Positions 1 to 64,000 of a stretch of 64,000 bases of DNA are shown piece by piece. Position 1 is the stretch's first letter, and the number at the start of each line of letters is the position of its first letter. The notes under the pieces are model-generated. The model saw only the letters and a program-made list of their open reading frames with translations. It ran no database searches and was not told the origin of the DNA. The stretch lies in the NCBI RefSeq assembly GCF_900163625.1, contig NZ_FUIE01000065.1, forward strand, positions 1 to 64,000, read 5' to 3'. This stretch comes from Brevundimonas diminuta 3F5N (GTDB lineage: Bacteria; Pseudomonadota; Alphaproteobacteria; Caulobacterales; Caulobacteraceae). A program made the position numbers and the translations under genes.

Positions 1-720
1 TCCTCAGGAGCCTGAATCAGATCGCACGCCGCAATTCAATGGGTCCTGAGCCTAGCGTGAGTGCTGCGCACGTATGCGTTTGAGAAGTGCGAGAAGAACA
101 CGCCTCTCGTCGACTGATAGGTCCGGTAAGATGTCTTCCTTCAACGCCGCTCGTCAGGGGTCGAGTTCTCGCAAGATTTTCTGCGTCTTTCTCGTCGGCA
201 CAACGGTCTGCGACCGCCGATCATTCGGTGATGGCGACCGCTCAACCCAGCCCCCGCGCCATGCGGTCCACGAGTTGCCCGGCTGTCGCACTGCCGACTT
301 CCAGCCGCGCCGTGAGGTCGCTGATCACGAGGCCGGGGAATCGTCCACATGGGCGGCTGCCATCCACGACAGTCGCGTCTGACCGGGCTCACGGCTTTCA
401 TCGTCGATCCGCTGCTGGATGTGCTGGGCGACCCGATGGATCGTCGTGCCGATCAACGCATCGCCGGATGCAATCATCATTTGACCTCCAAGGTTCTGTT
501 GGTCGTCGCGAAGCTCCATCAGACGCCGCTGGAGATTGAAATGCTAGTATGAATTATGCTTGCGTCGTATCATTGTGGCCGTAGAACTGAAACGGTTTCA
601 TTATCGATATCTCTTGCCTTGGCGCTCGATCCGCGAACGGCGTACTGCGGATCGTTATCTTTCGGCCTGAGGAGGAGAAGCCGAAGAGAATTGAGATCAG
701 GGCAGCCTGAGAGGAGCTGG
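1..720. other. No confident gene; possible decayed coding remnant
   Basis: I see no gene with a recognisable domain here. On the minus strand, 325-519 has protein-like composition (it contains MIASGDALIGTTIHRVAQHI), and the reading continues in a second frame past its stop (GLVISDLTARLEVGSATAG). This would fit a frameshifted remnant of an unidentified gene, but it could be chance in GC-rich DNA. The last 150 bases before the Hsp20 gene should hold its promoter. A purine-rich GAGGAG lies at about 670, and GAGGAGCTGG directly precedes the start at 725. I could not recognise a heat-shock promoter, a CIRCE element or a thermosensor hairpin with confidence. Confidence 0.35.
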
Positions 721-724
721 AACG

Positions 725-1123
725 ATGAGCACCGATATCACGCCAGCCACCGAAAAGACGACGACCGACGCGCCCGAGACCGCCGGCGGCGGCCGCATCT
801 ACCGCCCGCTGACTGATATATGCGAGACCGATCAGGGTGTCTCCATGATGATCGAAATGCCTTGGGTCGCCGCCGGTGCGGTCGAAATCACACTCGAAAA
901 CCGCGGGCTGACGATCCGCGGCAAGGTTGAGCCGATGCGGCCAGAAAACCTGGAACTTGCTTATGCCGAATATGGCGAGGGTGATTTCGAGAAAGCCTTC
1001 ACGCTTTCCGAGGATTTCGACCCCGACAGGATCGAGGCCGAGATGCGCGGGGGCGTCCTCACCCTGACGCTCCCCCGAGCCCCTGAAGCGCAGCCAAAAA
1101 GGATCGCCGTCAAGGGCGCCTGA
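725..1123 (+). CDS. Hsp20/alpha-crystallin small heat shock protein
   Basis: A 132-residue small heat shock protein, an ATP-independent holdase that keeps unfolding proteins soluble in the cytoplasm. After a Thr/Ala-rich tail of about 25 residues comes an alpha-crystallin domain (about 30-125): YRPLTDICETDQGVSMMIEMP, then ITLENRGLTIRGKV, and the typical final strand GGVLTLTLPRAPEA. The closing QPKRIAVKGA resembles the sHsp C-terminal extension. The start has a strong ribosome site (GAGGAGCTGGAACG). The next gene, also Hsp20, follows after 20 bases, so the two are probably co-transcribed. Tandem sHsp pairs also occur in mobile stress-tolerance islands, but no ClpK, YfdX or HdeD gene is visible here. 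Family assignment is secure; the client range is unknown. Confidence 0.93.
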   Translation: MSTDITPATEKTTTDAPETAGGGRIYRPLTDICETDQGVSMMIEMPWVAAGAVEITLENRGLTIRGKVEPMRPENLELAYAEYGEGDFEKAFTLSEDFDPDRIEAEMRGGVLTLTLPRAPEAQPKRIAVKGA

Positions 1124-1143
1124 AAACCGAAGGAGACACCATC

Positions 1144-1635
1144 ATGCAGATCAAGGACCTGATCCCCTGGGCGCGCAAGGACGGCGCGCCAGACGCCAAG
1201 AGCAGCGAAGACAACCCGATCGCGACGCTCCAGCGCGAAATGAACCATGTGTTCGAGAACTTCTGGAACCGGGTCGGTCAGTTCGAATGGCCCTGGGGCA
1301 GCGGCGAAGCCAAATCCGACATGGTTGAGACCGACAAGGCGATCGAAGTGTCGATCGAGCTGCCGGGCATGGAGATGAAGGACATCGAGGTGACGGTCAA
1401 CGATGACATGTTGACTGTGAAGGGGGAGAAAAAGATCGAGCGCCAGGAGGAGAAAAAGGGGTATTACCTGTCCGAGCGCAGCTACGGCGCGATCTACCGG
1501 ACAATCCCGCTCCCCCCCGGTGTGGATGGCGAAAAGGCGCAGGCATCCTTCAAAAACGGGGTTCTGACGATCAAGCTGCCGCAAACGCCCGAAGCCCAGG
1601 CCAAGGTCAGGAAAATCGCGGTCAAGGAGGCCTGA
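1144..1635 (+). CDS. Hsp20/alpha-crystallin small heat shock protein (second copy)
   Basis: A 163-residue small heat shock protein, closer in size to the classical IbpA/Hsp20 class than its upstream partner. The N-terminal arm (about 1-55) contains the amphipathic stretch MNHVFENFWNRVGQFEWPW. The alpha-crystallin domain runs from about 58 to 150, with VEVSIELPGMEMKDIEVTV-like strands, the charged loop KKIERQEEKKGYY and the signature FKNGVLTIKLPQTPEA. It ends in a Lys/Arg-rich tail (KVRKIAVKEA) similar to that of the upstream protein. A good ribosome site (AAGGAGAC) precedes the start. An IS6-family end begins about five bases after the stop, so any downstream partner in the original operon has been lost. 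Confidence 0.94.
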   Translation: MQIKDLIPWARKDGAPDAKSSEDNPIATLQREMNHVFENFWNRVGQFEWPWGSGEAKSDMVETDKAIEVSIELPGMEMKDIEVTVNDDMLTVKGEKKIERQEEKKGYYLSERSYGAIYRTIPLPPGVDGEKAQASFKNGVLTIKLPQTPEAQAKVRKIAVKEA

Positions 1636-1639
1636 GCCG

Positions 1640-2110
1640 GGTGCTGTCAGGTGGGGCTGTCAGATTAACTGAGCGAAGTCGATAGCCCCCTTCCCTGCTC
1701 ATTTTCAGACAGTAGCTGCCGCCCAAGCGGCATCAGCATCGACGCGAAAGCGACGAAGCGTGGATCTGCTGATCAAATGGCGCTGGATGTTGAAAGTGTT
1801 GTAGACCGCCGCGTGGGCTGTGAGAAATCTCTGGGCTGAAGCTTGGGATTTGAACCTCTGCTGCTGGCGCTCTCGTCGTCGGATTTGCAGATGCGAGTTC
1901 TCAGCGCGGTTATTATCTCGAAGCCGACCAGGGCGATGAAGATGCCGAAGTTCCAACAGATCGAGCGCCGCACCGTAAGATGCCAATCCATCCGTTGTGA
2001 TGCTTTCGGGCTCAACCGGTTGATTGCGCAGAAGACGCTTGATTAGCTTCAACGCAGCCTCTGTATCCCGCCGGCGCTGAACGATGACATCCAAAACCTC
2101 GCCTTCATCG
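1640..2110 (-). mobile_element. IS6-family element, 3' part only
   Basis: The outer end GGTGCTGTCAG at 1640-1650 matches, in inverted orientation, the end of the complete copy near 11096. It continues into the subterminal CTGTCAGATTAACTGAGC, which resembles the region at 10259-10300. The transposase 3' part runs from about 2110 down to 1705 and is nearly identical to that of the complete copy. The 5' half of the element is absent; DUF3768 sequence takes its place at about 2105-2110. The element lies in the same orientation as the complete copy at 10259-11096. Confidence 0.75.
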
Positions 2111-2469
2111 TCAGCCGGATTGTCACTACCGTAGAAGCAGTCAGAGCCGGAGAAATAGTCGATCTTGAACAGAACATTCAGTTTGCCACCGGCAACAGCG
2201 ACTGAAACAGAAACGAAGTCATGCTGGCCATAGGGGTCATCGCCTTCAGTGAAGGCGTCGAAGTTCCGAAGTGCTTCCAGAATGGTTGCGCGAGCTACGA
2301 AGCTTTGAGCGTTGAAACCGGGGGTGGTGAGGCAAAACCCTTGGAGACGGACGCCATCGTGAACGGTAGAAGCAAGTGCCTTTCGGAAGGCATCGTTCTG
2401 AGATGCGATGAGCTGGGCGCGGGTCAGGACTTCAACGGCTGGCGCTGAGATGGTTTGTTGTGCTTGCAT
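1705..2469 (-). pseudogene. Chimeric ORF: DUF3768 domain fused to IS6 transposase C-terminus
   Basis: This is an uninterrupted 254-codon frame made of two unrelated parts. Residues 1 to about 118 look like the DUF3768 family of small alphaproteobacterial (often plasmid) proteins of unknown function: QNDAFRKAL, then AFTEGDDPYGQHDFVSVSV, LFKIDYFSGSDCFYGSDNPADD. From EGEVLDVIVQRRRDTEAAL onward it is the C-terminal part of the IS6-family transposase, with ITTDGLASYGAAL and the terminal SQASAQRFLTAHAAVYNTFN. The transposase lacks the HTH and the first catalytic Asp, so it cannot be active. The junction falls on similar sequence in both partners (NPADDEGE versus RAVDDEGE), which suggests recombination at microhomology. 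Whether the chimera is expressed is unknown. Confidence 0.72.
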
Positions 2470-3426
2470 CGAGTTTACCTCTTACGCCGGTCGCAGCGAC
2501 CGACTTCCCGCACGCGGCACAAGAGGCTTCACGACTGTCACCGAGGCCGAAGGCCAAGGGAAACGGCTCAGCCGTTGACTGGCGGGATCTTGTGTCAGTC
2601 TGCGAACAAGTCGGAGCCCGATGAAGGCACAAACCTAGCGAACGGGGGCACCCGAGCTTCGAGTGCGGACGCCGTTCGTTGTAATCGCGTCGCCACGCCT
2701 CCAGCACCGCGCGGGCGTGCGGCAGGGATCGGAACAGCGTCTCGTTCAGCAGCTCGTCACGCAGGCGCCCGTTGAAGCTTTCGTTGAAGCCGTTCTGCTG
2801 GGGCTTGCCCGGCGCGATGTAGTGCCAACCGACGCCAGTGTCGTCGGCCCAGGCCAGGACCGCGTTCGAGGTGTATTCCGTGCCGTTGTCGCTGACGATG
2901 GTGTCGGGCCGGCCCCGCTGCCGGATGACGGCGTCCAACTCCCGCGCGACCCGCGCACCCGACAGCGAGGTGTCGGCCACCAGCGCCAGGCATTCGCGGG
3001 TGCAGTTATCGATCACCGTCAGGATGCGGAAGCGCCGTCCGTCCGTCATCTGGTCTGCGACGAAGTCCAGCGACCAGCGCTGGTTGGCCGCCAGCGGCAC
3101 GTCTAGTGGTCGCCGCGTGCCCATTGCTCGCTTCCGACCGCCCCGCCGGCGCACCGTCAGTCGCTCCTCGCGATAGATCCGCTGGACCCGCTTCCTGTTG
3201 ACCGCATGACCCTCGCGCCGCAGCAGGACGTGCAGGCGGCGATAGCCGAACCGGCGACGCTCCTGAGCCAGGGCCTTCAGCCGGTCGCGCAGGGCGCCGT
3301 CGTCCGGGCGCGTCGTCTGGTAGCGCACGCTCGTCCGATCCACGCCCAGCACACGGCACGCCCGCCTTTCGCTCATCTCGTAGGCGGCCTGCAGATGACC
3401 AGCCGCCTCGCGGTAGCCGGCGGGCG

Positions 3427-3693
3427 TCACCACTTTTTTCCCAGCAGGTCCTTCAGCGCCACGTTGTCCAGCATCGCGTCCGCCAGCATCCGCTTGAGCC
3501 GAGCATTCTCGTCCTCGAGCGCCTTCAGCCGCCGAGCCTCCGACACGTCGAGCCCGCCGAACTTGGCCTTCCATTTGTAGAAGGTCGCCGAGCTCACCCC
3601 GTGGCGTCGGCAAACCTCCGCCGTCGCCACACCGGTCTCCTGCTCCCGCAGGATCCCGATGATCTGCTCTTCCGTGAACCTTGATCGCTTCAT
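3427..3693 (-). CDS. IS3-family transposase OrfA (HTH subunit)
   Basis: An 88-residue OrfA of the IS3/IS407 group. It starts [19 protein letters not shown] and carries an HTH_Tnp_1 domain (about 5-60, [20 protein letters not shown]). A leucine-zipper-like helix ([20 protein letters not shown]) is used for multimerisation in this family. It ends LLGKKW at a stop just after a run of six A residues on the coding strand. OrfB continues in the -1 frame from the same place. OrfA binds the element ends and, when fused to OrfB by frameshifting, makes the active transposase. Confidence 0.9.
3433..3439 (-). promoter_or_regulatory. Programmed -1 frameshift slippery site (A6G)
   Basis: The coding (minus) strand reads AAAAAAG immediately before the OrfA stop codon TGA. 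This heptamer is the standard slippery sequence of IS3-family elements, and the OrfB frame (VVTPAGY) picks up exactly here. Confidence 0.8.
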
Positions 3694-3729
3694 TCTGTCC
3701 GTCCTTCGTTAGGGCGGACTCTAGCTATT

Positions 3730-3752
3730 CCTGGAGGAGTTTCAGGGGGTCA
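3730..3752 (-). repeat. Right terminal inverted repeat of the IS3-family element
   Basis: Read on the minus strand the element begins TGACCCCCTGAAACTCCTCC, with the TGA start typical of this group. It abuts an interrupted IS6 transposase reading frame, whose last codons (DVTP, stop) come from the repeat itself. I found no matching left repeat near 2500-2660, so the other end appears lost. Confidence 0.65.
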
Positions 3753-4124
3753 CGTCAGGTTGATTGCGTAATAGACGTTTGAGCAGCTTCAAAGCCGCCT
3801 CGGTGTCCCGTCGGCGCTGGACCATCACATCCAAAACCTCGCCTTCATCATCAACCGCACGCCACAGATACATGCGTCGGCCACCGATCTTGCAAACCAT
3901 CTCATCCAAATGCCAGCGGCCTGTCGGCGGCACTCTACGCTTCTTCAAACGCCTTGCAATCAATGGCCCAAACTTGATCGTCCAGCACCGGATCGTTTCG
4001 TAGCTGACGTCAATTCCACGCTGCGCCATCAGCTCTTCGACATCACGGAAGCTGAGGCTAAAGCGAAAGTACAACCACACGGCATGACGGATCACCTCAG
4101 CCGGAAACCGATGACGTTTAAAGG
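3742..4124 (-). pseudogene. IS6-family transposase, N-terminal half
   Basis: This is the 5' half of a transposase nearly identical to the complete copy at 10334-11026. It contains KRHRFPAEVIRHAVWLYFRF, the HTH region (DVEELMAQRGIDVSYETIR) and the first catalytic Asp in RWHLDEMVCKIGG. It breaks off after RRDTEAALKLLKRLLRNQP, where the IS3 terminal repeat begins. Its own start is damaged: an in-frame stop replaces the first codons, and the ATG at about 4138 is out of frame. The missing C-terminal half is not on the other side of the IS3 element as simple insertion would predict. The locus has therefore been rearranged since the insertion. Confidence 0.82.
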
Positions 4125-4214
4125 ATACCCTTTGTCATGATTGTATTCCTTCAAGTCAGTTGTTGATTTTTCGCCGGATCGCCGCCCCGCGGGAGCCCGC
4201 CCGGCCTGATGGGG

Positions 4215-5366
4215 TCACCGCGAGCGCAACAGGACGGGAGCGGCGCCCACCTTGATGCGGAGCAGCTCGTAGGGCTTGCGGCGCAGGTCTCGGCCGCCGT
4301 GGAAGCCGGGCTGGCGGTGGAGCTGGTTGGCGGTGAAGTAGAGATATCCGTCGGTGCCGATCGACAGCGTGTCGGGCCAGCTGATGCGCGGGTTGTTGAC
4401 CACCGTCGTCCAGCGGCCCTGGTCGAGCACGCGGATTGCGTTGTTCTCGTAATCGCCGGCAAACACGCGGCCCTTGTCGTCTTCGGCTATCCCGTCCGAG
4501 GCGCCTTTGCGCCCCAGGCTGCGGACCGCGCGGCCCAGCTCCTCCTCGGACACCGCGGGATCGCGCAACAACGCCGTGGGCACCGCGTGAAGCGTGCGGC
4601 CCGACAGCGGACCATAATACAGCAGGCTGCCATCGGCGCTGAGCGCAATCGCGTCGCTCGCGATTGCTACCGGCGTCGCGGGTCCATCGGCGGGACGGTT
4701 CATGAGCACCGCGCCGTCGACGACCGGGGTGAAGCCGGGCTCGGGGTTGGTCGTCGCATGGTTCGACAGGCGCCGGATTGCACGCCCGCTGGCGATATCG
4801 ACGACGATGATGCCGCCGACACCGGCGTTGCTGCTGTCGGTGATGTAGGCGACGCCCTCGGCGCCCTGACGCAGATCGAAGCGCACGTCATTGAGGTAGG
4901 TCGGGGGCAGCACCACGCTGGGCGGCAGGACGATCGTCTTCACCACCCGGTCGGTCGCAAGGTCGATTGCCACCAGCTTTGCACCGCCGGCCTGCGGTTG
5001 AGAGAATTTGGGCGCCGCCGTGTCGAGCACCCACAGGCGATTGGCGCCGTCTGCCACCACGCTCTGCACCGAGATGAAATGCCCCGCCGGGTCGGCCGGA
5101 TCGGGCCGGTTGGTCGCGGCGTCGGGATAAGGCACCGCCTTGCCGTCGACCAGCTCGGCAACCGTGAACGGCGCGTTGTCGCCCCATTGCGGGAAGTTGA
5201 CGAAAATGCGCCCGTTGGGGGCGATGGTCACGCCAGTCGGCATCGCGCCATCGAAGGTCGCGACCTGTTCGATCTGGGGCGCGGATGCACCCTCGCGGGT
5301 CATCGCGCAGGCGGCGAGCGAGAGGGCAGCGCCAGCGGCCAGAAGCATTTTGACCGAGGTTTTCAT
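4215..5366 (-). CDS. Major royal jelly protein (MRJP/yellow)-family lipoprotein
   Basis: A 383-residue exported protein with a lipoprotein signal (MKTSVKMLLAAGAALSLAAC, lipobox LAAC). The rest is a six-bladed beta-propeller-like region of the MRJP/yellow family: PTGVTIAPNGRIFVNFPQWG, LWVLDTAAPKF, YLNDVRFDL, YITDSSNAGVGGIIVVD, ISWPDTLSIGTDGYLYFTANQLHR. The family is named from insects but also occurs in bacteria, where its role is poorly defined; SGL-type lactonases share the fold. The start overlaps the stop of the upstream oxidoreductase gene by four bases, so it is the last gene of a four-gene operon. Binding of a small ligand or a lactonase-like activity in the periplasm is only a guess. 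Confidence 0.85.
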   Translation of the reverse strand: MKTSVKMLLAAGAALSLAACAMTREGASAPQIEQVATFDGAMPTGVTIAPNGRIFVNFPQWGDNAPFTVAELVDGKAVPYPDAATNRPDPADPAGHFISVQSVVADGANRLWVLDTAAPKFSQPQAGGAKLVAIDLATDRVVKTIVLPPSVVLPPTYLNDVRFDLRQGAEGVAYITDSSNAGVGGIIVVDIASGRAIRRLSNHATTNPEPGFTPVVDGAVLMNRPADGPATPVAIASDAIALSADGSLLYYGPLSGRTLHAVPTALLRDPAVSEEELGRAVRSLGRKGASDGIAEDDKGRVFAGDYENNAIRVLDQGRWTTVVNNPRISWPDTLSIGTDGYLYFTANQLHRQPGFHGGRDLRRKPYELLRIKVGAAPVLLRSR

Positions 5367-6469
5367 GGTGTCATTTCTTTGAGGATGCGGCCCGCTTCGT
5401 GGGGCTCGGACCGGAGGTATTGCGGCGGCGCCTTGACCGATGCGCCGAGCGCGGCGGCGGCGTGCCAAGGCCAGCGCGGATCCCACAGCGCAGCGCGGGC
5501 AATGGCTATGGCGTCGGCATGCCCGTCTTCGAGGATGCGCTCTGCCTGGTGTGGATCGGTGATCATTCCGACCGCCACGACAGGCATGGCAACCGCGTCC
5601 TTGACCGTCCGCGCCAGCGGCACCTGATAGCCGGGGCCGACAGGGATCTGCTGGCGCGGGTCGAGGCCGCCGCTGGACACGTGGATCGCCGAACAACCGC
5701 GCCGCTCCAGTTCCTGCGCAAACCGTGCGGTTTCTTCCGCTGTCCAGCCGCCTTCAACCCAGTCGGCCCCGGAAACGCGGACGGTCACCGGGCGGTCGGC
5801 CGGAAACGCTTCGCGCACGGCAGCGAACACTTCGAGCGGGAACCGCATCCGGTTGTCGAGACTGCCGCCGTATTCATCGCCGCGCCGGTTGGAGATCGGC
5901 GAAAGAAACTCGTGGAGCAGATAGCCATGCGCGACGTGGATCTGGATGGCTTCGATGCCGAGCCTGCCGGCTCGCCGGGCGGCATCCGCGAACGCCTCCC
6001 GGATGCGGGCAAGAGCCGGCTTGTCCAGTTCGACAGGGGGATGGTCGTCCGGAGCGAAGGGAATGGCGCTGGGTGCCACGGTCTGCCAGCCATTCTCCGT
6101 ATCGCGGGCGATTTGCGTTCCGCCGTGCCACGGCTTGGCGCAGCTCGCCTTGCGGCCGGCATGCGCCAGCTGGATGATCAGCGGCATGTCCGACCACCGG
6201 CGCACGCTTTCGAGCACGCTTTGCATCGCCGCTTCAGTACGGTCGTCGTAGAGGCCGACGTCACCGTAGGTGATGCGCCCTTCCGGGCTCACAGCAGTCG
6301 CCTCGATCGTTAGCGCGCCGGCGCCCGATAGCGCCAACTGGCCGAGATGCATCTGGTGCCAGTCGGTCATCGCGCCGTCGACTGCCGAATACTGGCACAT
6401 CGGCGCGATAACGATGCGGTTGGCAAGCCGCAGCCCGCCAACCTCAATCGGTTCGAACAATTTCGCCAT
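5363..6469 (-). CDS. Old Yellow Enzyme family NADH:flavin oxidoreductase (YqjM/NamA-like)
   Basis: A 368-residue FMN-dependent ene-reductase that reduces activated C=C bonds of enals, enones, quinones or nitro compounds with NAD(P)H. The TIM barrel starts MAKLFEPIEVGGLRLANRIV. The short MCQYSAVDG segment with its Cys is typical of the thermophilic-like (YqjM) OYE class. The substrate-binding pair is in QLAHAGRKAS and HVAHGYLLHEFLSP. FMN-binding segments are at the C-terminus (VVAVGMITDPHQAE and IAIARAALWDPRWP). The start at 6469 overlaps the upstream GloA stop as TGATG, indicating translational coupling. In E. coli the OYE gene nemA is also paired with gloA, so this gene order supports electrophile detoxification. 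Confidence 0.92.
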   Translation of the reverse strand: MAKLFEPIEVGGLRLANRIVIAPMCQYSAVDGAMTDWHQMHLGQLALSGAGALTIEATAVSPEGRITYGDVGLYDDRTEAAMQSVLESVRRWSDMPLIIQLAHAGRKASCAKPWHGGTQIARDTENGWQTVAPSAIPFAPDDHPPVELDKPALARIREAFADAARRAGRLGIEAIQIHVAHGYLLHEFLSPISNRRGDEYGGSLDNRMRFPLEVFAAVREAFPADRPVTVRVSGADWVEGGWTAEETARFAQELERRGCSAIHVSSGGLDPRQQIPVGPGYQVPLARTVKDAVAMPVVAVGMITDPHQAERILEDGHADAIAIARAALWDPRWPWHAAAALGASVKAPPQYLRSEPHEAGRILKEMTP

Positions 6470-6924
6470 CACCATTCGCCCGTGTTGGACATGGAGGCCC
6501 AGGGTTCGGCCGGAGCCTTGTGTTCGCCCTTCTGCAGCAGTTCGATCGAGATCCCGTCCGGCGAGCGGATGAACGCCAGGTGTCCGTCGCGCGGGGGGCG
6601 ATTGATCGTCACACCGCCCGCCTGCAGCCGCGCGCACGTCTCGTAGATGTCGTCGACCCCGTAGGCGAGGTGGCCGAAGTTGCGGCCCCCGGTATAAGTC
6701 TCGGCAGCGCTGCCGTCCTCGGACGGCCAGTTGTACGTCAGCTCGACCTCGGCATCGCCCTGCTCGCCGTCGCCGCGAAAATCCTCGTCGGCGGCAAGGT
6801 AGATCAGCGTGTAACGTGCGGCCTGGTTCTCCATGCGCCGGGTCTCCTTGAGACCCAGCAACGTGAAGAAACGGATCGCCGCCTCGGGATCGGCGACGCG
6901 CAGCATGGTATGGAGATAGCGCAT
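6469..6924 (-). CDS. gloA: Glyoxalase I (lactoylglutathione lyase), VOC family
   Basis: A 151-residue VOC-fold protein that isomerises the hemithioacetal of methylglyoxal and glutathione to S-lactoylglutathione in the cytosol. The four metal ligands of bacterial GloA are recognisable: H5 (MRYLHTMLRV), E61 (VELTYNWPSE), H85 (NFGHLAYGVDD) and E128 (DGISIELLQ). Length is slightly above the usual 130-145 because of a C-terminal tail (KAPAEPWASMSNTGEW). The gene lies two bases after the DJ-1-like gene and overlaps the OYE gene. Methylglyoxal or other dicarbonyls are therefore likely substrates of the whole operon. Confidence 0.88.
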   Translation of the reverse strand: MRYLHTMLRVADPEAAIRFFTLLGLKETRRMENQAARYTLIYLAADEDFRGDGEQGDAEVELTYNWPSEDGSAAETYTGGRNFGHLAYGVDDIYETCARLQAGGVTINRPPRDGHLAFIRSPDGISIELLQKGEHKAPAEPWASMSNTGEW

Positions 6925-6926
6925 GA

Positions 6927-7736
6927 TCAGGCGACCTTGTCCTTGAGGGCTTCCACCACGAGCTCCGCGGTGCGGGTAGCGCTGGCGGGGTTCTGGCCGG
7001 TCACCAGATTGCCGTCGCGCAGGGCGAAGGGGGCAAAATCGGTGCCGCCCTCGTGCTTGCCCCCAAGTTCCTTGAGACGCGTTTCGAGCAGGAACGGCAC
7101 CGCCTGATCGAGGCCGACCGCGCGTTCCTCGCTGTCGGTGAAGCCCGCGACACGGCGGCCTGCGACGAAGGGCGTGCCATCGGCCTTCGTCGCCGAGACC
7201 AGCCCAGCCGGTCCATGGCAGACGGCGGCGACGATCTTGCCTTCGCGATCGAAGCGTTCGACCAGGCGCGCCAACTCTTCGCTACCGGGGTAATCAAACA
7301 TGGTGCCGTGGCCGCCCGGCAGGAACAGCGCGTCGTAGCCGGCGGGATCGATGCTGGTGAACACCGGCGTACCGGCAACCTCGGCCTTCAGGGCGTCGTC
7401 CTTCAGATAGCGCTCGACCGAAGCGTCGTTCTCGCCATCGGCGTTGACGCTGCGCTGGTCGACGGGGATGGCGCCGCCCTTGATCGAGGCCAGCGTCACC
7501 TCGGCGCCCGCATCGCGGAACGCGTAGTACGGGGTGGTAAGTTCCTCGAGCCAGACACCCGTCGGTTCGGTGCCGGGAGTCATGCGGTCGGCGGAGGTGG
7601 CCACCATGAGAATGCGGGTCATCGTCAATTGTTCTTTTCCATTGGTGTCGGGGACACGAGCAAACGCAACCGGCGCAGCCGCACCCGCCACAAAGACAGC
7701 GGTGAGAGCTTTCAGCAGCTGGCGGCGATTTTGCAT
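6927..7736 (-). CDS. DJ-1/PfpI family protein (Hsp31/glyoxalase III-like) with export signal
   Basis: A 269-residue protein of the DJ-1/PfpI superfamily, related to Hsp31-type chaperones and glyoxalases. The class I glutamine-amidotransferase-like domain starts at MTRILMVATSADRMTP (about residue 39). It contains the acidic site in FLPGGHGTMFDYP and the nucleophile Cys in AVCHGPAGLV. The 38 residues in front (NRRQLLKALTAVFVAGAAAP) look like a Tat or Sec signal, unusual because most family members are cytosolic. Translation from the internal ATG would give a cytosolic form of normal length, so both products are possible. First gene of the operon, divergent from the LysR gene. Glutathione-independent methylglyoxal removal would fit the neighbours. 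Confidence 0.85.
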   Translation of the reverse strand: MQNRRQLLKALTAVFVAGAAAPVAFARVPDTNGKEQLTMTRILMVATSADRMTPGTEPTGVWLEELTTPYYAFRDAGAEVTLASIKGGAIPVDQRSVNADGENDASVERYLKDDALKAEVAGTPVFTSIDPAGYDALFLPGGHGTMFDYPGSEELARLVERFDREGKIVAAVCHGPAGLVSATKADGTPFVAGRRVAGFTDSEERAVGLDQAVPFLLETRLKELGGKHEGGTDFAPFALRDGNLVTGQNPASATRTAELVVEALKDKVA

Positions 7737-7807
7737 TCGATCGTTTCTTTCGGCGGCTTAGATACGCAGGGAACGGCATCATGAAATCCAGCGGGAATGG
7801 CGGACGG

Positions 7808-7825
7808 CCATAAATCCGCTTATGG
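7808..7825 (+). promoter_or_regulatory. LysR-type operator (CCATAA-N6-TTATGG)
   Basis: An 18-bp perfect interrupted palindrome with the T-N11-A architecture of LysR-family boxes. It sits eight bases upstream of the LysR start at 7833, inside the divergent gap with the DJ-1/GloA/OYE operon. It also argues for the start at 7833 rather than the earlier in-frame ATG at 7797, which would place the box inside the gene. Confidence 0.6.
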
Positions 7826-7832
7826 AACCGGA

Positions 7833-8711
7833 ATGTCCCTCCTGCAGTTGCGCACCTTCGTCGAAGTCTACCGCCGTCGTTCACTGAGCGAGGCGGCCCG
7901 GGCAATCGGCATCACCCAACCGGCGGCGTCGCAGCACATCGCCTCACTCGAAGCGCAATTGGGCCGTCCCTTGTTTGATCGCCATTCGCGGGGTGTTCGA
8001 CCAACAGCGATTGCCGACGATCTGGCGGCTTCGATCGGAAGCAGCCTCGACACGGCGGAATCGGCACTGGCCAGCGCGCGGGCCCGATCGTCGCGCATCT
8101 CGGGCACGGTCCACATCGCCGCGCCGTCGGACCTGCTGGGCGAAATGATCACGCCCCGGCTGGCTCCGCTGCTGGAGGCAGGGCTGGACCTGCGCCTGCA
8201 TATCGGCGGGCGCGAGACGCTCTATGCCTTGCTCCTGGAAGACAAGGTGCACCTGGCCGTCACCGCCTCGCAACCCGAAGATTCGCGCCTGGCCTTTCAT
8301 GCGCTGGTCGAGGAACATCTGCGCGCCGTAGCTTCTCCCGCTGTGGCGAGCCGTATTGCCGAATTGCCGCTGGCCGACGGGCTCGACTGGACGGCTCACC
8401 TCGCCTACGATCTCGACCGGCCGCTGCTGCGGACCTGGCTCGAGGCAAACCAGATCAAACTGACGAGCCAGCCCGCCTTGACCGCGCCCGATTTGAGGGT
8501 GCTACGGTCGGGATTGTGCGCGGGCATCGGCTGGACGGTGCTGCCCGGCTATCTCACCCGCAGCGAACGCGCTGCCTGCACGCTGATCGAGATACCCGCC
8601 CCGGTCACGGTGCCGCGCAACGCTTACTACCTCGTCTGGGCACGCTCATCGCTGCGACACCCGCGCGTGGCCATGGCTCGGGACGCCCTGATTGCTGCAC
8701 TCCGAATATAA
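7833..8711 (+). CDS. LysR-family transcriptional regulator
   Basis: A 292-residue LysR-type regulator. The N-terminal winged HTH is clear (MSLLQLRTFVEVYRRRSLSE, AARAIGITQPAASQHIASLE, LGRPLFDRHSRGVRPT). It is followed by a periplasmic-binding-protein-like effector domain (about 90-290, VHIAAPSDLLGEMITPRLAP). The gene is divergent from the DJ-1-gloA-OYE-MRJP operon, the classical arrangement for a LysR activator and its target. A palindrome just before its start suggests autoregulation. The inducer is unknown; a reactive carbonyl or a quinone is a reasonable inference from the targets. Confidence 0.92.
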   Translation: MSLLQLRTFVEVYRRRSLSEAARAIGITQPAASQHIASLEAQLGRPLFDRHSRGVRPTAIADDLAASIGSSLDTAESALASARARSSRISGTVHIAAPSDLLGEMITPRLAPLLEAGLDLRLHIGGRETLYALLLEDKVHLAVTASQPEDSRLAFHALVEEHLRAVASPAVASRIAELPLADGLDWTAHLAYDLDRPLLRTWLEANQIKLTSQPALTAPDLRVLRSGLCAGIGWTVLPGYLTRSERAACTLIEIPAPVTVPRNAYYLVWARSSLRHPRVAMARDALIAALRI

Positions 8712-8847
8712 TTGTGGCGACGCCTATTGGGCCGTGAGCGCAATGTTTGGTCTGAACCAATTGAGCGCTGGCTGAACGAATGGCGGCTTTCGGGATCGTC
8801 GACTACAAGGCCGAACGACCGAATTTACGGCGCAAAGCAGTCATTTC

Positions 8848-9245
8848 GGTACTGACACGCTAACTGGGCTGAGCCGAAATCAGCCCTCCCTTCCCGATTT
8901 CAGGCTGCTTTCGTCGCTACCGCCCAAGCGGTTTCGGCCTGACCTCGCAGTACGCGAAGTCCGGCTCGAGAAATCAGGTGCGCTTGAAGATTGAAGGAGT
9001 TGTAGATCGGGCCGTGACTGGAGAGAAATCGTTGGGCTGAACCTTGGGATTTGAACCTCTGCTGCTTTCTTTCTCGTCGGCGAATAATGAGGTGAGAATT
9101 CTCGGCGCGATTGTTCTCGCGCATCCCGCCCGGATAATGACGCCCTTGAAGGTGGAGGACTTTCATCGCCGCTCGATAGGATGTCAGTTTATCCGTAACG
9201 ATCGCTTCCGGGTGAATGCCGGTGTTCCGCACGAGCATCGCGACA
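8848..9245 (-). pseudogene. IS6-family element remnant (transposase C-terminal third)
   Basis: The element end GGTACTGACACGCTAACTGG lies at 8848-8867. The transposase 3' part (stop at 8900) reads from about 9240: NTGIHPEAIVTDKLTSYRAA, MRENNRAENSHLIIRRRERK, AQRFLSSHGPIYNSFN. It keeps the second Asp and the final Glu region but lacks the HTH and the first catalytic Asp. The protein differs clearly from the copies at 1705 and 10334 (for example LQAHLISRAGLRVLRG), so it comes from a related but distinct element. Its truncated side abuts a broken anti-sigma gene at about 9245-9257. Confidence 0.8.
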
Positions 9246-9256
9246 CGTGCGCCGTA

Positions 9257-9709
9257 CTAGGCCTGATAAAGGAACATACCCGCCGTCCCGTTGGGCGTCG
9301 CAACCAGTCGGCCGCCCAGCAGCCGGAAGCCGGAACCACTGAGGTCCGGCGCCCGTACCGGACGACCAATGCGACGGGACACCCACTGATCCAACGCAGC
9401 AAGGTCCGACGCCGGAATCTCGATCGGTCGCTCAAGATCCGGGGCATAGACGGCATAACTGGCGGCCGCCTCCTGGGCCAAGGCGTCGATGCCCCGGCCT
9501 GGCGGAGAGCTGTTCCGGCCATGCAGGGTCCAGCCCGCCGCTCCGCCCAACGCAAGCAACAGCACCTCAGCCGCGGCTGCGCTTGGCCGTTCTCCTCGCC
9601 AAGATCTCCGCCTGACGGCCAGATTGCGGATGTTCAAACGCGCCGGGGCCAGCTCGTCCTCGACCTGCGCCAAGGCGGCGCGCAGGTCGTGGTTCTGCCG
9701 GCACCAGAC
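9257..9709 (-). pseudogene. Anti-sigma factor remnant (truncated at both ends)
   Basis: The minus strand carries the middle and most of the C-terminal part of a membrane-anchored anti-sigma factor of the type that controls ECF sigma factors. It has NHDLRAALAQVEDELAPARL, a transmembrane-like AAAAEVLLLALGGAAGWTL, then the periplasmic part DLAALDQWVSRRIGRPVRAP and LLGGRLVATPNGTAGMFLYQ. It stops right after MFLYQ at the IS6 remnant, where homologues continue further. The zinc-binding N-terminal segment that should precede it is not recognisable. No partner sigma gene is next to it. It is probably debris from a former neighbouring locus. Confidence 0.65.
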
Positions 9710-9789
9710 TAAGATCGACAAATTCCTTCGCGAGCTGCTATCGTGGCGCAGTTCATCCTTGTACGTCGCAAGATAGGAGAGCGTAAATC

Positions 9790-10161
9790 GTGACAAAGAG
9801 AATCGTAGCGGCAGCTCTGGCGCTGATCGCCCTCACAACTTCCTATCCAGCTTATTCGCAACACCGAGGCACCTCGGCGCCGACATCGGAGCGCACTCTC
9901 AGCATTGCAGAACGCCAGGCTGTATGGTCGCAGAACAGGAGGGAGTATCGGCGCCGTCTACTCCAAGACGGCCAATCCAGTGCAGATCGCTGGCTGGACG
10001 AGCAGGCGCGCAGAGCGCGGGGCGAATCCCGGCCTCAAGAAAGGACAAGGTCGCGCGACGGCGCCGAAAACTGCCGAAACGTCCGCTGGGTCAATCGCGC
10101 AACACCAGGGTTCGGTGGCGGAGCGATGACGATGAGCCGCGTTCCCATCTGCGTCGATTAG
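9790..10161 (+). CDS. Small exported protein of unknown function
   Basis: A 123-residue protein with a good Sec signal peptide (MTKRIVAAALALIALTTSYP, cleavage probably after AYS). The mature part is rich in Arg and Gln (ERQAVWSQNRREYRRRLLQD) and ends with two Cys in ENCRNVRWVNR and RVPICVD that could form a disulfide. A ribosome site (AGGAGAG) lies at the expected distance. I do not recognise the family. It sits alone between the anti-sigma remnant and the complete IS6 element. Confidence 0.55.
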   Translation: MTKRIVAAALALIALTTSYPAYSQHRGTSAPTSERTLSIAERQAVWSQNRREYRRRLLQDGQSSADRWLDEQARRARGESRPQERTRSRDGAENCRNVRWVNRATPGFGGGAMTMSRVPICVD

Positions 10162-10258
10162 GCTTCTTCGTCTTCCCTGCTGCACTTCGCCATATCCAAA
10201 GACAGTCCGCGACAATAGGCGTCTGACCTCAGCCGCCTAAGGCAAAGGCGTCCTGCTT

Positions 10259-11096
10259 GGTACTGACAAGTTAACTGGGGTGGGTGTTGCAGGTTAACTG
10301 AACCAAGCTGAAAGACCCCTACCCTGCGCGCTATCAGACGGTAGCGGCCGTCCATGCGGCATCCGCATCAACGCGAAAGCGACGAAGTGTAGGTCTGCTA
10401 ATCAAATGGCGCTGGATGTTGAAGGTGTTGTAGATCGCTGCGTGGGTGGTGAGAAATCTCTGGGCTGAGGCTTGGGATTTGAACCGCTGCATCTGCCGTT
10501 CTCGTCGACGGATCGGCAGATGAGGGTTCTCGACACGGTTGTTATTTCGCAGTCGGCCGGGTCGGTGAAGATGCCGCAGTTCCAACTGCTCAAGCGCCGC
10601 ACCGTACGATGCCAGCCCATCCGTTGTGATGGATTCCGGCTCGACAGGTTGGTTGCGTAAAAGACGTTTGATCAGCTTCAAAGCCGCCTCTGTGTCCCGC
10701 CGACGCTGGACGATGACGTCTAAAACCTCGCCTTCGTCGTCGACTGCGCGCCACAGATACATGCGTCGGCCGCCGATCTTGCAAACCATCTCATCAAGAT
10801 GCCAACGGCCTGTCGGGGGCACTCTCCGTTTCTTCAGCCGCCGTGCAATCAGAGGCCCGAACTTGATCGTCCAGAACCGGATCGTTTCGTAGCTGACGTC
10901 GATTCCGCGTTGCGCCATCAGTTCCTCGACGTCGCGGAAGCTAAGATTAAAGCGAAAATACAACCACACGGCATGACGGATCACTTCGCCTGGAAAGCGA
11001 TGTCGCTTAAACGATAGCGGTTTCATAAAACGCCTTCTCCACCAATGGCTTGAAGCCTTCGAAGTGGAGCACCTTTAGCGCTAGACTGACAGCACC
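10259..11096 (-). mobile_element. Complete IS6-family insertion sequence
   Basis: This copy holds an intact transposase. The right end, read inward on the minus strand from 11096, is GGTGCTGTCAG. The left end starts either GGTACTGACA at 10259 or GGTGTTGCAG at 10283; I cannot decide by eye. Length is 814-838 bp, normal for the family. The flanking eight bases (10251-10258 and 11097-11104) do not match, so no target duplication remains, as expected if recombination between copies followed insertion. Confidence 0.8.
10334..11026 (-). CDS. IS6-family transposase (complete)
   Basis: A 230-residue DDE transposase of normal IS6-family length. The HTH is in the N-terminal 60 residues (VIRHAVWLYFRFNLSFRDVE, RGIDVSYETIR). 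The catalytic Asp is in RWHLDEMVCKIGG, the second in ESITTDGLASYGAAL, and the final acidic residue in the NNRVENPHLPIRRRE region. IS6 elements move by replicative cointegration and recombine between direct copies. This copy is therefore the likely source of the rearranged fragments at 1705-2110 and 3742-4124, which it matches almost residue for residue. Confidence 0.93.
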   Translation of the reverse strand: MKPLSFKRHRFPGEVIRHAVWLYFRFNLSFRDVEELMAQRGIDVSYETIRFWTIKFGPLIARRLKKRRVPPTGRWHLDEMVCKIGGRRMYLWRAVDDEGEVLDVIVQRRRDTEAALKLIKRLLRNQPVEPESITTDGLASYGAALEQLELRHLHRPGRLRNNNRVENPHLPIRRRERQMQRFKSQASAQRFLTTHAAIYNTFNIQRHLISRPTLRRFRVDADAAWTAATV

Positions 11097-11159
11097 GCCA
11101 TTATTTCCTGACAAGCTGCCCCGCCCTTCAGGGCGCCCAGACCTGATCACGCGCCCTGA

Positions 11160-12410
11160 TCAGCCGAAGCGCTCGATACGCAAGGCCTCCATCCATTGTG
11201 GAGACGGCCGCCCGAGGGCGATCTGCTCCATGGTTTCCGCCGTGAAGGCGGCCAGGGTCAGGCCCAGGTGCTGGTGACCGAAGGCGTAATGGATGGCCGG
11301 ATGCGCCTGAAGTCGTCCGATCGCCGGAAGATAGTCCGCCAGGGTCGGGCGTGGCCCGCACCAGCGGTCCGGCGTGTCGGAGAAGCCGATGCCCAGCGCT
11401 TTCAGATGCCCCTCGATCTGACGCCATTTGCGCGGATCCGGCGGCGCCGACGGCCGACCGAACTCGACATGGCTGGACGCGCGCAGCCCCCCGTTGAAGC
11501 GCGCCACGGCGAGGGCGCGACCCTCAAACACCGTCAGCGGCAGGGATTCAGGCCAATCATGCTGCGAGGACTGGACCGAATAGCCGCGCTCCCCAATCAG
11601 AGGAACGTTCACGCCGAGCGGCGCCAGAAGCGAAGCTGACCACGCGCCCGCAGCGACGACGACCCGCTGGACGTCCATTGACGCGCCGTCTTCCAGAATG
11701 ATCTCGACGCCGTCGGATACAGGCTTCAGACGACGCACACCGGCCTGAAGGATGCGCCCGCTTTTCTTCAGGACAGCGGTCGACAAGGCGTCGCGCACGC
11801 TCTGGGGTTCACTGACCTGCCCCGTGCCGGTGAAGCGGACGCCCCCCGCAGGGCGCGTTTTCAGGACCGCGTCATAGGCGGCCAACTCCCCCGTCTCCAT
11901 GGGACGGAAGCGGGCGCTTCCCGTGCGAGCCCCCCGCCAGGCCTCAAGCCCCCGTCTCGCCGCCTCGGGCGTGGACCAGACGACAGCATGGCCAGTCGGG
12001 CGGATCAGATCATCCGGCGCTTCGGCCAGGGCCGCCAATCGCATCCAGGCGCCCAGCGGATCATCAAGAAGTCGCGCCAGGATTTCTGCGCCATGCGCGG
12101 CCGCCGCCGGGCGAGAGGCCGCCAGAAACCGCAGCGCCCATGGCCCCCACAGCGCCGCATCTCGCGCCCGGAAATCCAGCGGACCGCCGAAAGCGAACAG
12201 CCGCCCGAACGCGCTTTTCAAGGTCGCGGGCGACGGCATCGGCTCGCACTGTTCGGCGGCGATGTGGCCGATGTTGCCGAAGGAGGCGCCACATCGCGGA
12301 TCGCCCCGGTCGATCAGCGTCGTCTCAAAGCCCGCCGCCTGAAGCCTGAGAGCCGTCGCCGTTCCGACCAGACCGCCGCCGATCACCGCCCAGCGATGGG
12401 GCGTCGTCAT
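11160..12410 (-). CDS. FAD-dependent D-amino acid dehydrogenase/oxidase (DadA-like, DAO family)
   Basis: A 416-residue DAO-superfamily flavoprotein. The Rossmann FAD motif is at the N-terminus (WAVIGGGLVGTATALRLQAA). The substrate domain is in the middle, and the C-terminal FAD segment contains WCGPRPTLADYLPAIGRL and YAFGHQHLGLTLA, both typical of DadA-like D-amino acid dehydrogenases. The ATG at 12410 overlaps the stop of the M24 peptidase gene by four bases (ATGA), so the two are co-translated. Coupling to a proline-type peptidase suggests use of amino acids released from peptides. An L-proline/hydroxyproline or D-amino acid substrate is possible and cannot be settled from sequence. Confidence 0.87.
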   Translation of the reverse strand: MTTPHRWAVIGGGLVGTATALRLQAAGFETTLIDRGDPRCGASFGNIGHIAAEQCEPMPSPATLKSAFGRLFAFGGPLDFRARDAALWGPWALRFLAASRPAAAAHGAEILARLLDDPLGAWMRLAALAEAPDDLIRPTGHAVVWSTPEAARRGLEAWRGARTGSARFRPMETGELAAYDAVLKTRPAGGVRFTGTGQVSEPQSVRDALSTAVLKKSGRILQAGVRRLKPVSDGVEIILEDGASMDVQRVVVAAGAWSASLLAPLGVNVPLIGERGYSVQSSQHDWPESLPLTVFEGRALAVARFNGGLRASSHVEFGRPSAPPDPRKWRQIEGHLKALGIGFSDTPDRWCGPRPTLADYLPAIGRLQAHPAIHYAFGHQHLGLTLAAFTAETMEQIALGRPSPQWMEALRIERFG

Positions 12411-13582
12411 GCAGAGACGCTCTCGCCGAAGGGATCGTCCAGGCTGTGCGAAGGCTCGGTGAACCAGACCGGCCCGGCGTCCGTCATGTAGAAGTGGTCT
12501 TCCAAGCGGATGCCGAACTGACCGGGAATGACCAGCATCGGCTCGTTCGAGAAGCACATGCCGGGCGCCAGCGGCGTGACGTCGCCGCGCACCAGGTTCG
12601 GCGCCTCGTGGATGTCCAGGCCGATGCCGTGGCCCGTGCGGTGCGGCAGGCCCGGCAGTCGGTAGTCGGGGCCGTATCCGAGGCCGGTCAGATAGCCGCG
12701 CACGGCGTCATCGACGCTGTGGCACGGCGCCCCGAGTTGCGCTGCGGCGAAGGCGCGGGCCTGCGCCTCCTTCTCGTGCGCCCAGACGCGGCGGAAGTCG
12801 TCCGTCGGTTCGCCGAAGACATAGGTGCGGGTGATGTCCGAATGATAGCCGTCGACCAGCGTCCCGGTGTCGATCAGCACCACATCGTCGACCTGAAGGG
12901 CGCGGTCGCCCTCGCCGCCGTGAGGCAGGCAGGTGTCGTCGCCGAACGAAACCAGGCAGAACCACGACCCGCCCTCCCCGCCCAGGGCGCGGTGTTCAGC
13001 GTCGATGAAGGCCATGACTTCGGAGGTGCGGACCCCGGCTTTCAGCCAGTGGCGGGTGCGGCGCTGGACCTCAAGCGTAATGGCCTTGGCGCGGGTCAGA
13101 AGCGCGATCTCGGCGGGCGACTTGAGGCTGCGTTGCGCCAGGATCAGCGATGCGCCGTCTGTGACTCGACCCGCGCCGAGCGCCCGACTGAGGCCCAGCC
13201 AGATGAAGGCCGCCGCCTGATCGTCTACCGCCAGGACGCCGCCCTCAGGCAGACGCCCCGCCGCCAGGACGTAAGGGCTCTCTTCCTCCTCCCAGGTCAG
13301 GATGTCGCCCGCGACGGCGTTCGGCGACGCCGTCAGCCCCGCCACCTTGTCCATCTCGAACCGAGGGCAGATGTACTCCACGCGCCCATCGGCATGGATC
13401 AGAGCCCCGGTCAGACGCTCCGACGGATGCCAGTCCAGCCCTGTATAATAGCGTAGCGAAGCGGTCGGCCCCAGCAGCAGGGCGGCCAGACCTTCGGCCT
13501 TCAATCGTTCGGTCAGCGCACGGATACGCGCCCGCCGCTCTTCGGCGTCAATGGGAGCGGCGTCGGGAGGAAGAAACGTCAT
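12407..13582 (-). CDS. M24-family metallopeptidase (Xaa-Pro aminopeptidase-like)
   Basis: A 391-residue pita-bread peptidase. The N-terminal creatinase/prolidase-like domain (about 1-150) is followed by the catalytic domain. All five metal ligands are visible: Asp in VLIDTGTLVDG, Asp in YHSDITRTYVFG, His in RTGHGIGLDIHE, Glu in CFSNEPMLV and Glu in IRLEDHFY. It likely removes N-terminal residues preceding proline, or cleaves X-Pro dipeptides, in the cytosol. I chose the ATG at 13582 because a GntR-like operator lies just before it; an in-frame ATG at 13627 would add 15 residues. First gene of a two-gene operon with the DadA-like enzyme. Confidence 0.9.
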   Translation of the reverse strand: MTFLPPDAAPIDAEERRARIRALTERLKAEGLAALLLGPTASLRYYTGLDWHPSERLTGALIHADGRVEYICPRFEMDKVAGLTASPNAVAGDILTWEEEESPYVLAAGRLPEGGVLAVDDQAAAFIWLGLSRALGAGRVTDGASLILAQRSLKSPAEIALLTRAKAITLEVQRRTRHWLKAGVRTSEVMAFIDAEHRALGGEGGSWFCLVSFGDDTCLPHGGEGDRALQVDDVVLIDTGTLVDGYHSDITRTYVFGEPTDDFRRVWAHEKEAQARAFAAAQLGAPCHSVDDAVRGYLTGLGYGPDYRLPGLPHRTGHGIGLDIHEAPNLVRGDVTPLAPGMCFSNEPMLVIPGQFGIRLEDHFYMTDAGPVWFTEPSHSLDDPFGESVSA

Positions 13583-13588
13583 GCGATC

Positions 13589-13600
13589 AATGTATACAAT
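13589..13600 (-). promoter_or_regulatory. GntR-type operator-like palindrome (ATTGTATACATT)
   Basis: The minus strand reads ATTGTATACATT, one mismatch from the symmetric ATTGTATACAAT typical of FCD-type GntR regulators. It lies 7-18 bases upstream of the M24 start at 13582. No GntR gene is in the window, so the regulator would act in trans. Confidence 0.45.
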
Positions 13601-13728
13601 ATCTGATTTTGACCGTGCTTCTTTCATGGCTTGGGTCGGCAGGCAAGTGTCGGGACGGCTGCGACGCCTTGAGCCTGACGGACCAACAACAACGCAAGCC
13701 CGTTCGGACAGTGGGCCGAATGCGTGAT

Positions 13729-13752
13729 GAAATGACGCAAAGTCGCCATTTC
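13729..13752. promoter_or_regulatory. 24-bp interrupted palindrome upstream of the metal-efflux operon
   Basis: The half-sites GAAATGACG and CGCCATTTC (one mismatch) are separated by six bases. They lie in the gap between the divergent M24 and czc operons, 55 bases before the first czc-side ATG. A TATAAC-like -10 follows at about 13763. It is a candidate metal-regulator operator. The outer GAAATG/CATTTC resembles Zur-box flanks, but the core does not. Confidence 0.4.
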
Positions 13753-13807
13753 CAGTGAACCTTATAACAGATTGCCTTCAACCCGCCCCCCTCCTACCTA
13801 AGCCGCC

Positions 13808-14149
13808 ATGCCTCGGTCGATGATGACATTGGCGAACCTGTTTGCGGCCCTGACGCTGGTCATCGCCGCACTCGTGCTTGCGCCTGCGGTCGATGCCGCG
13901 ACCTGCGCGCCTGACGCCGCCATCGCGCATCAGACTCTGACCACGGAACACGCCCAGGACGGGTCCAAGGACAGTCACGACCGCATGGGCGGCGAGATTC
14001 ACGGCCATTGCCACCACCCCGGCGAACGCCCGTCCAGCGGCGACTTCAACATCGCCAAGCCCCAGGCCCAGGCCAGCCGTTACATCCTGCGCGACGACAG
14101 CACCGTGTCGTTCGCCTCCGACGGACTGAAGCGCCCTCCCAGAAGCTGA
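13808..14149 (+). CDS. Small His-rich exported protein preceding czcCBA
   Basis: A 113-residue protein with an N-terminal signal (LANLFAALTLVIAALVLAPA, cleavage near VDA). The periplasmic part is rich in His, Asp and Glu, with clusters such as HAQDGSKDSHDRMGGEIHG and HCHHPGERP plus a Cys next to His. These look like divalent-metal ligands. The start could be the first ATG or the sixth codon (MTLANL). It is followed by the outer-membrane factor gene after 54 bases in the same direction. Small metal-binding proteins often stand at the head of efflux operons, so a periplasmic metal buffer or sensor is likely but unproven. Confidence 0.65.
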   Translation: MPRSMMTLANLFAALTLVIAALVLAPAVDAATCAPDAAIAHQTLTTEHAQDGSKDSHDRMGGEIHGHCHHPGERPSSGDFNIAKPQAQASRYILRDDSTVSFASDGLKRPPRS

Positions 14150-14203
14150 TCGGAAGCCTGCGCCTTTGCGCGCCCTTCTTCTGATCATCTCTGGAAATCA
14201 AAC

Positions 14204-15457
14204 ATGTCTCCGACATATCGTCGTCGGCCGCGTCTGGCGGCTGGCTGCGCGCTCGCCGCGGTCGCCGTTTTCGGCGCCGTCCCTGCGTGGGCTGATCCCG
14301 CACCCTCCTATGGCGAACTGCTCGCCCAACTGGGTCAGACGCCTTCTGCCGTCGAAGCGGACGCTCTCAGCGACGCCGCCGAGGCGCGCGTGCGTCAGGC
14401 GCGCGTTCGGCCCAATCCCAACCTGTCCATCGACCTTGAGAACGTGGTCGGGTCCGGCCCCTATTCCGGCCTCAGCGCGGGCGACCTCAGCCTGGCGTTC
14501 AGCCAGGATCTGGAGCTGTGGGGCCGTCGCCCCGCAAGAGTGAACGCCGCCCGCGCCGATGCGGGCGCGGCGGCGTTGCGCCGCGACCTGACCGTGGTCG
14601 ATACGGCTGGGCGGCTGGCCCTGATCTACGCCGAGGCTGAGGCGGCCCAGCGCCGCACGGCCCTGGCCGAGGAAGCGTTGACCCTGGCCGTGGCCGACGC
14701 CCGCGCCGCCTTGGCCCTGGTCGAGGAAGGACGCGAGCCCCTGCTGCGCGGCATTCAGGCCGAGAGCGAGGCCGCCGCCGCCCGTGCGAGCCTCGATGAA
14801 GCCAAGGCCGAGCGCGACGCCGCCTTCGCCCGCCTGAGCGCCGTCGCCATGCTGCCGACGCCCGCCACCTCGATCGACGCCGGGCTGCTGGATGCGCCGG
14901 CGACGCCATCCGCCCGGTCTGAACGCGACGCGCCGACGGTGCGGGTGGCCGAGGCTGAGGCCACGGCGGCCGAGCGCCGCATCGACGTCGAGCGCATCAA
15001 CGGCCGCCCTGACGTCACCGCCAGCGTCGGCGTGACTCGCTTCGGCGAAAACGATCAGACGGCCATGACCTTCGGCCTCAGCCTGCCCTTGCCGCTGTTC
15101 GACCGGAACCGGGGGAACATCGACGCCGCGCGCGCCGAACACCGGGCCGCCGAGGCGCGCGTGATGCAGGCGCGTCAGGACGCCGGAGCCGACCGGGCCG
15201 CCGCCGGAGCGCGCCTGGCGTCCTCAGCGAGCCGCGTGTCGGCGGCAGATGCGGGCGTGACCTCGGCCGAGGAGGCCTATCGCCTGTCGCGCATCGGCGC
15301 AGAGGCGGGCCGCATCTCGCAACTGGAGCTGCGCACCGGACGCGCCGCCCTGATCAACGCCCGATCCGCCGCCGTCGACGCCCGCATGGCGCGCGTCCGC
15401 GCCGAGATCGATCTGGCGCGCCTGGAAGGCCGCGCCCCCTTTGAAGGAAGCCGCTGA
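14204..15457 (+). CDS. czcC: CzcC-type outer-membrane efflux protein
   Basis: A 417-residue TolC-like outer-membrane factor with a signal peptide (LAAGCALAAVAVFGAVPAWA). It has the two repeated helical halves of the OEP family, each with long Ala/Arg/Glu-rich coiled-coil stretches (RVRQARVRPNPNLSIDLENV marks the first, SVGVTRFGENDQTAMTFGLS a second-half beta strand, LPLPLFDRNRGNID the family motif). It forms the exit duct of a tripartite divalent-cation efflux pump. Its stop overlaps the start of the membrane-fusion gene (TGATG), so production is coupled. Confidence 0.92.
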   Translation: MSPTYRRRPRLAAGCALAAVAVFGAVPAWADPAPSYGELLAQLGQTPSAVEADALSDAAEARVRQARVRPNPNLSIDLENVVGSGPYSGLSAGDLSLAFSQDLELWGRRPARVNAARADAGAAALRRDLTVVDTAGRLALIYAEAEAAQRRTALAEEALTLAVADARAALALVEEGREPLLRGIQAESEAAAARASLDEAKAERDAAFARLSAVAMLPTPATSIDAGLLDAPATPSARSERDAPTVRVAEAEATAAERRIDVERINGRPDVTASVGVTRFGENDQTAMTFGLSLPLPLFDRNRGNIDAARAEHRAAEARVMQARQDAGADRAAAGARLASSASRVSAADAGVTSAEEAYRLSRIGAEAGRISQLELRTGRAALINARSAAVDARMARVRAEIDLARLEGRAPFEGSR

Positions 15458-16629
15458 TGTCCACCCTGTCATCAAACAAGAAAGTCCTGATCGCAGGCGT
15501 CGCCGCTGTCGTCCTGCTGGGCGGCGGCGCGCTGGCTCTGACGCTCACGCGGTCTGATCCGCCCGCGCCTGCCGCCGAGAAAACCGAAGTGAAAGGCGAA
15601 GCCGCAGAAGCGCCCGAGGGCGTGGTCGAACTGACCGCCGAGCAACTGCAAGCGGCGGGCATTTCCGTCGTCTCCGTCTCGCGCGGCGGGGGCGGCGAAA
15701 CGCGCCTGTCCGGCCGGGTCGAGGCCATGGTGGACGCGCGCGCCGCCGTCGGCGCCGTCGTCGGCGGAACGGTCGAGCGGGTGCTGGTCGCGCCGGGCCA
15801 GGCGGTCCGCGCAGGCCAGCCTCTGGTCAGCCTGATCAGCGGCGACGGCGCCGCCTTACGCGCCGAGATCGACGCGGCCTCGGCCGCCGCGACCGCCGCG
15901 CGTCAGGCGCACCAACGCAACCGCAATCTGGCCGATCAGGGCGTCGTCGCCCGTCAGGAGGTCGAGGCCTCGCAGGCTCAAGCCGCCAGCGCCGAGGCCA
16001 TGGCTCGCGCCGCGCGGGCGAGAGCGACGGCGGCGGGCTCGCCCAATGCGTCCGGTCGGATGAGCGTGGTCAGCCCCATCTCCGGCGTTGTCACCAATGT
16101 TCAGGTCGGTCCCGGCGGCTTCGTCGCCCAGGGCGGCGTCGTGGCCGAAGTGACCAATCCGGCGCGGGTCGAGCTGGTCTTCAACGCCCCGCCGCAACTG
16201 GCCGCCCAGGTGCGCCTCGGCTCGCACATGCGCGTCACGGGCCCGCAGGGCGAGTTCAACGCTCTGGTCACCGGCGTCGCCGCCGACGCCGGATTGCAGG
16301 ACAGCGGCGCGACCGTGATCCGCGCCCGGCCCGAAGGCGGCCGCCTGCCGCCCGCCGGATCGCCCGTCACCGGCGCTGTGGTCACGGAAGGTCAATCCGG
16401 CGGCGCCCTGACCGTGCCGTCCGAGGCGGTGCAGACGGTCGACGGCGCCACGGTGGTCTTCGTCCAGACCGGCGAAGGCTTCCGCGCCCAACCCGTGCTG
16501 GCCGGTCGTCAGGCTGGAGGCGCCACCGAGATCCTGCGCGGCCTGACCGGGACCGAAAAAGTCGCCTCGGCCAACGCCTTCCTGCTCAAGGCCGAACTGG
16601 CCAAGGGCGAAGCCGAGCACGGCCACTAA
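15457..16629 (+). CDS. czcB: CzcB-type membrane fusion protein (HlyD family)
   Basis: A 390-residue periplasmic adaptor with one N-terminal membrane anchor (VLIAGVAAVVLLGGGALALT). Order of domains: a first barrel strand (ISVVSVSRGGGGETRLSGRV), a lipoyl half (GTVERVLVAPGQAVRAGQPL), an alpha-hairpin of about 60 residues (ALRAEIDAASAAATAARQAH), the second lipoyl half (SGVVTNVQVGPGGFVAQGG), a beta-barrel and a membrane-proximal domain. The short His-containing tail (EAEHGH) may touch metal. It bridges CzcA and CzcC in the periplasm. The CzcA gene starts 12 bases downstream. Confidence 0.92.
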   Translation: MSTLSSNKKVLIAGVAAVVLLGGGALALTLTRSDPPAPAAEKTEVKGEAAEAPEGVVELTAEQLQAAGISVVSVSRGGGGETRLSGRVEAMVDARAAVGAVVGGTVERVLVAPGQAVRAGQPLVSLISGDGAALRAEIDAASAAATAARQAHQRNRNLADQGVVARQEVEASQAQAASAEAMARAARARATAAGSPNASGRMSVVSPISGVVTNVQVGPGGFVAQGGVVAEVTNPARVELVFNAPPQLAAQVRLGSHMRVTGPQGEFNALVTGVAADAGLQDSGATVIRARPEGGRLPPAGSPVTGAVVTEGQSGGALTVPSEAVQTVDGATVVFVQTGEGFRAQPVLAGRQAGGATEILRGLTGTEKVASANAFLLKAELAKGEAEHGH

Positions 16630-16641
16630 GGGAGGGCGATC

Positions 16642-19600
16642 ATGTTCAAAATCATCATTGAGGCGTCCGTCCGCTTCCGCTGGTTCATCGTCCTGGCCAC
16701 GACGCTGGTCGCGGCGTGGGGGCTGTTCCAGCTGACCAAACTGCCGATCGACGCCGTGCCGGACATCACCAACCGCCAGGTGCAGATCAACACCGTGGCC
16801 CCGGCCCTGGCCCCCGAACAGATGGAGCGTCAGGTCACCTACCCGCTGGAAACAGCGATGGCGGGCATTCCGGGGATACAGAGCACCCGCTCCCTGACCC
16901 GCAACGGCTTCAGTCAGGTGACCGTCATCTTCACCGACGCCACCGACATCTACTTCGCCCGCCAGCAGGTGGCCGAGCGGATGGGACAGGCGCGAGACAA
17001 GCTGCCCGAGGGCGTCGAACCGGCGCTTTCGCCCATCACCACAGGCCTGGGCGAAGTCCTGATGTGGACGGTCGACCTGAAGCCTTTCGACGCCAAGACG
17101 GCGCGGGCGGGGCGCCCCGGCTGGCAACCCGACGGCGCCTATCTGACACCCGAGGGCGAGCGGCTGGACACGCCGCAGGCGCGGGCCACCTATCTGCGCA
17201 CCGTGCAGGACTGGATCATCGCGCCCCGGATGCGGACCGCGCCCGGTCTGGCGGGCGTCGACGTCAACGGCGGCTATGTGAAGGAATACGCCGTCCGCCC
17301 CGATCCGGCGCGACTGGCCGGCTATGGCCTCAGCCTGAACGACCTGATCCAGGCGTTGGACCGGGCCAATACGCAAGCGGGCGCGGGCTATATCCAGCGC
17401 GCGGGCGAGGCCCTGACCGTGCGTACCGACGCCCTGGCCCAGACGGTTGAGGATCTGGCCCAGGCGCCCGTGGCCAACCGCAACGGTCTGGTGGTCCGGG
17501 TCGCCGATGTGGCGACTGTCGAGATCGGCCAGGCGCCACGTCTGGGCGGGGCCAGCCGCGACGGCCATGAGGCGGTCATCGGCACCGCCCTGATGCTGGC
17601 GGGCGAGAACAGCCGCACCGTGGCCCAGGCCTCCGCCGAACGGCTGGAGCAGATCAGCGCCAGCCTGCCGCCCGACATCGTGGCCGAGCCGGTGCTGAAC
17701 CGCAGCGCCCTGGTCAACTCCACCATCAAGACGGTGGCCAAAAATCTGACCGAGGGGGCCCTGCTGGTCATCGTCGTGCTGTTCCTGTTGCTGGGGAACA
17801 TCCGCGCGGCGACGATCACGGCCCTGATGATCCCGATCAGCTTCCTGTTCGCGGTCATCGGCATGAACCGCTTCGGCATCAGCGGAAACCTGATGAGCCT
17901 GGGCGCGCTGGACTTCGGCCTGCTGGTCGACGGCGCCGTGGTGGTGGTCGAGAACACCCTGCTGCGGCTGGGCCAGAAGCGCGCCGATCTGGGCCGCGCC
18001 CTGACCCGCAACGAACGCCTTGGCGTCGCCGCCAGCGCCGCGCGCCAGATGGTCAAGCCCGCCGCCTTCGGCCAGCTAATCATCCTGCTGGTCTTCACCC
18101 CCCTGCTGATGCTGGAGGGGGTCGAGGGCAAGACCTTCATCCCCATGGGCGCCACGGTCATGCTGGCCCTGGTCGGCGCCTTCATCTTCTCCTTCACCTT
18201 CGTCCCGGCGATGACCGCCCTGCTGGTCAAGGAGCCCAAGACCGTCCACGTCGATGAGAACGGCGAGGCGGAAGAGCATGAGACCTTCCTGCTGCGCCAC
18301 GCGCGTCGCTGGATCGAACCGGCCATCCGCGCCGCCGTCTCGCATCCGAAGACGGTGCTGGCCTCGGCCTTCGGCGCCCTGCTGGTCGGCGCTCTGGCCT
18401 TCACCCTGCTGGGACGCGAGTTCATTCCGACGCTGGACGAAGGCGACATCGCCATGCAGGCGCTGCGCGTGCCCTCGGCCTCGCTGGAGCAGTCCCTAGT
18501 CATGCAGATGGCGCTGGAGCGGGCCATCAAGGCCCAGCCCGAGGTGAAGACCGTCTTCTCGCGCACCGGCACGGCTGAGGCGGCGGTGGACCCCATGCCG
18601 CCGAACATCTCCGACGCCGTCATCGTGCTGAAGAAACGCAAGGAATGGCCCGATCCGCGCCTGCCGAAGGAAGAGCTGATCGCCCGTATCGAAAAGGCCG
18701 CCTCGACCCAACTGGGCAACGCCTTCGAGTTCAGCCAGCCGATCGAGCTGCGCTTCAACGAGCTGATCTCGGGGGTCCGAACCGATCTGGCGGTCATGGT
18801 CTATGGCGACGACTTCGCCCAGCTTCAGAAGACGGCGGATCAGGTCGCCAACGCCCTGCGCGACACGTCCGGCTCGGCCGACGTGCGGGTGGAGCAGGCA
18901 TCCGGCCTGCCGACCCTGACGGTCAGCGTAGACCGCTTCGCCGCCGCCAACTACGGCCTGTCGGCGGCGGACGTGTCCGAAGCCGTCTCGGCTGCCATCG
19001 GCGGCGCCGAGGCGGGTCAGATCTTCGAGGGCGACCGCCGCTTCGACGTGGTGGTCCGCCTGTCGGACGCCGAACGGAACGACCCCGCCGCCCTGAACGC
19101 CCTGCCCGTCACCACCGCCAGCGGCGTGACCATCCCCCTGTCCTCGGTCGCCCGCATTCAGGTGAAGGAGGGCCAAAACCAGATCAGCCGCAACGACGGC
19201 AGCCGCCGCATGGTGGTTCAGGCCAATGTGCGCGGCCGCGATCTGGGCGGCTTCGTCGCCGACGCCCAGAAACAGGTCGATCAGCAGGTCAGCCTGCCCG
19301 CAGGCTATTCGCTGAAATGGGGCGGCCAGTTCGAGAACCTGAAGCGGGCCGAGCAGCGGCTGGGTCTGGTCATCCCCGTGGTCTTCGTCCTGATCGGCAT
19401 CCTGCTGTTCATGGCGTTGGGCTCGTTCGCGGAGGCTGGGCTGGTGTTCGCCTGCGTTCCTCTGGCGCTGGTCGGCGGTGCGCTGTCGCTGTTGCTGAGG
19501 GGAATGCCCTTCTCGGTATCCGCAGCGGTCGGCTTCATCGCCGTGTCCGGGGTCGCGACCCTGAACGGTCTGGTGCTGATGCAGGCCATCCGCGAGCGGC

Positions 19601-19863
19601 TTCAGGCGGGTCAGGCCCCGCGAGACGCCGCCCTGTTCGGCGCCTTCAGCCGTCTGCGCGCGGTGCTGACCACCGCCCTGGTGGCCATCGTCGGCTTCAT
19701 CCCCATGGCCATCGCCACCGGGGCGGGCGCCGAGGTGCAGAAGCCGTTGGCGACCGTGGTCATCGGCGGCCTTCTGACCGCCACCGCCCTGACGCTGCTC
19801 GTCCTGCCGACGTTCGCAGCCAAGGCCGTCAAACACCGCAAGGCGGAAGGCGTAGAGGAATGA
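16642..19863 (+). CDS. czcA: CzcA-type heavy-metal RND efflux pump
   Basis: A 1073-residue inner-membrane proton/cation antiporter of the HME-RND family, of full length. Twelve transmembrane segments and two large periplasmic loops are evident. TM4 carries DFGLLVDGAVVVVEN, the signature of pumps for Zn, Co, Cd or Ni; Cu/Ag pumps of the CusA type have a different motif here. Other landmarks are KLPIDAVPDITNRQVQINT near the N-terminus and GREFIPTLDEGDIAMQ after TM7. A strong ribosome site (AAGGGAGGGCG) precedes the ATG. Zn/Co/Cd export is the best estimate; the motif does not fix which metal dominates. Confidence 0.95.
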   Translation: MFKIIIEASVRFRWFIVLATTLVAAWGLFQLTKLPIDAVPDITNRQVQINTVAPALAPEQMERQVTYPLETAMAGIPGIQSTRSLTRNGFSQVTVIFTDATDIYFARQQVAERMGQARDKLPEGVEPALSPITTGLGEVLMWTVDLKPFDAKTARAGRPGWQPDGAYLTPEGERLDTPQARATYLRTVQDWIIAPRMRTAPGLAGVDVNGGYVKEYAVRPDPARLAGYGLSLNDLIQALDRANTQAGAGYIQRAGEALTVRTDALAQTVEDLAQAPVANRNGLVVRVADVATVEIGQAPRLGGASRDGHEAVIGTALMLAGENSRTVAQASAERLEQISASLPPDIVAEPVLNRSALVNSTIKTVAKNLTEGALLVIVVLFLLLGNIRAATITALMIPISFLFAVIGMNRFGISGNLMSLGALDFGLLVDGAVVVVENTLLRLGQKRADLGRALTRNERLGVAASAARQMVKPAAFGQLIILLVFTPLLMLEGVEGKTFIPMGATVMLALVGAFIFSFTFVPAMTALLVKEPKTVHVDENGEAEEHETFLLRHARRWIEPAIRAAVSHPKTVLASAFGALLVGALAFTLLGREFIPTLDEGDIAMQALRVPSASLEQSLVMQMALERAIKAQPEVKTVFSRTGTAEAAVDPMPPNISDAVIVLKKRKEWPDPRLPKEELIARIEKAASTQLGNAFEFSQPIELRFNELISGVRTDLAVMVYGDDFAQLQKTADQVANALRDTSGSADVRVEQASGLPTLTVSVDRFAAANYGLSAADVSEAVSAAIGGAEAGQIFEGDRRFDVVVRLSDAERNDPAALNALPVTTASGVTIPLSSVARIQVKEGQNQISRNDGSRRMVVQANVRGRDLGGFVADAQKQVDQQVSLPAGYSLKWGGQFENLKRAEQRLGLVIPVVFVLIGILLFMALGSFAEAGLVFACVPLALVGGALSLLLRGMPFSVSAAVGFIAVSGVATLNGLVLMQAIRERLQAGQAPRDAALFGAFSRLRAVLTTALVAIVGFIPMAIATGAGAEVQKPLATVVIGGLLTATALTLLVLPTFAAKAVKHRKAEGVEE

Positions 19864-20477
19864 GCGGATCTCATCATGGAGAGGGACTTCAGCGCCGCAC
19901 CCTGCTGATCGTTCTGGTGCTGAACGCCCTGCTGTTCGTGGTGCTCGGACTCGGCGGCCTGTTCGCCGAGTCCAGCGCCCTGCTGGCGAACGCCGCCGAC
20001 AACGGCTCGGACGCGATCGTCTATCTGATCAGCTTCCTGGCGGTCGGACGGGCGATGGCGTGGAAACGCGGAGCCGCCCGGCTGTCGGGGATCATGCTGC
20101 TGATCTTCGCCGCCGGGGTGCTGATCGACGTCGGGCGGCGCTGGATCGTCGGGACCGAGCCGGTCGGCTGGACCATGATGGGCCTGGCCGTCATGGCGGC
20201 GGTGGTGAACCTGATCTGCCTGATGCTGATCCGACGTCAGGGGACGGACGACGTCAACATGCGCGCGGCCGAAACCTTCAGCTTCAATGACTTCGCCTCG
20301 AACGGCGGCATCCTGATCGCCGGGGGTCTGGTCATGGCGCTGAACCAGGCCTGGCCAGACCTGGTGGTCGGGCTGATCGTGGCGGCCATCGCGGTGAAGG
20401 GCGGCGTCGACATCCTCAAGGACGCCCGCGAGAGCCAGCCCGCTTCGCAAGAGACCGAGGCGGATGTCGAAGCCTGA
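19860..20477 (+). CDS. Short cation diffusion facilitator (CzcD-like) transporter
   Basis: A 205-residue membrane protein that overlaps the CzcA stop by four bases (ATGA) and so belongs to the same operon. It has five to six transmembrane segments. Zinc-site-like residues include NAADNGSDAIVYLISF in TM2 and FNDFASNGGILIAGG in TM5, where canonical CDF proteins have HxxxD. It lacks the usual cytoplasmic C-terminal domain (family length is about 300), ending in a short acidic tail (SQETEADVEA). It probably moves cytosolic divalent metal to the periplasm for CzcCBA. Some of its motif positions differ from canonical CDF, so the transported ion is uncertain. Confidence 0.8.
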   Translation: MSGSHHGEGLQRRTLLIVLVLNALLFVVLGLGGLFAESSALLANAADNGSDAIVYLISFLAVGRAMAWKRGAARLSGIMLLIFAAGVLIDVGRRWIVGTEPVGWTMMGLAVMAAVVNLICLMLIRRQGTDDVNMRAAETFSFNDFASNGGILIAGGLVMALNQAWPDLVVGLIVAAIAVKGGVDILKDARESQPASQETEADVEA

Positions 20478-20480
20478 ACC

Positions 20481-20520
20481 GTCGCGGGCAAGCCGGAGAG
20501 ACCCTGTGCTTGCCCGCGAC
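20481..20520 (+). terminator. Stem-loop after the czc operon
   Basis: A perfect 12-bp inverted repeat (GTCGCGGGCAAG and CTTGCCCGCGAC) with a 16-base loop starts four bases after the CDF stop. No T-run follows, so it may be a weak terminator or a 3' stabilising stem. It separates the czc operon from ku. Confidence 0.5.
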
Positions 20521-20569
20521 AGCGAACATATGTCCTCGCCGGGCATTTAGCCTGTCGAGGAGAACCGAC

Positions 20570-21415
20570 ATGGCCGCTCGCCCGACATGGCAAGGACACC
20601 TGAAGCTGTCACTGGTCACCTGCCCGGTCGCGCTCTACACCGCGACGACCAGCGCCGCCGACGTGCGCTTCCATTTGATCAATCCCGACACCCACAACCG
20701 CATCCGCATGGTGCCGACCGATCCCGACGCCGGCCCGGTGGAGCGTAGTCACCTGGTGCGCGGCTATGAGGTGTCCAAGGACGAATACGCCCTGTTCGAC
20801 GACGCCGATTTCGACCAGGTGCGACTGGACAGCACCAAGACCATCGCCATCGACAAGTTCGTGGACGAGTCCGACATCGACCGCCTGTATTGGGACGATC
20901 CCTTCTTCGTCGTTCCCGAAAAGGGTGCGGGCGTCGAGGCCTTCGTCGTGATCCGCGACGCCATGCAGAAACAGGGCAAGGTGGCGTTGGGCCAGCTTGT
21001 CCTGCGCGGCAAGGAACGCCAGCTGGCGCTGGAGGTGCGCGGCAAGGGTCTGCTGGCCTACACCCTGCGCGCCCATGACGAGGTGCGCGACGCCGACGAC
21101 TATTTCGACGACATTCCGAAGGTGAAGGCCGACGCCGACATGGTCGAGATCGCCGCCCGCATCATCGCCCAGAAGGAGGCTGACTTCGATCCCACCGCCT
21201 TCAAGGACCGCTACGACGACGCCCTGCGCGAGATGATCAAGGCCAAGACCAAGGGCGGCAAGGGCCTGGTCGACGTGGCCGAGCCGGACGACACCAATGT
21301 CATCGACCTGATGGCGGCGCTGAAGAACAGTCTGAAGGGTTCGGCGGGCGGGGCCCGCAAGCCGGCGGCCAAGAAATCAGCGTCGAAACCAGCGCAGCGC
21401 AAGAAGACCGCCTGA
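20570..21415 (+). CDS. ku: Ku DNA end-binding protein (NHEJ)
   Basis: A 281-residue bacterial Ku that encircles broken DNA ends as a homodimer and recruits LigD. The beta-barrel core is clear (WQGHLKLSLVTCPVALYTAT, HLINPDTHNRIRM, VRGYEVSKDEYALFDDADFD, DPFFVVPEKGAGVEAFVVIR). The Lys-rich C-terminal tail (AKKSASKPAQRKKTA) is the DNA-binding extension seen in many Ku proteins. I use the ATG at 20570 because it has a GAGGAG ribosome site and begins MAARPTWQG as in homologues. It converges tail-to-tail with ligD with three bases between the stops. Confidence 0.96.
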   Translation: MAARPTWQGHLKLSLVTCPVALYTATTSAADVRFHLINPDTHNRIRMVPTDPDAGPVERSHLVRGYEVSKDEYALFDDADFDQVRLDSTKTIAIDKFVDESDIDRLYWDDPFFVVPEKGAGVEAFVVIRDAMQKQGKVALGQLVLRGKERQLALEVRGKGLLAYTLRAHDEVRDADDYFDDIPKVKADADMVEIAARIIAQKEADFDPTAFKDRYDDALREMIKAKTKGGKGLVDVAEPDDTNVIDLMAALKNSLKGSAGGARKPAAKKSASKPAQRKKTA

Positions 21416-21418
21416 GCG

Positions 21419-23950
21419 TCAGTCCACGCCCATCTTGCGCAAAGCCGGCCTAAGACCGACGGCGGCGGCGCGGAAATCGGCCCAGGGATCGGGCAGCTCA
21501 AGCAGTTCGGGCCAGACCCAAAGATTGTAGTCGGCGGGCCTCAACCCCGGCTTCACCTGCTCCCAAGACAGGGGAAAGGCGATCCCCGCCCCCGGCCGCG
21601 CGCGCGGCGACCAGGGCGCCACGGCGGTCGCCATCCGGCCGTTGCGCAGATAGTCGATGAAGATCTTTCCGCCCCGCGCCTTCTTGGCCAGGGTTGTGGT
21701 GAAACGGTCCGGCGCCTCGGCCCTGATCGCCTCGGACACGGCCTTGGCGAAAGCCTTGTTCTGCTCCCAGGTCACACGAGAACGGCCGTCGGCGCGGATC
21801 GGCACGACCACATGAAGGCCCTTGCCGCCCGTCGTCTTGACGAAGGGGTTGAGGCCCACCCCTTCGAGTTTCGCCTTCACCACGCCGGATGCGGCGATCA
21901 CATCGTCGAAGTCCAACCCCTCGTCGGGATCGAGGTCGAAGGTGATCTGCTCAGGCGTTTCGGGATCGCCCGGCTTGCAGCCCCAGGGGTGCAGCTCCAG
22001 CCCCGCCGACTGAGCGACTGCGGCCAGGCCGCCCACATCGACTACGGCGACATAAGGGGTCCGCGCCTTGACGTCGATCAGCTTCAGCCGAGGGTTCGCC
22101 CCGGTCATGGCGTGACGCTGGAAGAAGGTCTCGCCTTCGATGCCGTCCGGGGCGCGGATGATGGAAGTGGGCCGGTCGGCCACATGGGGCAGAAGGCGCT
22201 CGGCCGCCGCCTCATAGTAGCGCGCCAGGTCGGCCTTGGTGATGGGCGGTCGGCCTCCGCTCGCCGGCCACAGCACCTTGTCAGGACTGGAGATGACGAC
22301 GCCCGCCACCGTGACCTTGCCGCCTTTTTGCGATGTCGGCGGCGGCGCGGGCGGTTGAGGCGCGGCCGTGACCTCCTCGGCGCTCTTGTCGTCGCGCAAT
22401 CCCTTGAAGGCCGCCTGTCTCAGCGATCCCGCCTCGGTGTAGCCGCCATGCTCGATCTCCGCGACCAGCGCCGGCTTCACCCAGTGAATGTCCTTGCCGC
22501 CCTTGGGCGCGTCGGCGCCGACAAAGGGGCTCCTGTCCGTCGCCTCAGCCTTCAGTGCGGGGATCAGCATCCGCGTCGCCGTCTCGCCGAACCCCGTCCC
22601 GACCCGCCCCAGGTATTTCAGCCCGCCCTTCCCTCTCACCCCGACCAGCAACGACCGGAACCGACTGCCGCCCTCCGACGACCAGCCGCCGATGACCGCT
22701 TCATCGCGCCCTCGGCACTTGGACTTGACCCAGGCCGAGGAGCGCCCGGCGTGATAGGGCGCGTCCAGCTTCTTGGAGATCACGCCCTCGAGATGCATTC
22801 GACAGGCGCTTTCCAGCACGGCCTGTCCCGTCGAGGCGAAGTGTTCGACATAGCGGAGACGACCGACACCCTTGGCGCCGATCCGGTCGATATAGGCCTG
22901 CAATCGCGCCTTGCGATGCGACAGCGGCAGCTTGCGCAGATCCTCGTGGCCTTCGAACAGCAGGTCGAAGGCGAAATAGACCAACCGCCCTGTGTCGCCT
23001 TCGGATATCGCCGCCTGCAGGGCGCTGAAATCGGGCATGTGGTCGTCGTCCAGCGCGCACAGTTCGCCGTCGATCACCGCATCGGGCCAACCGGCCGCAT
23101 CCGCCGCCAGTTCGGAAAACCGGTCGTTCCAGTCCAGCCCCTTGCGAGTCCGCAGCACCGCCTGGCCGCCGCCCACGCTGATCTGCAGCCGGTACCCGTC
23201 GAACTTGATCTCATGCGCCCAACCGGCGACCGAGGGCGGATGATCGACCGCCTTGCAGAGTTGGATCGGCACGAAGGCGTGCGGCCGTTTCGTCCTTGAA
23301 GCCGCTCTGGACGCCACAGGTTTGGGCGGCGCCTTTCGCGCAGTCGGCTTGGAGGACGTCCATTGCGCGTCCTCCTCGGCGATCTGGGCCAGCGAACGGC
23401 CGGTCGTCACCGAGGCGTCGATCTCGGCCAGGGCGTCGCCTTCACCGGCGACGGCGTATTCGTCCTTCTCCTTCAGCAGCAGCCAGTTGTTGCGTTTGGA
23501 CGGCTTGCCCCGGTCGCTTTTCAGCCGGATCAGCGCCCATTTGCCCTTCAGCCGCTCGCCGTGAAGGCTCATCTTGATCTGGCCGCGCGCCCAGGCGGCC
23601 TCCAGGTCCGGCTCCTGCGGCTCCCAGGTTCCGGCGTCCCACAGCTGCACAGTGCCCGCGCCGTAATTGCCCGCCGGGATCGTCCCTTCGAAGTCGCCAT
23701 AGTCGAGCGGATGGTCTTCGACCTCGACCGCCAGGCGCTTGATCGAAGGGTCGCGCGACGGCGCCTTGGTCACGGCCCAGGACTTCAGCACCCCGTCCGC
23801 CTCGATGCGGAAGTCGTAATGCAGTCGGGTCGCCGCATGGCGCTGGATCACGAAGCGCCGCGCACCGTCTCCGGCCCGCTTGGCGCCCTTGGGTTCCGGC
23901 GTTTGCTCGAAACGCCGCTTGGCCTGATAGGTCTTCAGCTCGCCGCGCAT
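21419..23950 (-). CDS. ligD: ATP-dependent DNA ligase D (NHEJ)
   Basis: An 843-residue three-domain repair enzyme. Order is phosphoesterase, ligase, polymerase. The 3'-phosphoesterase (about 30-150) has RHAATRLHYDFRIEADG and EDHPLDYGDFEGTIPAGNYG. The ligase (about 225-520) has the lysine nucleophile in HEIKFDGYRLQ, then VIDGELCALDD and the OB part RVGTGFGETATRM. The primase-polymerase (about 550-840) has TFDLDPDEGLDFDDVI and KTTGGKGLHVVVPI. With Ku it end-processes, fills and seals double-strand breaks without a template. Lack of a shared promoter with ku suggests separate control. Confidence 0.96.
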   Translation of the reverse strand: MRGELKTYQAKRRFEQTPEPKGAKRAGDGARRFVIQRHAATRLHYDFRIEADGVLKSWAVTKAPSRDPSIKRLAVEVEDHPLDYGDFEGTIPAGNYGAGTVQLWDAGTWEPQEPDLEAAWARGQIKMSLHGERLKGKWALIRLKSDRGKPSKRNNWLLLKEKDEYAVAGEGDALAEIDASVTTGRSLAQIAEEDAQWTSSKPTARKAPPKPVASRAASRTKRPHAFVPIQLCKAVDHPPSVAGWAHEIKFDGYRLQISVGGGQAVLRTRKGLDWNDRFSELAADAAGWPDAVIDGELCALDDDHMPDFSALQAAISEGDTGRLVYFAFDLLFEGHEDLRKLPLSHRKARLQAYIDRIGAKGVGRLRYVEHFASTGQAVLESACRMHLEGVISKKLDAPYHAGRSSAWVKSKCRGRDEAVIGGWSSEGGSRFRSLLVGVRGKGGLKYLGRVGTGFGETATRMLIPALKAEATDRSPFVGADAPKGGKDIHWVKPALVAEIEHGGYTEAGSLRQAAFKGLRDDKSAEEVTAAPQPPAPPPTSQKGGKVTVAGVVISSPDKVLWPASGGRPPITKADLARYYEAAAERLLPHVADRPTSIIRAPDGIEGETFFQRHAMTGANPRLKLIDVKARTPYVAVVDVGGLAAVAQSAGLELHPWGCKPGDPETPEQITFDLDPDEGLDFDDVIAASGVVKAKLEGVGLNPFVKTTGGKGLHVVVPIRADGRSRVTWEQNKAFAKAVSEAIRAEAPDRFTTTLAKKARGGKIFIDYLRNGRMATAVAPWSPRARPGAGIAFPLSWEQVKPGLRPADYNLWVWPELLELPDPWADFRAAAVGLRPALRKMGVD

Positions 23951-24000
23951 GGGCGATTAATCCGCCCATGAGGAAACCGTTGCGCTGAGATCGGCCGCGA

Positions 24001-25680
24001 TCAGACCCCCGTGATCGCCCCATCCGCGCGGCGGACGCCGACGCGCTTCAGCGCAGTGACCTCGAACGGCTTGGCGAAGATGGTCGAGACCTGCATCAGC
24101 GCCGCCTCTGCCCGGTCCTCGCTCAGGGTCAGCAGGATGAAGCCCTTGGCCGACTGGTCGCAGAAGCGCACCTCGTCATTGGCCTGCATCAGCGCCGCGC
24201 CCAAGGGGAAGCCGCCGATGGCGTCGCCGATCGAGGGGCTAGAGACCGCGCTGGTCCCGAACTCGACCGCCCGGCGCGCGCCGCTGGCGTCCTTCAGCTC
24301 ATTGACCCAGAAGGCGTGGCTGTCGCCGGCCAGGACGATGGGCTGCACCCCTGCCTCGGCGAAGGCGGCGTAGAGGCGCTCGCGTCCGGCCGGATAGCCG
24401 TCCCAGGCGTCGAGGTTGAACGGCAGGCCCATCTTGAACAGGAACAGGGCCTGTTCGAACTGGTCACGATAGGCCTCGGGGATCTGGGCCATCAGACCCT
24501 GGACCTGGGCCTCGGTCAGGGTGCGCGACACGTCGGGTCCGGCGACGCGCGCCATAACGACCTGATTGCCCAGCACCTGCCACGGACAGCCCTTGGCCTT
24601 GGAGGCGGCCAGTTCGCGCTTCAGCCAGTCGCGCTGCTGCGGCCCCATCAGATCGCGGGCGGGGTCGTTCAGCAAGGCGCGGAAGGCGTCCAGGTCCAGC
24701 ACCGGCTCGCCGTCCGGGCCGCCCTTGGCGCTCAGATCCCTGTCATAGGCCAGCGGTTCGGTGCGGCCGGTCAGGCGGGTCTCGACCATCATCAGGCTGG
24801 CCAGATCGCCGAAGTGGAAGCTGCGGTGGATCGCCTCCTTCAGCGCGCCGGGCGCAGCCTCGCGGATCGGCATCCATTCGTAATAGGCCTTCAGCGCCGC
24901 CGCCTTGCGCTGGGCGAAGTCGCCCTCCGTCTCGGGCTGGTGGTTCTCGGCGCCGTGCAGCCAGGCGTCGTTGGCCGTCTCGTGGTCGTCCCAGACGCAG
25001 ATGAAGGGCGCGCGGGCGTGGGCGGCCTGAAGATCTGCGTCGCGCTTGTACTGGGCGTGGCGCAACCGATAGTCGGCCAGGGAGACGATCTCGTGCGCCG
25101 GCTCGGGAACGCGGCCCAGCGTCGGCCCCGTCGCCATGCCGTAAGCGTCGGAATCCGCCCCGTATTCATAGATGTAGTCGCCCAGATGGACCACGGCGTC
25201 CAGGGTCGGCAGGGCGGCGATCGCCTCATAGGCGTTGAACAGGCCGCCGGGGTGCAACTGGCACGACACCACCGCCAGATTGACGGGCGCCACGCCGTCG
25301 GCCGCCAGGGTGCGCGTGCGGCCCACAGGCGAGCGCGCCTCGCCCACGGCGAAGTCGTAGCGATAGTCGCGGCCGGGGCGCAGGCCCGCCGCGTCGACCT
25401 TGACCGTATAGTCGCGCTCAGGCCCCGTCTCGAACCGGCCCGAGGCGACGACGCGGCCGCCTTCCCCATCCAGCACGCGCCAGACGACCGAGAGCGGCCC
25501 GGCCTGGCCGTCCGCCGGAGTGACGCGCGTCCACAGGATCACCCGATCGGTCGCCGGATCGCCCGAGGCCACCCCGTGGGCGAAGACGACGGCGACGCCT
25601 TCGCCCGACGGCGCCGTGGCGCAGCCCGCCGCCGCGCCCGCGCCGAACAGACCCAGAAGGCCGCGACGGTTCATGCTCAT
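24001..25680 (-). CDS. PhoD-family alkaline phosphatase/phosphodiesterase
   Basis: A 559-residue exported PhoD-like enzyme. The N-terminus is a Tat-type signal with a lipobox-like Cys (MNRRGLLGLFGAGAAAGCAT). The N-terminal PhoD domain (AHGVASGDPATDRVILWTRV) precedes the metallophosphatase core, with metal-site motifs VVHLGDYIYEYGAD, ICVWDDHETANDAW and VLAGDSHAFWVNEL. It hydrolyses phosphate mono- or diesters in the periplasm using Fe/Ca. It starts 11 bases after the stop of the TonB-dependent receptor gene, so the two form an operon. This suggests uptake of an organophosphate or its product. No Pho box was recognisable upstream. Confidence 0.9.
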   Translation of the reverse strand: MSMNRRGLLGLFGAGAAAGCATAPSGEGVAVVFAHGVASGDPATDRVILWTRVTPADGQAGPLSVVWRVLDGEGGRVVASGRFETGPERDYTVKVDAAGLRPGRDYRYDFAVGEARSPVGRTRTLAADGVAPVNLAVVSCQLHPGGLFNAYEAIAALPTLDAVVHLGDYIYEYGADSDAYGMATGPTLGRVPEPAHEIVSLADYRLRHAQYKRDADLQAAHARAPFICVWDDHETANDAWLHGAENHQPETEGDFAQRKAAALKAYYEWMPIREAAPGALKEAIHRSFHFGDLASLMMVETRLTGRTEPLAYDRDLSAKGGPDGEPVLDLDAFRALLNDPARDLMGPQQRDWLKRELAASKAKGCPWQVLGNQVVMARVAGPDVSRTLTEAQVQGLMAQIPEAYRDQFEQALFLFKMGLPFNLDAWDGYPAGRERLYAAFAEAGVQPIVLAGDSHAFWVNELKDASGARRAVEFGTSAVSSPSIGDAIGGFPLGAALMQANDEVRFCDQSAKGFILLTLSEDRAEAALMQVSTIFAKPFEVTALKRVGVRRADGAITGV

Positions 25681-25691
25681 CTTCGCGGCCC

Positions 25692-28250
25692 TCAGTAGCG
25701 CAGGGTGAAGGCGACGCCGTAGCTGGCGCCTCGTCCGGCGATGAAGGTCGGCAGGCCCAGTGCATCGCCGGTGTTGCCCGCGTCCTTGATGTATTCCTCG
25801 TCCAGGATGTTGTCGCCGAAGGCCTCAACGCCCCAGTTGCCCGACGTCGGAGCGTAACGCACCCGCAGGTTCAGCAGCCCGTAGCCGTCCTGATATTCGT
25901 CCTGCACGGTGTCAGCGACGAAGTTGCCGGTCTGCAGTTCCGGCCGGTCGTTGTCGTCGTCGAAGAAGACCTTGGACTGCCAAGTGTAGGTCGGCTGGAT
26001 CTCGAACGTCCCGCTCTCGACCGGCAGGCGCCAGGTCGCGCCGATCGAGGCCATGTGGTCGGGCGACAGGCGGAAGCGGTTGCCGTCGCGCGCGCCCCCG
26101 TCGAAGCGCGAGTGGTTGTAGCCGTAGGTGCCGAACAGATCGAAGGTCGGCGTCGCAGCGAAGGCGACCTGGCCCTCGAAGCCATAGGCGTTGGCCTTGC
26201 CCGCATTGACGGTGACGAAGCGGGTGCCGTCCTGCTCGGTCGTCTGGAAGTTGTCGTAGGCGTAGTGGAACACCGCCCCGTCCAGCCGCAGACGGCGATC
26301 CATCAGCGCCGTCTTGTAGCCGACCTCGAAGCTGTCGACGGTTTCGGCGGGGATGACTTCAAAAGTCGGGGCGCCCAGCGGCACGGACGGGCCGCGCACC
26401 TCCAGCACCTCCGGGCGACGGCCGCGCGCATAGTTGGCGTAGAGGCTGGCGTCGCCTGACAGGGCGTAGCGCGCCGTCAGACGCCAGGTGAAGCCATCGT
26501 CCTCGTGATCTGCCTGGATCAGGTCGCCGTTGCCAGCAGTCGGCTGAGCAGTCAGGGCGAACAGCGGCAGCCCCGAAGCTGCGGGCAGATTGGCCGCGCC
26601 CGGCGTCGCCAGCCCCGTCAGGATGGCCGTGATCTGCTGTTGCAACCGCTGGGCGCCGGCCAGGTCGCCGGCCTGGGCCAGGCGTTGCGCCTGAGCGCCG
26701 AGGGTCTGCACCGCCACCAGGCCGCCGGCGATGGAGCGGCCGTTCAGCACCGCCGCTGAATAACCCGTCGTCTTGTCGTCGCGCGTCCAGCGCACGCCGC
26801 CCGAGAACTCCAGCCGGTCAGTCGCCTTGAAGGTCAGGTCGCCGAACAGGTCATAGGAGGTCAGATCGGCCCGGTTCGTCGCCGTCTCGATGTGAGCGGA
26901 CTTCAGATTGCCGACGATGCCGGGGATCAGCGGATGCGCCGCGGCGGGCAGCATGGACTGAAGAATGCCGCCCATCAGCAACGGCGTCGGCGCGGCGTAG
27001 ATCATCTTCAGACGCTGGTCGCCCAGCGGCGTCGCCAGTTGCAACAGGGCCAGACGCTCGTCGAACTGGGTCGGCATCCGCTGGAAGCCTTCCTCATTGA
27101 AATAGCCCGCACCGACGAAGCCCGAGAAACGGCCGCCGTTATCGAAGTTCAGACGGAACTCCTGGCTCCACTGCTCGCCATAGGCGTGCTCCACCGCCGT
27201 CAGCAGCGGCAGCGACGTGCCGTCCGGATCGAACACCTCGGTCGAGTCGAACTGGCGATAGGCCGTGGTCGAGTTCAGCGTCAGGGACGGCGACAGGTCC
27301 CACTTCACCAGGCCCGTCACGCCCCAGACCTCGCGATCCAGGCCCAGACTGACGCCGCCGTCGAAATCGGCGCCGGGCGTTAGGGCCGCGCCGTCCCACG
27401 GCGCACGCCCGCCAAGGGAGGCGCCCGTTTTCGGGTCGAAGGGATCATAGGCGATCGACTTGAACGAAGTCCCGCTGGCCGAGTCCGTCTGATAGTTGGC
27501 GATCAGATCGGCGCGCAGATTGTCGGTCGGCGCCCAGGCGCCCGACAGGCGCAACGCCTTGGTCTCGATCGAATTATAGTCCTCGCCGCCCAGCAGGTTC
27601 TCGACCGTGCCGCCGCGCGTCTTCATCCGCGCCGCCAGGCGCAGGGCGCCGGTCTCGCCTACGGGCGCATTCACGAAACCCTCGACCGCGCGATAGTCCA
27701 GATCGCCCGCCTCGATGCGAGCGCCGGCGTCGAACTGGCCCGGACGGGCGCGGTTCTGCACCAGATTGACCGCGCCGATCAGGGCGCCGCGGCCATAAAG
27801 GGTCGATTGCGGTCCCTTGGCCACCTCGACCCGTTCCATGTCGAACAGCTCGACATAGGAGCCGCGCGACTTGGAGATCGACACCCCGTCCTGGAACACC
27901 GACACCCGCGGCTCGGCGGTGGCGGCGCCCGAGTCCGAGGTGATGCCGCGCATCACGAAGCCCGGATTGTTCGGCGACTGGTTCTGCACCAGGAAGCCCG
28001 GCACGAAGGCCGACAGCTGATCGAACTCCTGCACGCCCAGGTTTTCCAGGAAATCGCCGCTGTACGCCGTCAGGGCGAAAGGCACCTCGATCGGGTCCTG
28101 AGCGCGCAGTTGGGCCGTCACCACGATGTCGTCCACGGCGGTCGTCGTCTCGCTCGACGAAACGCTTTGGGCATGGGCGGCGCCGGCCGCCATCAGGCCC
28201 GCGACGGCGGCGCCCGCCAGGAATCCACGCTTAAGGCTGATCGGCTTCAT
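25692..28250 (-). CDS. TonB-dependent outer-membrane receptor (paired with PhoD)
   Basis: An 852-residue gated outer-membrane transporter. Signal peptide: LAGAAVAGLMAAGAAHAQ. A TonB-box-like segment (DDIVVTAQLRAQDPIEVP) precedes the plug (ENLGVQEFDQLSAFVPGFLV, then VSVFQDGVSISKSRGSYVEL, and VEVAKGPQSTLYGRGALIGA). The barrel occupies the rest and ends in the aromatic terminal strand GVAFTLRY. The sequence places it in the iron-complex/vitamin-type receptor group widely expanded in Caulobacterales. The substrate cannot be read from sequence. The co-transcribed PhoD suggests a phosphate-bearing organic compound. Confidence 0.93.
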   Translation of the reverse strand: MKPISLKRGFLAGAAVAGLMAAGAAHAQSVSSSETTTAVDDIVVTAQLRAQDPIEVPFALTAYSGDFLENLGVQEFDQLSAFVPGFLVQNQSPNNPGFVMRGITSDSGAATAEPRVSVFQDGVSISKSRGSYVELFDMERVEVAKGPQSTLYGRGALIGAVNLVQNRARPGQFDAGARIEAGDLDYRAVEGFVNAPVGETGALRLAARMKTRGGTVENLLGGEDYNSIETKALRLSGAWAPTDNLRADLIANYQTDSASGTSFKSIAYDPFDPKTGASLGGRAPWDGAALTPGADFDGGVSLGLDREVWGVTGLVKWDLSPSLTLNSTTAYRQFDSTEVFDPDGTSLPLLTAVEHAYGEQWSQEFRLNFDNGGRFSGFVGAGYFNEEGFQRMPTQFDERLALLQLATPLGDQRLKMIYAAPTPLLMGGILQSMLPAAAHPLIPGIVGNLKSAHIETATNRADLTSYDLFGDLTFKATDRLEFSGGVRWTRDDKTTGYSAAVLNGRSIAGGLVAVQTLGAQAQRLAQAGDLAGAQRLQQQITAILTGLATPGAANLPAASGLPLFALTAQPTAGNGDLIQADHEDDGFTWRLTARYALSGDASLYANYARGRRPEVLEVRGPSVPLGAPTFEVIPAETVDSFEVGYKTALMDRRLRLDGAVFHYAYDNFQTTEQDGTRFVTVNAGKANAYGFEGQVAFAATPTFDLFGTYGYNHSRFDGGARDGNRFRLSPDHMASIGATWRLPVESGTFEIQPTYTWQSKVFFDDDNDRPELQTGNFVADTVQDEYQDGYGLLNLRVRYAPTSGNWGVEAFGDNILDEEYIKDAGNTGDALGLPTFIAGRGASYGVAFTLRY

Positions 28251-28430
28251 GGTCTTACCCCCTGAGAAAGCAGGGCAGACCTAAAGACGCTGAATGTCGC
28301 AGGCGCGACGCCGCCGTCACGGCCCGATGAAGCTGCGACGGCGGTTAGGCGAATTTTCTTCGCCCCACGGCGCATCTCTCGAACCCACGCCGGACGCGCA
28401 ATCCATCGAGCGACGCTCAGGTTGGATGTC

Positions 28431-28464
28431 AAAAAGCCCCCGCAGTGCGAACTGCGAGGGCTTT
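28431..28464 (-). terminator. Rho-independent terminator of the second TonB receptor gene
   Basis: On the minus strand a 12-bp stem (AGCCCTCGCAGT with ACTGCGGGGGCT, one mismatch, loop of four bases) is followed by a T-run (CTTTTT). It lies 18 bases after the stop at 28482. Confidence 0.85.
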
Positions 28465-28481
28465 CAATTGGTCGATCGCTT

Positions 28482-30725
28482 TTAGAACCGAGCGGTCACG
28501 CTCAGCGTCACCGTACGCGGCGCGCCGTAGAAGGCCACCACGGAGTCGCCAGTGATGGCGCCGGGGAAGTTGTAGCCGCCCGCGCGGTAACGCTCATCGC
28601 CCAGGTTCCGGCCCGCCAGGCTGACGCGATAGCGCGTATCCGGCGAGGTCCACATCAAGGTGGCGTCATACAGCCAGTAAGCCCCCTGATCGAGCAGCGG
28701 GATCGGCGTCTCGAACATCTGCGTCGCGCCGCGATAGGAGGCGATCGGCGTCAACATCAGCGACCCCTTGTCGCCCAGATCGAGGCTGTAGGGCAGCGCC
28801 AGGCTGGCGGTCCAATCCGGCGTGTTCTGGAAATGGCGCTGATCGGCCATGTTCTCACGCTTGCCGGTCAGCGGGTTCAAGGTGACGAACTCGTTGAACT
28901 TGGCGTCCAGATAACCCAGCGTCAGACGCGGGATGAAGCTGTCGGTGATCCGCGCGCTGGCCTCCAGCTCCCAGCCCCAGATCTCGCTCGATCCGGCGTT
29001 GTCGACATAGCTGACGACCGAGGTGGGCGGGATGTAGAACTGCGAGGTGATCTGCTGGTCGGTATACTCCGACTTGAACAGGGCCGTGGCGAAGTTGACG
29101 CGGCGGTCCAGCAGCGAGCCCTTCAGTCCGATCTCATAGGTGTCGACCAGTTCCGGCTGATAGCCGTTGATGGTTTCAGGATACAGCTTGGCGTCGCCGC
29201 GCATATCGAAACCGCCCGACTTGAAGCCCCGGCCGTAAGAGGCATAGGCCGTCAGCTCCGGCGTGAATTTGTAGCTGGCGCTGACCCGCGGCGTGAACTC
29301 CGAATAGGTGTCGGAGTTGCTGTAATTGGTCGCCGGGCCGCCGATGGCGACAGCGTTCAAGTTATGGAAATAGGGGCTGCGGACGCCGCTATAAAGCTGG
29401 CGCAGCTGAGTGACGCTCTTCTTATCCTGCGTCCAGCGGCCGCCCACCGACAGCGACAGCTGATCGGTCACATCATAGTTGAAGTCCGCGAAGACAGCAA
29501 AGCTCTGGGTATCGACCTTGCCGCCGGTGTAGGTCGTCACCGGGAAGGGAACGAAAACGCCGGGCGCGACTTCCAGCACGTTCTTTCCGACAACCGTGTC
29601 GAACGCGCCCTTGGCCATCGCATCCATATAGAAGACGCCCGCGACGCCCTGCCAACGCGAGCCCTGGAACAGAACCTGAAGCTCCTGCGTGAACTGGCTG
29701 TCGGCGTAGTAGCCGGGAATATCCAGATACGCTTCGGGCAGGCCGTCGAAGTCGATGCCGTCGCCCTTGGTGTCGCCATCCCGGAAGGCCGTGATCGACT
29801 TCAGCGTCACGGCTTCGTTGACGTTCCACTCGCCGGTCAGCGACAGGCCGCGCGTGCGCACATAGCCGTCGTCGCCGATGCCCGCCCGCGTGTCATAGGC
29901 CTTGTCCGTCGTCGGCGCGAGTAGACGGTGAGCGTGACGGGCGTTGGATTCGTCCACGGTGATGTCGCCCGCCAGGCGGAAGAACAGATCGTCACGCGGC
30001 GTCCACTCAATGCTCAGACGCCCCGCCGTGACGTCCTTATTGTAGTGTTCCGCCCCGGTGTTCAGGTTCGTGCCGTAGCCGTCGCGGGTGTAGCGCGCGA
30101 TCGCGCCACCGATCCGCAGGGTCTCGGTCAGCGGCGCCGAACCCGAGGCGATCAGGTCGACCTGATTATAGCTGCCGTAGGCGCCCTTCAGCGTCAGCTC
30201 CGGGTCAGGCCCCAGGCGCTTGGTGACGTATTTGATCGCCCCGCCGATGGTGTTGCGGCCGTAAAGCGTGCCCTGCGGCCCGCGCAGGACTTCCAGCCGT
30301 TCGATATCGAAGATGTCCAGCACCGCGCCCTGCGGACGGGCCACATAGACGTCATCGACATAGAGGCCGACGCCCGGCTCGAAGCCCCACAGAGGATCCT
30401 GCTGGCCGACGCCGCGAATGAAGGTGGTCAGGGTCGAGTTGGTGCCGCGCGCCACCTGAACCGTCGCGTTCGGCGTCTGCTGCTGCAAGGTGGTGATGTC
30501 GGCTGCGCCGGTCTGTTCCAGGCGCTCGCTGGTGACGGCGGTGACGGCGACCGGCACGTCCTTCAGGCTTTCCTCGCGACGGCGCGCCGTGACGACGATG
30601 TCGTCCACGTTCGAAGCCTGCTCAGTCTCCGTCGCCTGCTGGGCCAGGGTCGGCGCCGCGCACAGCGAGGCGGTGATGAAGGCGCTGGTCATCAGCGCCA
30701 GACGCAACTGTCCTGTCGATCGCAT
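28482..30725 (-). CDS. TonB-dependent outer-membrane receptor
   Basis: A 747-residue TonB-dependent receptor. Signal peptide ends ...CAAPTLAQ. A TonB box (VDDIVVTARRREESLKDVPV) leads into the plug ([60 protein letters not shown]). The 22-strand barrel ends PRTVTLSVTARF. It is divergent from a carboxylesterase gene and shares with it an intergenic region bearing two TetR-like palindromes. The receptor, esterase and TetR gene thus look like one regulated unit for an esterified substrate. Followed by a strong terminator. Confidence 0.93.
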   Translation of the reverse strand: MRSTGQLRLALMTSAFITASLCAAPTLAQQATETEQASNVDDIVVTARRREESLKDVPVAVTAVTSERLEQTGAADITTLQQQTPNATVQVARGTNSTLTTFIRGVGQQDPLWGFEPGVGLYVDDVYVARPQGAVLDIFDIERLEVLRGPQGTLYGRNTIGGAIKYVTKRLGPDPELTLKGAYGSYNQVDLIASGSAPLTETLRIGGAIARYTRDGYGTNLNTGAEHYNKDVTAGRLSIEWTPRDDLFFRLAGDITVDESNARHAHRLLAPTTDKAYDTRAGIGDDGYVRTRGLSLTGEWNVNEAVTLKSITAFRDGDTKGDGIDFDGLPEAYLDIPGYYADSQFTQELQVLFQGSRWQGVAGVFYMDAMAKGAFDTVVGKNVLEVAPGVFVPFPVTTYTGGKVDTQSFAVFADFNYDVTDQLSLSVGGRWTQDKKSVTQLRQLYSGVRSPYFHNLNAVAIGGPATNYSNSDTYSEFTPRVSASYKFTPELTAYASYGRGFKSGGFDMRGDAKLYPETINGYQPELVDTYEIGLKGSLLDRRVNFATALFKSEYTDQQITSQFYIPPTSVVSYVDNAGSSEIWGWELEASARITDSFIPRLTLGYLDAKFNEFVTLNPLTGKRENMADQRHFQNTPDWTASLALPYSLDLGDKGSLMLTPIASYRGATQMFETPIPLLDQGAYWLYDATLMWTSPDTRYRVSLAGRNLGDERYRAGGYNFPGAITGDSVVAFYGAPRTVTLSVTARF

Positions 30726-30810
30726 TCTCGTTTCCTCTCCACGCGCGGTCGTTTGCTCGCCGCTGATCTGTGTTGGAGCGACGGTGATCCGCGAACGGCC
30801 CCGCTGTCAA

Positions 30811-30836
30811 CATCATTCATTCCCGCATGAATGATG
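30811..30836. promoter_or_regulatory. TetR-type operator 1 (CATCATTCAT-N6-ATGAATGATG)
   Basis: A perfect 10-bp inverted repeat with a 6-bp spacer lies in the divergent gap between the TonB receptor (start 30725) and the carboxylesterase (start 30924). The inner half-site ATTCAT/ATGAAT recurs in the second palindrome 56 bp away (centre to centre). The nearest candidate regulator is the TetR gene at 32442. Confidence 0.7.
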
Positions 30837-30871
30837 TTTCACGAAGCGGCTCGACAGCCGGACGCGCATTC

Positions 30872-30887
30872 TTCATTCTCAAATGAA
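30872..30887. promoter_or_regulatory. TetR-type operator 2 (TTCATT-N4-AATGAA)
   Basis: A 16-bp palindrome related in its half-sites to the larger one at 30811-30836. It lies 37 bases before the carboxylesterase ATG, where it could cover that gene's promoter, while operator 1 lies nearer the receptor promoter. Confidence 0.55.
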
Positions 30888-30923
30888 CGAGTGCGGCGAA
30901 GATCGCGCCTGAAGGGACGAAAC

Positions 30924-32432
30924 ATGGATCAGCTCCATCAAGGCGCGACGCATCCCGTCACGCACACGCCGTCGGGCGCCCTGCGCGGCCGCCGCGAAGG
31001 TTCGGCGAACGTCTTTCGCGGCGTGCCCTACGCCGCCGCGCCGATCGGCGAGCTGCGCTGGCGCGCGCCGCGCCCCTTCCCGACCTGGGAGGGCGTGCGC
31101 GAAGCCGCCGCCTTCGGGCCTTCCGCGCCCCAGGCGGGTCCGGCGGACGTGGCCGACATCGTCTCCATCGGCGGCGCGCCCGAGCCGACCAGCGAGGACT
31201 CCCTGACGCTGAACCTCTGGGCGCCGGCCGAAACGACAGCCCCGGCGCCGGTCATGGTCTGGCTGCACGGCGGATCGAACCGGATGGGCGCGGGCTCCCT
31301 GCCCTTCTATGACGGCGCCGCCTTCGCCCGCGACGGCGTGATGCTGGTCAGCGTCAACTATCGCCTGGGCCAGCTCGGCTTCTTCGCCCACCCCGCCCTG
31401 ACGGCCGAGACGCCCGCCGACGAGCCGCTGGGCAACCAGGCCTTGCTGGATCAGATCGCGGCCCTGGAATGGGTGCGCGATCACGCCGCCAGCTTCGGCG
31501 GCGATCCGGCCAACGTCACCCTGTTCGGAGAATCCGCCGGGGGCCTCGACATTCTGGCGCTGATGACAGCGAAGCGGGCGCGCGGCCTGTTCCACAAGGC
31601 CGTCGTCCAGTCCGGCGGCGGCTGGTTGCCCGCCACGCCGCTGAAGACCGCATATGAGCGCAGCGCCGCAACAGCGGCCGCTCTCGGTCTGAACGCCCCA
31701 GACGCCGCCGCGCTGCGCGCCGTCGCACCCGAGCGGCTGACCGCCGTCGAAGGCGCCTTCGGCCCGGTCATCGACGACCGCCTGCTGGACCGCGACCCGA
31801 TCAGCGCCTTCGCGCGCGGCGACTTCGCCGATGTGCCGCTGATGATCGGGGTCAACAGCGGCGAAGATTCCCTGCTCAACTACGGCGGCGGGCTGGAACG
31901 CTTCGGCAAGCTGATCAAGCCGAACGCGGCTCTAGCCCGCCTCTATCCGCAGGCGAGCGGCGACGAGGAGCAGTTGATCCGCCACGGCTTCCGCGACTTC
32001 GCCTTCGCCGCCCCCGCGCGCTGGGTCGCGTCGCGCCCACATCGATCGAAGACATGGCTATACGCTTTTGATTACGTAGAAGAAGCTCGGCGCGACACCA
32101 TGCCCCGCGCCGCCCACGCCGCCGAGATCTTTCATGTCTTCGAGACGCTGGACCACCGCCCCGACGGCGCTCCGCCCGCGACCGATGCCGACCGCGCCGT
32201 CAGCGCCGCCATGCACGCCCGCTGGATCGCATTCGCCAAGACAGGCGCGCCCGGCGCCGGCTGGCCCGCCTACACGCCTGCGGACGACGCCTGGATGGTG
32301 TTCAACGCGACACCCGGCGGCGAGGTGAAGCGCGGCTGGTGGAAGGCGGCGCTGGACCACCACGGACGCAAGGGCAAGCTGCTGATCCTGTTGATGCGGC
32401 TGCGGGATCGCTTGCGGCGGGCGTTCGGGTAA
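30924..32432 (+). CDS. Type-B carboxylesterase/lipase
   Basis: A 502-residue alpha/beta hydrolase of the carboxylesterase/para-nitrobenzyl esterase family. Landmarks are VFRGVPYAAAPIGELRWRAP near the N-terminus, the oxyanion loop VMVWLHGGSNRMGAG, the nucleophile Ser in VTLFGESAGGLDIL, the acid in GVNSGEDSLL and the His in RAAHAAEIFHVF. No signal peptide is seen from the ATG at 30924, which has a GAAGGGA ribosome site; an upstream in-frame ATG lies inside operator 1. Hydrolyses carboxylic esters, probably of a compound imported by the divergent TonB receptor. The TetR gene follows after nine bases. Confidence 0.92.
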   Translation: MDQLHQGATHPVTHTPSGALRGRREGSANVFRGVPYAAAPIGELRWRAPRPFPTWEGVREAAAFGPSAPQAGPADVADIVSIGGAPEPTSEDSLTLNLWAPAETTAPAPVMVWLHGGSNRMGAGSLPFYDGAAFARDGVMLVSVNYRLGQLGFFAHPALTAETPADEPLGNQALLDQIAALEWVRDHAASFGGDPANVTLFGESAGGLDILALMTAKRARGLFHKAVVQSGGGWLPATPLKTAYERSAATAAALGLNAPDAAALRAVAPERLTAVEGAFGPVIDDRLLDRDPISAFARGDFADVPLMIGVNSGEDSLLNYGGGLERFGKLIKPNAALARLYPQASGDEEQLIRHGFRDFAFAAPARWVASRPHRSKTWLYAFDYVEEARRDTMPRAAHAAEIFHVFETLDHRPDGAPPATDADRAVSAAMHARWIAFAKTGAPGAGWPAYTPADDAWMVFNATPGGEVKRGWWKAALDHHGRKGKLLILLMRLRDRLRRAFG

Positions 32433-32441
32433 GCTGTCTGC

Positions 32442-33152
32442 ATGACGACGACTGAGTCCAAGCCGCGCGCCAAGGCCTCCACGAAACCCAAGGCGCCGCC
32501 AAAGCCCAAGGCCCAGCGCCGCGAGGAAACGACCACCCGCATCCTGGACGTGGCCGAAGCCCTGTTCGCGCGCGACGGCCTGCACGGCGTCACCCTGAAG
32601 GCGGTGGCCAAGGAGGCGGGCGTCGATACGGCCCTGCTGCACTATTATTTCGACGACAAGAACCGGCTGTTCTCGACTGTCTTCGGCCGCCGCGCCGAGG
32701 TGGTGAACCAGCTACGCCTGGACAGCCTGGACCGCTATGAAGCAGAGCACGGCGACGCCATGACCGTCAGCGGCGCCATCGACGCCTTCCTGCGCCCGCT
32801 GTTCGTCCTGTTCGAAACCGGAGACCGCGCCTGGCTGAATTACGCGGCCCTGGTCGCCCAGGTGAACAACACCCCGGCCTGGGGCGGCGACACCATGCAC
32901 CAGCATTTCGATCCGGTGATCGATCGCTTCATCGGCCTGCTGAAGCGGATCGCGCCCGACACGCCCGAGCGACAGATCTACTGGTTCTACCACCTGCTGT
33001 CGGGATCGCTGACCCTGTCCCTGGCTCAGACAGGGCGCATCGACGTTCTGTCCGGCGGCCTGTGCAAGTCATCGGAAATGAGCGCCATATGCGACGCCAT
33101 GGAGGTCATCTTCACCGGCGGCTTCGAAGCCATGAGCCGACTGCCGAAATAG
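32442..33152 (+). CDS. TetR-family regulator (downstream of carboxylesterase)
   Basis: A 236-residue TetR-type repressor. A Lys/Pro/Ala-rich N-terminal extension of about 25 residues (KASTKPKAPPKPKAQRREE) precedes a standard HTH (TRILDVAEALFARDGLHGVT, LKAVAKEAGVDTALLHYYF, DDKNRLFSTVFGRRAEVV). The ligand-binding C-terminal domain follows (DAFLRPLFVLFETGDRAWLN). It is co-transcribed with the esterase, and the palindromes before the esterase are plausible autoregulatory targets. The basic extension may add DNA contacts. The ligand is probably the ester or its acid product. Confidence 0.9.
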   Translation: MTTTESKPRAKASTKPKAPPKPKAQRREETTTRILDVAEALFARDGLHGVTLKAVAKEAGVDTALLHYYFDDKNRLFSTVFGRRAEVVNQLRLDSLDRYEAEHGDAMTVSGAIDAFLRPLFVLFETGDRAWLNYAALVAQVNNTPAWGGDTMHQHFDPVIDRFIGLLKRIAPDTPERQIYWFYHLLSGSLTLSLAQTGRIDVLSGGLCKSSEMSAICDAMEVIFTGGFEAMSRLPK

Positions 33153-33309
33153 GCCTGTTTTCGCGACTACGGCTGTCTTGAGACTCAGCGCCCACCCCAT
33201 GGCCGCCCCCATGGCGGCGTGAGGGCGACGATACGCCCGCGCGTAACCATCAGACGCGCGGCATTCAGCCGAATCCCCCGCCACGCCTTGCGTCCGGTGA
33301 ACCGATTTC

Positions 33310-34227
33310 ATGCAGCCTATCACGCTCGACCGTCGATCCGCCGCCCAGTCCTATGCGGCGGCCTTCGCCTTCATCGTCGCCTTGACGGCTGTCGCCCAGC
33401 TCCTGAACGATCGGGAGATCATCCTGCCGGAAATCGCGGCCATGGCGGTCGCCCTATGGGCCTGGCGCGACCAGGCCTGGATGCGGCGACCGGAAGCGAT
33501 CTTCCTGTGGCCTTCGCTGACGGCGCTGGGCGGTTTCGCCATCAACCTGCTGGCCATTCCCTTCACCGCCAAGCTGGCGATCCTGCTGGTCGGGATGCTG
33601 GGGCTGTTCCTGATCTTCCGCTACAGCCTGCCGCCCGCGCTGGCGACCGGCTTCCTGCCCATCGTCACCAACGCCGTCGAACTGTCATTCCTGATCTCCA
33701 TCAGCGTCACGACCCTGGTGCTGATGCTCGGCGTGATGATGTTCCGCATGCGGGCCCCGGCCGAGCACAGCGCGCCGCTGAACCGCTCGGCCATGACCGC
33801 CTATCTGTTGATCAGCGGCGCCGGGATCGTTCTGGCGGCGGTCGCGGGTTATCCGCAGCTGGGCCTCATCCCGCCCGTGACCGTCGTGGTCTATGAGACC
33901 CTGCACATGAAGATGTATTCCGCCCGCATGGCGCTGAAGCAGACGGTCGTACTGACTCTATCGGCTGTGATCGGAGCGGCCCTGTTCCAGACCCTGTATT
34001 CCTGGCCGCTGATCGCAGCCTTGGACATGGCCGCGATCTTCCTGCTGCTGCGCCTATTCAAGATGCCAATGCCGGCGGCCTACGCCTTCCCGCTGCTGCC
34101 CTTCGTCTTCCCGCCCGAAGTCGCGCCGCTGCTGCCTGCCGCCGCGCTTGCGGCCTGCGTCGTCTCCTTCAGCCTGACGCTCGCCTATCATCACGCGCGA
34201 CAACGCCTGGCCGCCAGGTCAGCCTGA
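33310..34227 (+). CDS. Multi-pass membrane protein of unknown function (HPP-like)
   Basis: A 305-residue integral membrane protein with about eight to nine hydrophobic segments, for example SYAAAFAFIVALTAVAQLL, LAILLVGMLGLFLIFRYSL, FLISISVTTLVLMLGVMMF and LPAAALAACVVSFSLTLAYH. Two halves share a GYPQ/PPVTVVVYETLH-type loop, and KMPMPAAYAFPLLPFVFPP precedes the last segments. The layout resembles HPP-family membrane proteins, but I cannot confirm it. No partner gene is evident: the TetR gene upstream has its own operon, and the gene downstream is convergent (13 bases). Confidence 0.65.
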   Translation: MQPITLDRRSAAQSYAAAFAFIVALTAVAQLLNDREIILPEIAAMAVALWAWRDQAWMRRPEAIFLWPSLTALGGFAINLLAIPFTAKLAILLVGMLGLFLIFRYSLPPALATGFLPIVTNAVELSFLISISVTTLVLMLGVMMFRMRAPAEHSAPLNRSAMTAYLLISGAGIVLAAVAGYPQLGLIPPVTVVVYETLHMKMYSARMALKQTVVLTLSAVIGAALFQTLYSWPLIAALDMAAIFLLLRLFKMPMPAAYAFPLLPFVFPPEVAPLLPAAALAACVVSFSLTLAYHHARQRLAARSA

Positions 34228-34240
34228 AGTCGTCGGTCGC

Positions 34241-34837
34241 CTAGGCCGCTCCGGCCTGAGACAGGCTCTCGCGGACACGTTCCAGCGCCAGTTCGACGGG
34301 TTCTTCGATACTCATCAGGGCGAAGCTGCCGTTCAGGTCGAATACGCAGTGGCCGTGGACCACGGCGATCAGCGAACGCGCCAGACGCGGCGCGCCGGCC
34401 TGCGCCTTCGCCGGCAAGACAGCCGTCACCTCGTTCACGATGATCTGAGTCAGGTCGCCGCGCCGCTGGTTCTGCTCGTCGGTCAGGGCCACATCCGGCG
34501 GCAGGTGATGCTCATAGATGGCCCTCCAGCTATGGGAATTGGCGCGAGCGAAGCCGAAATAGGCCTCGACCAGACATCGAATGCGGTCCGGGCCGCTACC
34601 TTCCAGCGCCTGCCGCACCTCTTCCGCCCAGAGCTGGAAGGTGCGCGTGTTGATGGCGATCAGAAGCTGATCCAGCGTACCGAACACATTGTAGAGGGTG
34701 CCGATCGAATAGCCGACGCGCTTGGCCACCTCGCGCGCAGAGAAGCGCGCAAAGCCTACCTCGGCCATATGCTTGTGGCCCTCGACCACAAAAAGCCGCT
34801 CAAGCTCCTGCCGCGTATGATCCGATCGCCTGCCCAT
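34241..34837 (-). CDS. TetR-family regulator with WHG-type C-terminal domain
   Basis: A 198-residue TetR-like repressor. The HTH covers residues 5-55 (HKHMAEVGFARFSAREVAKR, VGYSIGTLYNVFGTLDQLL). The C-terminal part has the WRAIYEHHLPPDVALTD and LIAVVHGHCVFDLNG segments of the TetR_C_33/WHG type. Its start is four bases from a 26-bp palindrome, so strong autoregulation is expected. Divergent from the LprI-domain gene (34979), which may be a second target. The regulated pathway is not evident from the neighbours. Confidence 0.9.
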   Translation of the reverse strand: MGRRSDHTRQELERLFVVEGHKHMAEVGFARFSAREVAKRVGYSIGTLYNVFGTLDQLLIAINTRTFQLWAEEVRQALEGSGPDRIRCLVEAYFGFARANSHSWRAIYEHHLPPDVALTDEQNQRRGDLTQIIVNEVTAVLPAKAQAGAPRLARSLIAVVHGHCVFDLNGSFALMSIEEPVELALERVRESLSQAGAA

Positions 34838-34840
34838 TAA

Positions 34841-34866
34841 CCCTGCATAGCAGAAGCTATGCGGGG
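34841..34866. promoter_or_regulatory. TetR-type operator (CCCTGCATAGC-N4-GCTATGCGGGG)
   Basis: An 11-bp inverted repeat with one mismatch and a 4-bp spacer, ending three bases upstream of the TetR ATG at 34837. Position and symmetry fit an autoregulatory operator that would also lie in the promoter gap of the divergent LprI-domain gene. Confidence 0.65.
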
Positions 34867-34978
34867 AGCGGTAAGAAACGTCTGTTTTCGTTTTTTATTG
34901 ATCGATGCTCATTTAAAGATATGAATTGCGCTCGACAGGGTGCTTTCCACCCCTCCCGCATCCGCCTTGAGGCTTCCC

Positions 34979-35695
34979 ATGACCGCGCTTCGCTTCCCGT
35001 CATCCGCTTCAACCGCCGCCCTGCTTCTCGGCGCCGCCCTGGCGACCTCAATCGCTGCGCCTGCGGCCGCTGAAAGCGCAGACTGTCGCCGCGCCTCCGG
35101 TCCGGTCGAGACCGCCATCTGCTCGACCCCGGCCCTGACCGCATTGGATGCGAAGATCGCTGAACACTATGGAACGGCGATCAGGGGTTATGACGCCGCA
35201 AGCGCCGAAGCGCTTCGTCGCGACCAGCGCGCCTTTCTCGCAATCCGCGACGCGACCGGCGCGCGGCTGACGGGCGCCGATCTGGTCGAAGAACTGACCG
35301 ATCAAATGACGCGACGTGAAGCGTTTCTGACCGATCTAGGCAACGACCCGCTGGTCAGCGTGGTTGGGCGCTGGCGCAATCTCAACGGCGAGATCGTCGT
35401 CAACCAATGGGCGACCGGCGTCCTGACGTTCACGGCCACGGCCGCCGACCCGCGCGGCGATAGCTGGTCCTGCGAGGCGGACGGCAGCGGCGACTGGATC
35501 GAAGAGGACGAAGCGCGCTTTGACGACATCAGCGGCGCCGCCGCCTGGTCGCTGAACATGAAGGCCCAGGGCGCGACGCTCGTCGTCAAGGAGACGATCG
35601 AGAACGGCGCCGACGCCGTCCCCTATTGCGGTTCGGGCGGCACGCTCTCGGGAACTTACTTCCAGGCGGTGCGCCTGCCGGACCCGTCGCGCTGA
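34979..35695 (+). CDS. Exported LprI/DUF1311-domain protein
   Basis: A 238-residue exported protein. The signal peptide (STAALLLGAALATSIAAPAA) is followed by an LprI N-terminal (DUF1311) domain: SADCRRASGPVETAICSTPA, LDAKIAEHYGTAIRGYD, LRRDQRAFLAIRDA. A conserved Cys pair is present. The C-terminal half (VVGRWRNLNGEIVVNQWATG, SWSCEADGSGDWIE, VPYCGSGGTLSGTYF) looks like a separate small beta domain with another Cys pair. LprI in mycobacteria inhibits lysozyme, but that role cannot be assumed here. I use the ATG at 34979, which has a GAGG ribosome site, rather than the earlier in-frame one. Confidence 0.75.
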   Translation: MTALRFPSSASTAALLLGAALATSIAAPAAAESADCRRASGPVETAICSTPALTALDAKIAEHYGTAIRGYDAASAEALRRDQRAFLAIRDATGARLTGADLVEELTDQMTRREAFLTDLGNDPLVSVVGRWRNLNGEIVVNQWATGVLTFTATAADPRGDSWSCEADGSGDWIEEDEARFDDISGAAAWSLNMKAQGATLVVKETIENGADAVPYCGSGGTLSGTYFQAVRLPDPSR

Positions 35696-35707
35696 TCCGC
35701 ACGGCCT

Positions 35708-36220
35708 CTAGGGGATGGTTCTGGGGCTGGCGAGAACGCCTGGACTGATGAACTGTCGGCGCCCGGTCCAGGTCAGCAACTTGACCAGAGTTCCGCCCGG
35801 CTTGGCGAAGTCTTCGCATTCGCCGGGACGAGGAGGCTCAGGCGCGGCGGCGGCCAGCGCGCCCTGCCGCAACCCTTCGTAGTAGAGGGCGAAATCCGCC
35901 TGCTGCGCTTCGGAGAGCACGGACTGGCCGAACGTCATCTCTTCGCGGGCGTTGTCGATGATCAGGCGACTGTCGTCCTCCGACAGGCGCTCGCACAGCA
36001 GCCCGATCATGACCAATCGCTCGATACGGACGGCCAGGCTCGCCTGAGCCTTGACCAGGTCGTACTGGAGCGTCGCGTACTCGGGGCTGGCCGCCATCCA
36101 TTCCTTCAGGGCGGCCCTGGCGGCCTCTTCATCGACCCCGGCGGGTTGAGCCGCAGCGACGCCGGCCGCACTCATGACCAGCGTCGCAACCAACCCGCTC
36201 GCGAAACGACGAAACGCCAT
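35708..36220 (-). CDS. Exported protein of unknown function
   Basis: A 170-residue protein with a signal peptide (FASGLVATLVMSAAGVAAAQ). The mature part is mostly helical and acidic (EEAARAALKEWMAASPEYAT, LVKAQASLAVRIERLVMIGL, CERLSEDDSRLIIDNAREEM). A Cys is found in each half, followed by a basic C-terminus (LTWTGRRQFISPG). I chose MAFRRFAS as the start; an in-frame ATG seven codons upstream is possible. The family is not recognised. It converges with the LprI-domain gene (12 bases) and heads a run of four same-strand exported proteins. Confidence 0.6.
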   Translation of the reverse strand: MAFRRFASGLVATLVMSAAGVAAAQPAGVDEEAARAALKEWMAASPEYATLQYDLVKAQASLAVRIERLVMIGLLCERLSEDDSRLIIDNAREEMTFGQSVLSEAQQADFALYYEGLRQGALAAAAPEPPRPGECEDFAKPGGTLVKLLTWTGRRQFISPGVLASPRTIP

Positions 36221-36258
36221 CAGATGCCCCTTGCAATACATACGCGCCTTCCCCGGCC

Positions 36259-36831
36259 TCAGCCTGGAATGGGGCCGATCGGCCAGTTGCTCAGCGTCTC
36301 CATATCGCCTTCCTCAGAGGGACAGGGCGTATAGAGGGTGAAGGCCACATCGCCCTCGAAATACCAGTCGGCGCCCTTCTCATAGCCGACGATGCCGGTG
36401 GAGTAGCAGACCGCCGCCTTGCTGCCGTCCGGGATCATCAGAATGGCCCAGTTGGTCGAGCCCGCGCCTGCTGGATCATAGCCGTGAAGCAACAGCCGCC
36501 CGCGCGTCTCCGTCACTACGCCGACGACGTTGCCGTCGAAGACGATGGATTTCTGGATGTCCCGATCCACGCCCGACGCGACGATGGCCGCGCGCACGTC
36601 CGGGTGCTGGAAGAAGGTGACGCCCTGAACCGGCTCGGTCGGATGCTTGCCGACATAGGCCGACAGCGGCGGGGCCTCGCCGTTCCGGTCAGGCGCAGCG
36701 ACCGGCGCGGCGGACGACGCCGAGACATTGGCTTCAGCCGGGGCCGGCGCGGCGGCCGCCCTCTCTTCGGCCTGCGAACAGGCGGCCAGGGTCGCCGCCA
36801 GGGCGAGCGCGAGCGGGGTTCTCAGGGTCAT
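36259..36831 (-). CDS. Putative lipoprotein of unknown function
   Basis: A 190-residue protein with a clear lipoprotein signal (LRTPLALALAATLAACSQAE, lipobox LAAC). A low-complexity Ala/Pro/Ser linker follows, then a compact domain of about 130 residues (YVGKHPTEPVQGVTFFQHPD, VRAAIVASGVDRDIQKSIVF, LLLHGYDPAGAGSTNWAILM, AVCYSTGIVGYEKGADWYF). Two Cys (in AVCYSTG and YTPCPSEEG) could pair. It resembles small proteins annotated in this order as hypothetical lipoproteins. No function can be assigned. Confidence 0.6.
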   Translation of the reverse strand: MTLRTPLALALAATLAACSQAEERAAAAPAPAEANVSASSAAPVAAPDRNGEAPPLSAYVGKHPTEPVQGVTFFQHPDVRAAIVASGVDRDIQKSIVFDGNVVGVVTETRGRLLLHGYDPAGAGSTNWAILMIPDGSKAAVCYSTGIVGYEKGADWYFEGDVAFTLYTPCPSEEGDMETLSNWPIGPIPG

Positions 36832-36880
36832 GCAAACTTCCTTCGACGCTTAAGCGACAGATCCTCCCCCAAGGGCAGGA

Positions 36881-37384
36881 TTATTGATCCACGGCGCGCA
36901 TCTCGATCGTCAGCGGCTCTTCGGCGGTTCCACGCCCGAAGAGGCTGGCGGTGACCGTCTGCCCTTGCGACGCCGCAAACGGCGCGCTCTTCATCGAACG
37001 ACTGCCGTCAAGTTCATCGTCGAACACGGTGAAGCGCGTGCACGTCGCCTGGCCCAAGCGATCGGCGAACGCCTGATCGATCTCGCCGCGCCAGCCCGGC
37101 AGGCTCGTCGGCGTGGACAGCTCGATCGTCTTGCCGACGATCCGACCATCGCGCCGCCAGCTGTAGCTCACCCCATCCGACGCCACGGCCGTGCAGCCCG
37201 TCCGACCGCAATGCAGCGTGCCCACGGGCGCTTCTTCGCGAAGCTGACGCTGTTGCATCTGCGACAGCGTCTGGCCGATGGACAGATCGCCCTTGTCCAG
37301 CGACGTACAGACGGCGCTTTGAGCGAGGGCGCTCGTCGCCGCCAGGGAAGCAGCCGCAGTCAGGCTCATCATGAAAATACGCAC
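36881..37384 (-). CDS. Exported Cys-containing protein of unknown function
   Basis: A 167-residue exported protein starting at a GTG with an excellent ribosome site (AAGGAGGT, five bases before). Signal peptide MMSLTAAASLAATSALAQ. Four Cys occur in the mature part (VCTSL, LHCGRTGCTAV, ATCTRFTVF), suggesting disulfides. The core (CGRTGCTAVASDGVSYSWRR, FDDELDGSRSMKSAPFAASQ) is not recognised. The C-terminus (VTASLFGRGTAEEPLTIEMR) is beta-rich. Neighbours are other exported proteins on the same strand with gaps of about 50 bases, so each may have its own promoter. Confidence 0.6.
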   Translation of the reverse strand: MRIFMMSLTAAASLAATSALAQSAVCTSLDKGDLSIGQTLSQMQQRQLREEAPVGTLHCGRTGCTAVASDGVSYSWRRDGRIVGKTIELSTPTSLPGWRGEIDQAFADRLGQATCTRFTVFDDELDGSRSMKSAPFAASQGQTVTASLFGRGTAEEPLTIEMRAVDQ

Positions 37385-37432
37385 GTAGACCTCCTTGGTC
37401 TCTGGCGCCGCCGCGGCGACGTCGATGTCGTC

Positions 37433-38179
37433 TCAGCAGGCGGGAACACGGCTCTGACCGTCCAGTCGAAACTGGCCGTCGGCGCCGCGCGTGTAGGTCT
37501 CTTTAAAGCTGTCCGATCCGGTATACGACACCGTGAAGCTGCGGCCCTGATCGGCGGCCGTGATCACCCCGTCGACGCCCGCCTCGCCGTCATCGGCGCT
37601 GGCGTCCGAGAAATAGGTCTGGATACGCGCGATCTGCACAGGCCCTGCCGGAGTCAACTCCGTCAGCACGGCATAGCCGCACGCACGCCCCTGCCACACG
37701 CCGCCGGCTTCGGTGTAGAGGACCGGGCCGGCCGCGATCGCCTTCGTCCAGCCCCAACGCAGGGCCGGGTTGCCGACCACGCCCGCCGCGCCGACATCCA
37801 GCCACTCGCCCTGAAGCGTATAGGGGTAGCGCGGCGCACCGGCGTCATGGTCGAGATAATGGACCGCATTCATGCCGCTGCACGCCTGCCCCGTGCACTC
37901 GTTCGCCCCCGTGCTCACCAGGGCGACGCGCGTGTCGGACAGCGGGATGAAGGCCAGCGGCACGAAGCTGTAGGTGTCTTCGCCGATTTCTCGCACGGCC
38001 TCATTCCGTTGAGCGTCCGGGAAGGCGACGCCAAAGGCGGCCGGCGTCCCCGTCAGGACATTGTCACGGTCCACATCCTGAATTTCGATCAGCGACTGAG
38101 CCGACGCCGGCAGCGCCGCGACCATGGCTGAGGCGAACGCGGCGAGAGACACGGCGGCGATGGTCTTTGAGGATGGCAT
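37433..38179 (-). CDS. Exported protein of unknown function
   Basis: A 248-residue protein with a signal peptide (TIAAVSLAAFASAMVAALPASA). The mature part is beta-rich and contains paired Cys (NECTGQACSGMNAVHYLDH, RACGYAVLTEL, and a C-terminal VPAC). Segments such as DTYSFVPLAFIPLSDTRVAL and FTVSYTGSDSFKETYTRGAD suggest a beta-sandwich. I do not recognise a family. It is first in the run of four exported proteins and is divergent from the TonB receptor gene at 38447. Confidence 0.6.
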   Translation of the reverse strand: MPSSKTIAAVSLAAFASAMVAALPASAQSLIEIQDVDRDNVLTGTPAAFGVAFPDAQRNEAVREIGEDTYSFVPLAFIPLSDTRVALVSTGANECTGQACSGMNAVHYLDHDAGAPRYPYTLQGEWLDVGAAGVVGNPALRWGWTKAIAAGPVLYTEAGGVWQGRACGYAVLTELTPAGPVQIARIQTYFSDASADDGEAGVDGVITAADQGRSFTVSYTGSDSFKETYTRGADGQFRLDGQSRVPAC

Positions 38180-38322
38180 ACGAGACTCGTTTCTCGACAG
38201 AAGACAGGGATCGGTTACCGCCGCAACTCATGGCGCACAGACAATTAAACACTGTTCATAATCGATGGCAACCCGGCTTTTTCGTCATTCGATCAGGATT
38301 TTCACACCCGCATCAAAGGTCT

Positions 38323-38337
38323 GTCCGCCAGGCGGAC
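38323..38337. promoter_or_regulatory. Short perfect palindrome upstream of TonB receptor (GTCCGCC-A-GGCGGAC)
   Basis: A 7-bp inverted repeat around one central base, within the 267-bp divergent gap between the exported protein at 38179 and the TonB receptor. The gap is noticeably AT-richer toward 38370-38400, where a promoter is likely. An operator or a short hairpin are both possible. Confidence 0.3.
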
Positions 38338-38446
38338 CTCGACCACGAAAACTCGCCATACAGTTAGAAATTCTACATTAAAAACACGCCGCTCACGTGC
38401 CTTATTGCGCGCCCAATTATGACTTTTATTGCGGTGCAGCATTCCC

Positions 38447-41092
38447 ATGATCAGGCCATCCCTGACCGTTCTCGCCTTTTTCTCCGCCGCTGGGGTTTGC
38501 AACGCCGCATACGGGGAAACCTCTGAGAATCTAACAGATCAAACGGCGACGGCGTCGCCCTACTCTGTCTCGGATGTCGTGGTGACCGGCTCCAACATCC
38601 GGCGCGCCAACACCGAAGGTTTCAACCCGGTTCAGGTGATCGGCCGCGAAGAACTGGAAAGCTCAGGCAAGTCGACGACGGCGGACCTGCTGCGCTCGAT
38701 CTCGGCCAACACCGGCAACGGCTCAAACGAGACGCAGAACAGCGGCTGGTCGTCGGGCGCGGCGGGCATCGGCCTGCGCGGCCTGTCGCAGAAGAACACC
38801 CTAGTGCTGTTGAACGGACGTCGTGTGGCCAACTACGGCTTCCCCGGCGGCGGCCTGTCGGACACCTTCGTCAATCTGAACGCACTGCCGATGGTGGCGA
38901 CCCAGCGGCTGGAGGTGCTGAAGGATGGCGCCTCGGCTGTCTACGGCTCGGACGCGGTGGCGGGCGTGACCAACATCATCACCCGCCAGAACTTCCAGGG
39001 GCTGGAGTTCGGGGCCAGCTACGGCGTCGCCGATCAGGGCGGGCTGGAGACCTCGACCGCCAAACTGGTCGCCGGTCATGGCGACCTGGAGACGGACGGC
39101 TACAACATCCTGCTGTCGTTGGAAGCCTATACCCGCAACCGGCTGGATCAGGATCAGCGCGACCTGACCAAGTCGGGCATCTACACCGACCTGCCCGGCG
39201 GCCGCTGGAACGGCTGGTCGGCCAAGGGCGCGCGCTTCCTGGTCGATGGCAGGTCCGTGCCCTTCCTCGACGCCCAGGGCCAGTGCCCCGAAGGCATGGT
39301 GCTGACCGCCAGCGCCCCGATCGACGGCCTGGCCGGCGACACCTGCGCCATCAACCTGGCGCCGCACACGACGCTGATCCCCTCGACCGACCGCTATCAG
39401 GCCTATCTGTTCGGGACCAAGCGCCTGACGCCGCAGATCGAGGCCTTTGGCGAGGTGCTCTATTCCTATGTCGAGGGGGCGTCCCTGTTTGGCTCCAGCC
39501 CCTTTTTCACGCTGGAGGGCGGACGGTTCGCGCTGAACGCCCAGACCGGGCTAGCCGAGCCGGTGTCGAACCTGCTGCCCGCCAATAATCCCTACAACCC
39601 CTACGGCGTCGCCACGCCGATCGAATACACCTTCTTCGATCTGGGCCGGACGCTGAAGACCAATGAGTCCAAGTCCTATCGCGCCCTGGCCGGGGTGCGC
39701 GGCCGTCATGACCGCTTCGACTGGGAGGCCGCGGTCTTCGCCTCGGGCAGTGACGAGCGCGAGACCGTTTCGGGCGGCTTCGCCCATCGCTGGAACCTGG
39801 CCGACGCCCTGGCGAACGGCACGCTTAACCTGCACGAGCCGGGAGCCACGCCGCAGGCCGTGCTGGACGGCATCCGCCTGTCGACCCTGCGTCCGGCCGA
39901 GTCGCGCCTCTACGGCGCCGACTTCAAGATCTCGGGCGAGCTGTTCAATCTGCCCGCCGGCCAGATCGGCTATGCCGCCGGGGTCGAGTTCCGCCACGAA
40001 AGCCTGGTCTCCAGCAATCCGTGGCAGATCGACGCCGGGCTGCAGATCCGCCCCGCCATCGCCGCGGTGGACGGCAAGCGCGACGTCTGGGCCGCCTATG
40101 CCGAGTTCAACATCCCCGTCCTGAGCAATCTGGACATCCAGGTCGCCGCTCGAGCGGACGAATACAGCGACTTCGGCAGCGCCTTCTCGCCCAAGGCGGG
40201 CGTGCGATGGAAGCCGCTGGACTGGCTGGCGCTGCGGGCCTCGGCCTCGCGCGGGTTCCGGGCGCCGTCGCTGTCGGAGAACTCGGCCTCGACCATGATC
40301 TCCTATGGCTCGGTCATCGATCCCTATGATCCCGACCTGCCCAACTCGCGCCAGAGCCCGACCTTCTTCACCGTCGGCAACACCAATCTGGAGCCTGAAA
40401 AGACCCGCTCCTACAATCTAGGCGTCGTCTTCACCCCGACGCGCGACACGGCGCTGAGCATCGACTGGTATCAGATCAAGCTCGACAACCTGATCGGCAC
40501 CGGAAACACCACCGCCATCATCCAGCAGAACGATCCCGCCGACGTCATCCGCGACGAACGCGGCAAGCTGCAGGCCGTCTACAACCGCTATCGCAACCTG
40601 TCGGCGCTGGAGACCTCGGGCATCGACGTGGACTTCAGCCAGCGCTGGCGCACCGAGAACTGGGGGACCTTCACCGCCTCCAGCGCCTATACGCATCTGC
40701 TGGAGTACAAGCGGCCGAACGCGGCGGGCGGGCCGCTGCTGGACTACGCCGGGTCGAACCGGGGCGCGACCCTGCCGGCGCACAAGGCGACGACGCGCGC
40801 GGCCTGGAACCGCGACGTCTTCGACGCCAACCTGACCTGGTATTACACCTCGGGCTATGATCAGGTGCCGGTTGTCGGGGGACAATCGCGCGTGGACGCC
40901 TATCACCAATTCGATCTGTATGCGGCGTGGTCCGGGCTGGAGCGCGTGACGGTCTACGCCAAGATCGAGAACCTGCTGGACGAAGCGCCGCCGCACGACG
41001 CCTCCTTCCCCGGCGTGCGCGCCCCCTATGACTTCGGCCAGTACGATCTGCGCGGGCGCTACTTCCGCGTCGGCTTTGACGTCCGCTTCTGA
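38447..41092 (+). CDS. TonB-dependent receptor (paired with M14 carboxypeptidase)
   Basis: An 881-residue TonB-dependent outer-membrane receptor. Signal peptide PSLTVLAFFSAAGVCNAAYG. The plug opens with the Caulobacterales-type VSDVVVTGSNIRRANTEGFN, then IGREELESSGKSTTADLLRS, KNTLVLLNGRRVANYGFPGG and LEVLKDGASAVYGSDAVAGV. The barrel terminates RYFRVGFDVRF. I chose the ATG at 38447; one at 38429 would add six residues. A carboxypeptidase gene follows after 24 bases, so peptides are a plausible cargo. Confidence 0.93.
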   Translation: MIRPSLTVLAFFSAAGVCNAAYGETSENLTDQTATASPYSVSDVVVTGSNIRRANTEGFNPVQVIGREELESSGKSTTADLLRSISANTGNGSNETQNSGWSSGAAGIGLRGLSQKNTLVLLNGRRVANYGFPGGGLSDTFVNLNALPMVATQRLEVLKDGASAVYGSDAVAGVTNIITRQNFQGLEFGASYGVADQGGLETSTAKLVAGHGDLETDGYNILLSLEAYTRNRLDQDQRDLTKSGIYTDLPGGRWNGWSAKGARFLVDGRSVPFLDAQGQCPEGMVLTASAPIDGLAGDTCAINLAPHTTLIPSTDRYQAYLFGTKRLTPQIEAFGEVLYSYVEGASLFGSSPFFTLEGGRFALNAQTGLAEPVSNLLPANNPYNPYGVATPIEYTFFDLGRTLKTNESKSYRALAGVRGRHDRFDWEAAVFASGSDERETVSGGFAHRWNLADALANGTLNLHEPGATPQAVLDGIRLSTLRPAESRLYGADFKISGELFNLPAGQIGYAAGVEFRHESLVSSNPWQIDAGLQIRPAIAAVDGKRDVWAAYAEFNIPVLSNLDIQVAARADEYSDFGSAFSPKAGVRWKPLDWLALRASASRGFRAPSLSENSASTMISYGSVIDPYDPDLPNSRQSPTFFTVGNTNLEPEKTRSYNLGVVFTPTRDTALSIDWYQIKLDNLIGTGNTTAIIQQNDPADVIRDERGKLQAVYNRYRNLSALETSGIDVDFSQRWRTENWGTFTASSAYTHLLEYKRPNAAGGPLLDYAGSNRGATLPAHKATTRAAWNRDVFDANLTWYYTSGYDQVPVVGGQSRVDAYHQFDLYAAWSGLERVTVYAKIENLLDEAPPHDASFPGVRAPYDFGQYDLRGRYFRVGFDVRF

Positions 41093-41116
41093 CCCCTTGC
41101 ATCGAGACCTGATATC

Positions 41117-43726
41117 ATGAGCGTTCGACACGCCCGTTCATCCCTTCGGCGCATCCTGACCGGCGGCGCGGCGGCGGCGATCCTGCTGGGCGCCGTCGCC
41201 CTGACGGCGCCCGCCCCCGCCCTGGCCCAGAGCGGCTATTTCTTCCCGCAGGCGGCGGCGGGGGATTTCGACCCCGCCATTCCGACGCCGGAAGCCTTCC
41301 TCGGCTATCCGATCGGAACCCACTACACGCGCCACGACCGCATCGTGGACTATCTGCGCGAGCTGGCCCGGCTGTCGGACCGGGTGACGGTCGAGGAGAT
41401 CGGCCGCAGCTATGAACAGCGGCCCCTGCTGTCCGTGGTCATCACATCTGGCGCCAATCAGGGCCGGATCGACCAGATCCAGCGCGCCCATATCGCGGCG
41501 GGCGATCCCGGCGGTCCCGCCGCCACGGCCGGCGCCCCGGTCGTCGTCGGCCTGTTCTACAGCGTCCACGGCAATGAGACCTCCAGCGGCGAGGCGGCCC
41601 TGCTGACCGCCTACTACCTCGCCGCCGGGCGCGCGCCCGAAGTGCTGGACTGGCTGGACAAGGCCGTGGTCGTCATCGACCCGGCCCAGAACCCCGACGG
41701 TCGCGACCGCGCCGCCAACTGGCACAACGCCTGGAAGAACCAGCCCGCCGTCGCCGATCCGCAGGACAAGGAACACGTCGAGGCCTGGCCCGCCGGGCGC
41801 ACCAACCACTATTTCACCGACCTGAACCGCGACTGGCTGGCGGTGACGCAACGGGAGACCCGCGCCAAGCTGGAAGCCTTCCACCGCTGGCGGCCCAACA
41901 TCCAGATCGACTTCCACGAGATGGGCGCGGGCAGCACCTATTATTTCGAGCCCTCGCCCGCCAGCATGGAAAGCCCGCTGCTGCCGCGCGCCAGCTACGA
42001 ATGGAATGTGACGCTGGCCCGCTATCACGCGCAGGCGCTGGATAGCCTCGGCTCGCTCTATTACACGCGCGAGGTCTTCGACAACTTCTCGCCGGTCTAC
42101 GGCTCGACCTATCCCGACTTCCACGGCGGGGTCGGGGTGACGGTCGAACAGGCCAGTTCGCGCGGCCTGGTGCAGGACACGGCCAACGGCCCGCTGACCT
42201 TCCCCTTCACCATCCGCAACCAGACCAACGTCGGCCTGGCCACCATACGCGGCGCGGTGGCCGAGCGCGCCGGGCTGCAGGCCTTCCAGCGCGACTTCTT
42301 CCGCTCGGCCGTCGAACAGGGACGGCGCCATTCCAGTCAGGCCTTCGTCTTCGGCGACGCGGCCGATCCAGGTCTGACGCGCCAGACGCTGGACCTGCTG
42401 TTGGCCCACCGCATTCAGGTCCATCCGCTGACCGAGCGGGTGACGCAGAACGGCCGCGCCTATGAGCCGGGCAGCGCCTATGTCGTCCCCTCGGCCCAGC
42501 CGCAATTCCGGCTGGTGCACTCCATCTTCGACCGGACGCCGCCGACAAAGGGCAGCGTCTACGGCAGCACCTCCTATTCGGTCGCCCTGGCCTATGGGCT
42601 GAAGAGCGACGGCCTGCGCCGCGTCCCCGCCCACGGGTCCGCCGTGACCGAAGCGCCCGTCGCAACCGGCGGCGTCAGCGGGCCGCAGGACGCCTACGCC
42701 TATGTCGTCGACTGGCGCGACCTGAACGCCCCGCGCGTTCTGGCGGCCCTGCTGCGCCAGGACGTGCGCGTCCGCGCCGCGTTCGAGCCGCTGACCGCGC
42801 GAACGACGGCCGGCGACAGCGCCTTCGGGCGCGGCTCTCTGGTCATCGCCACGGCGGGCCAGCCGCTGGACGCCGCCGCCCTGCGCGCCGCCGTCGACAG
42901 GGCCGCGCGCGAGGCGGGCGTGGTCGCCCACGCCGTCTCGACCGGCCAAAGCGTCGCGGGCGTCGATCTTGGTAGCGACAATGTGAAGGTCGTGCGCGCC
43001 CCGCGCATCGCTCTGGTCATGGGCGAGGGCGTCAACGCCACCGAAATCGGCGCGACCTGGTTCGCCCTCAGCGAACGGCTGAACTATCCGGCGACCCGGC
43101 TGGACCCGTCGCAACTGGGCCGCGTGCCGCTGGGCGATTATGACAGCATCGTCCTGTCCGGCGGCCGCTACGACAACCTGAGCCAGCCGACGGTCGATGC
43201 GCTGAAGACCTGGGTGCGCGCGGGCGGCTCCCTGGTGGTGTTCGGCGGCGCCGCACGCTGGGCCGCCGCCAACGGCCTGGCCCCGCAGACCGCCTCTGAA
43301 GAGGAGAAGAAGGCCGAGGTCGAGCGCCGAGACTACGCCGATCGCAGCACGATCCAGGGCGAACAACGCACGGCGGGCAACGCCCTGTCGGCCGACGCCG
43401 ACATCAGCCACCCCTTGGCTTTCGGCTTGTCGCGCCGCGACCTGTTCGTGAACAAGGAGACGGACGTGGTTCTGGCCCCCGTGGCCGATCCCTTCGCCAA
43501 CGTCGTGCGGATCGAGAACAACCCGCAGGTCAACGGCTACCTGCCCGAAGCGCTACGCGCCAAGGCGGCGGGCTCGGTCTGGGCCCAGGTGAACCCGGTC
43601 GGCGCGGGCAATGTCGTCCTGTTCGCCGACGACCCCGCCCACCGCAAATACTGGTTGGGGACCGAGCGCCTGCTGATCAACGCCCTGTTCCTGTCCAACC
43701 ACCTGGGTGGTTCCGGGCGTCGCTAG
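41117..43726 (+). CDS. Exported M14-family zinc carboxypeptidase with C-terminal amidotransferase-like domain
   Basis: An 869-residue exported metallopeptidase. Signal peptide GGAAAAILLGAVALTAPAPA. The M14 catalytic domain (about 55-370) shows the zinc ligands HxxE in FYSVHGNETSSGEA and the third His in IQIDFHEMGAG, preceded by DPAQNPDGRDRAAN. The substrate-binding Arg region is in FTDLNRDWLAVTQ. The long C-terminal part (about 600-860) contains IVLSGGRYDNLSQPTVDALK and WVRAGGSLVVFGGAARWAA, resembling the class I glutamine-amidotransferase fold found in large M14 proteins of this order. Releases C-terminal residues from peptides in the periplasm or outside. Co-transcribed with the TonB receptor. 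Confidence 0.92.
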   Translation: MSVRHARSSLRRILTGGAAAAILLGAVALTAPAPALAQSGYFFPQAAAGDFDPAIPTPEAFLGYPIGTHYTRHDRIVDYLRELARLSDRVTVEEIGRSYEQRPLLSVVITSGANQGRIDQIQRAHIAAGDPGGPAATAGAPVVVGLFYSVHGNETSSGEAALLTAYYLAAGRAPEVLDWLDKAVVVIDPAQNPDGRDRAANWHNAWKNQPAVADPQDKEHVEAWPAGRTNHYFTDLNRDWLAVTQRETRAKLEAFHRWRPNIQIDFHEMGAGSTYYFEPSPASMESPLLPRASYEWNVTLARYHAQALDSLGSLYYTREVFDNFSPVYGSTYPDFHGGVGVTVEQASSRGLVQDTANGPLTFPFTIRNQTNVGLATIRGAVAERAGLQAFQRDFFRSAVEQGRRHSSQAFVFGDAADPGLTRQTLDLLLAHRIQVHPLTERVTQNGRAYEPGSAYVVPSAQPQFRLVHSIFDRTPPTKGSVYGSTSYSVALAYGLKSDGLRRVPAHGSAVTEAPVATGGVSGPQDAYAYVVDWRDLNAPRVLAALLRQDVRVRAAFEPLTARTTAGDSAFGRGSLVIATAGQPLDAAALRAAVDRAAREAGVVAHAVSTGQSVAGVDLGSDNVKVVRAPRIALVMGEGVNATEIGATWFALSERLNYPATRLDPSQLGRVPLGDYDSIVLSGGRYDNLSQPTVDALKTWVRAGGSLVVFGGAARWAAANGLAPQTASEEEKKAEVERRDYADRSTIQGEQRTAGNALSADADISHPLAFGLSRRDLFVNKETDVVLAPVADPFANVVRIENNPQVNGYLPEALRAKAAGSVWAQVNPVGAGNVVLFADDPAHRKYWLGTERLLINALFLSNHLGGSGRR

Positions 43727-43909
43727 ACGGAGCGCTCCGCCTGCTCTGAGGCGCCGAAACTCGACTACGGCGGCGGTTTCGCTCCGCACCGCCGTGGCCG
43801 TGGACGGGCCAAGCTGAGGCCGATGCCCGAGCCATTCGGCTTGGTCGTCACGAAAGGGGGCGGAAGGTACGTTCAGTGTCCGCAGAGGACACCCTGGGGC
43901 CGCCATCGG

Positions 43910-44200
43910 CGACCTCATCGCTCCGGATCGACGCCTCCAACCGGCTCGGCGACGTCACCGTCAACCGTCGAACCTCCCGGCCGAGATGCGACTGATCGGA
44001 AAAGCCGGCGTCGATCGCGACCGCAACCAGGTCCGTCGCCCCCTGCCCCTGCGCCAGGCCATAGGCGACCGCCGCCTCCACGCGCGTATTAGAGCGCAGA
44101 TCGCGGCGGCTCTGGCCGGTCCAGCCCCTTGATGCGGCGCTGAACCTGACGCGCCCCTCCGCCTCCGGACCGGCGCAACGGCGGCTCAAAGGATACCGCC
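43910..44200 (-). pseudogene. AraC-family regulator remnant (HTH only)
   Basis: The 539-bp gap after the carboxypeptidase holds a decayed AraC-type DNA-binding domain on the minus strand. WTGQSRRDLRSNTRVEAAV corresponds to the first HTH and DLVAVAIDAGFSDQSHLGRE and VRRLTVTSPSRLE to the second. The effector domain is missing, and the sequence before it (RYPLSRRCAGPEAEG) is only loosely alignable. No start or ribosome site is evident, and the open frame begins inside the TonB receptor gene. It is most likely a dead relic of a regulator of the neighbouring locus. Confidence 0.65.
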
Positions 44201-44265
44201 TGTTCAAGCAGGCGGTGCGACTGCGCCGTCGTCCGGAAACCGGCGACGGCGCAGCCACGGCGTCA

Positions 44266-46779
44266 TCAGAACCTGTAGCGTAGCCCCACGCCATAGGTCG
44301 CCGGAGCCCCGACCAGACGCGAGGCGCCGTTCAGCTCCGGGAAGTACACCTCGTCAGTGATGTTGCGGCCATAGGCGTAGACCGCCCAGTCCGCCGCCGT
44401 CTGCAGCTCCACACGGGCGTTCAACAGGGTATAGGCGTCCGCCGTATTGCCCGGCGCCGCGTTCAGACGGTTGCTCTCCTCGCCGTGGTGCGAGACCGAC
44501 ACGCGGCTATCCACGCGCCAGCCGTTGTCCAGCACCAGACCGTGGTTCAGAGAAACCGTCGCCGTCACGTCCGGCGCGCCCGGCAGGGGGTCGCCGACGG
44601 TCGACAGCACCTCGGCCACGCGCGCCGAGCTGAACGAGATGATCTCCGTGTCCAGGAAGGCGGCGGCGACGTCTAGATCCAGACTCTGGTTCGCGCTTTC
44701 GAACAGCACGGCGTTGAGCGCGAACTCGACGCCCTTGCTCTCGGCCTCGCCGACGTTGGCGCGGCCGTTGGTGTCGTTGGCCAATCGGGTCGTCGCCTGC
44801 AACTCCTTGAACGAATAGGAGAAGACATCCACCGACAGGCGAAGACGGTTCGTCGTCCAGCGTAGCCCGGCCTCATAGGCGGTGACGGTCTCGGAATCGA
44901 ACGGCAGGGTCTCGGCCTGGGTGAAGATGGAGGTGCCGTCGAATCCGCCGCCACGATAGCCGGTCCCTGCCGAGACGAAAACGTTCAGGTTCGGCGTGAA
45001 GGCGTACTTGGCCGTGATCCGACCCGAGACGTTGTCGTCCTCGAAGGCGCGGTCCCAGATGAAGGGGTTGGTCGTCGCGAAGGTGGTGGTGAAGGTCGAG
45101 ATGCCCCACGGGTCCAGGTCGTCGTTGCGCCCGCTGAAAGTCGCCTCGTCGCGAGTGTAACGCAGGCCGCCCGACAGGGTCAGCTTGTCGGTCAGATCAT
45201 AGTCGACCTGGCCGAAGACGGCGAAACTGTTGCGCGTCTGGCTGTGCAGATTGTCGTACTGGGTCCGGGCCGTATAGCTGGTCCAGTGGGTGTCGAAGTC
45301 GATGTCGTCCGAGACGTAGAAGGCGCCTACGATCCAGTCCAGACGACCGCCCGTGTCATCGCTCAGGCGCATTTCCAGCGAGGTCTGGCTCAGCGTCTCA
45401 TCCGCATCGAAGCGCGAGGCCGGATAGGGCGAGCCGTCGCCGTTGCCCTGCACCGAGCGGGTCGTGCCTTGGACATTGCCGATCACCGCCAGGTTCAGGT
45501 TGTCGCCCAGGCGATGCTGCAACGCCGCCGACACGCCATAGATGTCGATGCTGTGGGTCGGATACTCCGACGAATAGAACTCGTACGGGTCGTCGTTCTC
45601 GCCCGCGTTGGCGATGTTGCTGTCAAGCGCCGCCGAGATGCGGTCGTACTGGCGCGTGTCGCCCCGGTCGCGGCTGCCGAACAGCTTCACCGTCAGATTG
45701 GTCTCCGGCGTGAAGTCGAAAGCGACGGTAGCGCGGCCGGCGAACAGATCCTTGTCTCCGAAACCTTCACGGCGGCCCGGATCGACGATGGGCGGAACCT
45801 GGGTCTGGGTCACGCCGGTGATGACCGGCTGGAAGCCGGCCAGGTCGCCTGCGCCCGCCCCGGTCATGAAGCCGCCGCCCTGCTCGGCCAGCACGGCCAG
45901 GCGCACGCCGACCTTGTCGCTCAGGGGGCCGCCGACGGCCGCCTCCATCGCCAGATAGTCATGGCTGCCGAACTCGAGGCGGCCCGAACCTTCGACCGTC
46001 TCGCCCGGTCCCTTGGTGATGGCGTTGATGACGCCGGCCGTGGTGTTGCGGCCGTACAGGGTGCCCTGCGGCCCCTTCAGAATCTCGACCCGGTCCAGGT
46101 CGAACAGAGGCATGCCCAGATAGGCGTTCGAGGTCTGATAGACGCCGTCGACGTGCAGGGCGACCGAGGGGTTGCCGTTGGGCTTGTAATCGTCGGCCCC
46201 GCCGATGCCCCGGATGCTGATCATGCCGTAGTTGGCGCCGCCGAAGGCGTAGTTCACCGACACGCCCGGAACCTCGTCCACCAGGTCGGTCACGCTGTCG
46301 ATGCCGCGACGAAGGGCGTCTTCGCCGTTCAGCATGGTGACGGCCAGCGGCACGTCCTGGATACGTTGGGCGCGCTTCTGGGCCGTGACGATCACGTCCT
46401 CGATCGCGGTGACGCCCTCGGATCCGAGATCGGCATGGGCGACCGCAACAGAAAAGGTGCGCGCGCCGACCGGCGTCACGGTCAGGCCCGTGCCCTCCAC
46501 CATACGACGCAGCGCCTCGGCGGGCGCCAGGACGCCGACCACGCGGTTGGCGCGACGACCGCGCACGGCCTCCGGCGCGAACAGCACCTGCACGTCGGCG
46601 GTGCGCGCCAACGTCGTCAACGCCTCTTCCATCGACTGGCTCTCGATGGCGAAGGAGACGGCTGCGCCGCCGCTCGGCGACTGGGCCAGAGCCGGCGTCG
46701 CCGCCGCGACCGCAGCGACGGCCGAACAGGCCAGCAGCATGCGCTTGAAGGCGCCGGCGCGCGGCTTGGAAATGAACAT
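44266..46779 (-). CDS. FecA-like TonB-dependent receptor with STN signalling domain
   Basis: An 837-residue TonB-dependent transducer. Signal peptide [20 protein letters not shown]. An STN (secretin/TonB short N-terminal) domain follows at about 40-110 ([40 protein letters not shown]), used in FecA-type receptors to signal to FecR. Then come a TonB box ([20 protein letters not shown]), the plug ([21 protein letters not shown]) and the barrel ending [11 protein letters not shown]. It lies 94 bases after the FecR gene on the same strand. The start at 46779 is preferred because the longer reading has no signal peptide at its N-terminus. Substrate unknown; iron chelates are the usual ligands. Confidence 0.93.
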
Positions 46780-46873
46780 GATAGCCCCTGAGATCTGGTC
46801 AGCCGCTCGTCGGCGGCTCCCCCTCAGAAACGGAGGCCTCTCCACAGACCCCCACCCCGTCGTGGAAATTTCA

Positions 46874-47881
46874 TCAAAGCGCAGCCGTTCCGTCAGACGC
46901 TTTTTCGGGAGATCCGATGCGCCAGTCCCCGTCCGGCGTGCGCCGCACCGACAGGCCGAACCCGCGCGCCAGGGCCAGGGCGAACTCCTGCCCGCCGTCA
47001 TAGCGGAAGGAGCCTGAGATACGGATTTCCCCCGCCGCTGCATCCGTCAACGTCAGCCGCTCCGCCGAATAGCGGTTGAAGCGTTCGACCACCTCGCGAA
47101 GCGGACGGTCCCGTACGACCAGGCGCCCCATCCGCCAGGCCGTTTCGGCCTCGACATCAGCCGGCGCGGCGCGCAATTCGTCGCCGCGCGCCAGCCCGCC
47201 CTGCCCGGCCGTCAACATCAGGGCTGCGCCCACACCGCCTCTTTCCGCCACCCGCAGCCGCCCCTGCTCGACCACCGCCTCCGGCCGTCGATCCGCATGG
47301 GTCGCCTGGAAACGTCCCTGTTCGGTCGCCATCAACCGATCGCCGACGCGCAGGACGAAGGGCGCGGCGTCGGGCTGAATGTGGAAATAGGCCTGTCCCG
47401 CTTCCAGCACCGCCGCGCGACGTTCGGCGCCGTAGTCCAGGCGCAACCGGGACGACGGCGCCAACGTCACCTCCGACCCGTCCGGCAGAGACGCGGTCAG
47501 CCGCTGCCCCGCCTCGGTCACGATCAGCGCCCGCGCCGGTGACGACGCCGTCATCACCCACAACCCGCCGCATGACGCAGCAATGGCCCCGCCGGTCAGA
47601 CCCAACAGGGCGCGACGCCGCGTCGTCCCCCGGTCAGCACGCCCCAGGGCGGCGGCGCGCAGGGCCAGCACCTCGGGCTGTCCCGCCTCAAGCTCCAGCA
47701 TCCGCCACGCCTGCTGGCACGCGCGATAGTCGTGGATATGGCCGGGATCTTCGTCCAGCCAATGCCGGAAGGCGATCTCGTCCTGAGGGCTGGGCGCATC
47801 GCCGCCGTTCATGCGCGCGAACCAGAAGGCGGCCGGATCGGCCGTTTCCGCGTCGTCGGGTCGGAGATGAATCGGCGACAT
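46874..47881 (-). CDS. FecR-family anti-sigma/transmembrane sensor
   Basis: A 335-residue FecR-type regulator. The cytoplasmic N-terminus (about 1-85) has the DUF4880 motif (DPAAFWFARMNGGDAPSPQD, FRHWLDEDPGHIHDYRACQQ). One transmembrane segment follows (ALLGLTGGAIAASCGGLWVM), then the periplasmic FecR domain (LPDGSEVTLAPSSRLRLDYG, EAGQAYFHIQPDAAPFVLRV) and a DUF4974-like C-terminus (LREVVERFNRYSAERLTLTD). It receives the signal from the STN domain of the receptor and controls the FecI-like sigma factor. The start overlaps the sigma gene's stop by one base. Confidence 0.93.
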   Translation of the reverse strand: MSPIHLRPDDAETADPAAFWFARMNGGDAPSPQDEIAFRHWLDEDPGHIHDYRACQQAWRMLELEAGQPEVLALRAAALGRADRGTTRRRALLGLTGGAIAASCGGLWVMTASSPARALIVTEAGQRLTASLPDGSEVTLAPSSRLRLDYGAERRAAVLEAGQAYFHIQPDAAPFVLRVGDRLMATEQGRFQATHADRRPEAVVEQGRLRVAERGGVGAALMLTAGQGGLARGDELRAAPADVEAETAWRMGRLVVRDRPLREVVERFNRYSAERLTLTDAAAGEIRISGSFRYDGGQEFALALARGFGLSVRRTPDGDWRIGSPEKASDGTAAL

Positions 47882-48441
47882 CAGCGATCCCCCTCGACCA
47901 GGTCCACCCTGAGCGCCGACATCGCCCGCACCATGTGCTTCTCGACCGCACTGACCGAAATGCCCAGGCGACGGGCGATCTGCGGATAGGTCAGGTTCTC
48001 GAACCGGCGCAGGATCACCACCGCCCGCGCCCGCGGCGGCAGGGCGTCCAGCGCCGCCAGCATCCGTTTCAAACGCTGCCTCCCCGCAATGATCTGTTCG
48101 GCGTCGGGCGCGTCATATTCGGCCAGCGCGTCATTGATCTCGACGTGCAGGCCCTGCCCCCGCGCCTGCTCATAACGCCCCCGATCCCGCGCGATGTTGG
48201 CCGCCGCCTCGAAGACATAGCCGTCGACGTTCTGCAGACTCATCAGATCCGCGCGGCGCATCAGGCGCAGAAACAGATCCTGAACCATCTCCTCCGCATC
48301 CGCCGGCGACGTCGACCGCCGCAGGAAGAAGCGCGTCAGCGGCGCCCGCAGTCGCCGTGTCAGCGCCGCGAATCCCTCGTCGCACGTCAGGGCGGACGTC
48401 GCATCGTCCCCGTCGAAAGGCTGGCTTGGCTGTTGGTTCAC
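47881..48441 (-). CDS. FecI-family ECF sigma factor
   Basis: A 186-residue extracytoplasmic-function sigma factor starting at GTG. Region 2 is at about 25-95 (LTRFFLRRSTSPADAEEMVQ, DLFLRLMRRADLMSL, VDGYVFEAAANIARDR). Region 4 is at about 120-175 (LAALDALPPRARAVVILRRF, ENLTYPQIARRLGISVSAVE, KHMVRAMSALR). Directs RNA polymerase to the promoter of the cognate receptor gene. Gene order sigma-FecR-receptor, one base apart at the first junction, is the textbook cell-surface-signalling layout. Divergent from a metallophosphoesterase gene that may share its regulation. Confidence 0.94.
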   Translation of the reverse strand: MNQQPSQPFDGDDATSALTCDEGFAALTRRLRAPLTRFFLRRSTSPADAEEMVQDLFLRLMRRADLMSLQNVDGYVFEAAANIARDRGRYEQARGQGLHVEINDALAEYDAPDAEQIIAGRQRLKRMLAALDALPPRARAVVILRRFENLTYPQIARRLGISVSAVEKHMVRAMSALRVDLVEGDR

Positions 48442-48598
48442 GCCGCGCCCAATGGCGCCGCAGCGTCACCGCCTCATGTCGGTCGCACGACATTTCCGTA
48501 TCAGCGCGCGTCCGACGCGCTCAGCGACGTCGCCGCAGCCAAAGCGTCACACAGCGTCGCTAAGGGCGGCTGCATCACTGCTTCGGGATGCTCCACCT

Positions 48599-49741
48599 AT
48601 GACGACGTTCAAACACCTGGGCGCAGCGGTCGCCTTCAGCGCGGCGCTGCTGGGCGCGGCGGTTCCGGCCTGGGCCGAGGTCTTCACCATCGCCGTCGTC
48701 TCGGACACCCAGAACTACGCCGACGTCACCCTGCCCCAACCGCGCGGCGCCGCCACCTTCGACCAGCAGATGCGCCATCTGGTCGAGACACGCCAGGACA
48801 AGAACCTAGCCTTCGTCACCTTCGTCGGCGACATCGTCCAGCACGGCGACGGCCAGTTCCGACGCGCCATCCCCGACGCCGAGGGCGAATACCAGGTCTT
48901 CGACACGCGCGAGGAATGGGACATCGCCAACCGCGCCGTCTCGATCTTGACTGACAGCGGCCTGCCGTTCGGCATGGTTCCCGGCAACCACGACTACGAC
49001 AACTATTCATGGCGAGGCTACGACGGCGTCTCCGAACCGCTGGCGGGCGGCCGCGCCTGGAACTTCTACTTCGGCCCGCAGTCGCGCCATTTCATGGGCA
49101 AAGCCTGGTACGGCGGCGCCTCGACGAACGGCTTGAACAGCTTCCAGACCTTCACCGCCGGCGGCCTGTCCTTCCTGCACCTGTCGCTGGAGATGCAGCC
49201 GCCGCAGACCGCGCTCGACTGGGCCCAGGGCGTGATCGACGCCCATCCCGACACGCCCGTCATCGTCACCACCCATGAATGGCTGAAGCCTGACGTTCAG
49301 GAGCGATCCAACGGCTACGACAGCTATTTCGCGGGCGCCGACAACCTGCCGCCCGATCAGGTCTGGGATCGTTTCATTCGCAAGAACGCGATGATCTTCA
49401 TGGTCCTGAGCGGGCACAACTACACCCGCCCGGTCGAAGGGGTGTCCAACGGCGAGAACCTGCGAATCGACCGCAACGAGGCGGGCCATCCCGTCTATCA
49501 GCTGATCCAGGACTATCAGGGCAACACGGTCGGACCGGACGGCCAGGCCGGATCAGCCAACGGCGGCGCAGGCTGGCTGCGTTTCATGGCCTTCGACACC
49601 GAGACCCGCACCATCCGCTTCCATACCTATTCGACGCTTCTGGACCGTTACGCGGGCCGCGACGGCGAGGCGACCTTCGGCGTCGCGCCCGAGCGTTCAG
49701 AGTTTGAACTGCCTTTCCCGCCCCAACTTCGGCCCATGTGA
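48599..49741 (+). CDS. Exported calcineurin-type metallophosphoesterase
   Basis: A 380-residue exported phosphoesterase. Signal peptide KHLGAAVAFSAALLGAAVPAWA. Metal-site motifs of the metallophosphatase fold follow in order: VVSDTQNYAD, FVTFVGDIVQHGD, GMVPGNHDYDN, VIVTTHEWLK and MVLSGHNYTRP. Hydrolyses phosphate esters or diesters in the periplasm. The ATG at 48599 gives a clean signal peptide; an upstream in-frame start adds an implausible Arg/Ser-rich stretch. It is divergent from the FecI operon (157-base gap), so the surface-signalling system may control it, but no shared promoter motif was recognised. Confidence 0.88.
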   Translation: MTTFKHLGAAVAFSAALLGAAVPAWAEVFTIAVVSDTQNYADVTLPQPRGAATFDQQMRHLVETRQDKNLAFVTFVGDIVQHGDGQFRRAIPDAEGEYQVFDTREEWDIANRAVSILTDSGLPFGMVPGNHDYDNYSWRGYDGVSEPLAGGRAWNFYFGPQSRHFMGKAWYGGASTNGLNSFQTFTAGGLSFLHLSLEMQPPQTALDWAQGVIDAHPDTPVIVTTHEWLKPDVQERSNGYDSYFAGADNLPPDQVWDRFIRKNAMIFMVLSGHNYTRPVEGVSNGENLRIDRNEAGHPVYQLIQDYQGNTVGPDGQAGSANGGAGWLRFMAFDTETRTIRFHTYSTLLDRYAGRDGEATFGVAPERSEFELPFPPQLRPM

Positions 49742-49867
49742 CCCATCAGGTTCATAGGCGCCGAAGTCAGCTTCCGGCCTAGCCATAAAAGACCAACTGG
49801 ACCTTCAGAACCATCCGGTTGGTCGTCACGCTCAACATCTGTTCAGTGACGGATGATGGAGCGGGCA

Positions 49868-50053
49868 ATGACGTCTCGAGAGCATGAACGCGTCCCTCAC
49901 CAGCCGAAAAAGAGACCCCGGCTGTTCGAGGGCGATGATGTGGCCGAAGGCGGAGTTTCTCGCTCGACAGCGCTGACCCAGGTGTGGGTGCTGCCCGTCT
50001 GCGTCCTCGTTGCGGCGGCCGTCATCGGCGTCGTCGCCGTTTCAAACAGCTGA
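49868..50053 (+). CDS. Small single-pass membrane protein of unknown function
   Basis: A 61-residue protein: a charged cytoplasmic N-terminus (SREHERVPHQPKKRPRLFEG) and one C-terminal membrane helix (VWVLPVCVLVAAAVIGVVAV) ending four residues later. GGAGCGGG precedes the ATG at 49868; an ATG five codons upstream is also in frame. Too short to assign to a family. It stands alone before the MoxR operon (127-base gap). Confidence 0.5.
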   Translation: MTSREHERVPHQPKKRPRLFEGDDVAEGGVSRSTALTQVWVLPVCVLVAAAVIGVVAVSNS

Positions 50054-50179
50054 GGTCGCCGTCTCCTTCGCGATGGAGCGCATGGGCAGGCCCGAACATC
50101 CCCCTAGCCGTGCGACCTGTCGGTTGACTTGACCGTCTCCGGCTCTATGGCTTGAAGCATGGGGTCGAGGAACGTTGGA

Positions 50180-50806
50180 ATGCAGGGAGAGGCCTCGGCT
50201 TCCAACGAAACGATCCCGCAGGCGCACGCCGCCCTGCTGAACGATCCGTCGTTTCAGTTCGACCGCGCCAATTTCGACCCGCCGCAGACTCCCGGCTGGC
50301 TGCGCTGGATCGGCGAGACGCTGCAGTTCCTGGCGCCGATGCTGAAATGGGTGTTCTGGATCGGGCTGGCCCTGCTGGCGGGGCTGATCCTCTACGCCAT
50401 CGTGCGCGAGATCCTGCGGCTGCGGAAACCCGCCGCCAAGCCCGACAAGCCTGCGACGCCGGTCGATGCCGACTGGCGGCCGGACGTTCAGACGGCCCGC
50501 GATCTGCTGGCCGAGGCCGATGCGCTGGCCGCACGCGGACAATACGCCGACGCCGCCCACCTGTTGTTGCTGCGCAGCGTGCAGGACATCGAAAAACGCC
50601 AGCCGCGCGCGCTGCGGGTGTCGTTGACCGCGCGCGAAATCGCCCGCCTGAAAGCCTTGCCCGAGGCGGCGCGACCCGCCTTTGAACGGATCGGCCGGGT
50701 GGTCGAACGCAGCCTGTTCGGCGGCGCCGCCGTGGACGCCCAGGATTTCGCCGACTGTCGCCAGGCCTATGAGGCCTTCGCCCTGCCCGAGGGCTGGCGC
50801 GCATGA
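50180..50806 (+). CDS. DUF4129-domain membrane protein
   Basis: A 208-residue protein with one membrane helix (about 60-85, MLKWVFWIGLALLAGLILYA) and a soluble C-terminal DUF4129 domain (ADWRPDVQTARDLLAEADAL, ARGQYADAAHLLLLRSVQDI, VSLTAREIARLKALPEAARP). First gene of a six-gene operon in which successive genes overlap by 4-14 bases (50803-50806 here, ATGA). Such proteins accompany MoxR ATPases and DUF58 proteins in many bacteria. Their biochemical role is unknown; an envelope or substrate-assembly function is inferred. I chose MQGEASAS as start (GAGG upstream); an in-frame ATG seven codons earlier is possible. Confidence 0.8.
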   Translation: MQGEASASNETIPQAHAALLNDPSFQFDRANFDPPQTPGWLRWIGETLQFLAPMLKWVFWIGLALLAGLILYAIVREILRLRKPAAKPDKPATPVDADWRPDVQTARDLLAEADALAARGQYADAAHLLLLRSVQDIEKRQPRALRVSLTAREIARLKALPEAARPAFERIGRVVERSLFGGAAVDAQDFADCRQAYEAFALPEGWRA

Positions 50807-52015
50807 GCCGTTCCGCCAAGGCGGCCGGGAACGCCTTTTCACCCGTCGTCCTCATCAGCTTGCTGCTGGTCAGCGTCGTAGCCCTGGCCGGGCTGGGCGT
50901 GCTGTCGGCCTATGCGCCCGAACTGAAGTCCGGCGACGACGGCGGCGGCCACGCCCTGTCGCGCAGCTCGACCGGATTCGGCGCGGCGCCGGTGCTGCTG
51001 CGAAACCTCGGCGTGCCGGTGACGATGAGCCGAGGCCCCCTGACGCCCTCTTCGGACGAAAGCCTGCTGGTGCTGACGCCGACGCCCGACGCCAAGCCCG
51101 AACAGATCGACGACATCAACCATGCCGGCGCGACCCTGATCGTCCTGCCCAAATGGAGCGCGGCGCCCGACCCCGAACACCCTGGCTGGGTTCGCACAAT
51201 GGGCCTGCTGCCCGCCCAGGCCTCGCTCGCGCCGCTGAGCGAACACCTGCGTCAGGGCGCCCGCCTGCAATCGCGCGACGGCCGCGCGGCCGTCGCCTTG
51301 AAACGCCCCGACGGCACGCCCTTCGGCGCGCCGGTGGATGTCGATGCGCTGAAGACCCTGTCAGGCCCCGACTGGGTCCCTGTCGTGACGGACGATCAGG
51401 GTCGCCCGGTTCTGGCCATGCACGCGACCACGCGAGTCTATGTGCTGGCCGACGCCGACCTGCTCAGCACCCACGGGCTGAAGACGCTGAATGGGGCGCG
51501 CACGGCCGTCGCCCTGCTGGACGTCGTGCGAGCGGAAGACGCGCCGGTCATCTTCGACCTGACGCTGCACGGGATGCAGCGCACGCGCAGCCTATTACGG
51601 CTGATGCTGGAGCCGCCGCTGCTGGGCATGACGCTGGTGCTGGCGGCGCTGGCGGTCTTCGCCGGCTATCAGGCCGTCGTGCGTTTCGGCCCCGCGCGCG
51701 AGAGCGGCCGCGTCATCGCCCTGGGCAAGCGCGGGCTGGCCGACAATACGGCGGGGCTGGTGCGGCTGGCTCGGCGCGAACATCACATGGCTGCGCCCTA
51801 CGCCCTGCTGACCCGCGCCGCCGTGGCCCGCGCCATCGGCGCCCCGCGCCGCCTGAGCGAGGACGAACTCGACGCCTTCCTCGACCGCGTCAGCCGGACC
51901 ACCGGCGCGCACGCGACCTATTCCGCCTTGGCTGATCAGGCCAGGGCGGCCAAAACCCCCGGCGACCTGATGCGGGTCGCCGCCGCCCTCTATCGCTGGA
52001 ACCAGGAGCTGACCC

Positions 52016-52029
<14 letters not shown>
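50803..52029 (+). CDS. DUF4350-domain membrane protein
   Basis: A 408-residue protein anchored by helices at both ends of a periplasmic-type domain. TM1 is [20 protein letters not shown] and TM2 is [20 protein letters not shown] at about 270-290. The DUF4350 domain between (about 60-250) is amidotransferase-like ([40 protein letters not shown]). A cytoplasmic helical tail follows. The stop overlaps the MoxR start by 14 bases. Function unknown; always found with MoxR/DUF58 partners in related gene clusters. Confidence 0.82.
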
Positions 52030-52968
<939 letters not shown>

Positions 52969-52972
<4 letters not shown>

Positions 52973-54285
52973 TCTATCCCAGCCGACGTGCGGTGACGGT
53001 GCTGGCGGCGGGAGCGCCCGTCGCCCTGCTGGCCGGCGTGCTGACGCCCGTCGGCTGGCTGGCCGGTCCGGTCTGGATCGCGGGCGTGACGGCGCTGTTC
53101 GCGCTGGACGCCCTGCTGACCGGTTCCCGCTCCGGCCTGACGCTGGACGCGCCCGAGCCGGTGCGCGCCGCCGTCGGGCGACCGGGCCTGGTCGGGCTGA
53201 CGGCGCGCTTCGCGCCGCAAGGCCGCGCACCGCATCAGGTCGAAGCCGCCCTGTCGGGCGAGGCCAAGCTGGGCGTGGACGACACCCCGCGCCAGGCCGG
53301 GGTCCGCGACCATATCGCCGTCCTCGCCTTCCCCTTCACGCCCGAGCGACGCGGCGACGCGGCCCTGCATGAGCTTTGGGTGCGCTGGCGCGGACCGATG
53401 GGTCTGACCTGGAAGCAGAAGACGTTCCGCCTGGATCTGTCGGCGCCGGTGCTGACCGATCTGCAGTGGGTGCGCGATCAGGCGGTGCGCCTGTTCGCTC
53501 GCGACGCCCTGTTCGGATCCAAGGCCCAGTTGGACATCGGCGAAGGCGCCGAGTTCCAGGCCCTGCGCGACTATCAGCCCGGCATGGACCGGCGCGCCAT
53601 CGACTGGAAGCAGTCAGCCCGCCACGCCGCCCTGCTGGCCAAGGAATTCCGCACCGAGCGCAACCATAACGTCATCATGGCCCTGGACTGCGGACGCGCC
53701 GCCTGCGAGCCGGTCGGCGGAATGCCGCGGGTGGACCGCTTCATCCATGCGGCCCTGCTGCTGTCCTACGCCTGCCTGCGCTCGGGCGACCGGGCGGGCC
53801 TGTTCGCCTTCGATTCCCGGCCGCGCCTGTCGACCGGCGCCGTCGGCGGCATGAACGCCTTCCGCACCCTGCAGACCGTCGTCGGCCGGGTCGACTATTC
53901 GACGCACGAGACCAACTACACCCTGGCCCTGGCCACCCTGTCGGGACAGCTTCAGCGCCGATCTCTGATCGTGGTCTTCACCGACTTCACCGACTCCACC
54001 GCCGCCGAGCTGATGATCGAGTCTCTGGGCCGGTTGCTGAAACGCCACCTGGTGCTGTTCGTCGTTCTGCGCGACGAAGAGTTGGAGGGTCTTGCCGCCG
54101 CCGCGCCAGAAACGGCCGAGGACGTGTCGCGCGCCGTCGTGGCCGCCAGCCTGCTGCGCGAACGTGAAACGGTCATCAGCCGTCTGCGCCGCATGGGCGC
54201 CCACATCGTCGACGCCCCCGCCGATCAGGTCGGGCCCGAGGCGGTCAACGCCTATCTGGACCTGAAGCGGAGGGATCTGCTGTGA
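52969..54285 (+). CDS. DUF58-domain membrane protein (MoxR partner)
   Basis: A 438-residue protein. Two N-terminal hydrophobic segments ([38 protein letters not shown]) are followed by a long soluble part with the DUF58 core at about 190-235 ([40 protein letters not shown]). A VWA-like fold continues after it ([18 protein letters not shown]). Start is GTG overlapping MoxR. DUF58 proteins are presumed substrates or partners of MoxR ATPases; their process is not established in most bacteria. Confidence 0.92.
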
Positions 54286-55286
54286 CCGACGCCCCCCTGC
54301 TGAAAAGCCAACGCTTCCGCCAGGCGCGCGAAGACGACTGGCGCCGCCTGGAACGGTTGATGGACAAGGCCGAAAAGGGCTCGGCGTCCAAACTGACTGA
54401 CGAAGAGATTCTGGCCGTGCCGGTGCTGTACCGCTCGACCCTGTCGGCCCTGTCGGTGGCGCGCGAGACGTCGTTGGACCAGGGGCTAATCGACTATCTG
54501 GAGACGCTGTCGGCGCGAGCCTACTTCTTCGTCTACGGCTCGCGGGCGACGCTGCGCGACCGGCTGACCGCCTTCTTCCGCCATGACTGGCCCGCCTCGG
54601 TCAAAGGCCTGTGGCGCGAGACCCTGGTGTCCGCCGCCCTGATGCTGCTGGGCGCCGTGGTCGGCGGCTGGCTGGTGATGCACGATCCCGAGTGGTTCTA
54701 CGCCTTTGTGCCGGGCGACCTGTCCGGAGGCCGCGATCCGGGCGCCTCGACCGCGACCTTGCGCGCCACGCTGGACGGGACCGAGAACGCCGACGGCCTG
54801 TCGGTGTTCGCGGCCTTCCTGTTCACCCACAACGCCAAGGTCGCCCTGTTCGCCTTTGCGCTGGGCTTCGCCCTGTGTCTGCCGACCGGACTGCTGATCC
54901 TCTACAACGGCGCGACGCTGGGCGCCTTCTTCGCCCTGTTCGCCAGCCGCGGCCTGGGGGTCGAGCTGGGCGGCTGGCTGCTGATCCACGGCGTGACCGA
55001 GCTGTTCGCCGTCATCCTGGCCGGCGCCGCGGGTCTGAAGATCGGCTGGGCCGTCGCCTTCCCCGGCCGGGCGCACCGACTGGACGCCGCCGTTCAAGCC
55101 GGACGAACCGCAGGCGTGGTCATGGGCGGGGTCATCGTCATGCTGCTGCTCGCCGGTTTGCTGGAGGGCTTCGGGCGGCAACTGATCGCCGACACCGGCC
55201 TGCGCTACGCCGTGGCGGGCGTGACGGCCCTGATCTGGGGGCTCTACTTCTATGGTCCGAGACGGGAGGCGTCTCGTGTCCGCTGA
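54282..55286 (+). CDS. SpoIIM/DUF95-family membrane protein
   Basis: A 334-residue integral membrane protein starting at GTG that overlaps DUF58 (GTGA). The N-terminal 100 residues are soluble and helical (ARQAREDDWRRLERLMDKAE, YLETLSARAYFFVYGS). Six or so transmembrane segments follow (LVSAALMLLGAVVGGWLVM, VALFAFALGFALCLPTGLLI, GVVMGGVIVMLLLAGLLEGF). SpoIIM in Bacillus is needed for engulfment. Relatives in Gram-negative bacteria occur in MoxR operons with no known role; no sporulation is implied here. Confidence 0.9.
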   Translation: MTDAPLLKSQRFRQAREDDWRRLERLMDKAEKGSASKLTDEEILAVPVLYRSTLSALSVARETSLDQGLIDYLETLSARAYFFVYGSRATLRDRLTAFFRHDWPASVKGLWRETLVSAALMLLGAVVGGWLVMHDPEWFYAFVPGDLSGGRDPGASTATLRATLDGTENADGLSVFAAFLFTHNAKVALFAFALGFALCLPTGLLILYNGATLGAFFALFASRGLGVELGGWLLIHGVTELFAVILAGAAGLKIGWAVAFPGRAHRLDAAVQAGRTAGVVMGGVIVMLLLAGLLEGFGRQLIADTGLRYAVAGVTALIWGLYFYGPRREASRVR

Positions 55287-56157
55287 CGCCGCGAAGATCG
55301 ACAAGACCGAGCGCCCCTTCATCACGCCCGAGGGCGTCGACCTGCGGCTGAACATCGGCGACGCGGGGCAAAGGGCGGCGGCCTTCCTGCTGGACGCCGG
55401 AATCATCATCGGCGTGCTGATCGCCTTCACCCTGGCCCTGATCTTCACCGGCGTCGGCGCCATAGGCGCAGCCGGGCAGGCGGGCGCGGAACTGGTCGCG
55501 GTGCTGTGGCTGGTGGTCTTCTTCCTGCTGAGGAACTTCTACTTCACCGCTTTCGAGCTGTCGGCCGCCGCCGCCACGCCCGGCAAACGGGCGATGGGCC
55601 TGCGCGTCGCCTCACGCGACGGCGGGCGGCTGCGGGCGGAATCGGTGTTCGCACGCAACGCCATGCGCGAGCTGGAGGTCTTCCTGCCGCTGTCGCTTCT
55701 GGTGACGCAGGCGGGTCAGGGCGGGGTCGACAGCTGGATGTATCTGCTGGCCTTCGTCTGGGCGGCGATCTTCGTCTTCTTCCCCCTGTTCAATCGGGAC
55801 CGGTTGCGCCTGGGCGACCTGGTCGGCGGCACCTGGGTGGTGCGCACCCCACGCCGCAAGCTGACCCGCGACATGGCCGACGACGGGTCGGAACAACTGG
55901 CGAGGTATGACTTCACCCTGGCGCAGTTGGACGCCTATGGGGCCAAGGAGCTGCACGTTCTGGAATCCGTCCTGCGCACCGGCGAGCGCAAGACCATGCG
56001 CGCCGTCGCCGACCGCATCATGGTGAAAATCGGATGGTCGCGCGATCCACACCAGACCGACCGCGACTTCCTCAGCGCCTATTACGCCGCCGTGCGTGGG
56101 CGGCTGGAGCAGAAGCTGCTGATGGGCGTGCGGCGTCGCGACAAGCACGACGTCTGA
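55276..56157 (+). CDS. RDD-family membrane protein with C-terminal extension
   Basis: A 293-residue protein with the RDD domain at about 35-190. It has the R and D pair around AGQRAAAFLLDAGIIIGVLI and LRLGDLVGGTWVV, plus GKRAMGLRVASRDG. Three transmembrane segments are visible. The last 90 residues (FTLAQLDAYGAKELHVLESV, RAVADRIMVKIGWSRDP) form a soluble extension, as in homologues of this operon. The best start is the GTG at 55276, which has GGGAGG eight bases before and overlaps the SpoIIM gene by 11 bases. It ends the operon. Confidence 0.88.
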   Translation: MSADAAKIDKTERPFITPEGVDLRLNIGDAGQRAAAFLLDAGIIIGVLIAFTLALIFTGVGAIGAAGQAGAELVAVLWLVVFFLLRNFYFTAFELSAAAATPGKRAMGLRVASRDGGRLRAESVFARNAMRELEVFLPLSLLVTQAGQGGVDSWMYLLAFVWAAIFVFFPLFNRDRLRLGDLVGGTWVVRTPRRKLTRDMADDGSEQLARYDFTLAQLDAYGAKELHVLESVLRTGERKTMRAVADRIMVKIGWSRDPHQTDRDFLSAYYAAVRGRLEQKLLMGVRRRDKHDV

Positions 56158-56170
56158 CGCCGCGGCCCCA

Positions 56171-57142
56171 TCAGTCGAAGACGGCGGCCAGGGCCTCAGG
56201 CCCCGCACCTTCCTTGACGGTCCGCAGTTCGTAATAGAGCGCCGCCACCCCGGCCGAAGCGACCACCGCCGACAGGATGTTGACCACCACGCCGGACGCC
56301 GCATTGACCCACAGATTCGGACTGCCGTCGAAGAAGCCGCCGCCGGTCGCCAGACCGAGCGCGCCGACCGCCGCCCCGATGATCCACGACAGGATCACAT
56401 AGATGACCATCAGGCCGAACACGTTCCAGCGATAGCCGCGCGTCAGATCGCGACTGCGTTGCAGGCTCTCTAACACGCCCCTCTTCTCGACCACCACGGC
56501 GGGCGAGGCGACCGACCACATCACCGAAAGGATCACGCCGGGCACGATCAGGGCCAGATAGCCCAGTCCCGCGCCCAGGGCGGCGATGATGGCCAGCCCC
56601 AGCAGCGGCAGAAACATCTTCACGCCGACATCGAACGCCTGGCCAAAGGAGGTCGTCTTGCCGTTGAAGCCGTTGACCGCAGCCTTCATGACCATGCCCT
56701 GAAGCATGTAAAGGCCCACCAGATAGAACACCCAGCCCGCCGCCATCGTCAGGAATCCGACGGCGGCGCCGCCGGTGACGGCCGTGCTCTGGCCCAGGCC
56801 CATGACGGCGCTGGGCGCCCCGACCATGACCGTCGCCGCGCCGAAAAAGATCGCTGCGTTTTCGCGAATGGTCGTGAAGGTGCGCTGGATCACCCGACCG
56901 AGGTCGAACTGGCCGCCCCGGCTGGCGGCCTGCCCCGTCCAGGTCGGCGGGGCGACCGCCTGAAGCACGAAGATCTCGGTCGCCTGCAGATCCGCGCCGG
57001 GGACGAAATCGACCTTCTGCCCGCGCGTTAGCGGCAAGGATGTCCGCACCTGCGTGACATTGAACAGATAGCGCGCCGTATCATCGCCCAGGATCGCGCC
57101 CATCCCGGTCGCCTGATCGAATGTAAGAATCTCGCCACGCAT
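56171..57142 (-). CDS. Cold-shock-like domain fused to multi-pass membrane domain
   Basis: A 323-residue protein joining two usually separate modules. Residues 1-70 look like a cold-shock/OB domain (MRGEILTFDQATGMGAILGD, ARYLFNVTQVRTSLPLTRGQ, VDFVPGADLQATEIFVL). The rest is a membrane domain of about six segments (AAIFFGAATVMVGAPSAVMG, LTMAAGWVFYLVGLYML, LPLLGLAIIAALGAGLGYLA, VNILSAVVASAGVAALYYEL). That domain resembles the YciC/glycerophosphodiesterase-type membrane domain, with SLQRSRDLTRGYRWNVFGLM as a landmark. The start at 57142 begins the OB domain exactly. It converges with the MoxR operon. Function unknown; RNA or ligand sensing at the membrane is speculative. Confidence 0.75.
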   Translation of the reverse strand: MRGEILTFDQATGMGAILGDDTARYLFNVTQVRTSLPLTRGQKVDFVPGADLQATEIFVLQAVAPPTWTGQAASRGGQFDLGRVIQRTFTTIRENAAIFFGAATVMVGAPSAVMGLGQSTAVTGGAAVGFLTMAAGWVFYLVGLYMLQGMVMKAAVNGFNGKTTSFGQAFDVGVKMFLPLLGLAIIAALGAGLGYLALIVPGVILSVMWSVASPAVVVEKRGVLESLQRSRDLTRGYRWNVFGLMVIYVILSWIIGAAVGALGLATGGGFFDGSPNLWVNAASGVVVNILSAVVASAGVAALYYELRTVKEGAGPEALAAVFD

Positions 57143-57343
57143 GATCGTCCCCCAGTGCTCCCATGTAGGGCTACTGGGACTGCGCCGGATTGACCAGAGC
57201 GACGACCGATGAATTTCAGAACGCTCGGCTTCCCAGGCCCCCATCAACCGGGGTCGCCCTCATCTTCAGCCCATGAAGCCGGCGCCTCCTGCGTCTGACG
57301 TCATGCCCTCCTAGCTTCGGCCCATCAGGGGATCGGACACGCC

Positions 57344-57621
57344 GTGCCTGCCCGTCTCGATGCGTCCGGCCAGGCGACGCTCAAAGCCGCGCTCAGCGGT
57401 GAAGGTCAGCCCCGCTGCCCTGCAGCCGCCACGTCTGGGTGCGCTGCGCCCCTAGACGCCATCGGTCGCGCCAACGCCCTCACCCCAATCTCCATCATCC
57501 TGCCCTGCCACCACGTCATTGCGGCCGATGGAAGCATGACGGGCTACAGCGCCGGACTCTGCTGACGCTGGACGCCGCCGCAGCTCTGGCGCCGGTTCCA
57601 CCTCCCGGCCTTCGGCGCTAG
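57344..57621 (+). pseudogene. Remnant of an O6-alkylguanine-DNA alkyltransferase (Ogt-like)
   Basis: A 73-codon frame contains the active-site neighbourhood of the methylated-DNA-protein-cysteine methyltransferase family: DAIGRANALTPISIILPC, then HHVIAADGSMTGYSAGL. The catalytic Cys is present, but the invariant PCHR motif reads PCHH. The N-terminal domain and DNA-binding helix are missing or unrecognisable, and a stop follows GLC, with LLTLDAAAAL continuing in another frame. The gene is clearly decayed and not functional. Confidence 0.7.
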
Positions 57622-57654
57622 TGTCGCAGCCGAACCGCAACTGGATCCGCTTTC

Positions 57655-58269
57655 ATGACCACCCTTTACTTCGCTCCAGGCGCCTGCTCGCTGGCTCCGC
57701 ATATCGTTCTGGAATGGATAGGCGCGCCCTATTCGGCGGTGAAAGTGGGCTATGGCTCGCCCGAACTGCTGGCCGTGAACCCGGCCGGCGCGGTGCCGAC
57801 GCTGATCGAGGACGATGGCTGGCTGCTGACCCAGGCTGGAGCCGTTCTGGACTACCTCGCCGCCAAGCACCCCGAGGCGGACCTGGCCGGCGGCCACAGC
57901 CTGCGCGAAGTCGCTGAATCCCACCGCTGGTCGTCCTTCTTCACGGGCGACCTTCACCCGGCCTTCTTCCCGGTCTTCATGCCCTACCGCTACACCACCG
58001 GCGGCGAGGCTGAACGCGCGCAAGCGGTAGAGGCCGGCCACGCCCTGGTGCGCAAGCAACTGACGATCCTGAACAACCACCTGACCGATAAGGAATGGGT
58101 GCTGGGCCGCCGTTCGGTGATCGACGCCTATGCCTTCCCGATGATCCGCTGGGCCATCGCGCGCGTCCCAGGCGGATTGGCCGACTTCCCACACGTCCAG
58201 GCTCTGCACGATCGCCTGGCCGCCGACCCCGCCGTTCAGAAGGTTCTGGCCGACGAGGCCGCTGCGTGA
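57655..58269 (+). CDS. Glutathione S-transferase (beta-class-like)
   Basis: A 204-residue cytosolic GST. The thioredoxin-like N-terminal domain begins MTTLYFAPGACSLAPHIVLE, with the APGACSLAPHI signature of bacterial beta-class GSTs and a likely catalytic Cys. VNPAGAVPTLIEDDGWLLTQ carries the cis-Pro and the Ser/Gln glutathione contacts. The helical C-terminal domain follows (LRKQLTILNNHLTDKEWVLG, VIDAYAFPMIRWAI). Conjugates glutathione to electrophiles or acts as a reductase. Its TGA overlaps the GTG start of the dioxygenase-hydrolase gene (GTGA), so the two act together. Confidence 0.92.
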   Translation: MTTLYFAPGACSLAPHIVLEWIGAPYSAVKVGYGSPELLAVNPAGAVPTLIEDDGWLLTQAGAVLDYLAAKHPEADLAGGHSLREVAESHRWSSFFTGDLHPAFFPVFMPYRYTTGGEAERAQAVEAGHALVRKQLTILNNHLTDKEWVLGRRSVIDAYAFPMIRWAIARVPGGLADFPHVQALHDRLAADPAVQKVLADEAAA

Positions 58270-59795
58270 CCACGGGCCTGCACCACGTCACCGCCATCAC
58301 CGCGTGCGTCCAGGCCAATGTCGACTTCTATGTCGGCTTTCTGGGGTTGAAACTGATCAAGCGAACCGGCGGCTATGAAGACGCTGAACAGCTTCACCTC
58401 TTCTATGGCGACGCCGTCGGCAGCCCCGGCAGCGTCGTCACCTTCCTGGTCTGGGAAGCCGGCGCTTCGGGCCGCGTCGGCCATGGCCTGGCGGCCGAGA
58501 TCGCCTTCGCCGTGCCGGCCGCCAGCATCGGCGACTGGCTGACTCGCGCCATGAGCGCCCGCATCCCTGTCGAAGGCCCGACGCGCGAGTTCGGCGAGCC
58601 GGTGCTGAGGCTGAAAGACCCGGACGGCGTCATCATCAAGCTAGTGGGCGCCGCCCTGCCCGCCGCCGCGCCCCTGGCCGATCCGATCGCGCCGACGCGT
58701 CTGCGCGCCGTTACCCTGTTCACCGAAAAACCGGAAGAGACCGCCGACTTCGTGGCCCGTTTCGGCTACCGCCGCGGCCCGGTCGAGGGCGCCGTCCAGC
58801 GCATGATCTCGGACACGGATGTCGTCGATGTGCGCGCCGTCACCGGCTATGTGCCGGGCGTTCCGGGCGCTGGAACCATCGACCACACCGCCTTCCGCGC
58901 GCCGGACGTGGACGCCGTTCGCGCCATGCGCCTGTCGCTGGGCAAGGCCAACGGCGTCACCAACGTCCATGACCGGCAGTATTTCCTCTCGCTATATGTC
59001 CGCGACCCGGCCGGTCTGTTGATGGAATACGCCACCGACGCCCCCGGCTACACGGCCGACGAACCGCTGGAGACTTTGGGCGAGGCCCTGCTCATGCCGC
59101 CCGGCGACGCCGCGCGCGCCGAAGACCTGAAGGTCATGCTGCCGCAGTTCGCCTTGCCGGGAGAACCGCGCCCGCCGCACCGAGACCTGCCCTTCGTACA
59201 CCGCTTTCACACGCCCGAAGATCCCGACGGTTCGGTGATCGTCCTGCTGCATGGCACGGGCGGCAATGAAGCGGACTTGATGCCGCTGGCCCATCGGCTG
59301 AACCCGCGCGCCACCCTTCTGGGCGTGCGCGGCCGCGCGACCGAGGAAGGCGTCAACCGCTGGTTCCGGCGCTTCGAGCCGACTCGCTACGACCAGGCTG
59401 ACATCCGCGCGGAGGCCGGAGCCTTTGTCGCCTTCGTCGACGGCGCCGTCAGCGGCTATGGCCTGGATGCCGACCGCCTGACGTTCCTCGGCTTCTCCAA
59501 CGGGGCCAACCTGCTGGGCGCCATCCTGCAACTGCACCCCGGCCTCGTTCGCCGCGCCATTCTGATCCGCGCCATTCAGGTGTTGGAGGCGGCCCCGGCG
59601 GCGGACCTGGCCGGAGCCCGTGTGCTGCTGTTGACCGGCGCGCGCGATCCCTTCGCCGAAATGGCCGCGGGGCTGGAGACCGCCTTGCGCCAGGATGGAG
59701 CCGAACTCGACGCCCGCATCATCGAAGCCAATCATGCTCTGGCTCCAGATGACCTCGTCGCCGCGCGGGATTGGCTTTCGACCTTCGCGCCCTGA
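58266..59795 (+). CDS. Fused ring-cleaving dioxygenase (MhqO-like) and serine hydrolase (MhqD-like)
   Basis: A 509-residue two-domain enzyme starting at GTG in the GST stop. Residues 1 to about 290 are two VOC modules of the MhqO/PcpA type, with metal-ligand candidates His in TTGLHHVTAITACV, His in GTIDHTAFRAPD and Glu in AGLLMEYATDAPG. Residues from about 310 on are an alpha/beta hydrolase of the MhqD/phospholipase-carboxylesterase type: VIVLLHGTGGNEADLMPL, nucleophile Ser in LTFLGFSNGANLL, Asp in LTGARDPF, His in ANHALAPDD. In Bacillus these are separate genes (mhqO, mhqD) induced by hydroquinones. Here they form one protein. Role inferred: opening and hydrolysing quinone-derived rings. Confidence 0.85.
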   Translation: MTTGLHHVTAITACVQANVDFYVGFLGLKLIKRTGGYEDAEQLHLFYGDAVGSPGSVVTFLVWEAGASGRVGHGLAAEIAFAVPAASIGDWLTRAMSARIPVEGPTREFGEPVLRLKDPDGVIIKLVGAALPAAAPLADPIAPTRLRAVTLFTEKPEETADFVARFGYRRGPVEGAVQRMISDTDVVDVRAVTGYVPGVPGAGTIDHTAFRAPDVDAVRAMRLSLGKANGVTNVHDRQYFLSLYVRDPAGLLMEYATDAPGYTADEPLETLGEALLMPPGDAARAEDLKVMLPQFALPGEPRPPHRDLPFVHRFHTPEDPDGSVIVLLHGTGGNEADLMPLAHRLNPRATLLGVRGRATEEGVNRWFRRFEPTRYDQADIRAEAGAFVAFVDGAVSGYGLDADRLTFLGFSNGANLLGAILQLHPGLVRRAILIRAIQVLEAAPAADLAGARVLLLTGARDPFAEMAAGLETALRQDGAELDARIIEANHALAPDDLVAARDWLSTFAP

Positions 59796-59902
59796 TGACG
59801 GCCCTCGGGCCAGACAAAAGGCCAGAGCGTCGGAAAGCATTGTCGTCGAAATCTGGACCTGCTACTTGTGAAGCGTCCAGTTGTTCTTGGGAAAAGGAGG
59901 GC

Positions 59903-59968
59903 ATGATGATCGACAAGACCACGCCCGCCTGCGGGTTCCCGATGGTCTTCGGCCGCCGCGGCCGCTGA
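59903..59968 (+). CDS. Candidate 21-residue leader peptide ORF
   Basis: This short ORF starts MMIDKTTPACGFPMV and ends FGRRGR, stop. It has the strongest ribosome site in the region (AAAAGGAGGGC), 85 bases upstream of the ABC exporter start. A terminator-like hairpin sits between them. The peptide ends in Arg-Arg-Gly-Arg, containing the R-x-R pattern seen in macrolide-arrest leader peptides, and has no run of one amino acid as in biosynthetic leaders. A second stem (GCCGC/GCGGC) spans its stop region (59961-59983) and could respond to ribosome stalling. It may also be a free-standing small protein or not translated at all. Confidence 0.5.
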   Translation: MMIDKTTPACGFPMVFGRRGR

Positions 59969-60023
59969 CGCCCCCCTTGCGGCTCTGTGTTGAGCTGCTC
60001 CCCTGATCGTTGCTGACACAAGG

Positions 60024-60050
60024 ACCGCGCGGATCTGCGCGGTTGTTCTT
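60024..60050 (+). terminator. Terminator-like hairpin directly before ABC exporter start
   Basis: A perfect 7-bp stem (ACCGCGC/GCGCGGT, loop GGATCT) is followed by TGTTCTTTT. The exporter ATG is at 60054, so transcripts from upstream must pass this element to express it. It could be the terminator of the hydrolase fusion gene or an attenuator. No ribosome site other than AAGGA at the stem base is visible for the exporter. Confidence 0.6.
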
Positions 60051-60053
60051 TTC

Positions 60054-61847
<1,794 letters not shown>

Positions 61848-62012
61848 GACAAGGCGACGAGGGCGAGATTTCACCAGACGCCCGACGTTTGTCGGAGAGC
61901 ATCAGGCCCCGCAGTCTCGGCTGTGGGGCCGCACCTACCCAAAGACTCTCTGTTCCCTTCCCGCTCCGCCTGCTACATAGATTTCGACGGTATGCGGAAG
62001 GAATGAAACGCG

Positions 62013-64000
62013 TTGAAAAACAAGCTAATGCTGACCACTTTGGCCTGGTTTTTGAGCACCTCCGCCATGGCTGGCGACACGATCTTGCGCGGCCCAGCGC
62101 CCGACTGGATTCCGGCCGTAACCCCGCATTTGTCCAACAGGCCGGACAACCCCTCTCAACATGTCCGCTATGAAGTGGTCGAGCGCCATGTGCGCGCCTT
62201 CGGCGATCATACCGAAACCTATGTCCGCATGCGGCTGCGGGTGCTGTCGCCCCTGGGTCTGCAACAGGCTTCGCAGTTGGGGGTGGAATGGAACCCGGCC
62301 TTGCAGACGCCGACCGTCCACCACGCCCGCATCATCCGCGCAGGCGAAACCACCGACATTCTGGACAAGGCCGACTTCACCATACTCCGTCGCGAAACGG
62401 CGCTGGAGCAATCGCTACAGATCAATGGCGTCCTGACGGGCGTCCTGGTGAACCCCGACATCCGCGTCGGCGACACCATCGACTTTGCCTATTCCTTCCG
62501 CACGCAGTTCGACGTCTTCAACAACCCGCTCGAAACGCTGGCCTATTCCCACTCCCCGCTTCCTCTGGATCTGGGCGCGACGACGATCAGTTGGCCGGCG
62601 TCAATGAACGTGCAGACCCGCGCCGGGCGCCACGCCGTCCTTCCTCCGATCACCGAAGAGGGCGACTTCAAAGTCCTGAGCAATCGCGTGACCGACGCTG
62701 AGGGAGAAATCTATCCAGACACCCTCGCCCCCCGCTCCTATCCCAACTACGGCTGGCAGATCAGCAGCATCCCACAATGGGGGATGATCGCGGACCACAT
62801 TCGCGCCTCCTTTGATCAAGCTAGCGCCCTACCCGATGCCGCCGATATGGCCGCGCACGTTGCGCGAATAAAATCCGAGCACGTCACCCCGGAAGCCCGC
62901 GCTTTAGCGGCGCTGCGGCTGGTTCAGGACGAGGTGCGCTACATGGCCCTGACGCTCGGCGAGGGCGGTTGGCTGCCGGTCTCAGCCGGCGAAGTCTGGG
63001 CAAAGCGGCAAGGCGACTGCAAGGGCAAGACCGTGCTTCTGGTCGCCCTGCTGAGAGAGTTGGGGATCGACGCGGTCCCGGTGCTGGTGTCTTCGGAAAA
63101 CCTGCCCCTCGATAGATATCTGCCAATGGTCAGTGCATTCGACCATGTGATCGTGAAGGCCCGCATCAATGGGGAGACCTATCTGATGGATGGGGCGCGT
63201 ATCGGCGATCGTAGCCTGACGCCGGACCGTCCTCTGGTTCACGAATATGTTCTGCCCATCGTGGAGCGCGCCCGCCTGGAGCAGATCCCACTCAAACTGC
63301 CCCCCCGTCCGACCGGCGCGCTGCATGTTGAGATCGACTTTTCCGACGGCGTCTACGGCCCTGCAAGGGTGACGCTGACCGATATCGAGCGTGGCCACAG
63401 CGCCACTGAAATGCAGGCTGGCGTAGCTCAGGTTCCCGCCGCCGAACTGACCCGCCTGTATGACCAACGCTGGAACAACTTCCTGAAGGATTACGGCCAG
63501 GTTTCGGACATCAAGAGCCGGTGGGAGTACCGCGAGGACACCCACGAGTTTGTCGCCAGTGCGACAGCTCGCGTCGCCTTCGACTGGAGCGGCGGCCCCG
63601 TCGAAATCCCCTTGGCTCACGTCACCTGGAAAGGTTTTGAGCTGCATAAGGACGAGAGATTCAAGGACGCCGATTACGGCAAGAAATTCCCCAGTTCGTC
63701 CTCATTCCGCACCACCGTCATCGTGCCTGAAGGCGAGGATGTCCTTGACCTGTCGGTCCAGCCCTATGAGGTCGAGGCTGGCGCGACCCGCTACTTCCGC
63801 ACCGTCCAACGCGACGGCAATCGGCTGGAGACCGATCGTGGCTCGATCACTCTTCGCCCCTACGCCACAGCGGCGGAGGTCCAGGCCGAACAGGCGGGCA
63901 TGGACAGCTTCAAAGACCTGAAGGCCACCATGCAGGTGAAGCGAGGCTACACCCTGACGGCAGCTGACCGACAGACGCTGACGACAGCCCCCGAGGGCGA
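62013..64000 (+). CDS. DUF3857/transglutaminase-like protein (partial, runs off the window)
   Basis: More than 660 codons of an open frame that continues past the window end. The best start is TTG at 62013, with GGAAGGAATG upstream, giving a signal peptide (KNKLMLTTLAWFLSTSAMA); an ATG at 62028 is an alternative. The DUF3857 domain comes first (VRYEVVERHVRAFGDHTET, LGVEWNPALQTPTVHHARII). A transglutaminase-like core follows, with Cys in KRQGDCKGKTVLLVAL, His in VSAFDHVIVKARI and Asp in YLMDGARIG. Such exported proteins act in the periplasm on unknown substrates. The gene is separated from the exporter by 165 bases with its own likely promoter. Confidence 0.82.
   Translation, partial: MKNKLMLTTLAWFLSTSAMAGDTILRGPAPDWIPAVTPHLSNRPDNPSQHVRYEVVERHVRAFGDHTETYVRMRLRVLSPLGLQQASQLGVEWNPALQTPTVHHARIIRAGETTDILDKADFTILRRETALEQSLQINGVLTGVLVNPDIRVGDTIDFAYSFRTQFDVFNNPLETLAYSHSPLPLDLGATTISWPASMNVQTRAGRHAVLPPITEEGDFKVLSNRVTDAEGEIYPDTLAPRSYPNYGWQISSIPQWGMIADHIRASFDQASALPDAADMAAHVARIKSEHVTPEARALAALRLVQDEVRYMALTLGEGGWLPVSAGEVWAKRQGDCKGKTVLLVALLRELGIDAVPVLVSSENLPLDRYLPMVSAFDHVIVKARINGETYLMDGARIGDRSLTPDRPLVHEYVLPIVERARLEQIPLKLPPRPTGALHVEIDFSDGVYGPARVTLTDIERGHSATEMQAGVAQVPAAELTRLYDQRWNNFLKDYGQVSDIKSRWEYREDTHEFVASATARVAFDWSGGPVEIPLAHVTWKGFELHKDERFKDADYGKKFPSSSSFRTTVIVPEGEDVLDLSVQPYEVEAGATRYFRTVQRDGNRLETDRGSITLRPYATAAEVQAEQAGMDSFKDLKATMQVKRGYTLTAADRQTLTTAPEG

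Follow-up and report, generated by a model that had tools for sequence, protein, structure and literature searches.

In TnaC, arrest of the ribosome at the stop codon of the leader masks a rut site just downstream (PMC8429421). Rho termination is also the proposed outcome of repressed translation at toiL of topAI-yjhQ in E. coli (PMC12121999). Arrest on MsrDL prevents the accommodation of release factors (PMC10314930). Expression of bmrB-bmrCD in Bacillus subtilis is antibiotic-induced, and translation of the leader is required (PMC4191407). Genes 38 and 25 of phage T4 have Shine-Dalgarno (SD) sequences 22 and 27 nt from the AUG, distances that a hairpin shortens to 5 and 11 nt, respectively (PMC3014915). 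For the Alphaproteobacteria, an ilvBN leader attenuator is cited for Caulobacter crescentus (PMC4117421), and a small-protein study of Sinorhizobium meliloti reported eleven novel sORFs in 5'-UTRs (PMC10117765).

Here we describe a short leader ORF and an ABC exporter gene in a stretch of 64,000 nucleotides from Brevundimonas diminuta 3F5N (contig NZ_FUIE01000065.1, positions 1 to 64,000; hereafter, the window). The first-pass annotation of the window stated that its author knew of no described leader-peptide attenuator of this kind in Caulobacterales. Leader attenuators as such are known there (ilvBN), but the present kind was not found in literature searches. Within the limited holdings searched, neither a leader ahead of this exporter family nor a hairpin-bridged ribosome-binding site (RBS) in a bacterial exporter turned up.

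The exporter and its leader in the window

The exporter is encoded at 60054..61847 (forward strand, as are all features below). Domain matches (PF00664 and PF00005) identify it as a half-transporter of 597 aa. It reaches the curated cut-off of none of the best 25 of 187 NCBIfam models, and the 60 PDB sequence matches listed span ABCB proteins of plants and animals as well as SAV1866 and Atm1-type exporters. These matches place it in no specific family.

The leader ORF, MMIDKTTPACGFPMVFGRRGR, was read directly at 59903..59968, with an ATG at 59903, a second ATG at 59906 and a TGA at 59966-59968. Its SD (AAAAGGAGG, 59892..59900) has a duplex energy of -12.3 for the second ATG and -7.7 for the first. 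Because of this better energy, and because it fits the start in relatives, 59906 is the more likely start. Thus, the frame reported in the first-pass annotation is correct, but its length is probably 20 rather than 21 codons. The ribosome site of the ORF, which was ranked best in the region, is present, very strong, and kept in relatives.

Directly 5' of the leader, a promoter-like element (TTGTCG-17-TACTTG, 59840..59868) was picked by eye, and TGCTAC occurs at 59860, at -46 relative to the leader ATG. We found no sigma-70 consensus site at this element. One -10-like pattern, 25-60 nt 5' of the leader ATG, was matched in 34/61 relatives, a count without a chance control for a pattern that was altered while counting was under way. 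Behind the leader stop are two hairpins, P1 (GCGGCTC/GAGCTGC, 59979..59998, z -2.2) and P2 (60024..60043), in agreement with the RNA structure that had been reported around and behind the stop. An Rfam 15 search of the window gave no match to a leader or attenuator family at the gathering score. Taken together, the sequence comparisons support the short ORF as a conserved leader ahead of the exporter, with a promoter-like element just upstream and RNA structure behind.

Further 5' of the exporter unit (58254-59795) is a 513-aa frame inside a longer ORF that begins at 58095. Its residues 8-128 are a glyoxalase domain and 323-506 an MhqD-like carboxylesterase region (below the model's cut-off), and the frame could possibly encode an MhqO/MhqD-like fusion.

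Distribution of the exporter

The exporter was identified (E<=1e-150) in 2/131 genomes of the genus, and these two also match the leader region at better than 1e-10. A genus-wide role for the leader was considered and rejected: 82/131 genomes match the 176-nt leader query at E<=0.01, but only the own genome and that of Brevundimonas sp. MYb52 do so at better than 1e-10. Among the 30 query loci listed, all others are short chance matches, mostly to an IGCDKTTPAC stretch. This stretch presumably belongs to a dehydratase-like protein, and two other chance loci to what we take to be a NusG-like reading frame.

Homology with MYb52 extends over 59838-61883 (91.7% identity) and begins at the promoter-like element. 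There is no match in the MYb52 flanks compared (55,001-64,000 of the window versus 7.8 kb). Since the conserved block ends at the flanks, the promoter-like element, leader and exporter seem to be mobile as a single unit. At the threshold used, no other of the 131 genus genomes has the exporter, and the block looks horizontally moved.

The next relatives are exporters of Sphingomonadales (79-83% identity), followed at 57-73% identity mostly by those of other Alphaproteobacteria, with two from Steroidobacter and one from a Bryobacteraceae MAG. Plasmid copies (50-82% identity) occur in Sphingomonas, Azospirillum, Skermanella, Sinorhizobium, Rhizobium, Burkholderia and others. Neighbouring genes of the exporter vary among annotated records. 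The first-pass annotation looked to Caulobacterales for conservation of the leader region. The exporter is confined to two of the genus genomes, but the layout is kept in orthologs elsewhere, mostly in Alphaproteobacteria.

Leaders among exporter orthologs

We called a leader in 61/74 orthologs with at least 55% identity (52 of an original 62 and 9 of 12 loci added later), where a leader is the ATG ORF with the best SD at a threshold of -6.8 or lower. A more stringent count, of a short ORF with an SD energy <= -10 in the 330 nt 5' of the exporter start, was positive for 41/62 orthologs (>=57% identity). The same count gave rates of 0.8% for dinucleotide shuffles (n = 1240) and 3.8% for other long ORFs (n = 494). 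It was positive for 2/174 non-overlapping long ORFs that were used as gene proxies in a repeat of the earlier controls. All control ORFs are mechanical calls rather than annotated genes, and the control sets of 494, 533 and 459 ORFs (the latter two are used below) include antisense ORFs.

Some of the called leaders have weak SDs (-6.9 to -8.1; L048, L062, L069, L146 and L161). No leader was called in 13/74 orthologs. One of these, L039, was removed by hand from the 61-row table because its ORF resembled the tail of an upstream gene, and nine further of the 62 orthologs have no ORF at the SD threshold. The 12 loci added later are plasmid loci, hand-picked from 185 records; L173 and L177 are without a leader, and L174 has a GTG ORF (-7.4) that was not counted. 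The partial matches L083, L105 and L107 were excluded from the 62 orthologs.

L039 itself (Croceibacterium mercuriale, 83% identity) apparently lies close behind another gene. It has no convincing leader, and a hairpin precedes its ATG.

The peptides of Brevundimonas and Sphingomonas are recognisably related. They share [TI]-D-[HK]-x-T-P-x-R and, after an intervening stretch, most commonly have FGRLGR or GGLLRH (the leader of the sister strain MYb52 is MMIDKTTPVRTFLKVFGRLGR). Other lineages share the layout only and have different peptides, for example in S. meliloti Rm41 (MQAFSSPYGADPRS), R. leguminosarum (MPAIIETFPCGMSRH), Ancylobacter (MTILFRLPVPAGMAHR) and B. cenocepacia (MFRMPATFPNVVSRRS). 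The start of the S. meliloti leader does not appear in the main text of the small-protein study (PMC10117765). The same layout (leader, spacer and folded start site) is kept in dozens of relatives despite differing sequences.

A hairpin-bridged start site

The exporter was reported to lack a clear ribosome site of its own in the first-pass annotation. This is contradicted by an SD-like AAGGA at 60020..60024, whose linear distance to the ATG is 29 nt. It is easily missed because P2 sits between AAGGA and ATG, with a T-rich stretch from the hairpin up to the exporter ATG at 60054. Absence of an SD would in any case prove little, because 75.4% of start sites in C. crescentus are without one (PMC4117421).

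An SD-like word (AAGG, GAGG, GGAG, AGGA, GGGA or GGGG) is at the foot of the hairpin in 48/61 orthologs; 13/61 orthologs with a leader lack the strict hairpin. The P2 stem is mostly 6-8 bp (41/48), and its 3' foot is 9 nt from the start codon in 24/48, 8 nt in 9 and 10 nt in 7. When the gap was left free (0-29 nt), a hairpin was identified in 50/61 orthologs, and 47/50 had gaps of 7-11 nt, compared with 19% of shuffled hits. Measured along the sequence, the distance from SD to start has a median of 28 nt (23-37, 48 rows). Measured through the hairpin, its mode is 9 nt, with 8-10 nt in 37/48. The complete SD-hairpin-start motif (score >=16) was found in 39/62 orthologs, compared with 0.68% of 6200 shuffles, 3/533 other long ORFs and 0/174 gene proxies. 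The start codons of the 62 orthologs were set by eye with the hairpins already in view, which may favour the counts of distance to the start.

P2 stems are GC-rich, differ among lineages and covary within each. In alignment A3 (Sphingomonas, Brevundimonas and Novosphingobium), 93.7% of positions are paired and the covariation score is 0.239 versus 0.168 in shuffled alignments (3/500). In the Sinorhizobium-centred alignment A4, 98.3% are paired and the score is 0.485 versus 0.199 (0/500), with compensatory stem pairs CCGGTG/CACCGG, CCGATG/CATCGG and CCAATG/CATTGG. The pair structures of both alignments were drawn after the alignments had been inspected. A3 has 14 rows (L039, L042, L043, L044 and the near-duplicate L156 were left out, and L047, L049 and L051 are incomplete). 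A4 has 10 chosen Rhizobiaceae and Brucellaceae rows, and does not include L171, L164 or L147-L150. For P2, then, the covariation in stems that the first-pass annotation named as a check was found.

A hairpin that hides the SD would be expected to include it. P2 instead adjoins the SD and its distance to the AUG is kept. The locus has the features of a split RBS, that is, a distant SD, a conserved hairpin between SD and start, and a near-optimal effective spacing. This comparative evidence indicates that P2 probably brings the exporter SD from about 28 to about 9 nt of the start codon.

P2 was also identified in two rows from Steroidobacter, which we take to be gammaproteobacteria. In Burkholderia copies, inspection by eye shows no more than a looser version. 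The 14 bases around the exporter SD (TGCTGACACAAGGA) occur in three places in the own genome at up to one mismatch. One of these (L002, 1501-1570, in C3 of the own genome) is 3' of an ORF and directly before a hairpin followed by TTTT. The ORF ahead of it presumably encodes a POT-family transporter, which it resembles.

The spacer behind the leader

The spacer between the leader stop and the exporter SD (59969..60018) is C-rich and G-poor in the window (C 0.38, G 0.26), and we consider it a candidate Rho-loading region. In comparisons, it was taken from the leader stop to 35 nt before the exporter start. Over 61 orthologs, spacers have C 0.393 and G 0.260, with C > G in 59/61 and C-G >= 0.08 in 48/61. 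The corresponding values are 52.7% and 18.5% for the upstream regions of 459 ORFs, and 49.4% and 18.4% for the 174 gene proxies. The region 5' of the leaders has C 0.318 and G 0.304 (53 rows). YC dimers number 4.67 per 20 nt in spacers versus 2.80 upstream of leaders. This composition resembles that of a Rho-loading region and hints at a possible role for Rho.

Folding directly behind the stop, of the P1 type, has a mean z of -0.85 over 71 leaders, with 31/71 below -1. Strong pairing between leader and spacer is limited to some rows (L147, z -6.6; L148, -4.0; L149, -3.9; mean over 71, -0.32). The leaders of L147-L149 are Rhizobium-like. Here the leader, the 5' arm and the 3' arm of the spacer (GGCCTG / CAGGCC / GGCCTG) could form mutually exclusive pairings, which is the layout of a classical attenuator.

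The end of the leader peptide

Among 32 peptide clusters, 55% have Arg or His as the last leader residue and 41% as the penultimate one (cluster-weighted). Thus, as in TnaC, conserved residues adjoin the stop codon. Without clustering, 39/60 distinct leaders end in R/H, and the last or penultimate residue is R/H in 49/60. The background in the exporters is 8.9% Arg and 2.2% His (~11%). In Novosphingobium, the last residue of four leaders is N, P, A or G.

Several Arg and His codons are in use, which points to the amino acids as what is kept. However, CGG is rare and CAC common at the terminal codons (5/56 Arg and 27/30 His codons) relative to the exporters (1277/3665 and 584/908), so part of the terminal conservation may be at the nucleotide level. 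For the seven Sphingomonas leaders compared, pN/pS is 0.69 across the whole ORF but 0.21 in its final six codons. It is not low in several other groups (1.4 overall for the Brevundimonas pair; 1.69 over the last six codons of four Rhizobium-like leaders), and the other groups are small and mostly without such constraint. The body of the leader is drifting while its end is kept. Conservation of the peptide in relatives, which was to be expected from the first-pass annotation, therefore holds for the ORF and its basic end but not for the body.

Arg/Lys-x-Arg/Lys is the arrest motif of Erm-type macrolide-sensing leader peptides, and the leader in the window, which ends in RGR, had been likened to these. 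The likeness does not extend to relatives: the sister strain ends in FGRLGR, and Sphingomonas leaders in GGLLRH or GGLLHH and variants, so that only the basic end is common.

More distant exporter paralogs of Caulobacteraceae (45-53% identity) often have a leader too. Eight of these leaders (L121, L122, L123, L126, L129, L133, L134 and L137, at 48-49% identity) have Pro-Pro-Pro plus a few residues at the end, and Pro-Pro-Pro is a motif that slows ribosomes. The bridged hairpin is absent from these eight and was identified in only 1/35 of the paralogs.

Proposed regulation and alternatives

The reading we favour, tentatively and at a little under an even chance, is a leader-peptide attenuator in which arrest near the leader stop would block Rho, ahead of an exporter RBS that, on comparative evidence, is bridged by a hairpin. 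One transcript would include the leader ORF, the C-rich spacer, the SD with its hairpin, and the exporter. By default, ribosomes would finish the leader and leave, Rho could load on the exposed spacer, and most transcripts would end before or early in the exporter. Upon induction, a ribosome would arrest at or near the leader stop, via an inhibitor or ligand acting with the nascent Arg/His end. It would cover the start of the spacer and prevent Rho loading, and the exporter would be transcribed and then translated from the bridged site. Overall, this would combine regulation of the TnaC or toiL uORF type with a ribosome site like that of T4 gene 25.

Translational attenuation is a less probable, though serious, alternative. 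Here the sequence after the stop would mask the exporter SD and the 5' arm of P2, and an arrested ribosome would free them so that the hairpin forms. The best complement to the SD and 5' arm does begin 2-3 nt after the stop in L041 (z -4.6), L052 (-1.5), L073 (-2.4), L045 (-1.5) and L156 (-1.6), and SD:anti-SD pairing has z < -1.5 in 10/48 orthologs versus > 1.5 in 1/48. With a ribosome placed at the leader stop, predicted P2 rises in L041 (0 to 0.89), L047 (0.22 to 0.88) and L050 (0.17 to 0.90). However, mean z is only -0.54, and other Sphingomonas rows are without signal (L070, 1.3; L050, 0.1; L046, -0.7). We rejected this pairing as a general switch, as it is convincing in a minority of orthologs only. 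Mean predicted P2 over 42 orthologs moves only from 0.63 without a ribosome to 0.71 stalled, and in the window P2 is predicted to be stable without one (0.91 naked, 0.75 stalled). Over the 42 orthologs and the window, folding with a ribosome at the leader stop gave no consistent change of SD or P2. For lack of a consistent folding switch, and because anti-SD pairing convinces in so few orthologs, we prefer the version with Rho. Rho attenuation and translational attenuation may both act, as was proposed for toiL. A mean predicted P2 of 0.63 without a ribosome, together with a peptide body that evolves freely in several lineages, would also fit a constitutive leader and a bridged RBS that form a mere unusual arrangement for expression, with no sensing. 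We consider this unlikely, as it leaves the C-terminal Arg/His bias and the C-rich spacer unexplained.

The model of the first-pass annotation, in which macrolide-type Arg-x-Arg arrest relieves an intrinsic terminator before the ATG, now appears improbable. RGR is present in the window, and P2 with its T-rich tail scores as a terminator there (the one such site found in 59780-60080); the hairpin of the sister strain passes the terminator test too, but its leader is without Arg-x-Arg. Across orthologs, the short leader ORF with its own SD before an ABC-type gene is found as such an attenuator would have it, but the terminator seems not to be conserved. Terminator-like hairpins occur in 11/61 orthologs versus 10% in shuffles, which is near chance, and 5/11 of these sites are P2 itself (those of the window and the sister strain included). 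We rejected an intrinsic terminator as the conserved element on the basis of this frequency, whereas P2 persists at a steady distance from the start, with an SD-like word at its foot. Least probable is classical attenuation of the amino-acid type, in which Arg/His supply is sensed via the last codons. Arg or His is at -1 and -2 in many clusters, but these codons often number just one or two and immediately precede the stop, Arg and His interchange between lineages, and the target is an exporter rather than a biosynthetic gene.

These loci could belong to a large undescribed class of bacterial switches, in which a nascent peptide with an Arg/His end arrests the ribosome at its own stop and, via the RNA that follows, decides the making or use of a bridged RBS on the mRNA of an ABC exporter. 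We regard this broader proposal as less likely than not. To our knowledge, hairpin-bridged ribosome sites are known mainly from phage T4, and if the proposal is true this would be the first bridged RBS kept in a cellular gene family and the first under regulation, as far as we know. Here such a site holds its position and shows covariation across the alphaproteobacterial members of an exporter family. Should the leader respond to compounds that target the ribosome, soil and plant-associated alphaproteobacteria would have an inducible pump. Both the arrest signal and the exporter substrate would then become testable in Sinorhizobium meliloti or Caulobacter.

Comparison with known systems

Residues adjoining the stop codon matter in TnaC and SpeFL, which the leaders described here resemble in this respect (PMC8429421). 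TnaC also has its Rho-loading region directly after the stop, the position taken here by the C-rich spacer, a candidate region of this kind. Unlike TnaC and SpeFL, which are linked to amino-acid catabolism (PMC8429421), the present leaders precede an exporter, and by eye there is no sequence relation. toiL shares a uORF, RNA structure around the downstream RBS and a link to Rho (which is conjectural here), but its structure hides the RBS (PMC12121999), whereas the hairpin here is beside the SD and its distance to the start codon is kept.

The far SD with a hairpin between SD and AUG is like that of T4 genes 38 and 25. Those are phage genes, for which we saw no mention of a leader peptide (PMC3014915); here the site belongs to exporter genes of many bacterial lineages and is preceded by a leader. 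MsrDL is likewise a leader before an ABC-type gene, the resistance gene msrD, but msrD encodes an ABC-F translation factor and not an exporter, and the terminator is Rho-independent (PMC10314930). Closest in its target is bmrB-bmrCD, where a short leader ORF is ahead of a multidrug ABC exporter. That system is from a Gram-positive organism, with a two-gene exporter and a leader ORF that contains stem-loops and an intrinsic terminator (PMC4191407), while in the present family terminators show no conservation and a hairpin bridges the exporter RBS. Given that leader-controlled ABC exporters are already known (bmrBCD; PMC4191407), what we rate as new is the conserved bridged RBS that appears to be coupled to such a leader.
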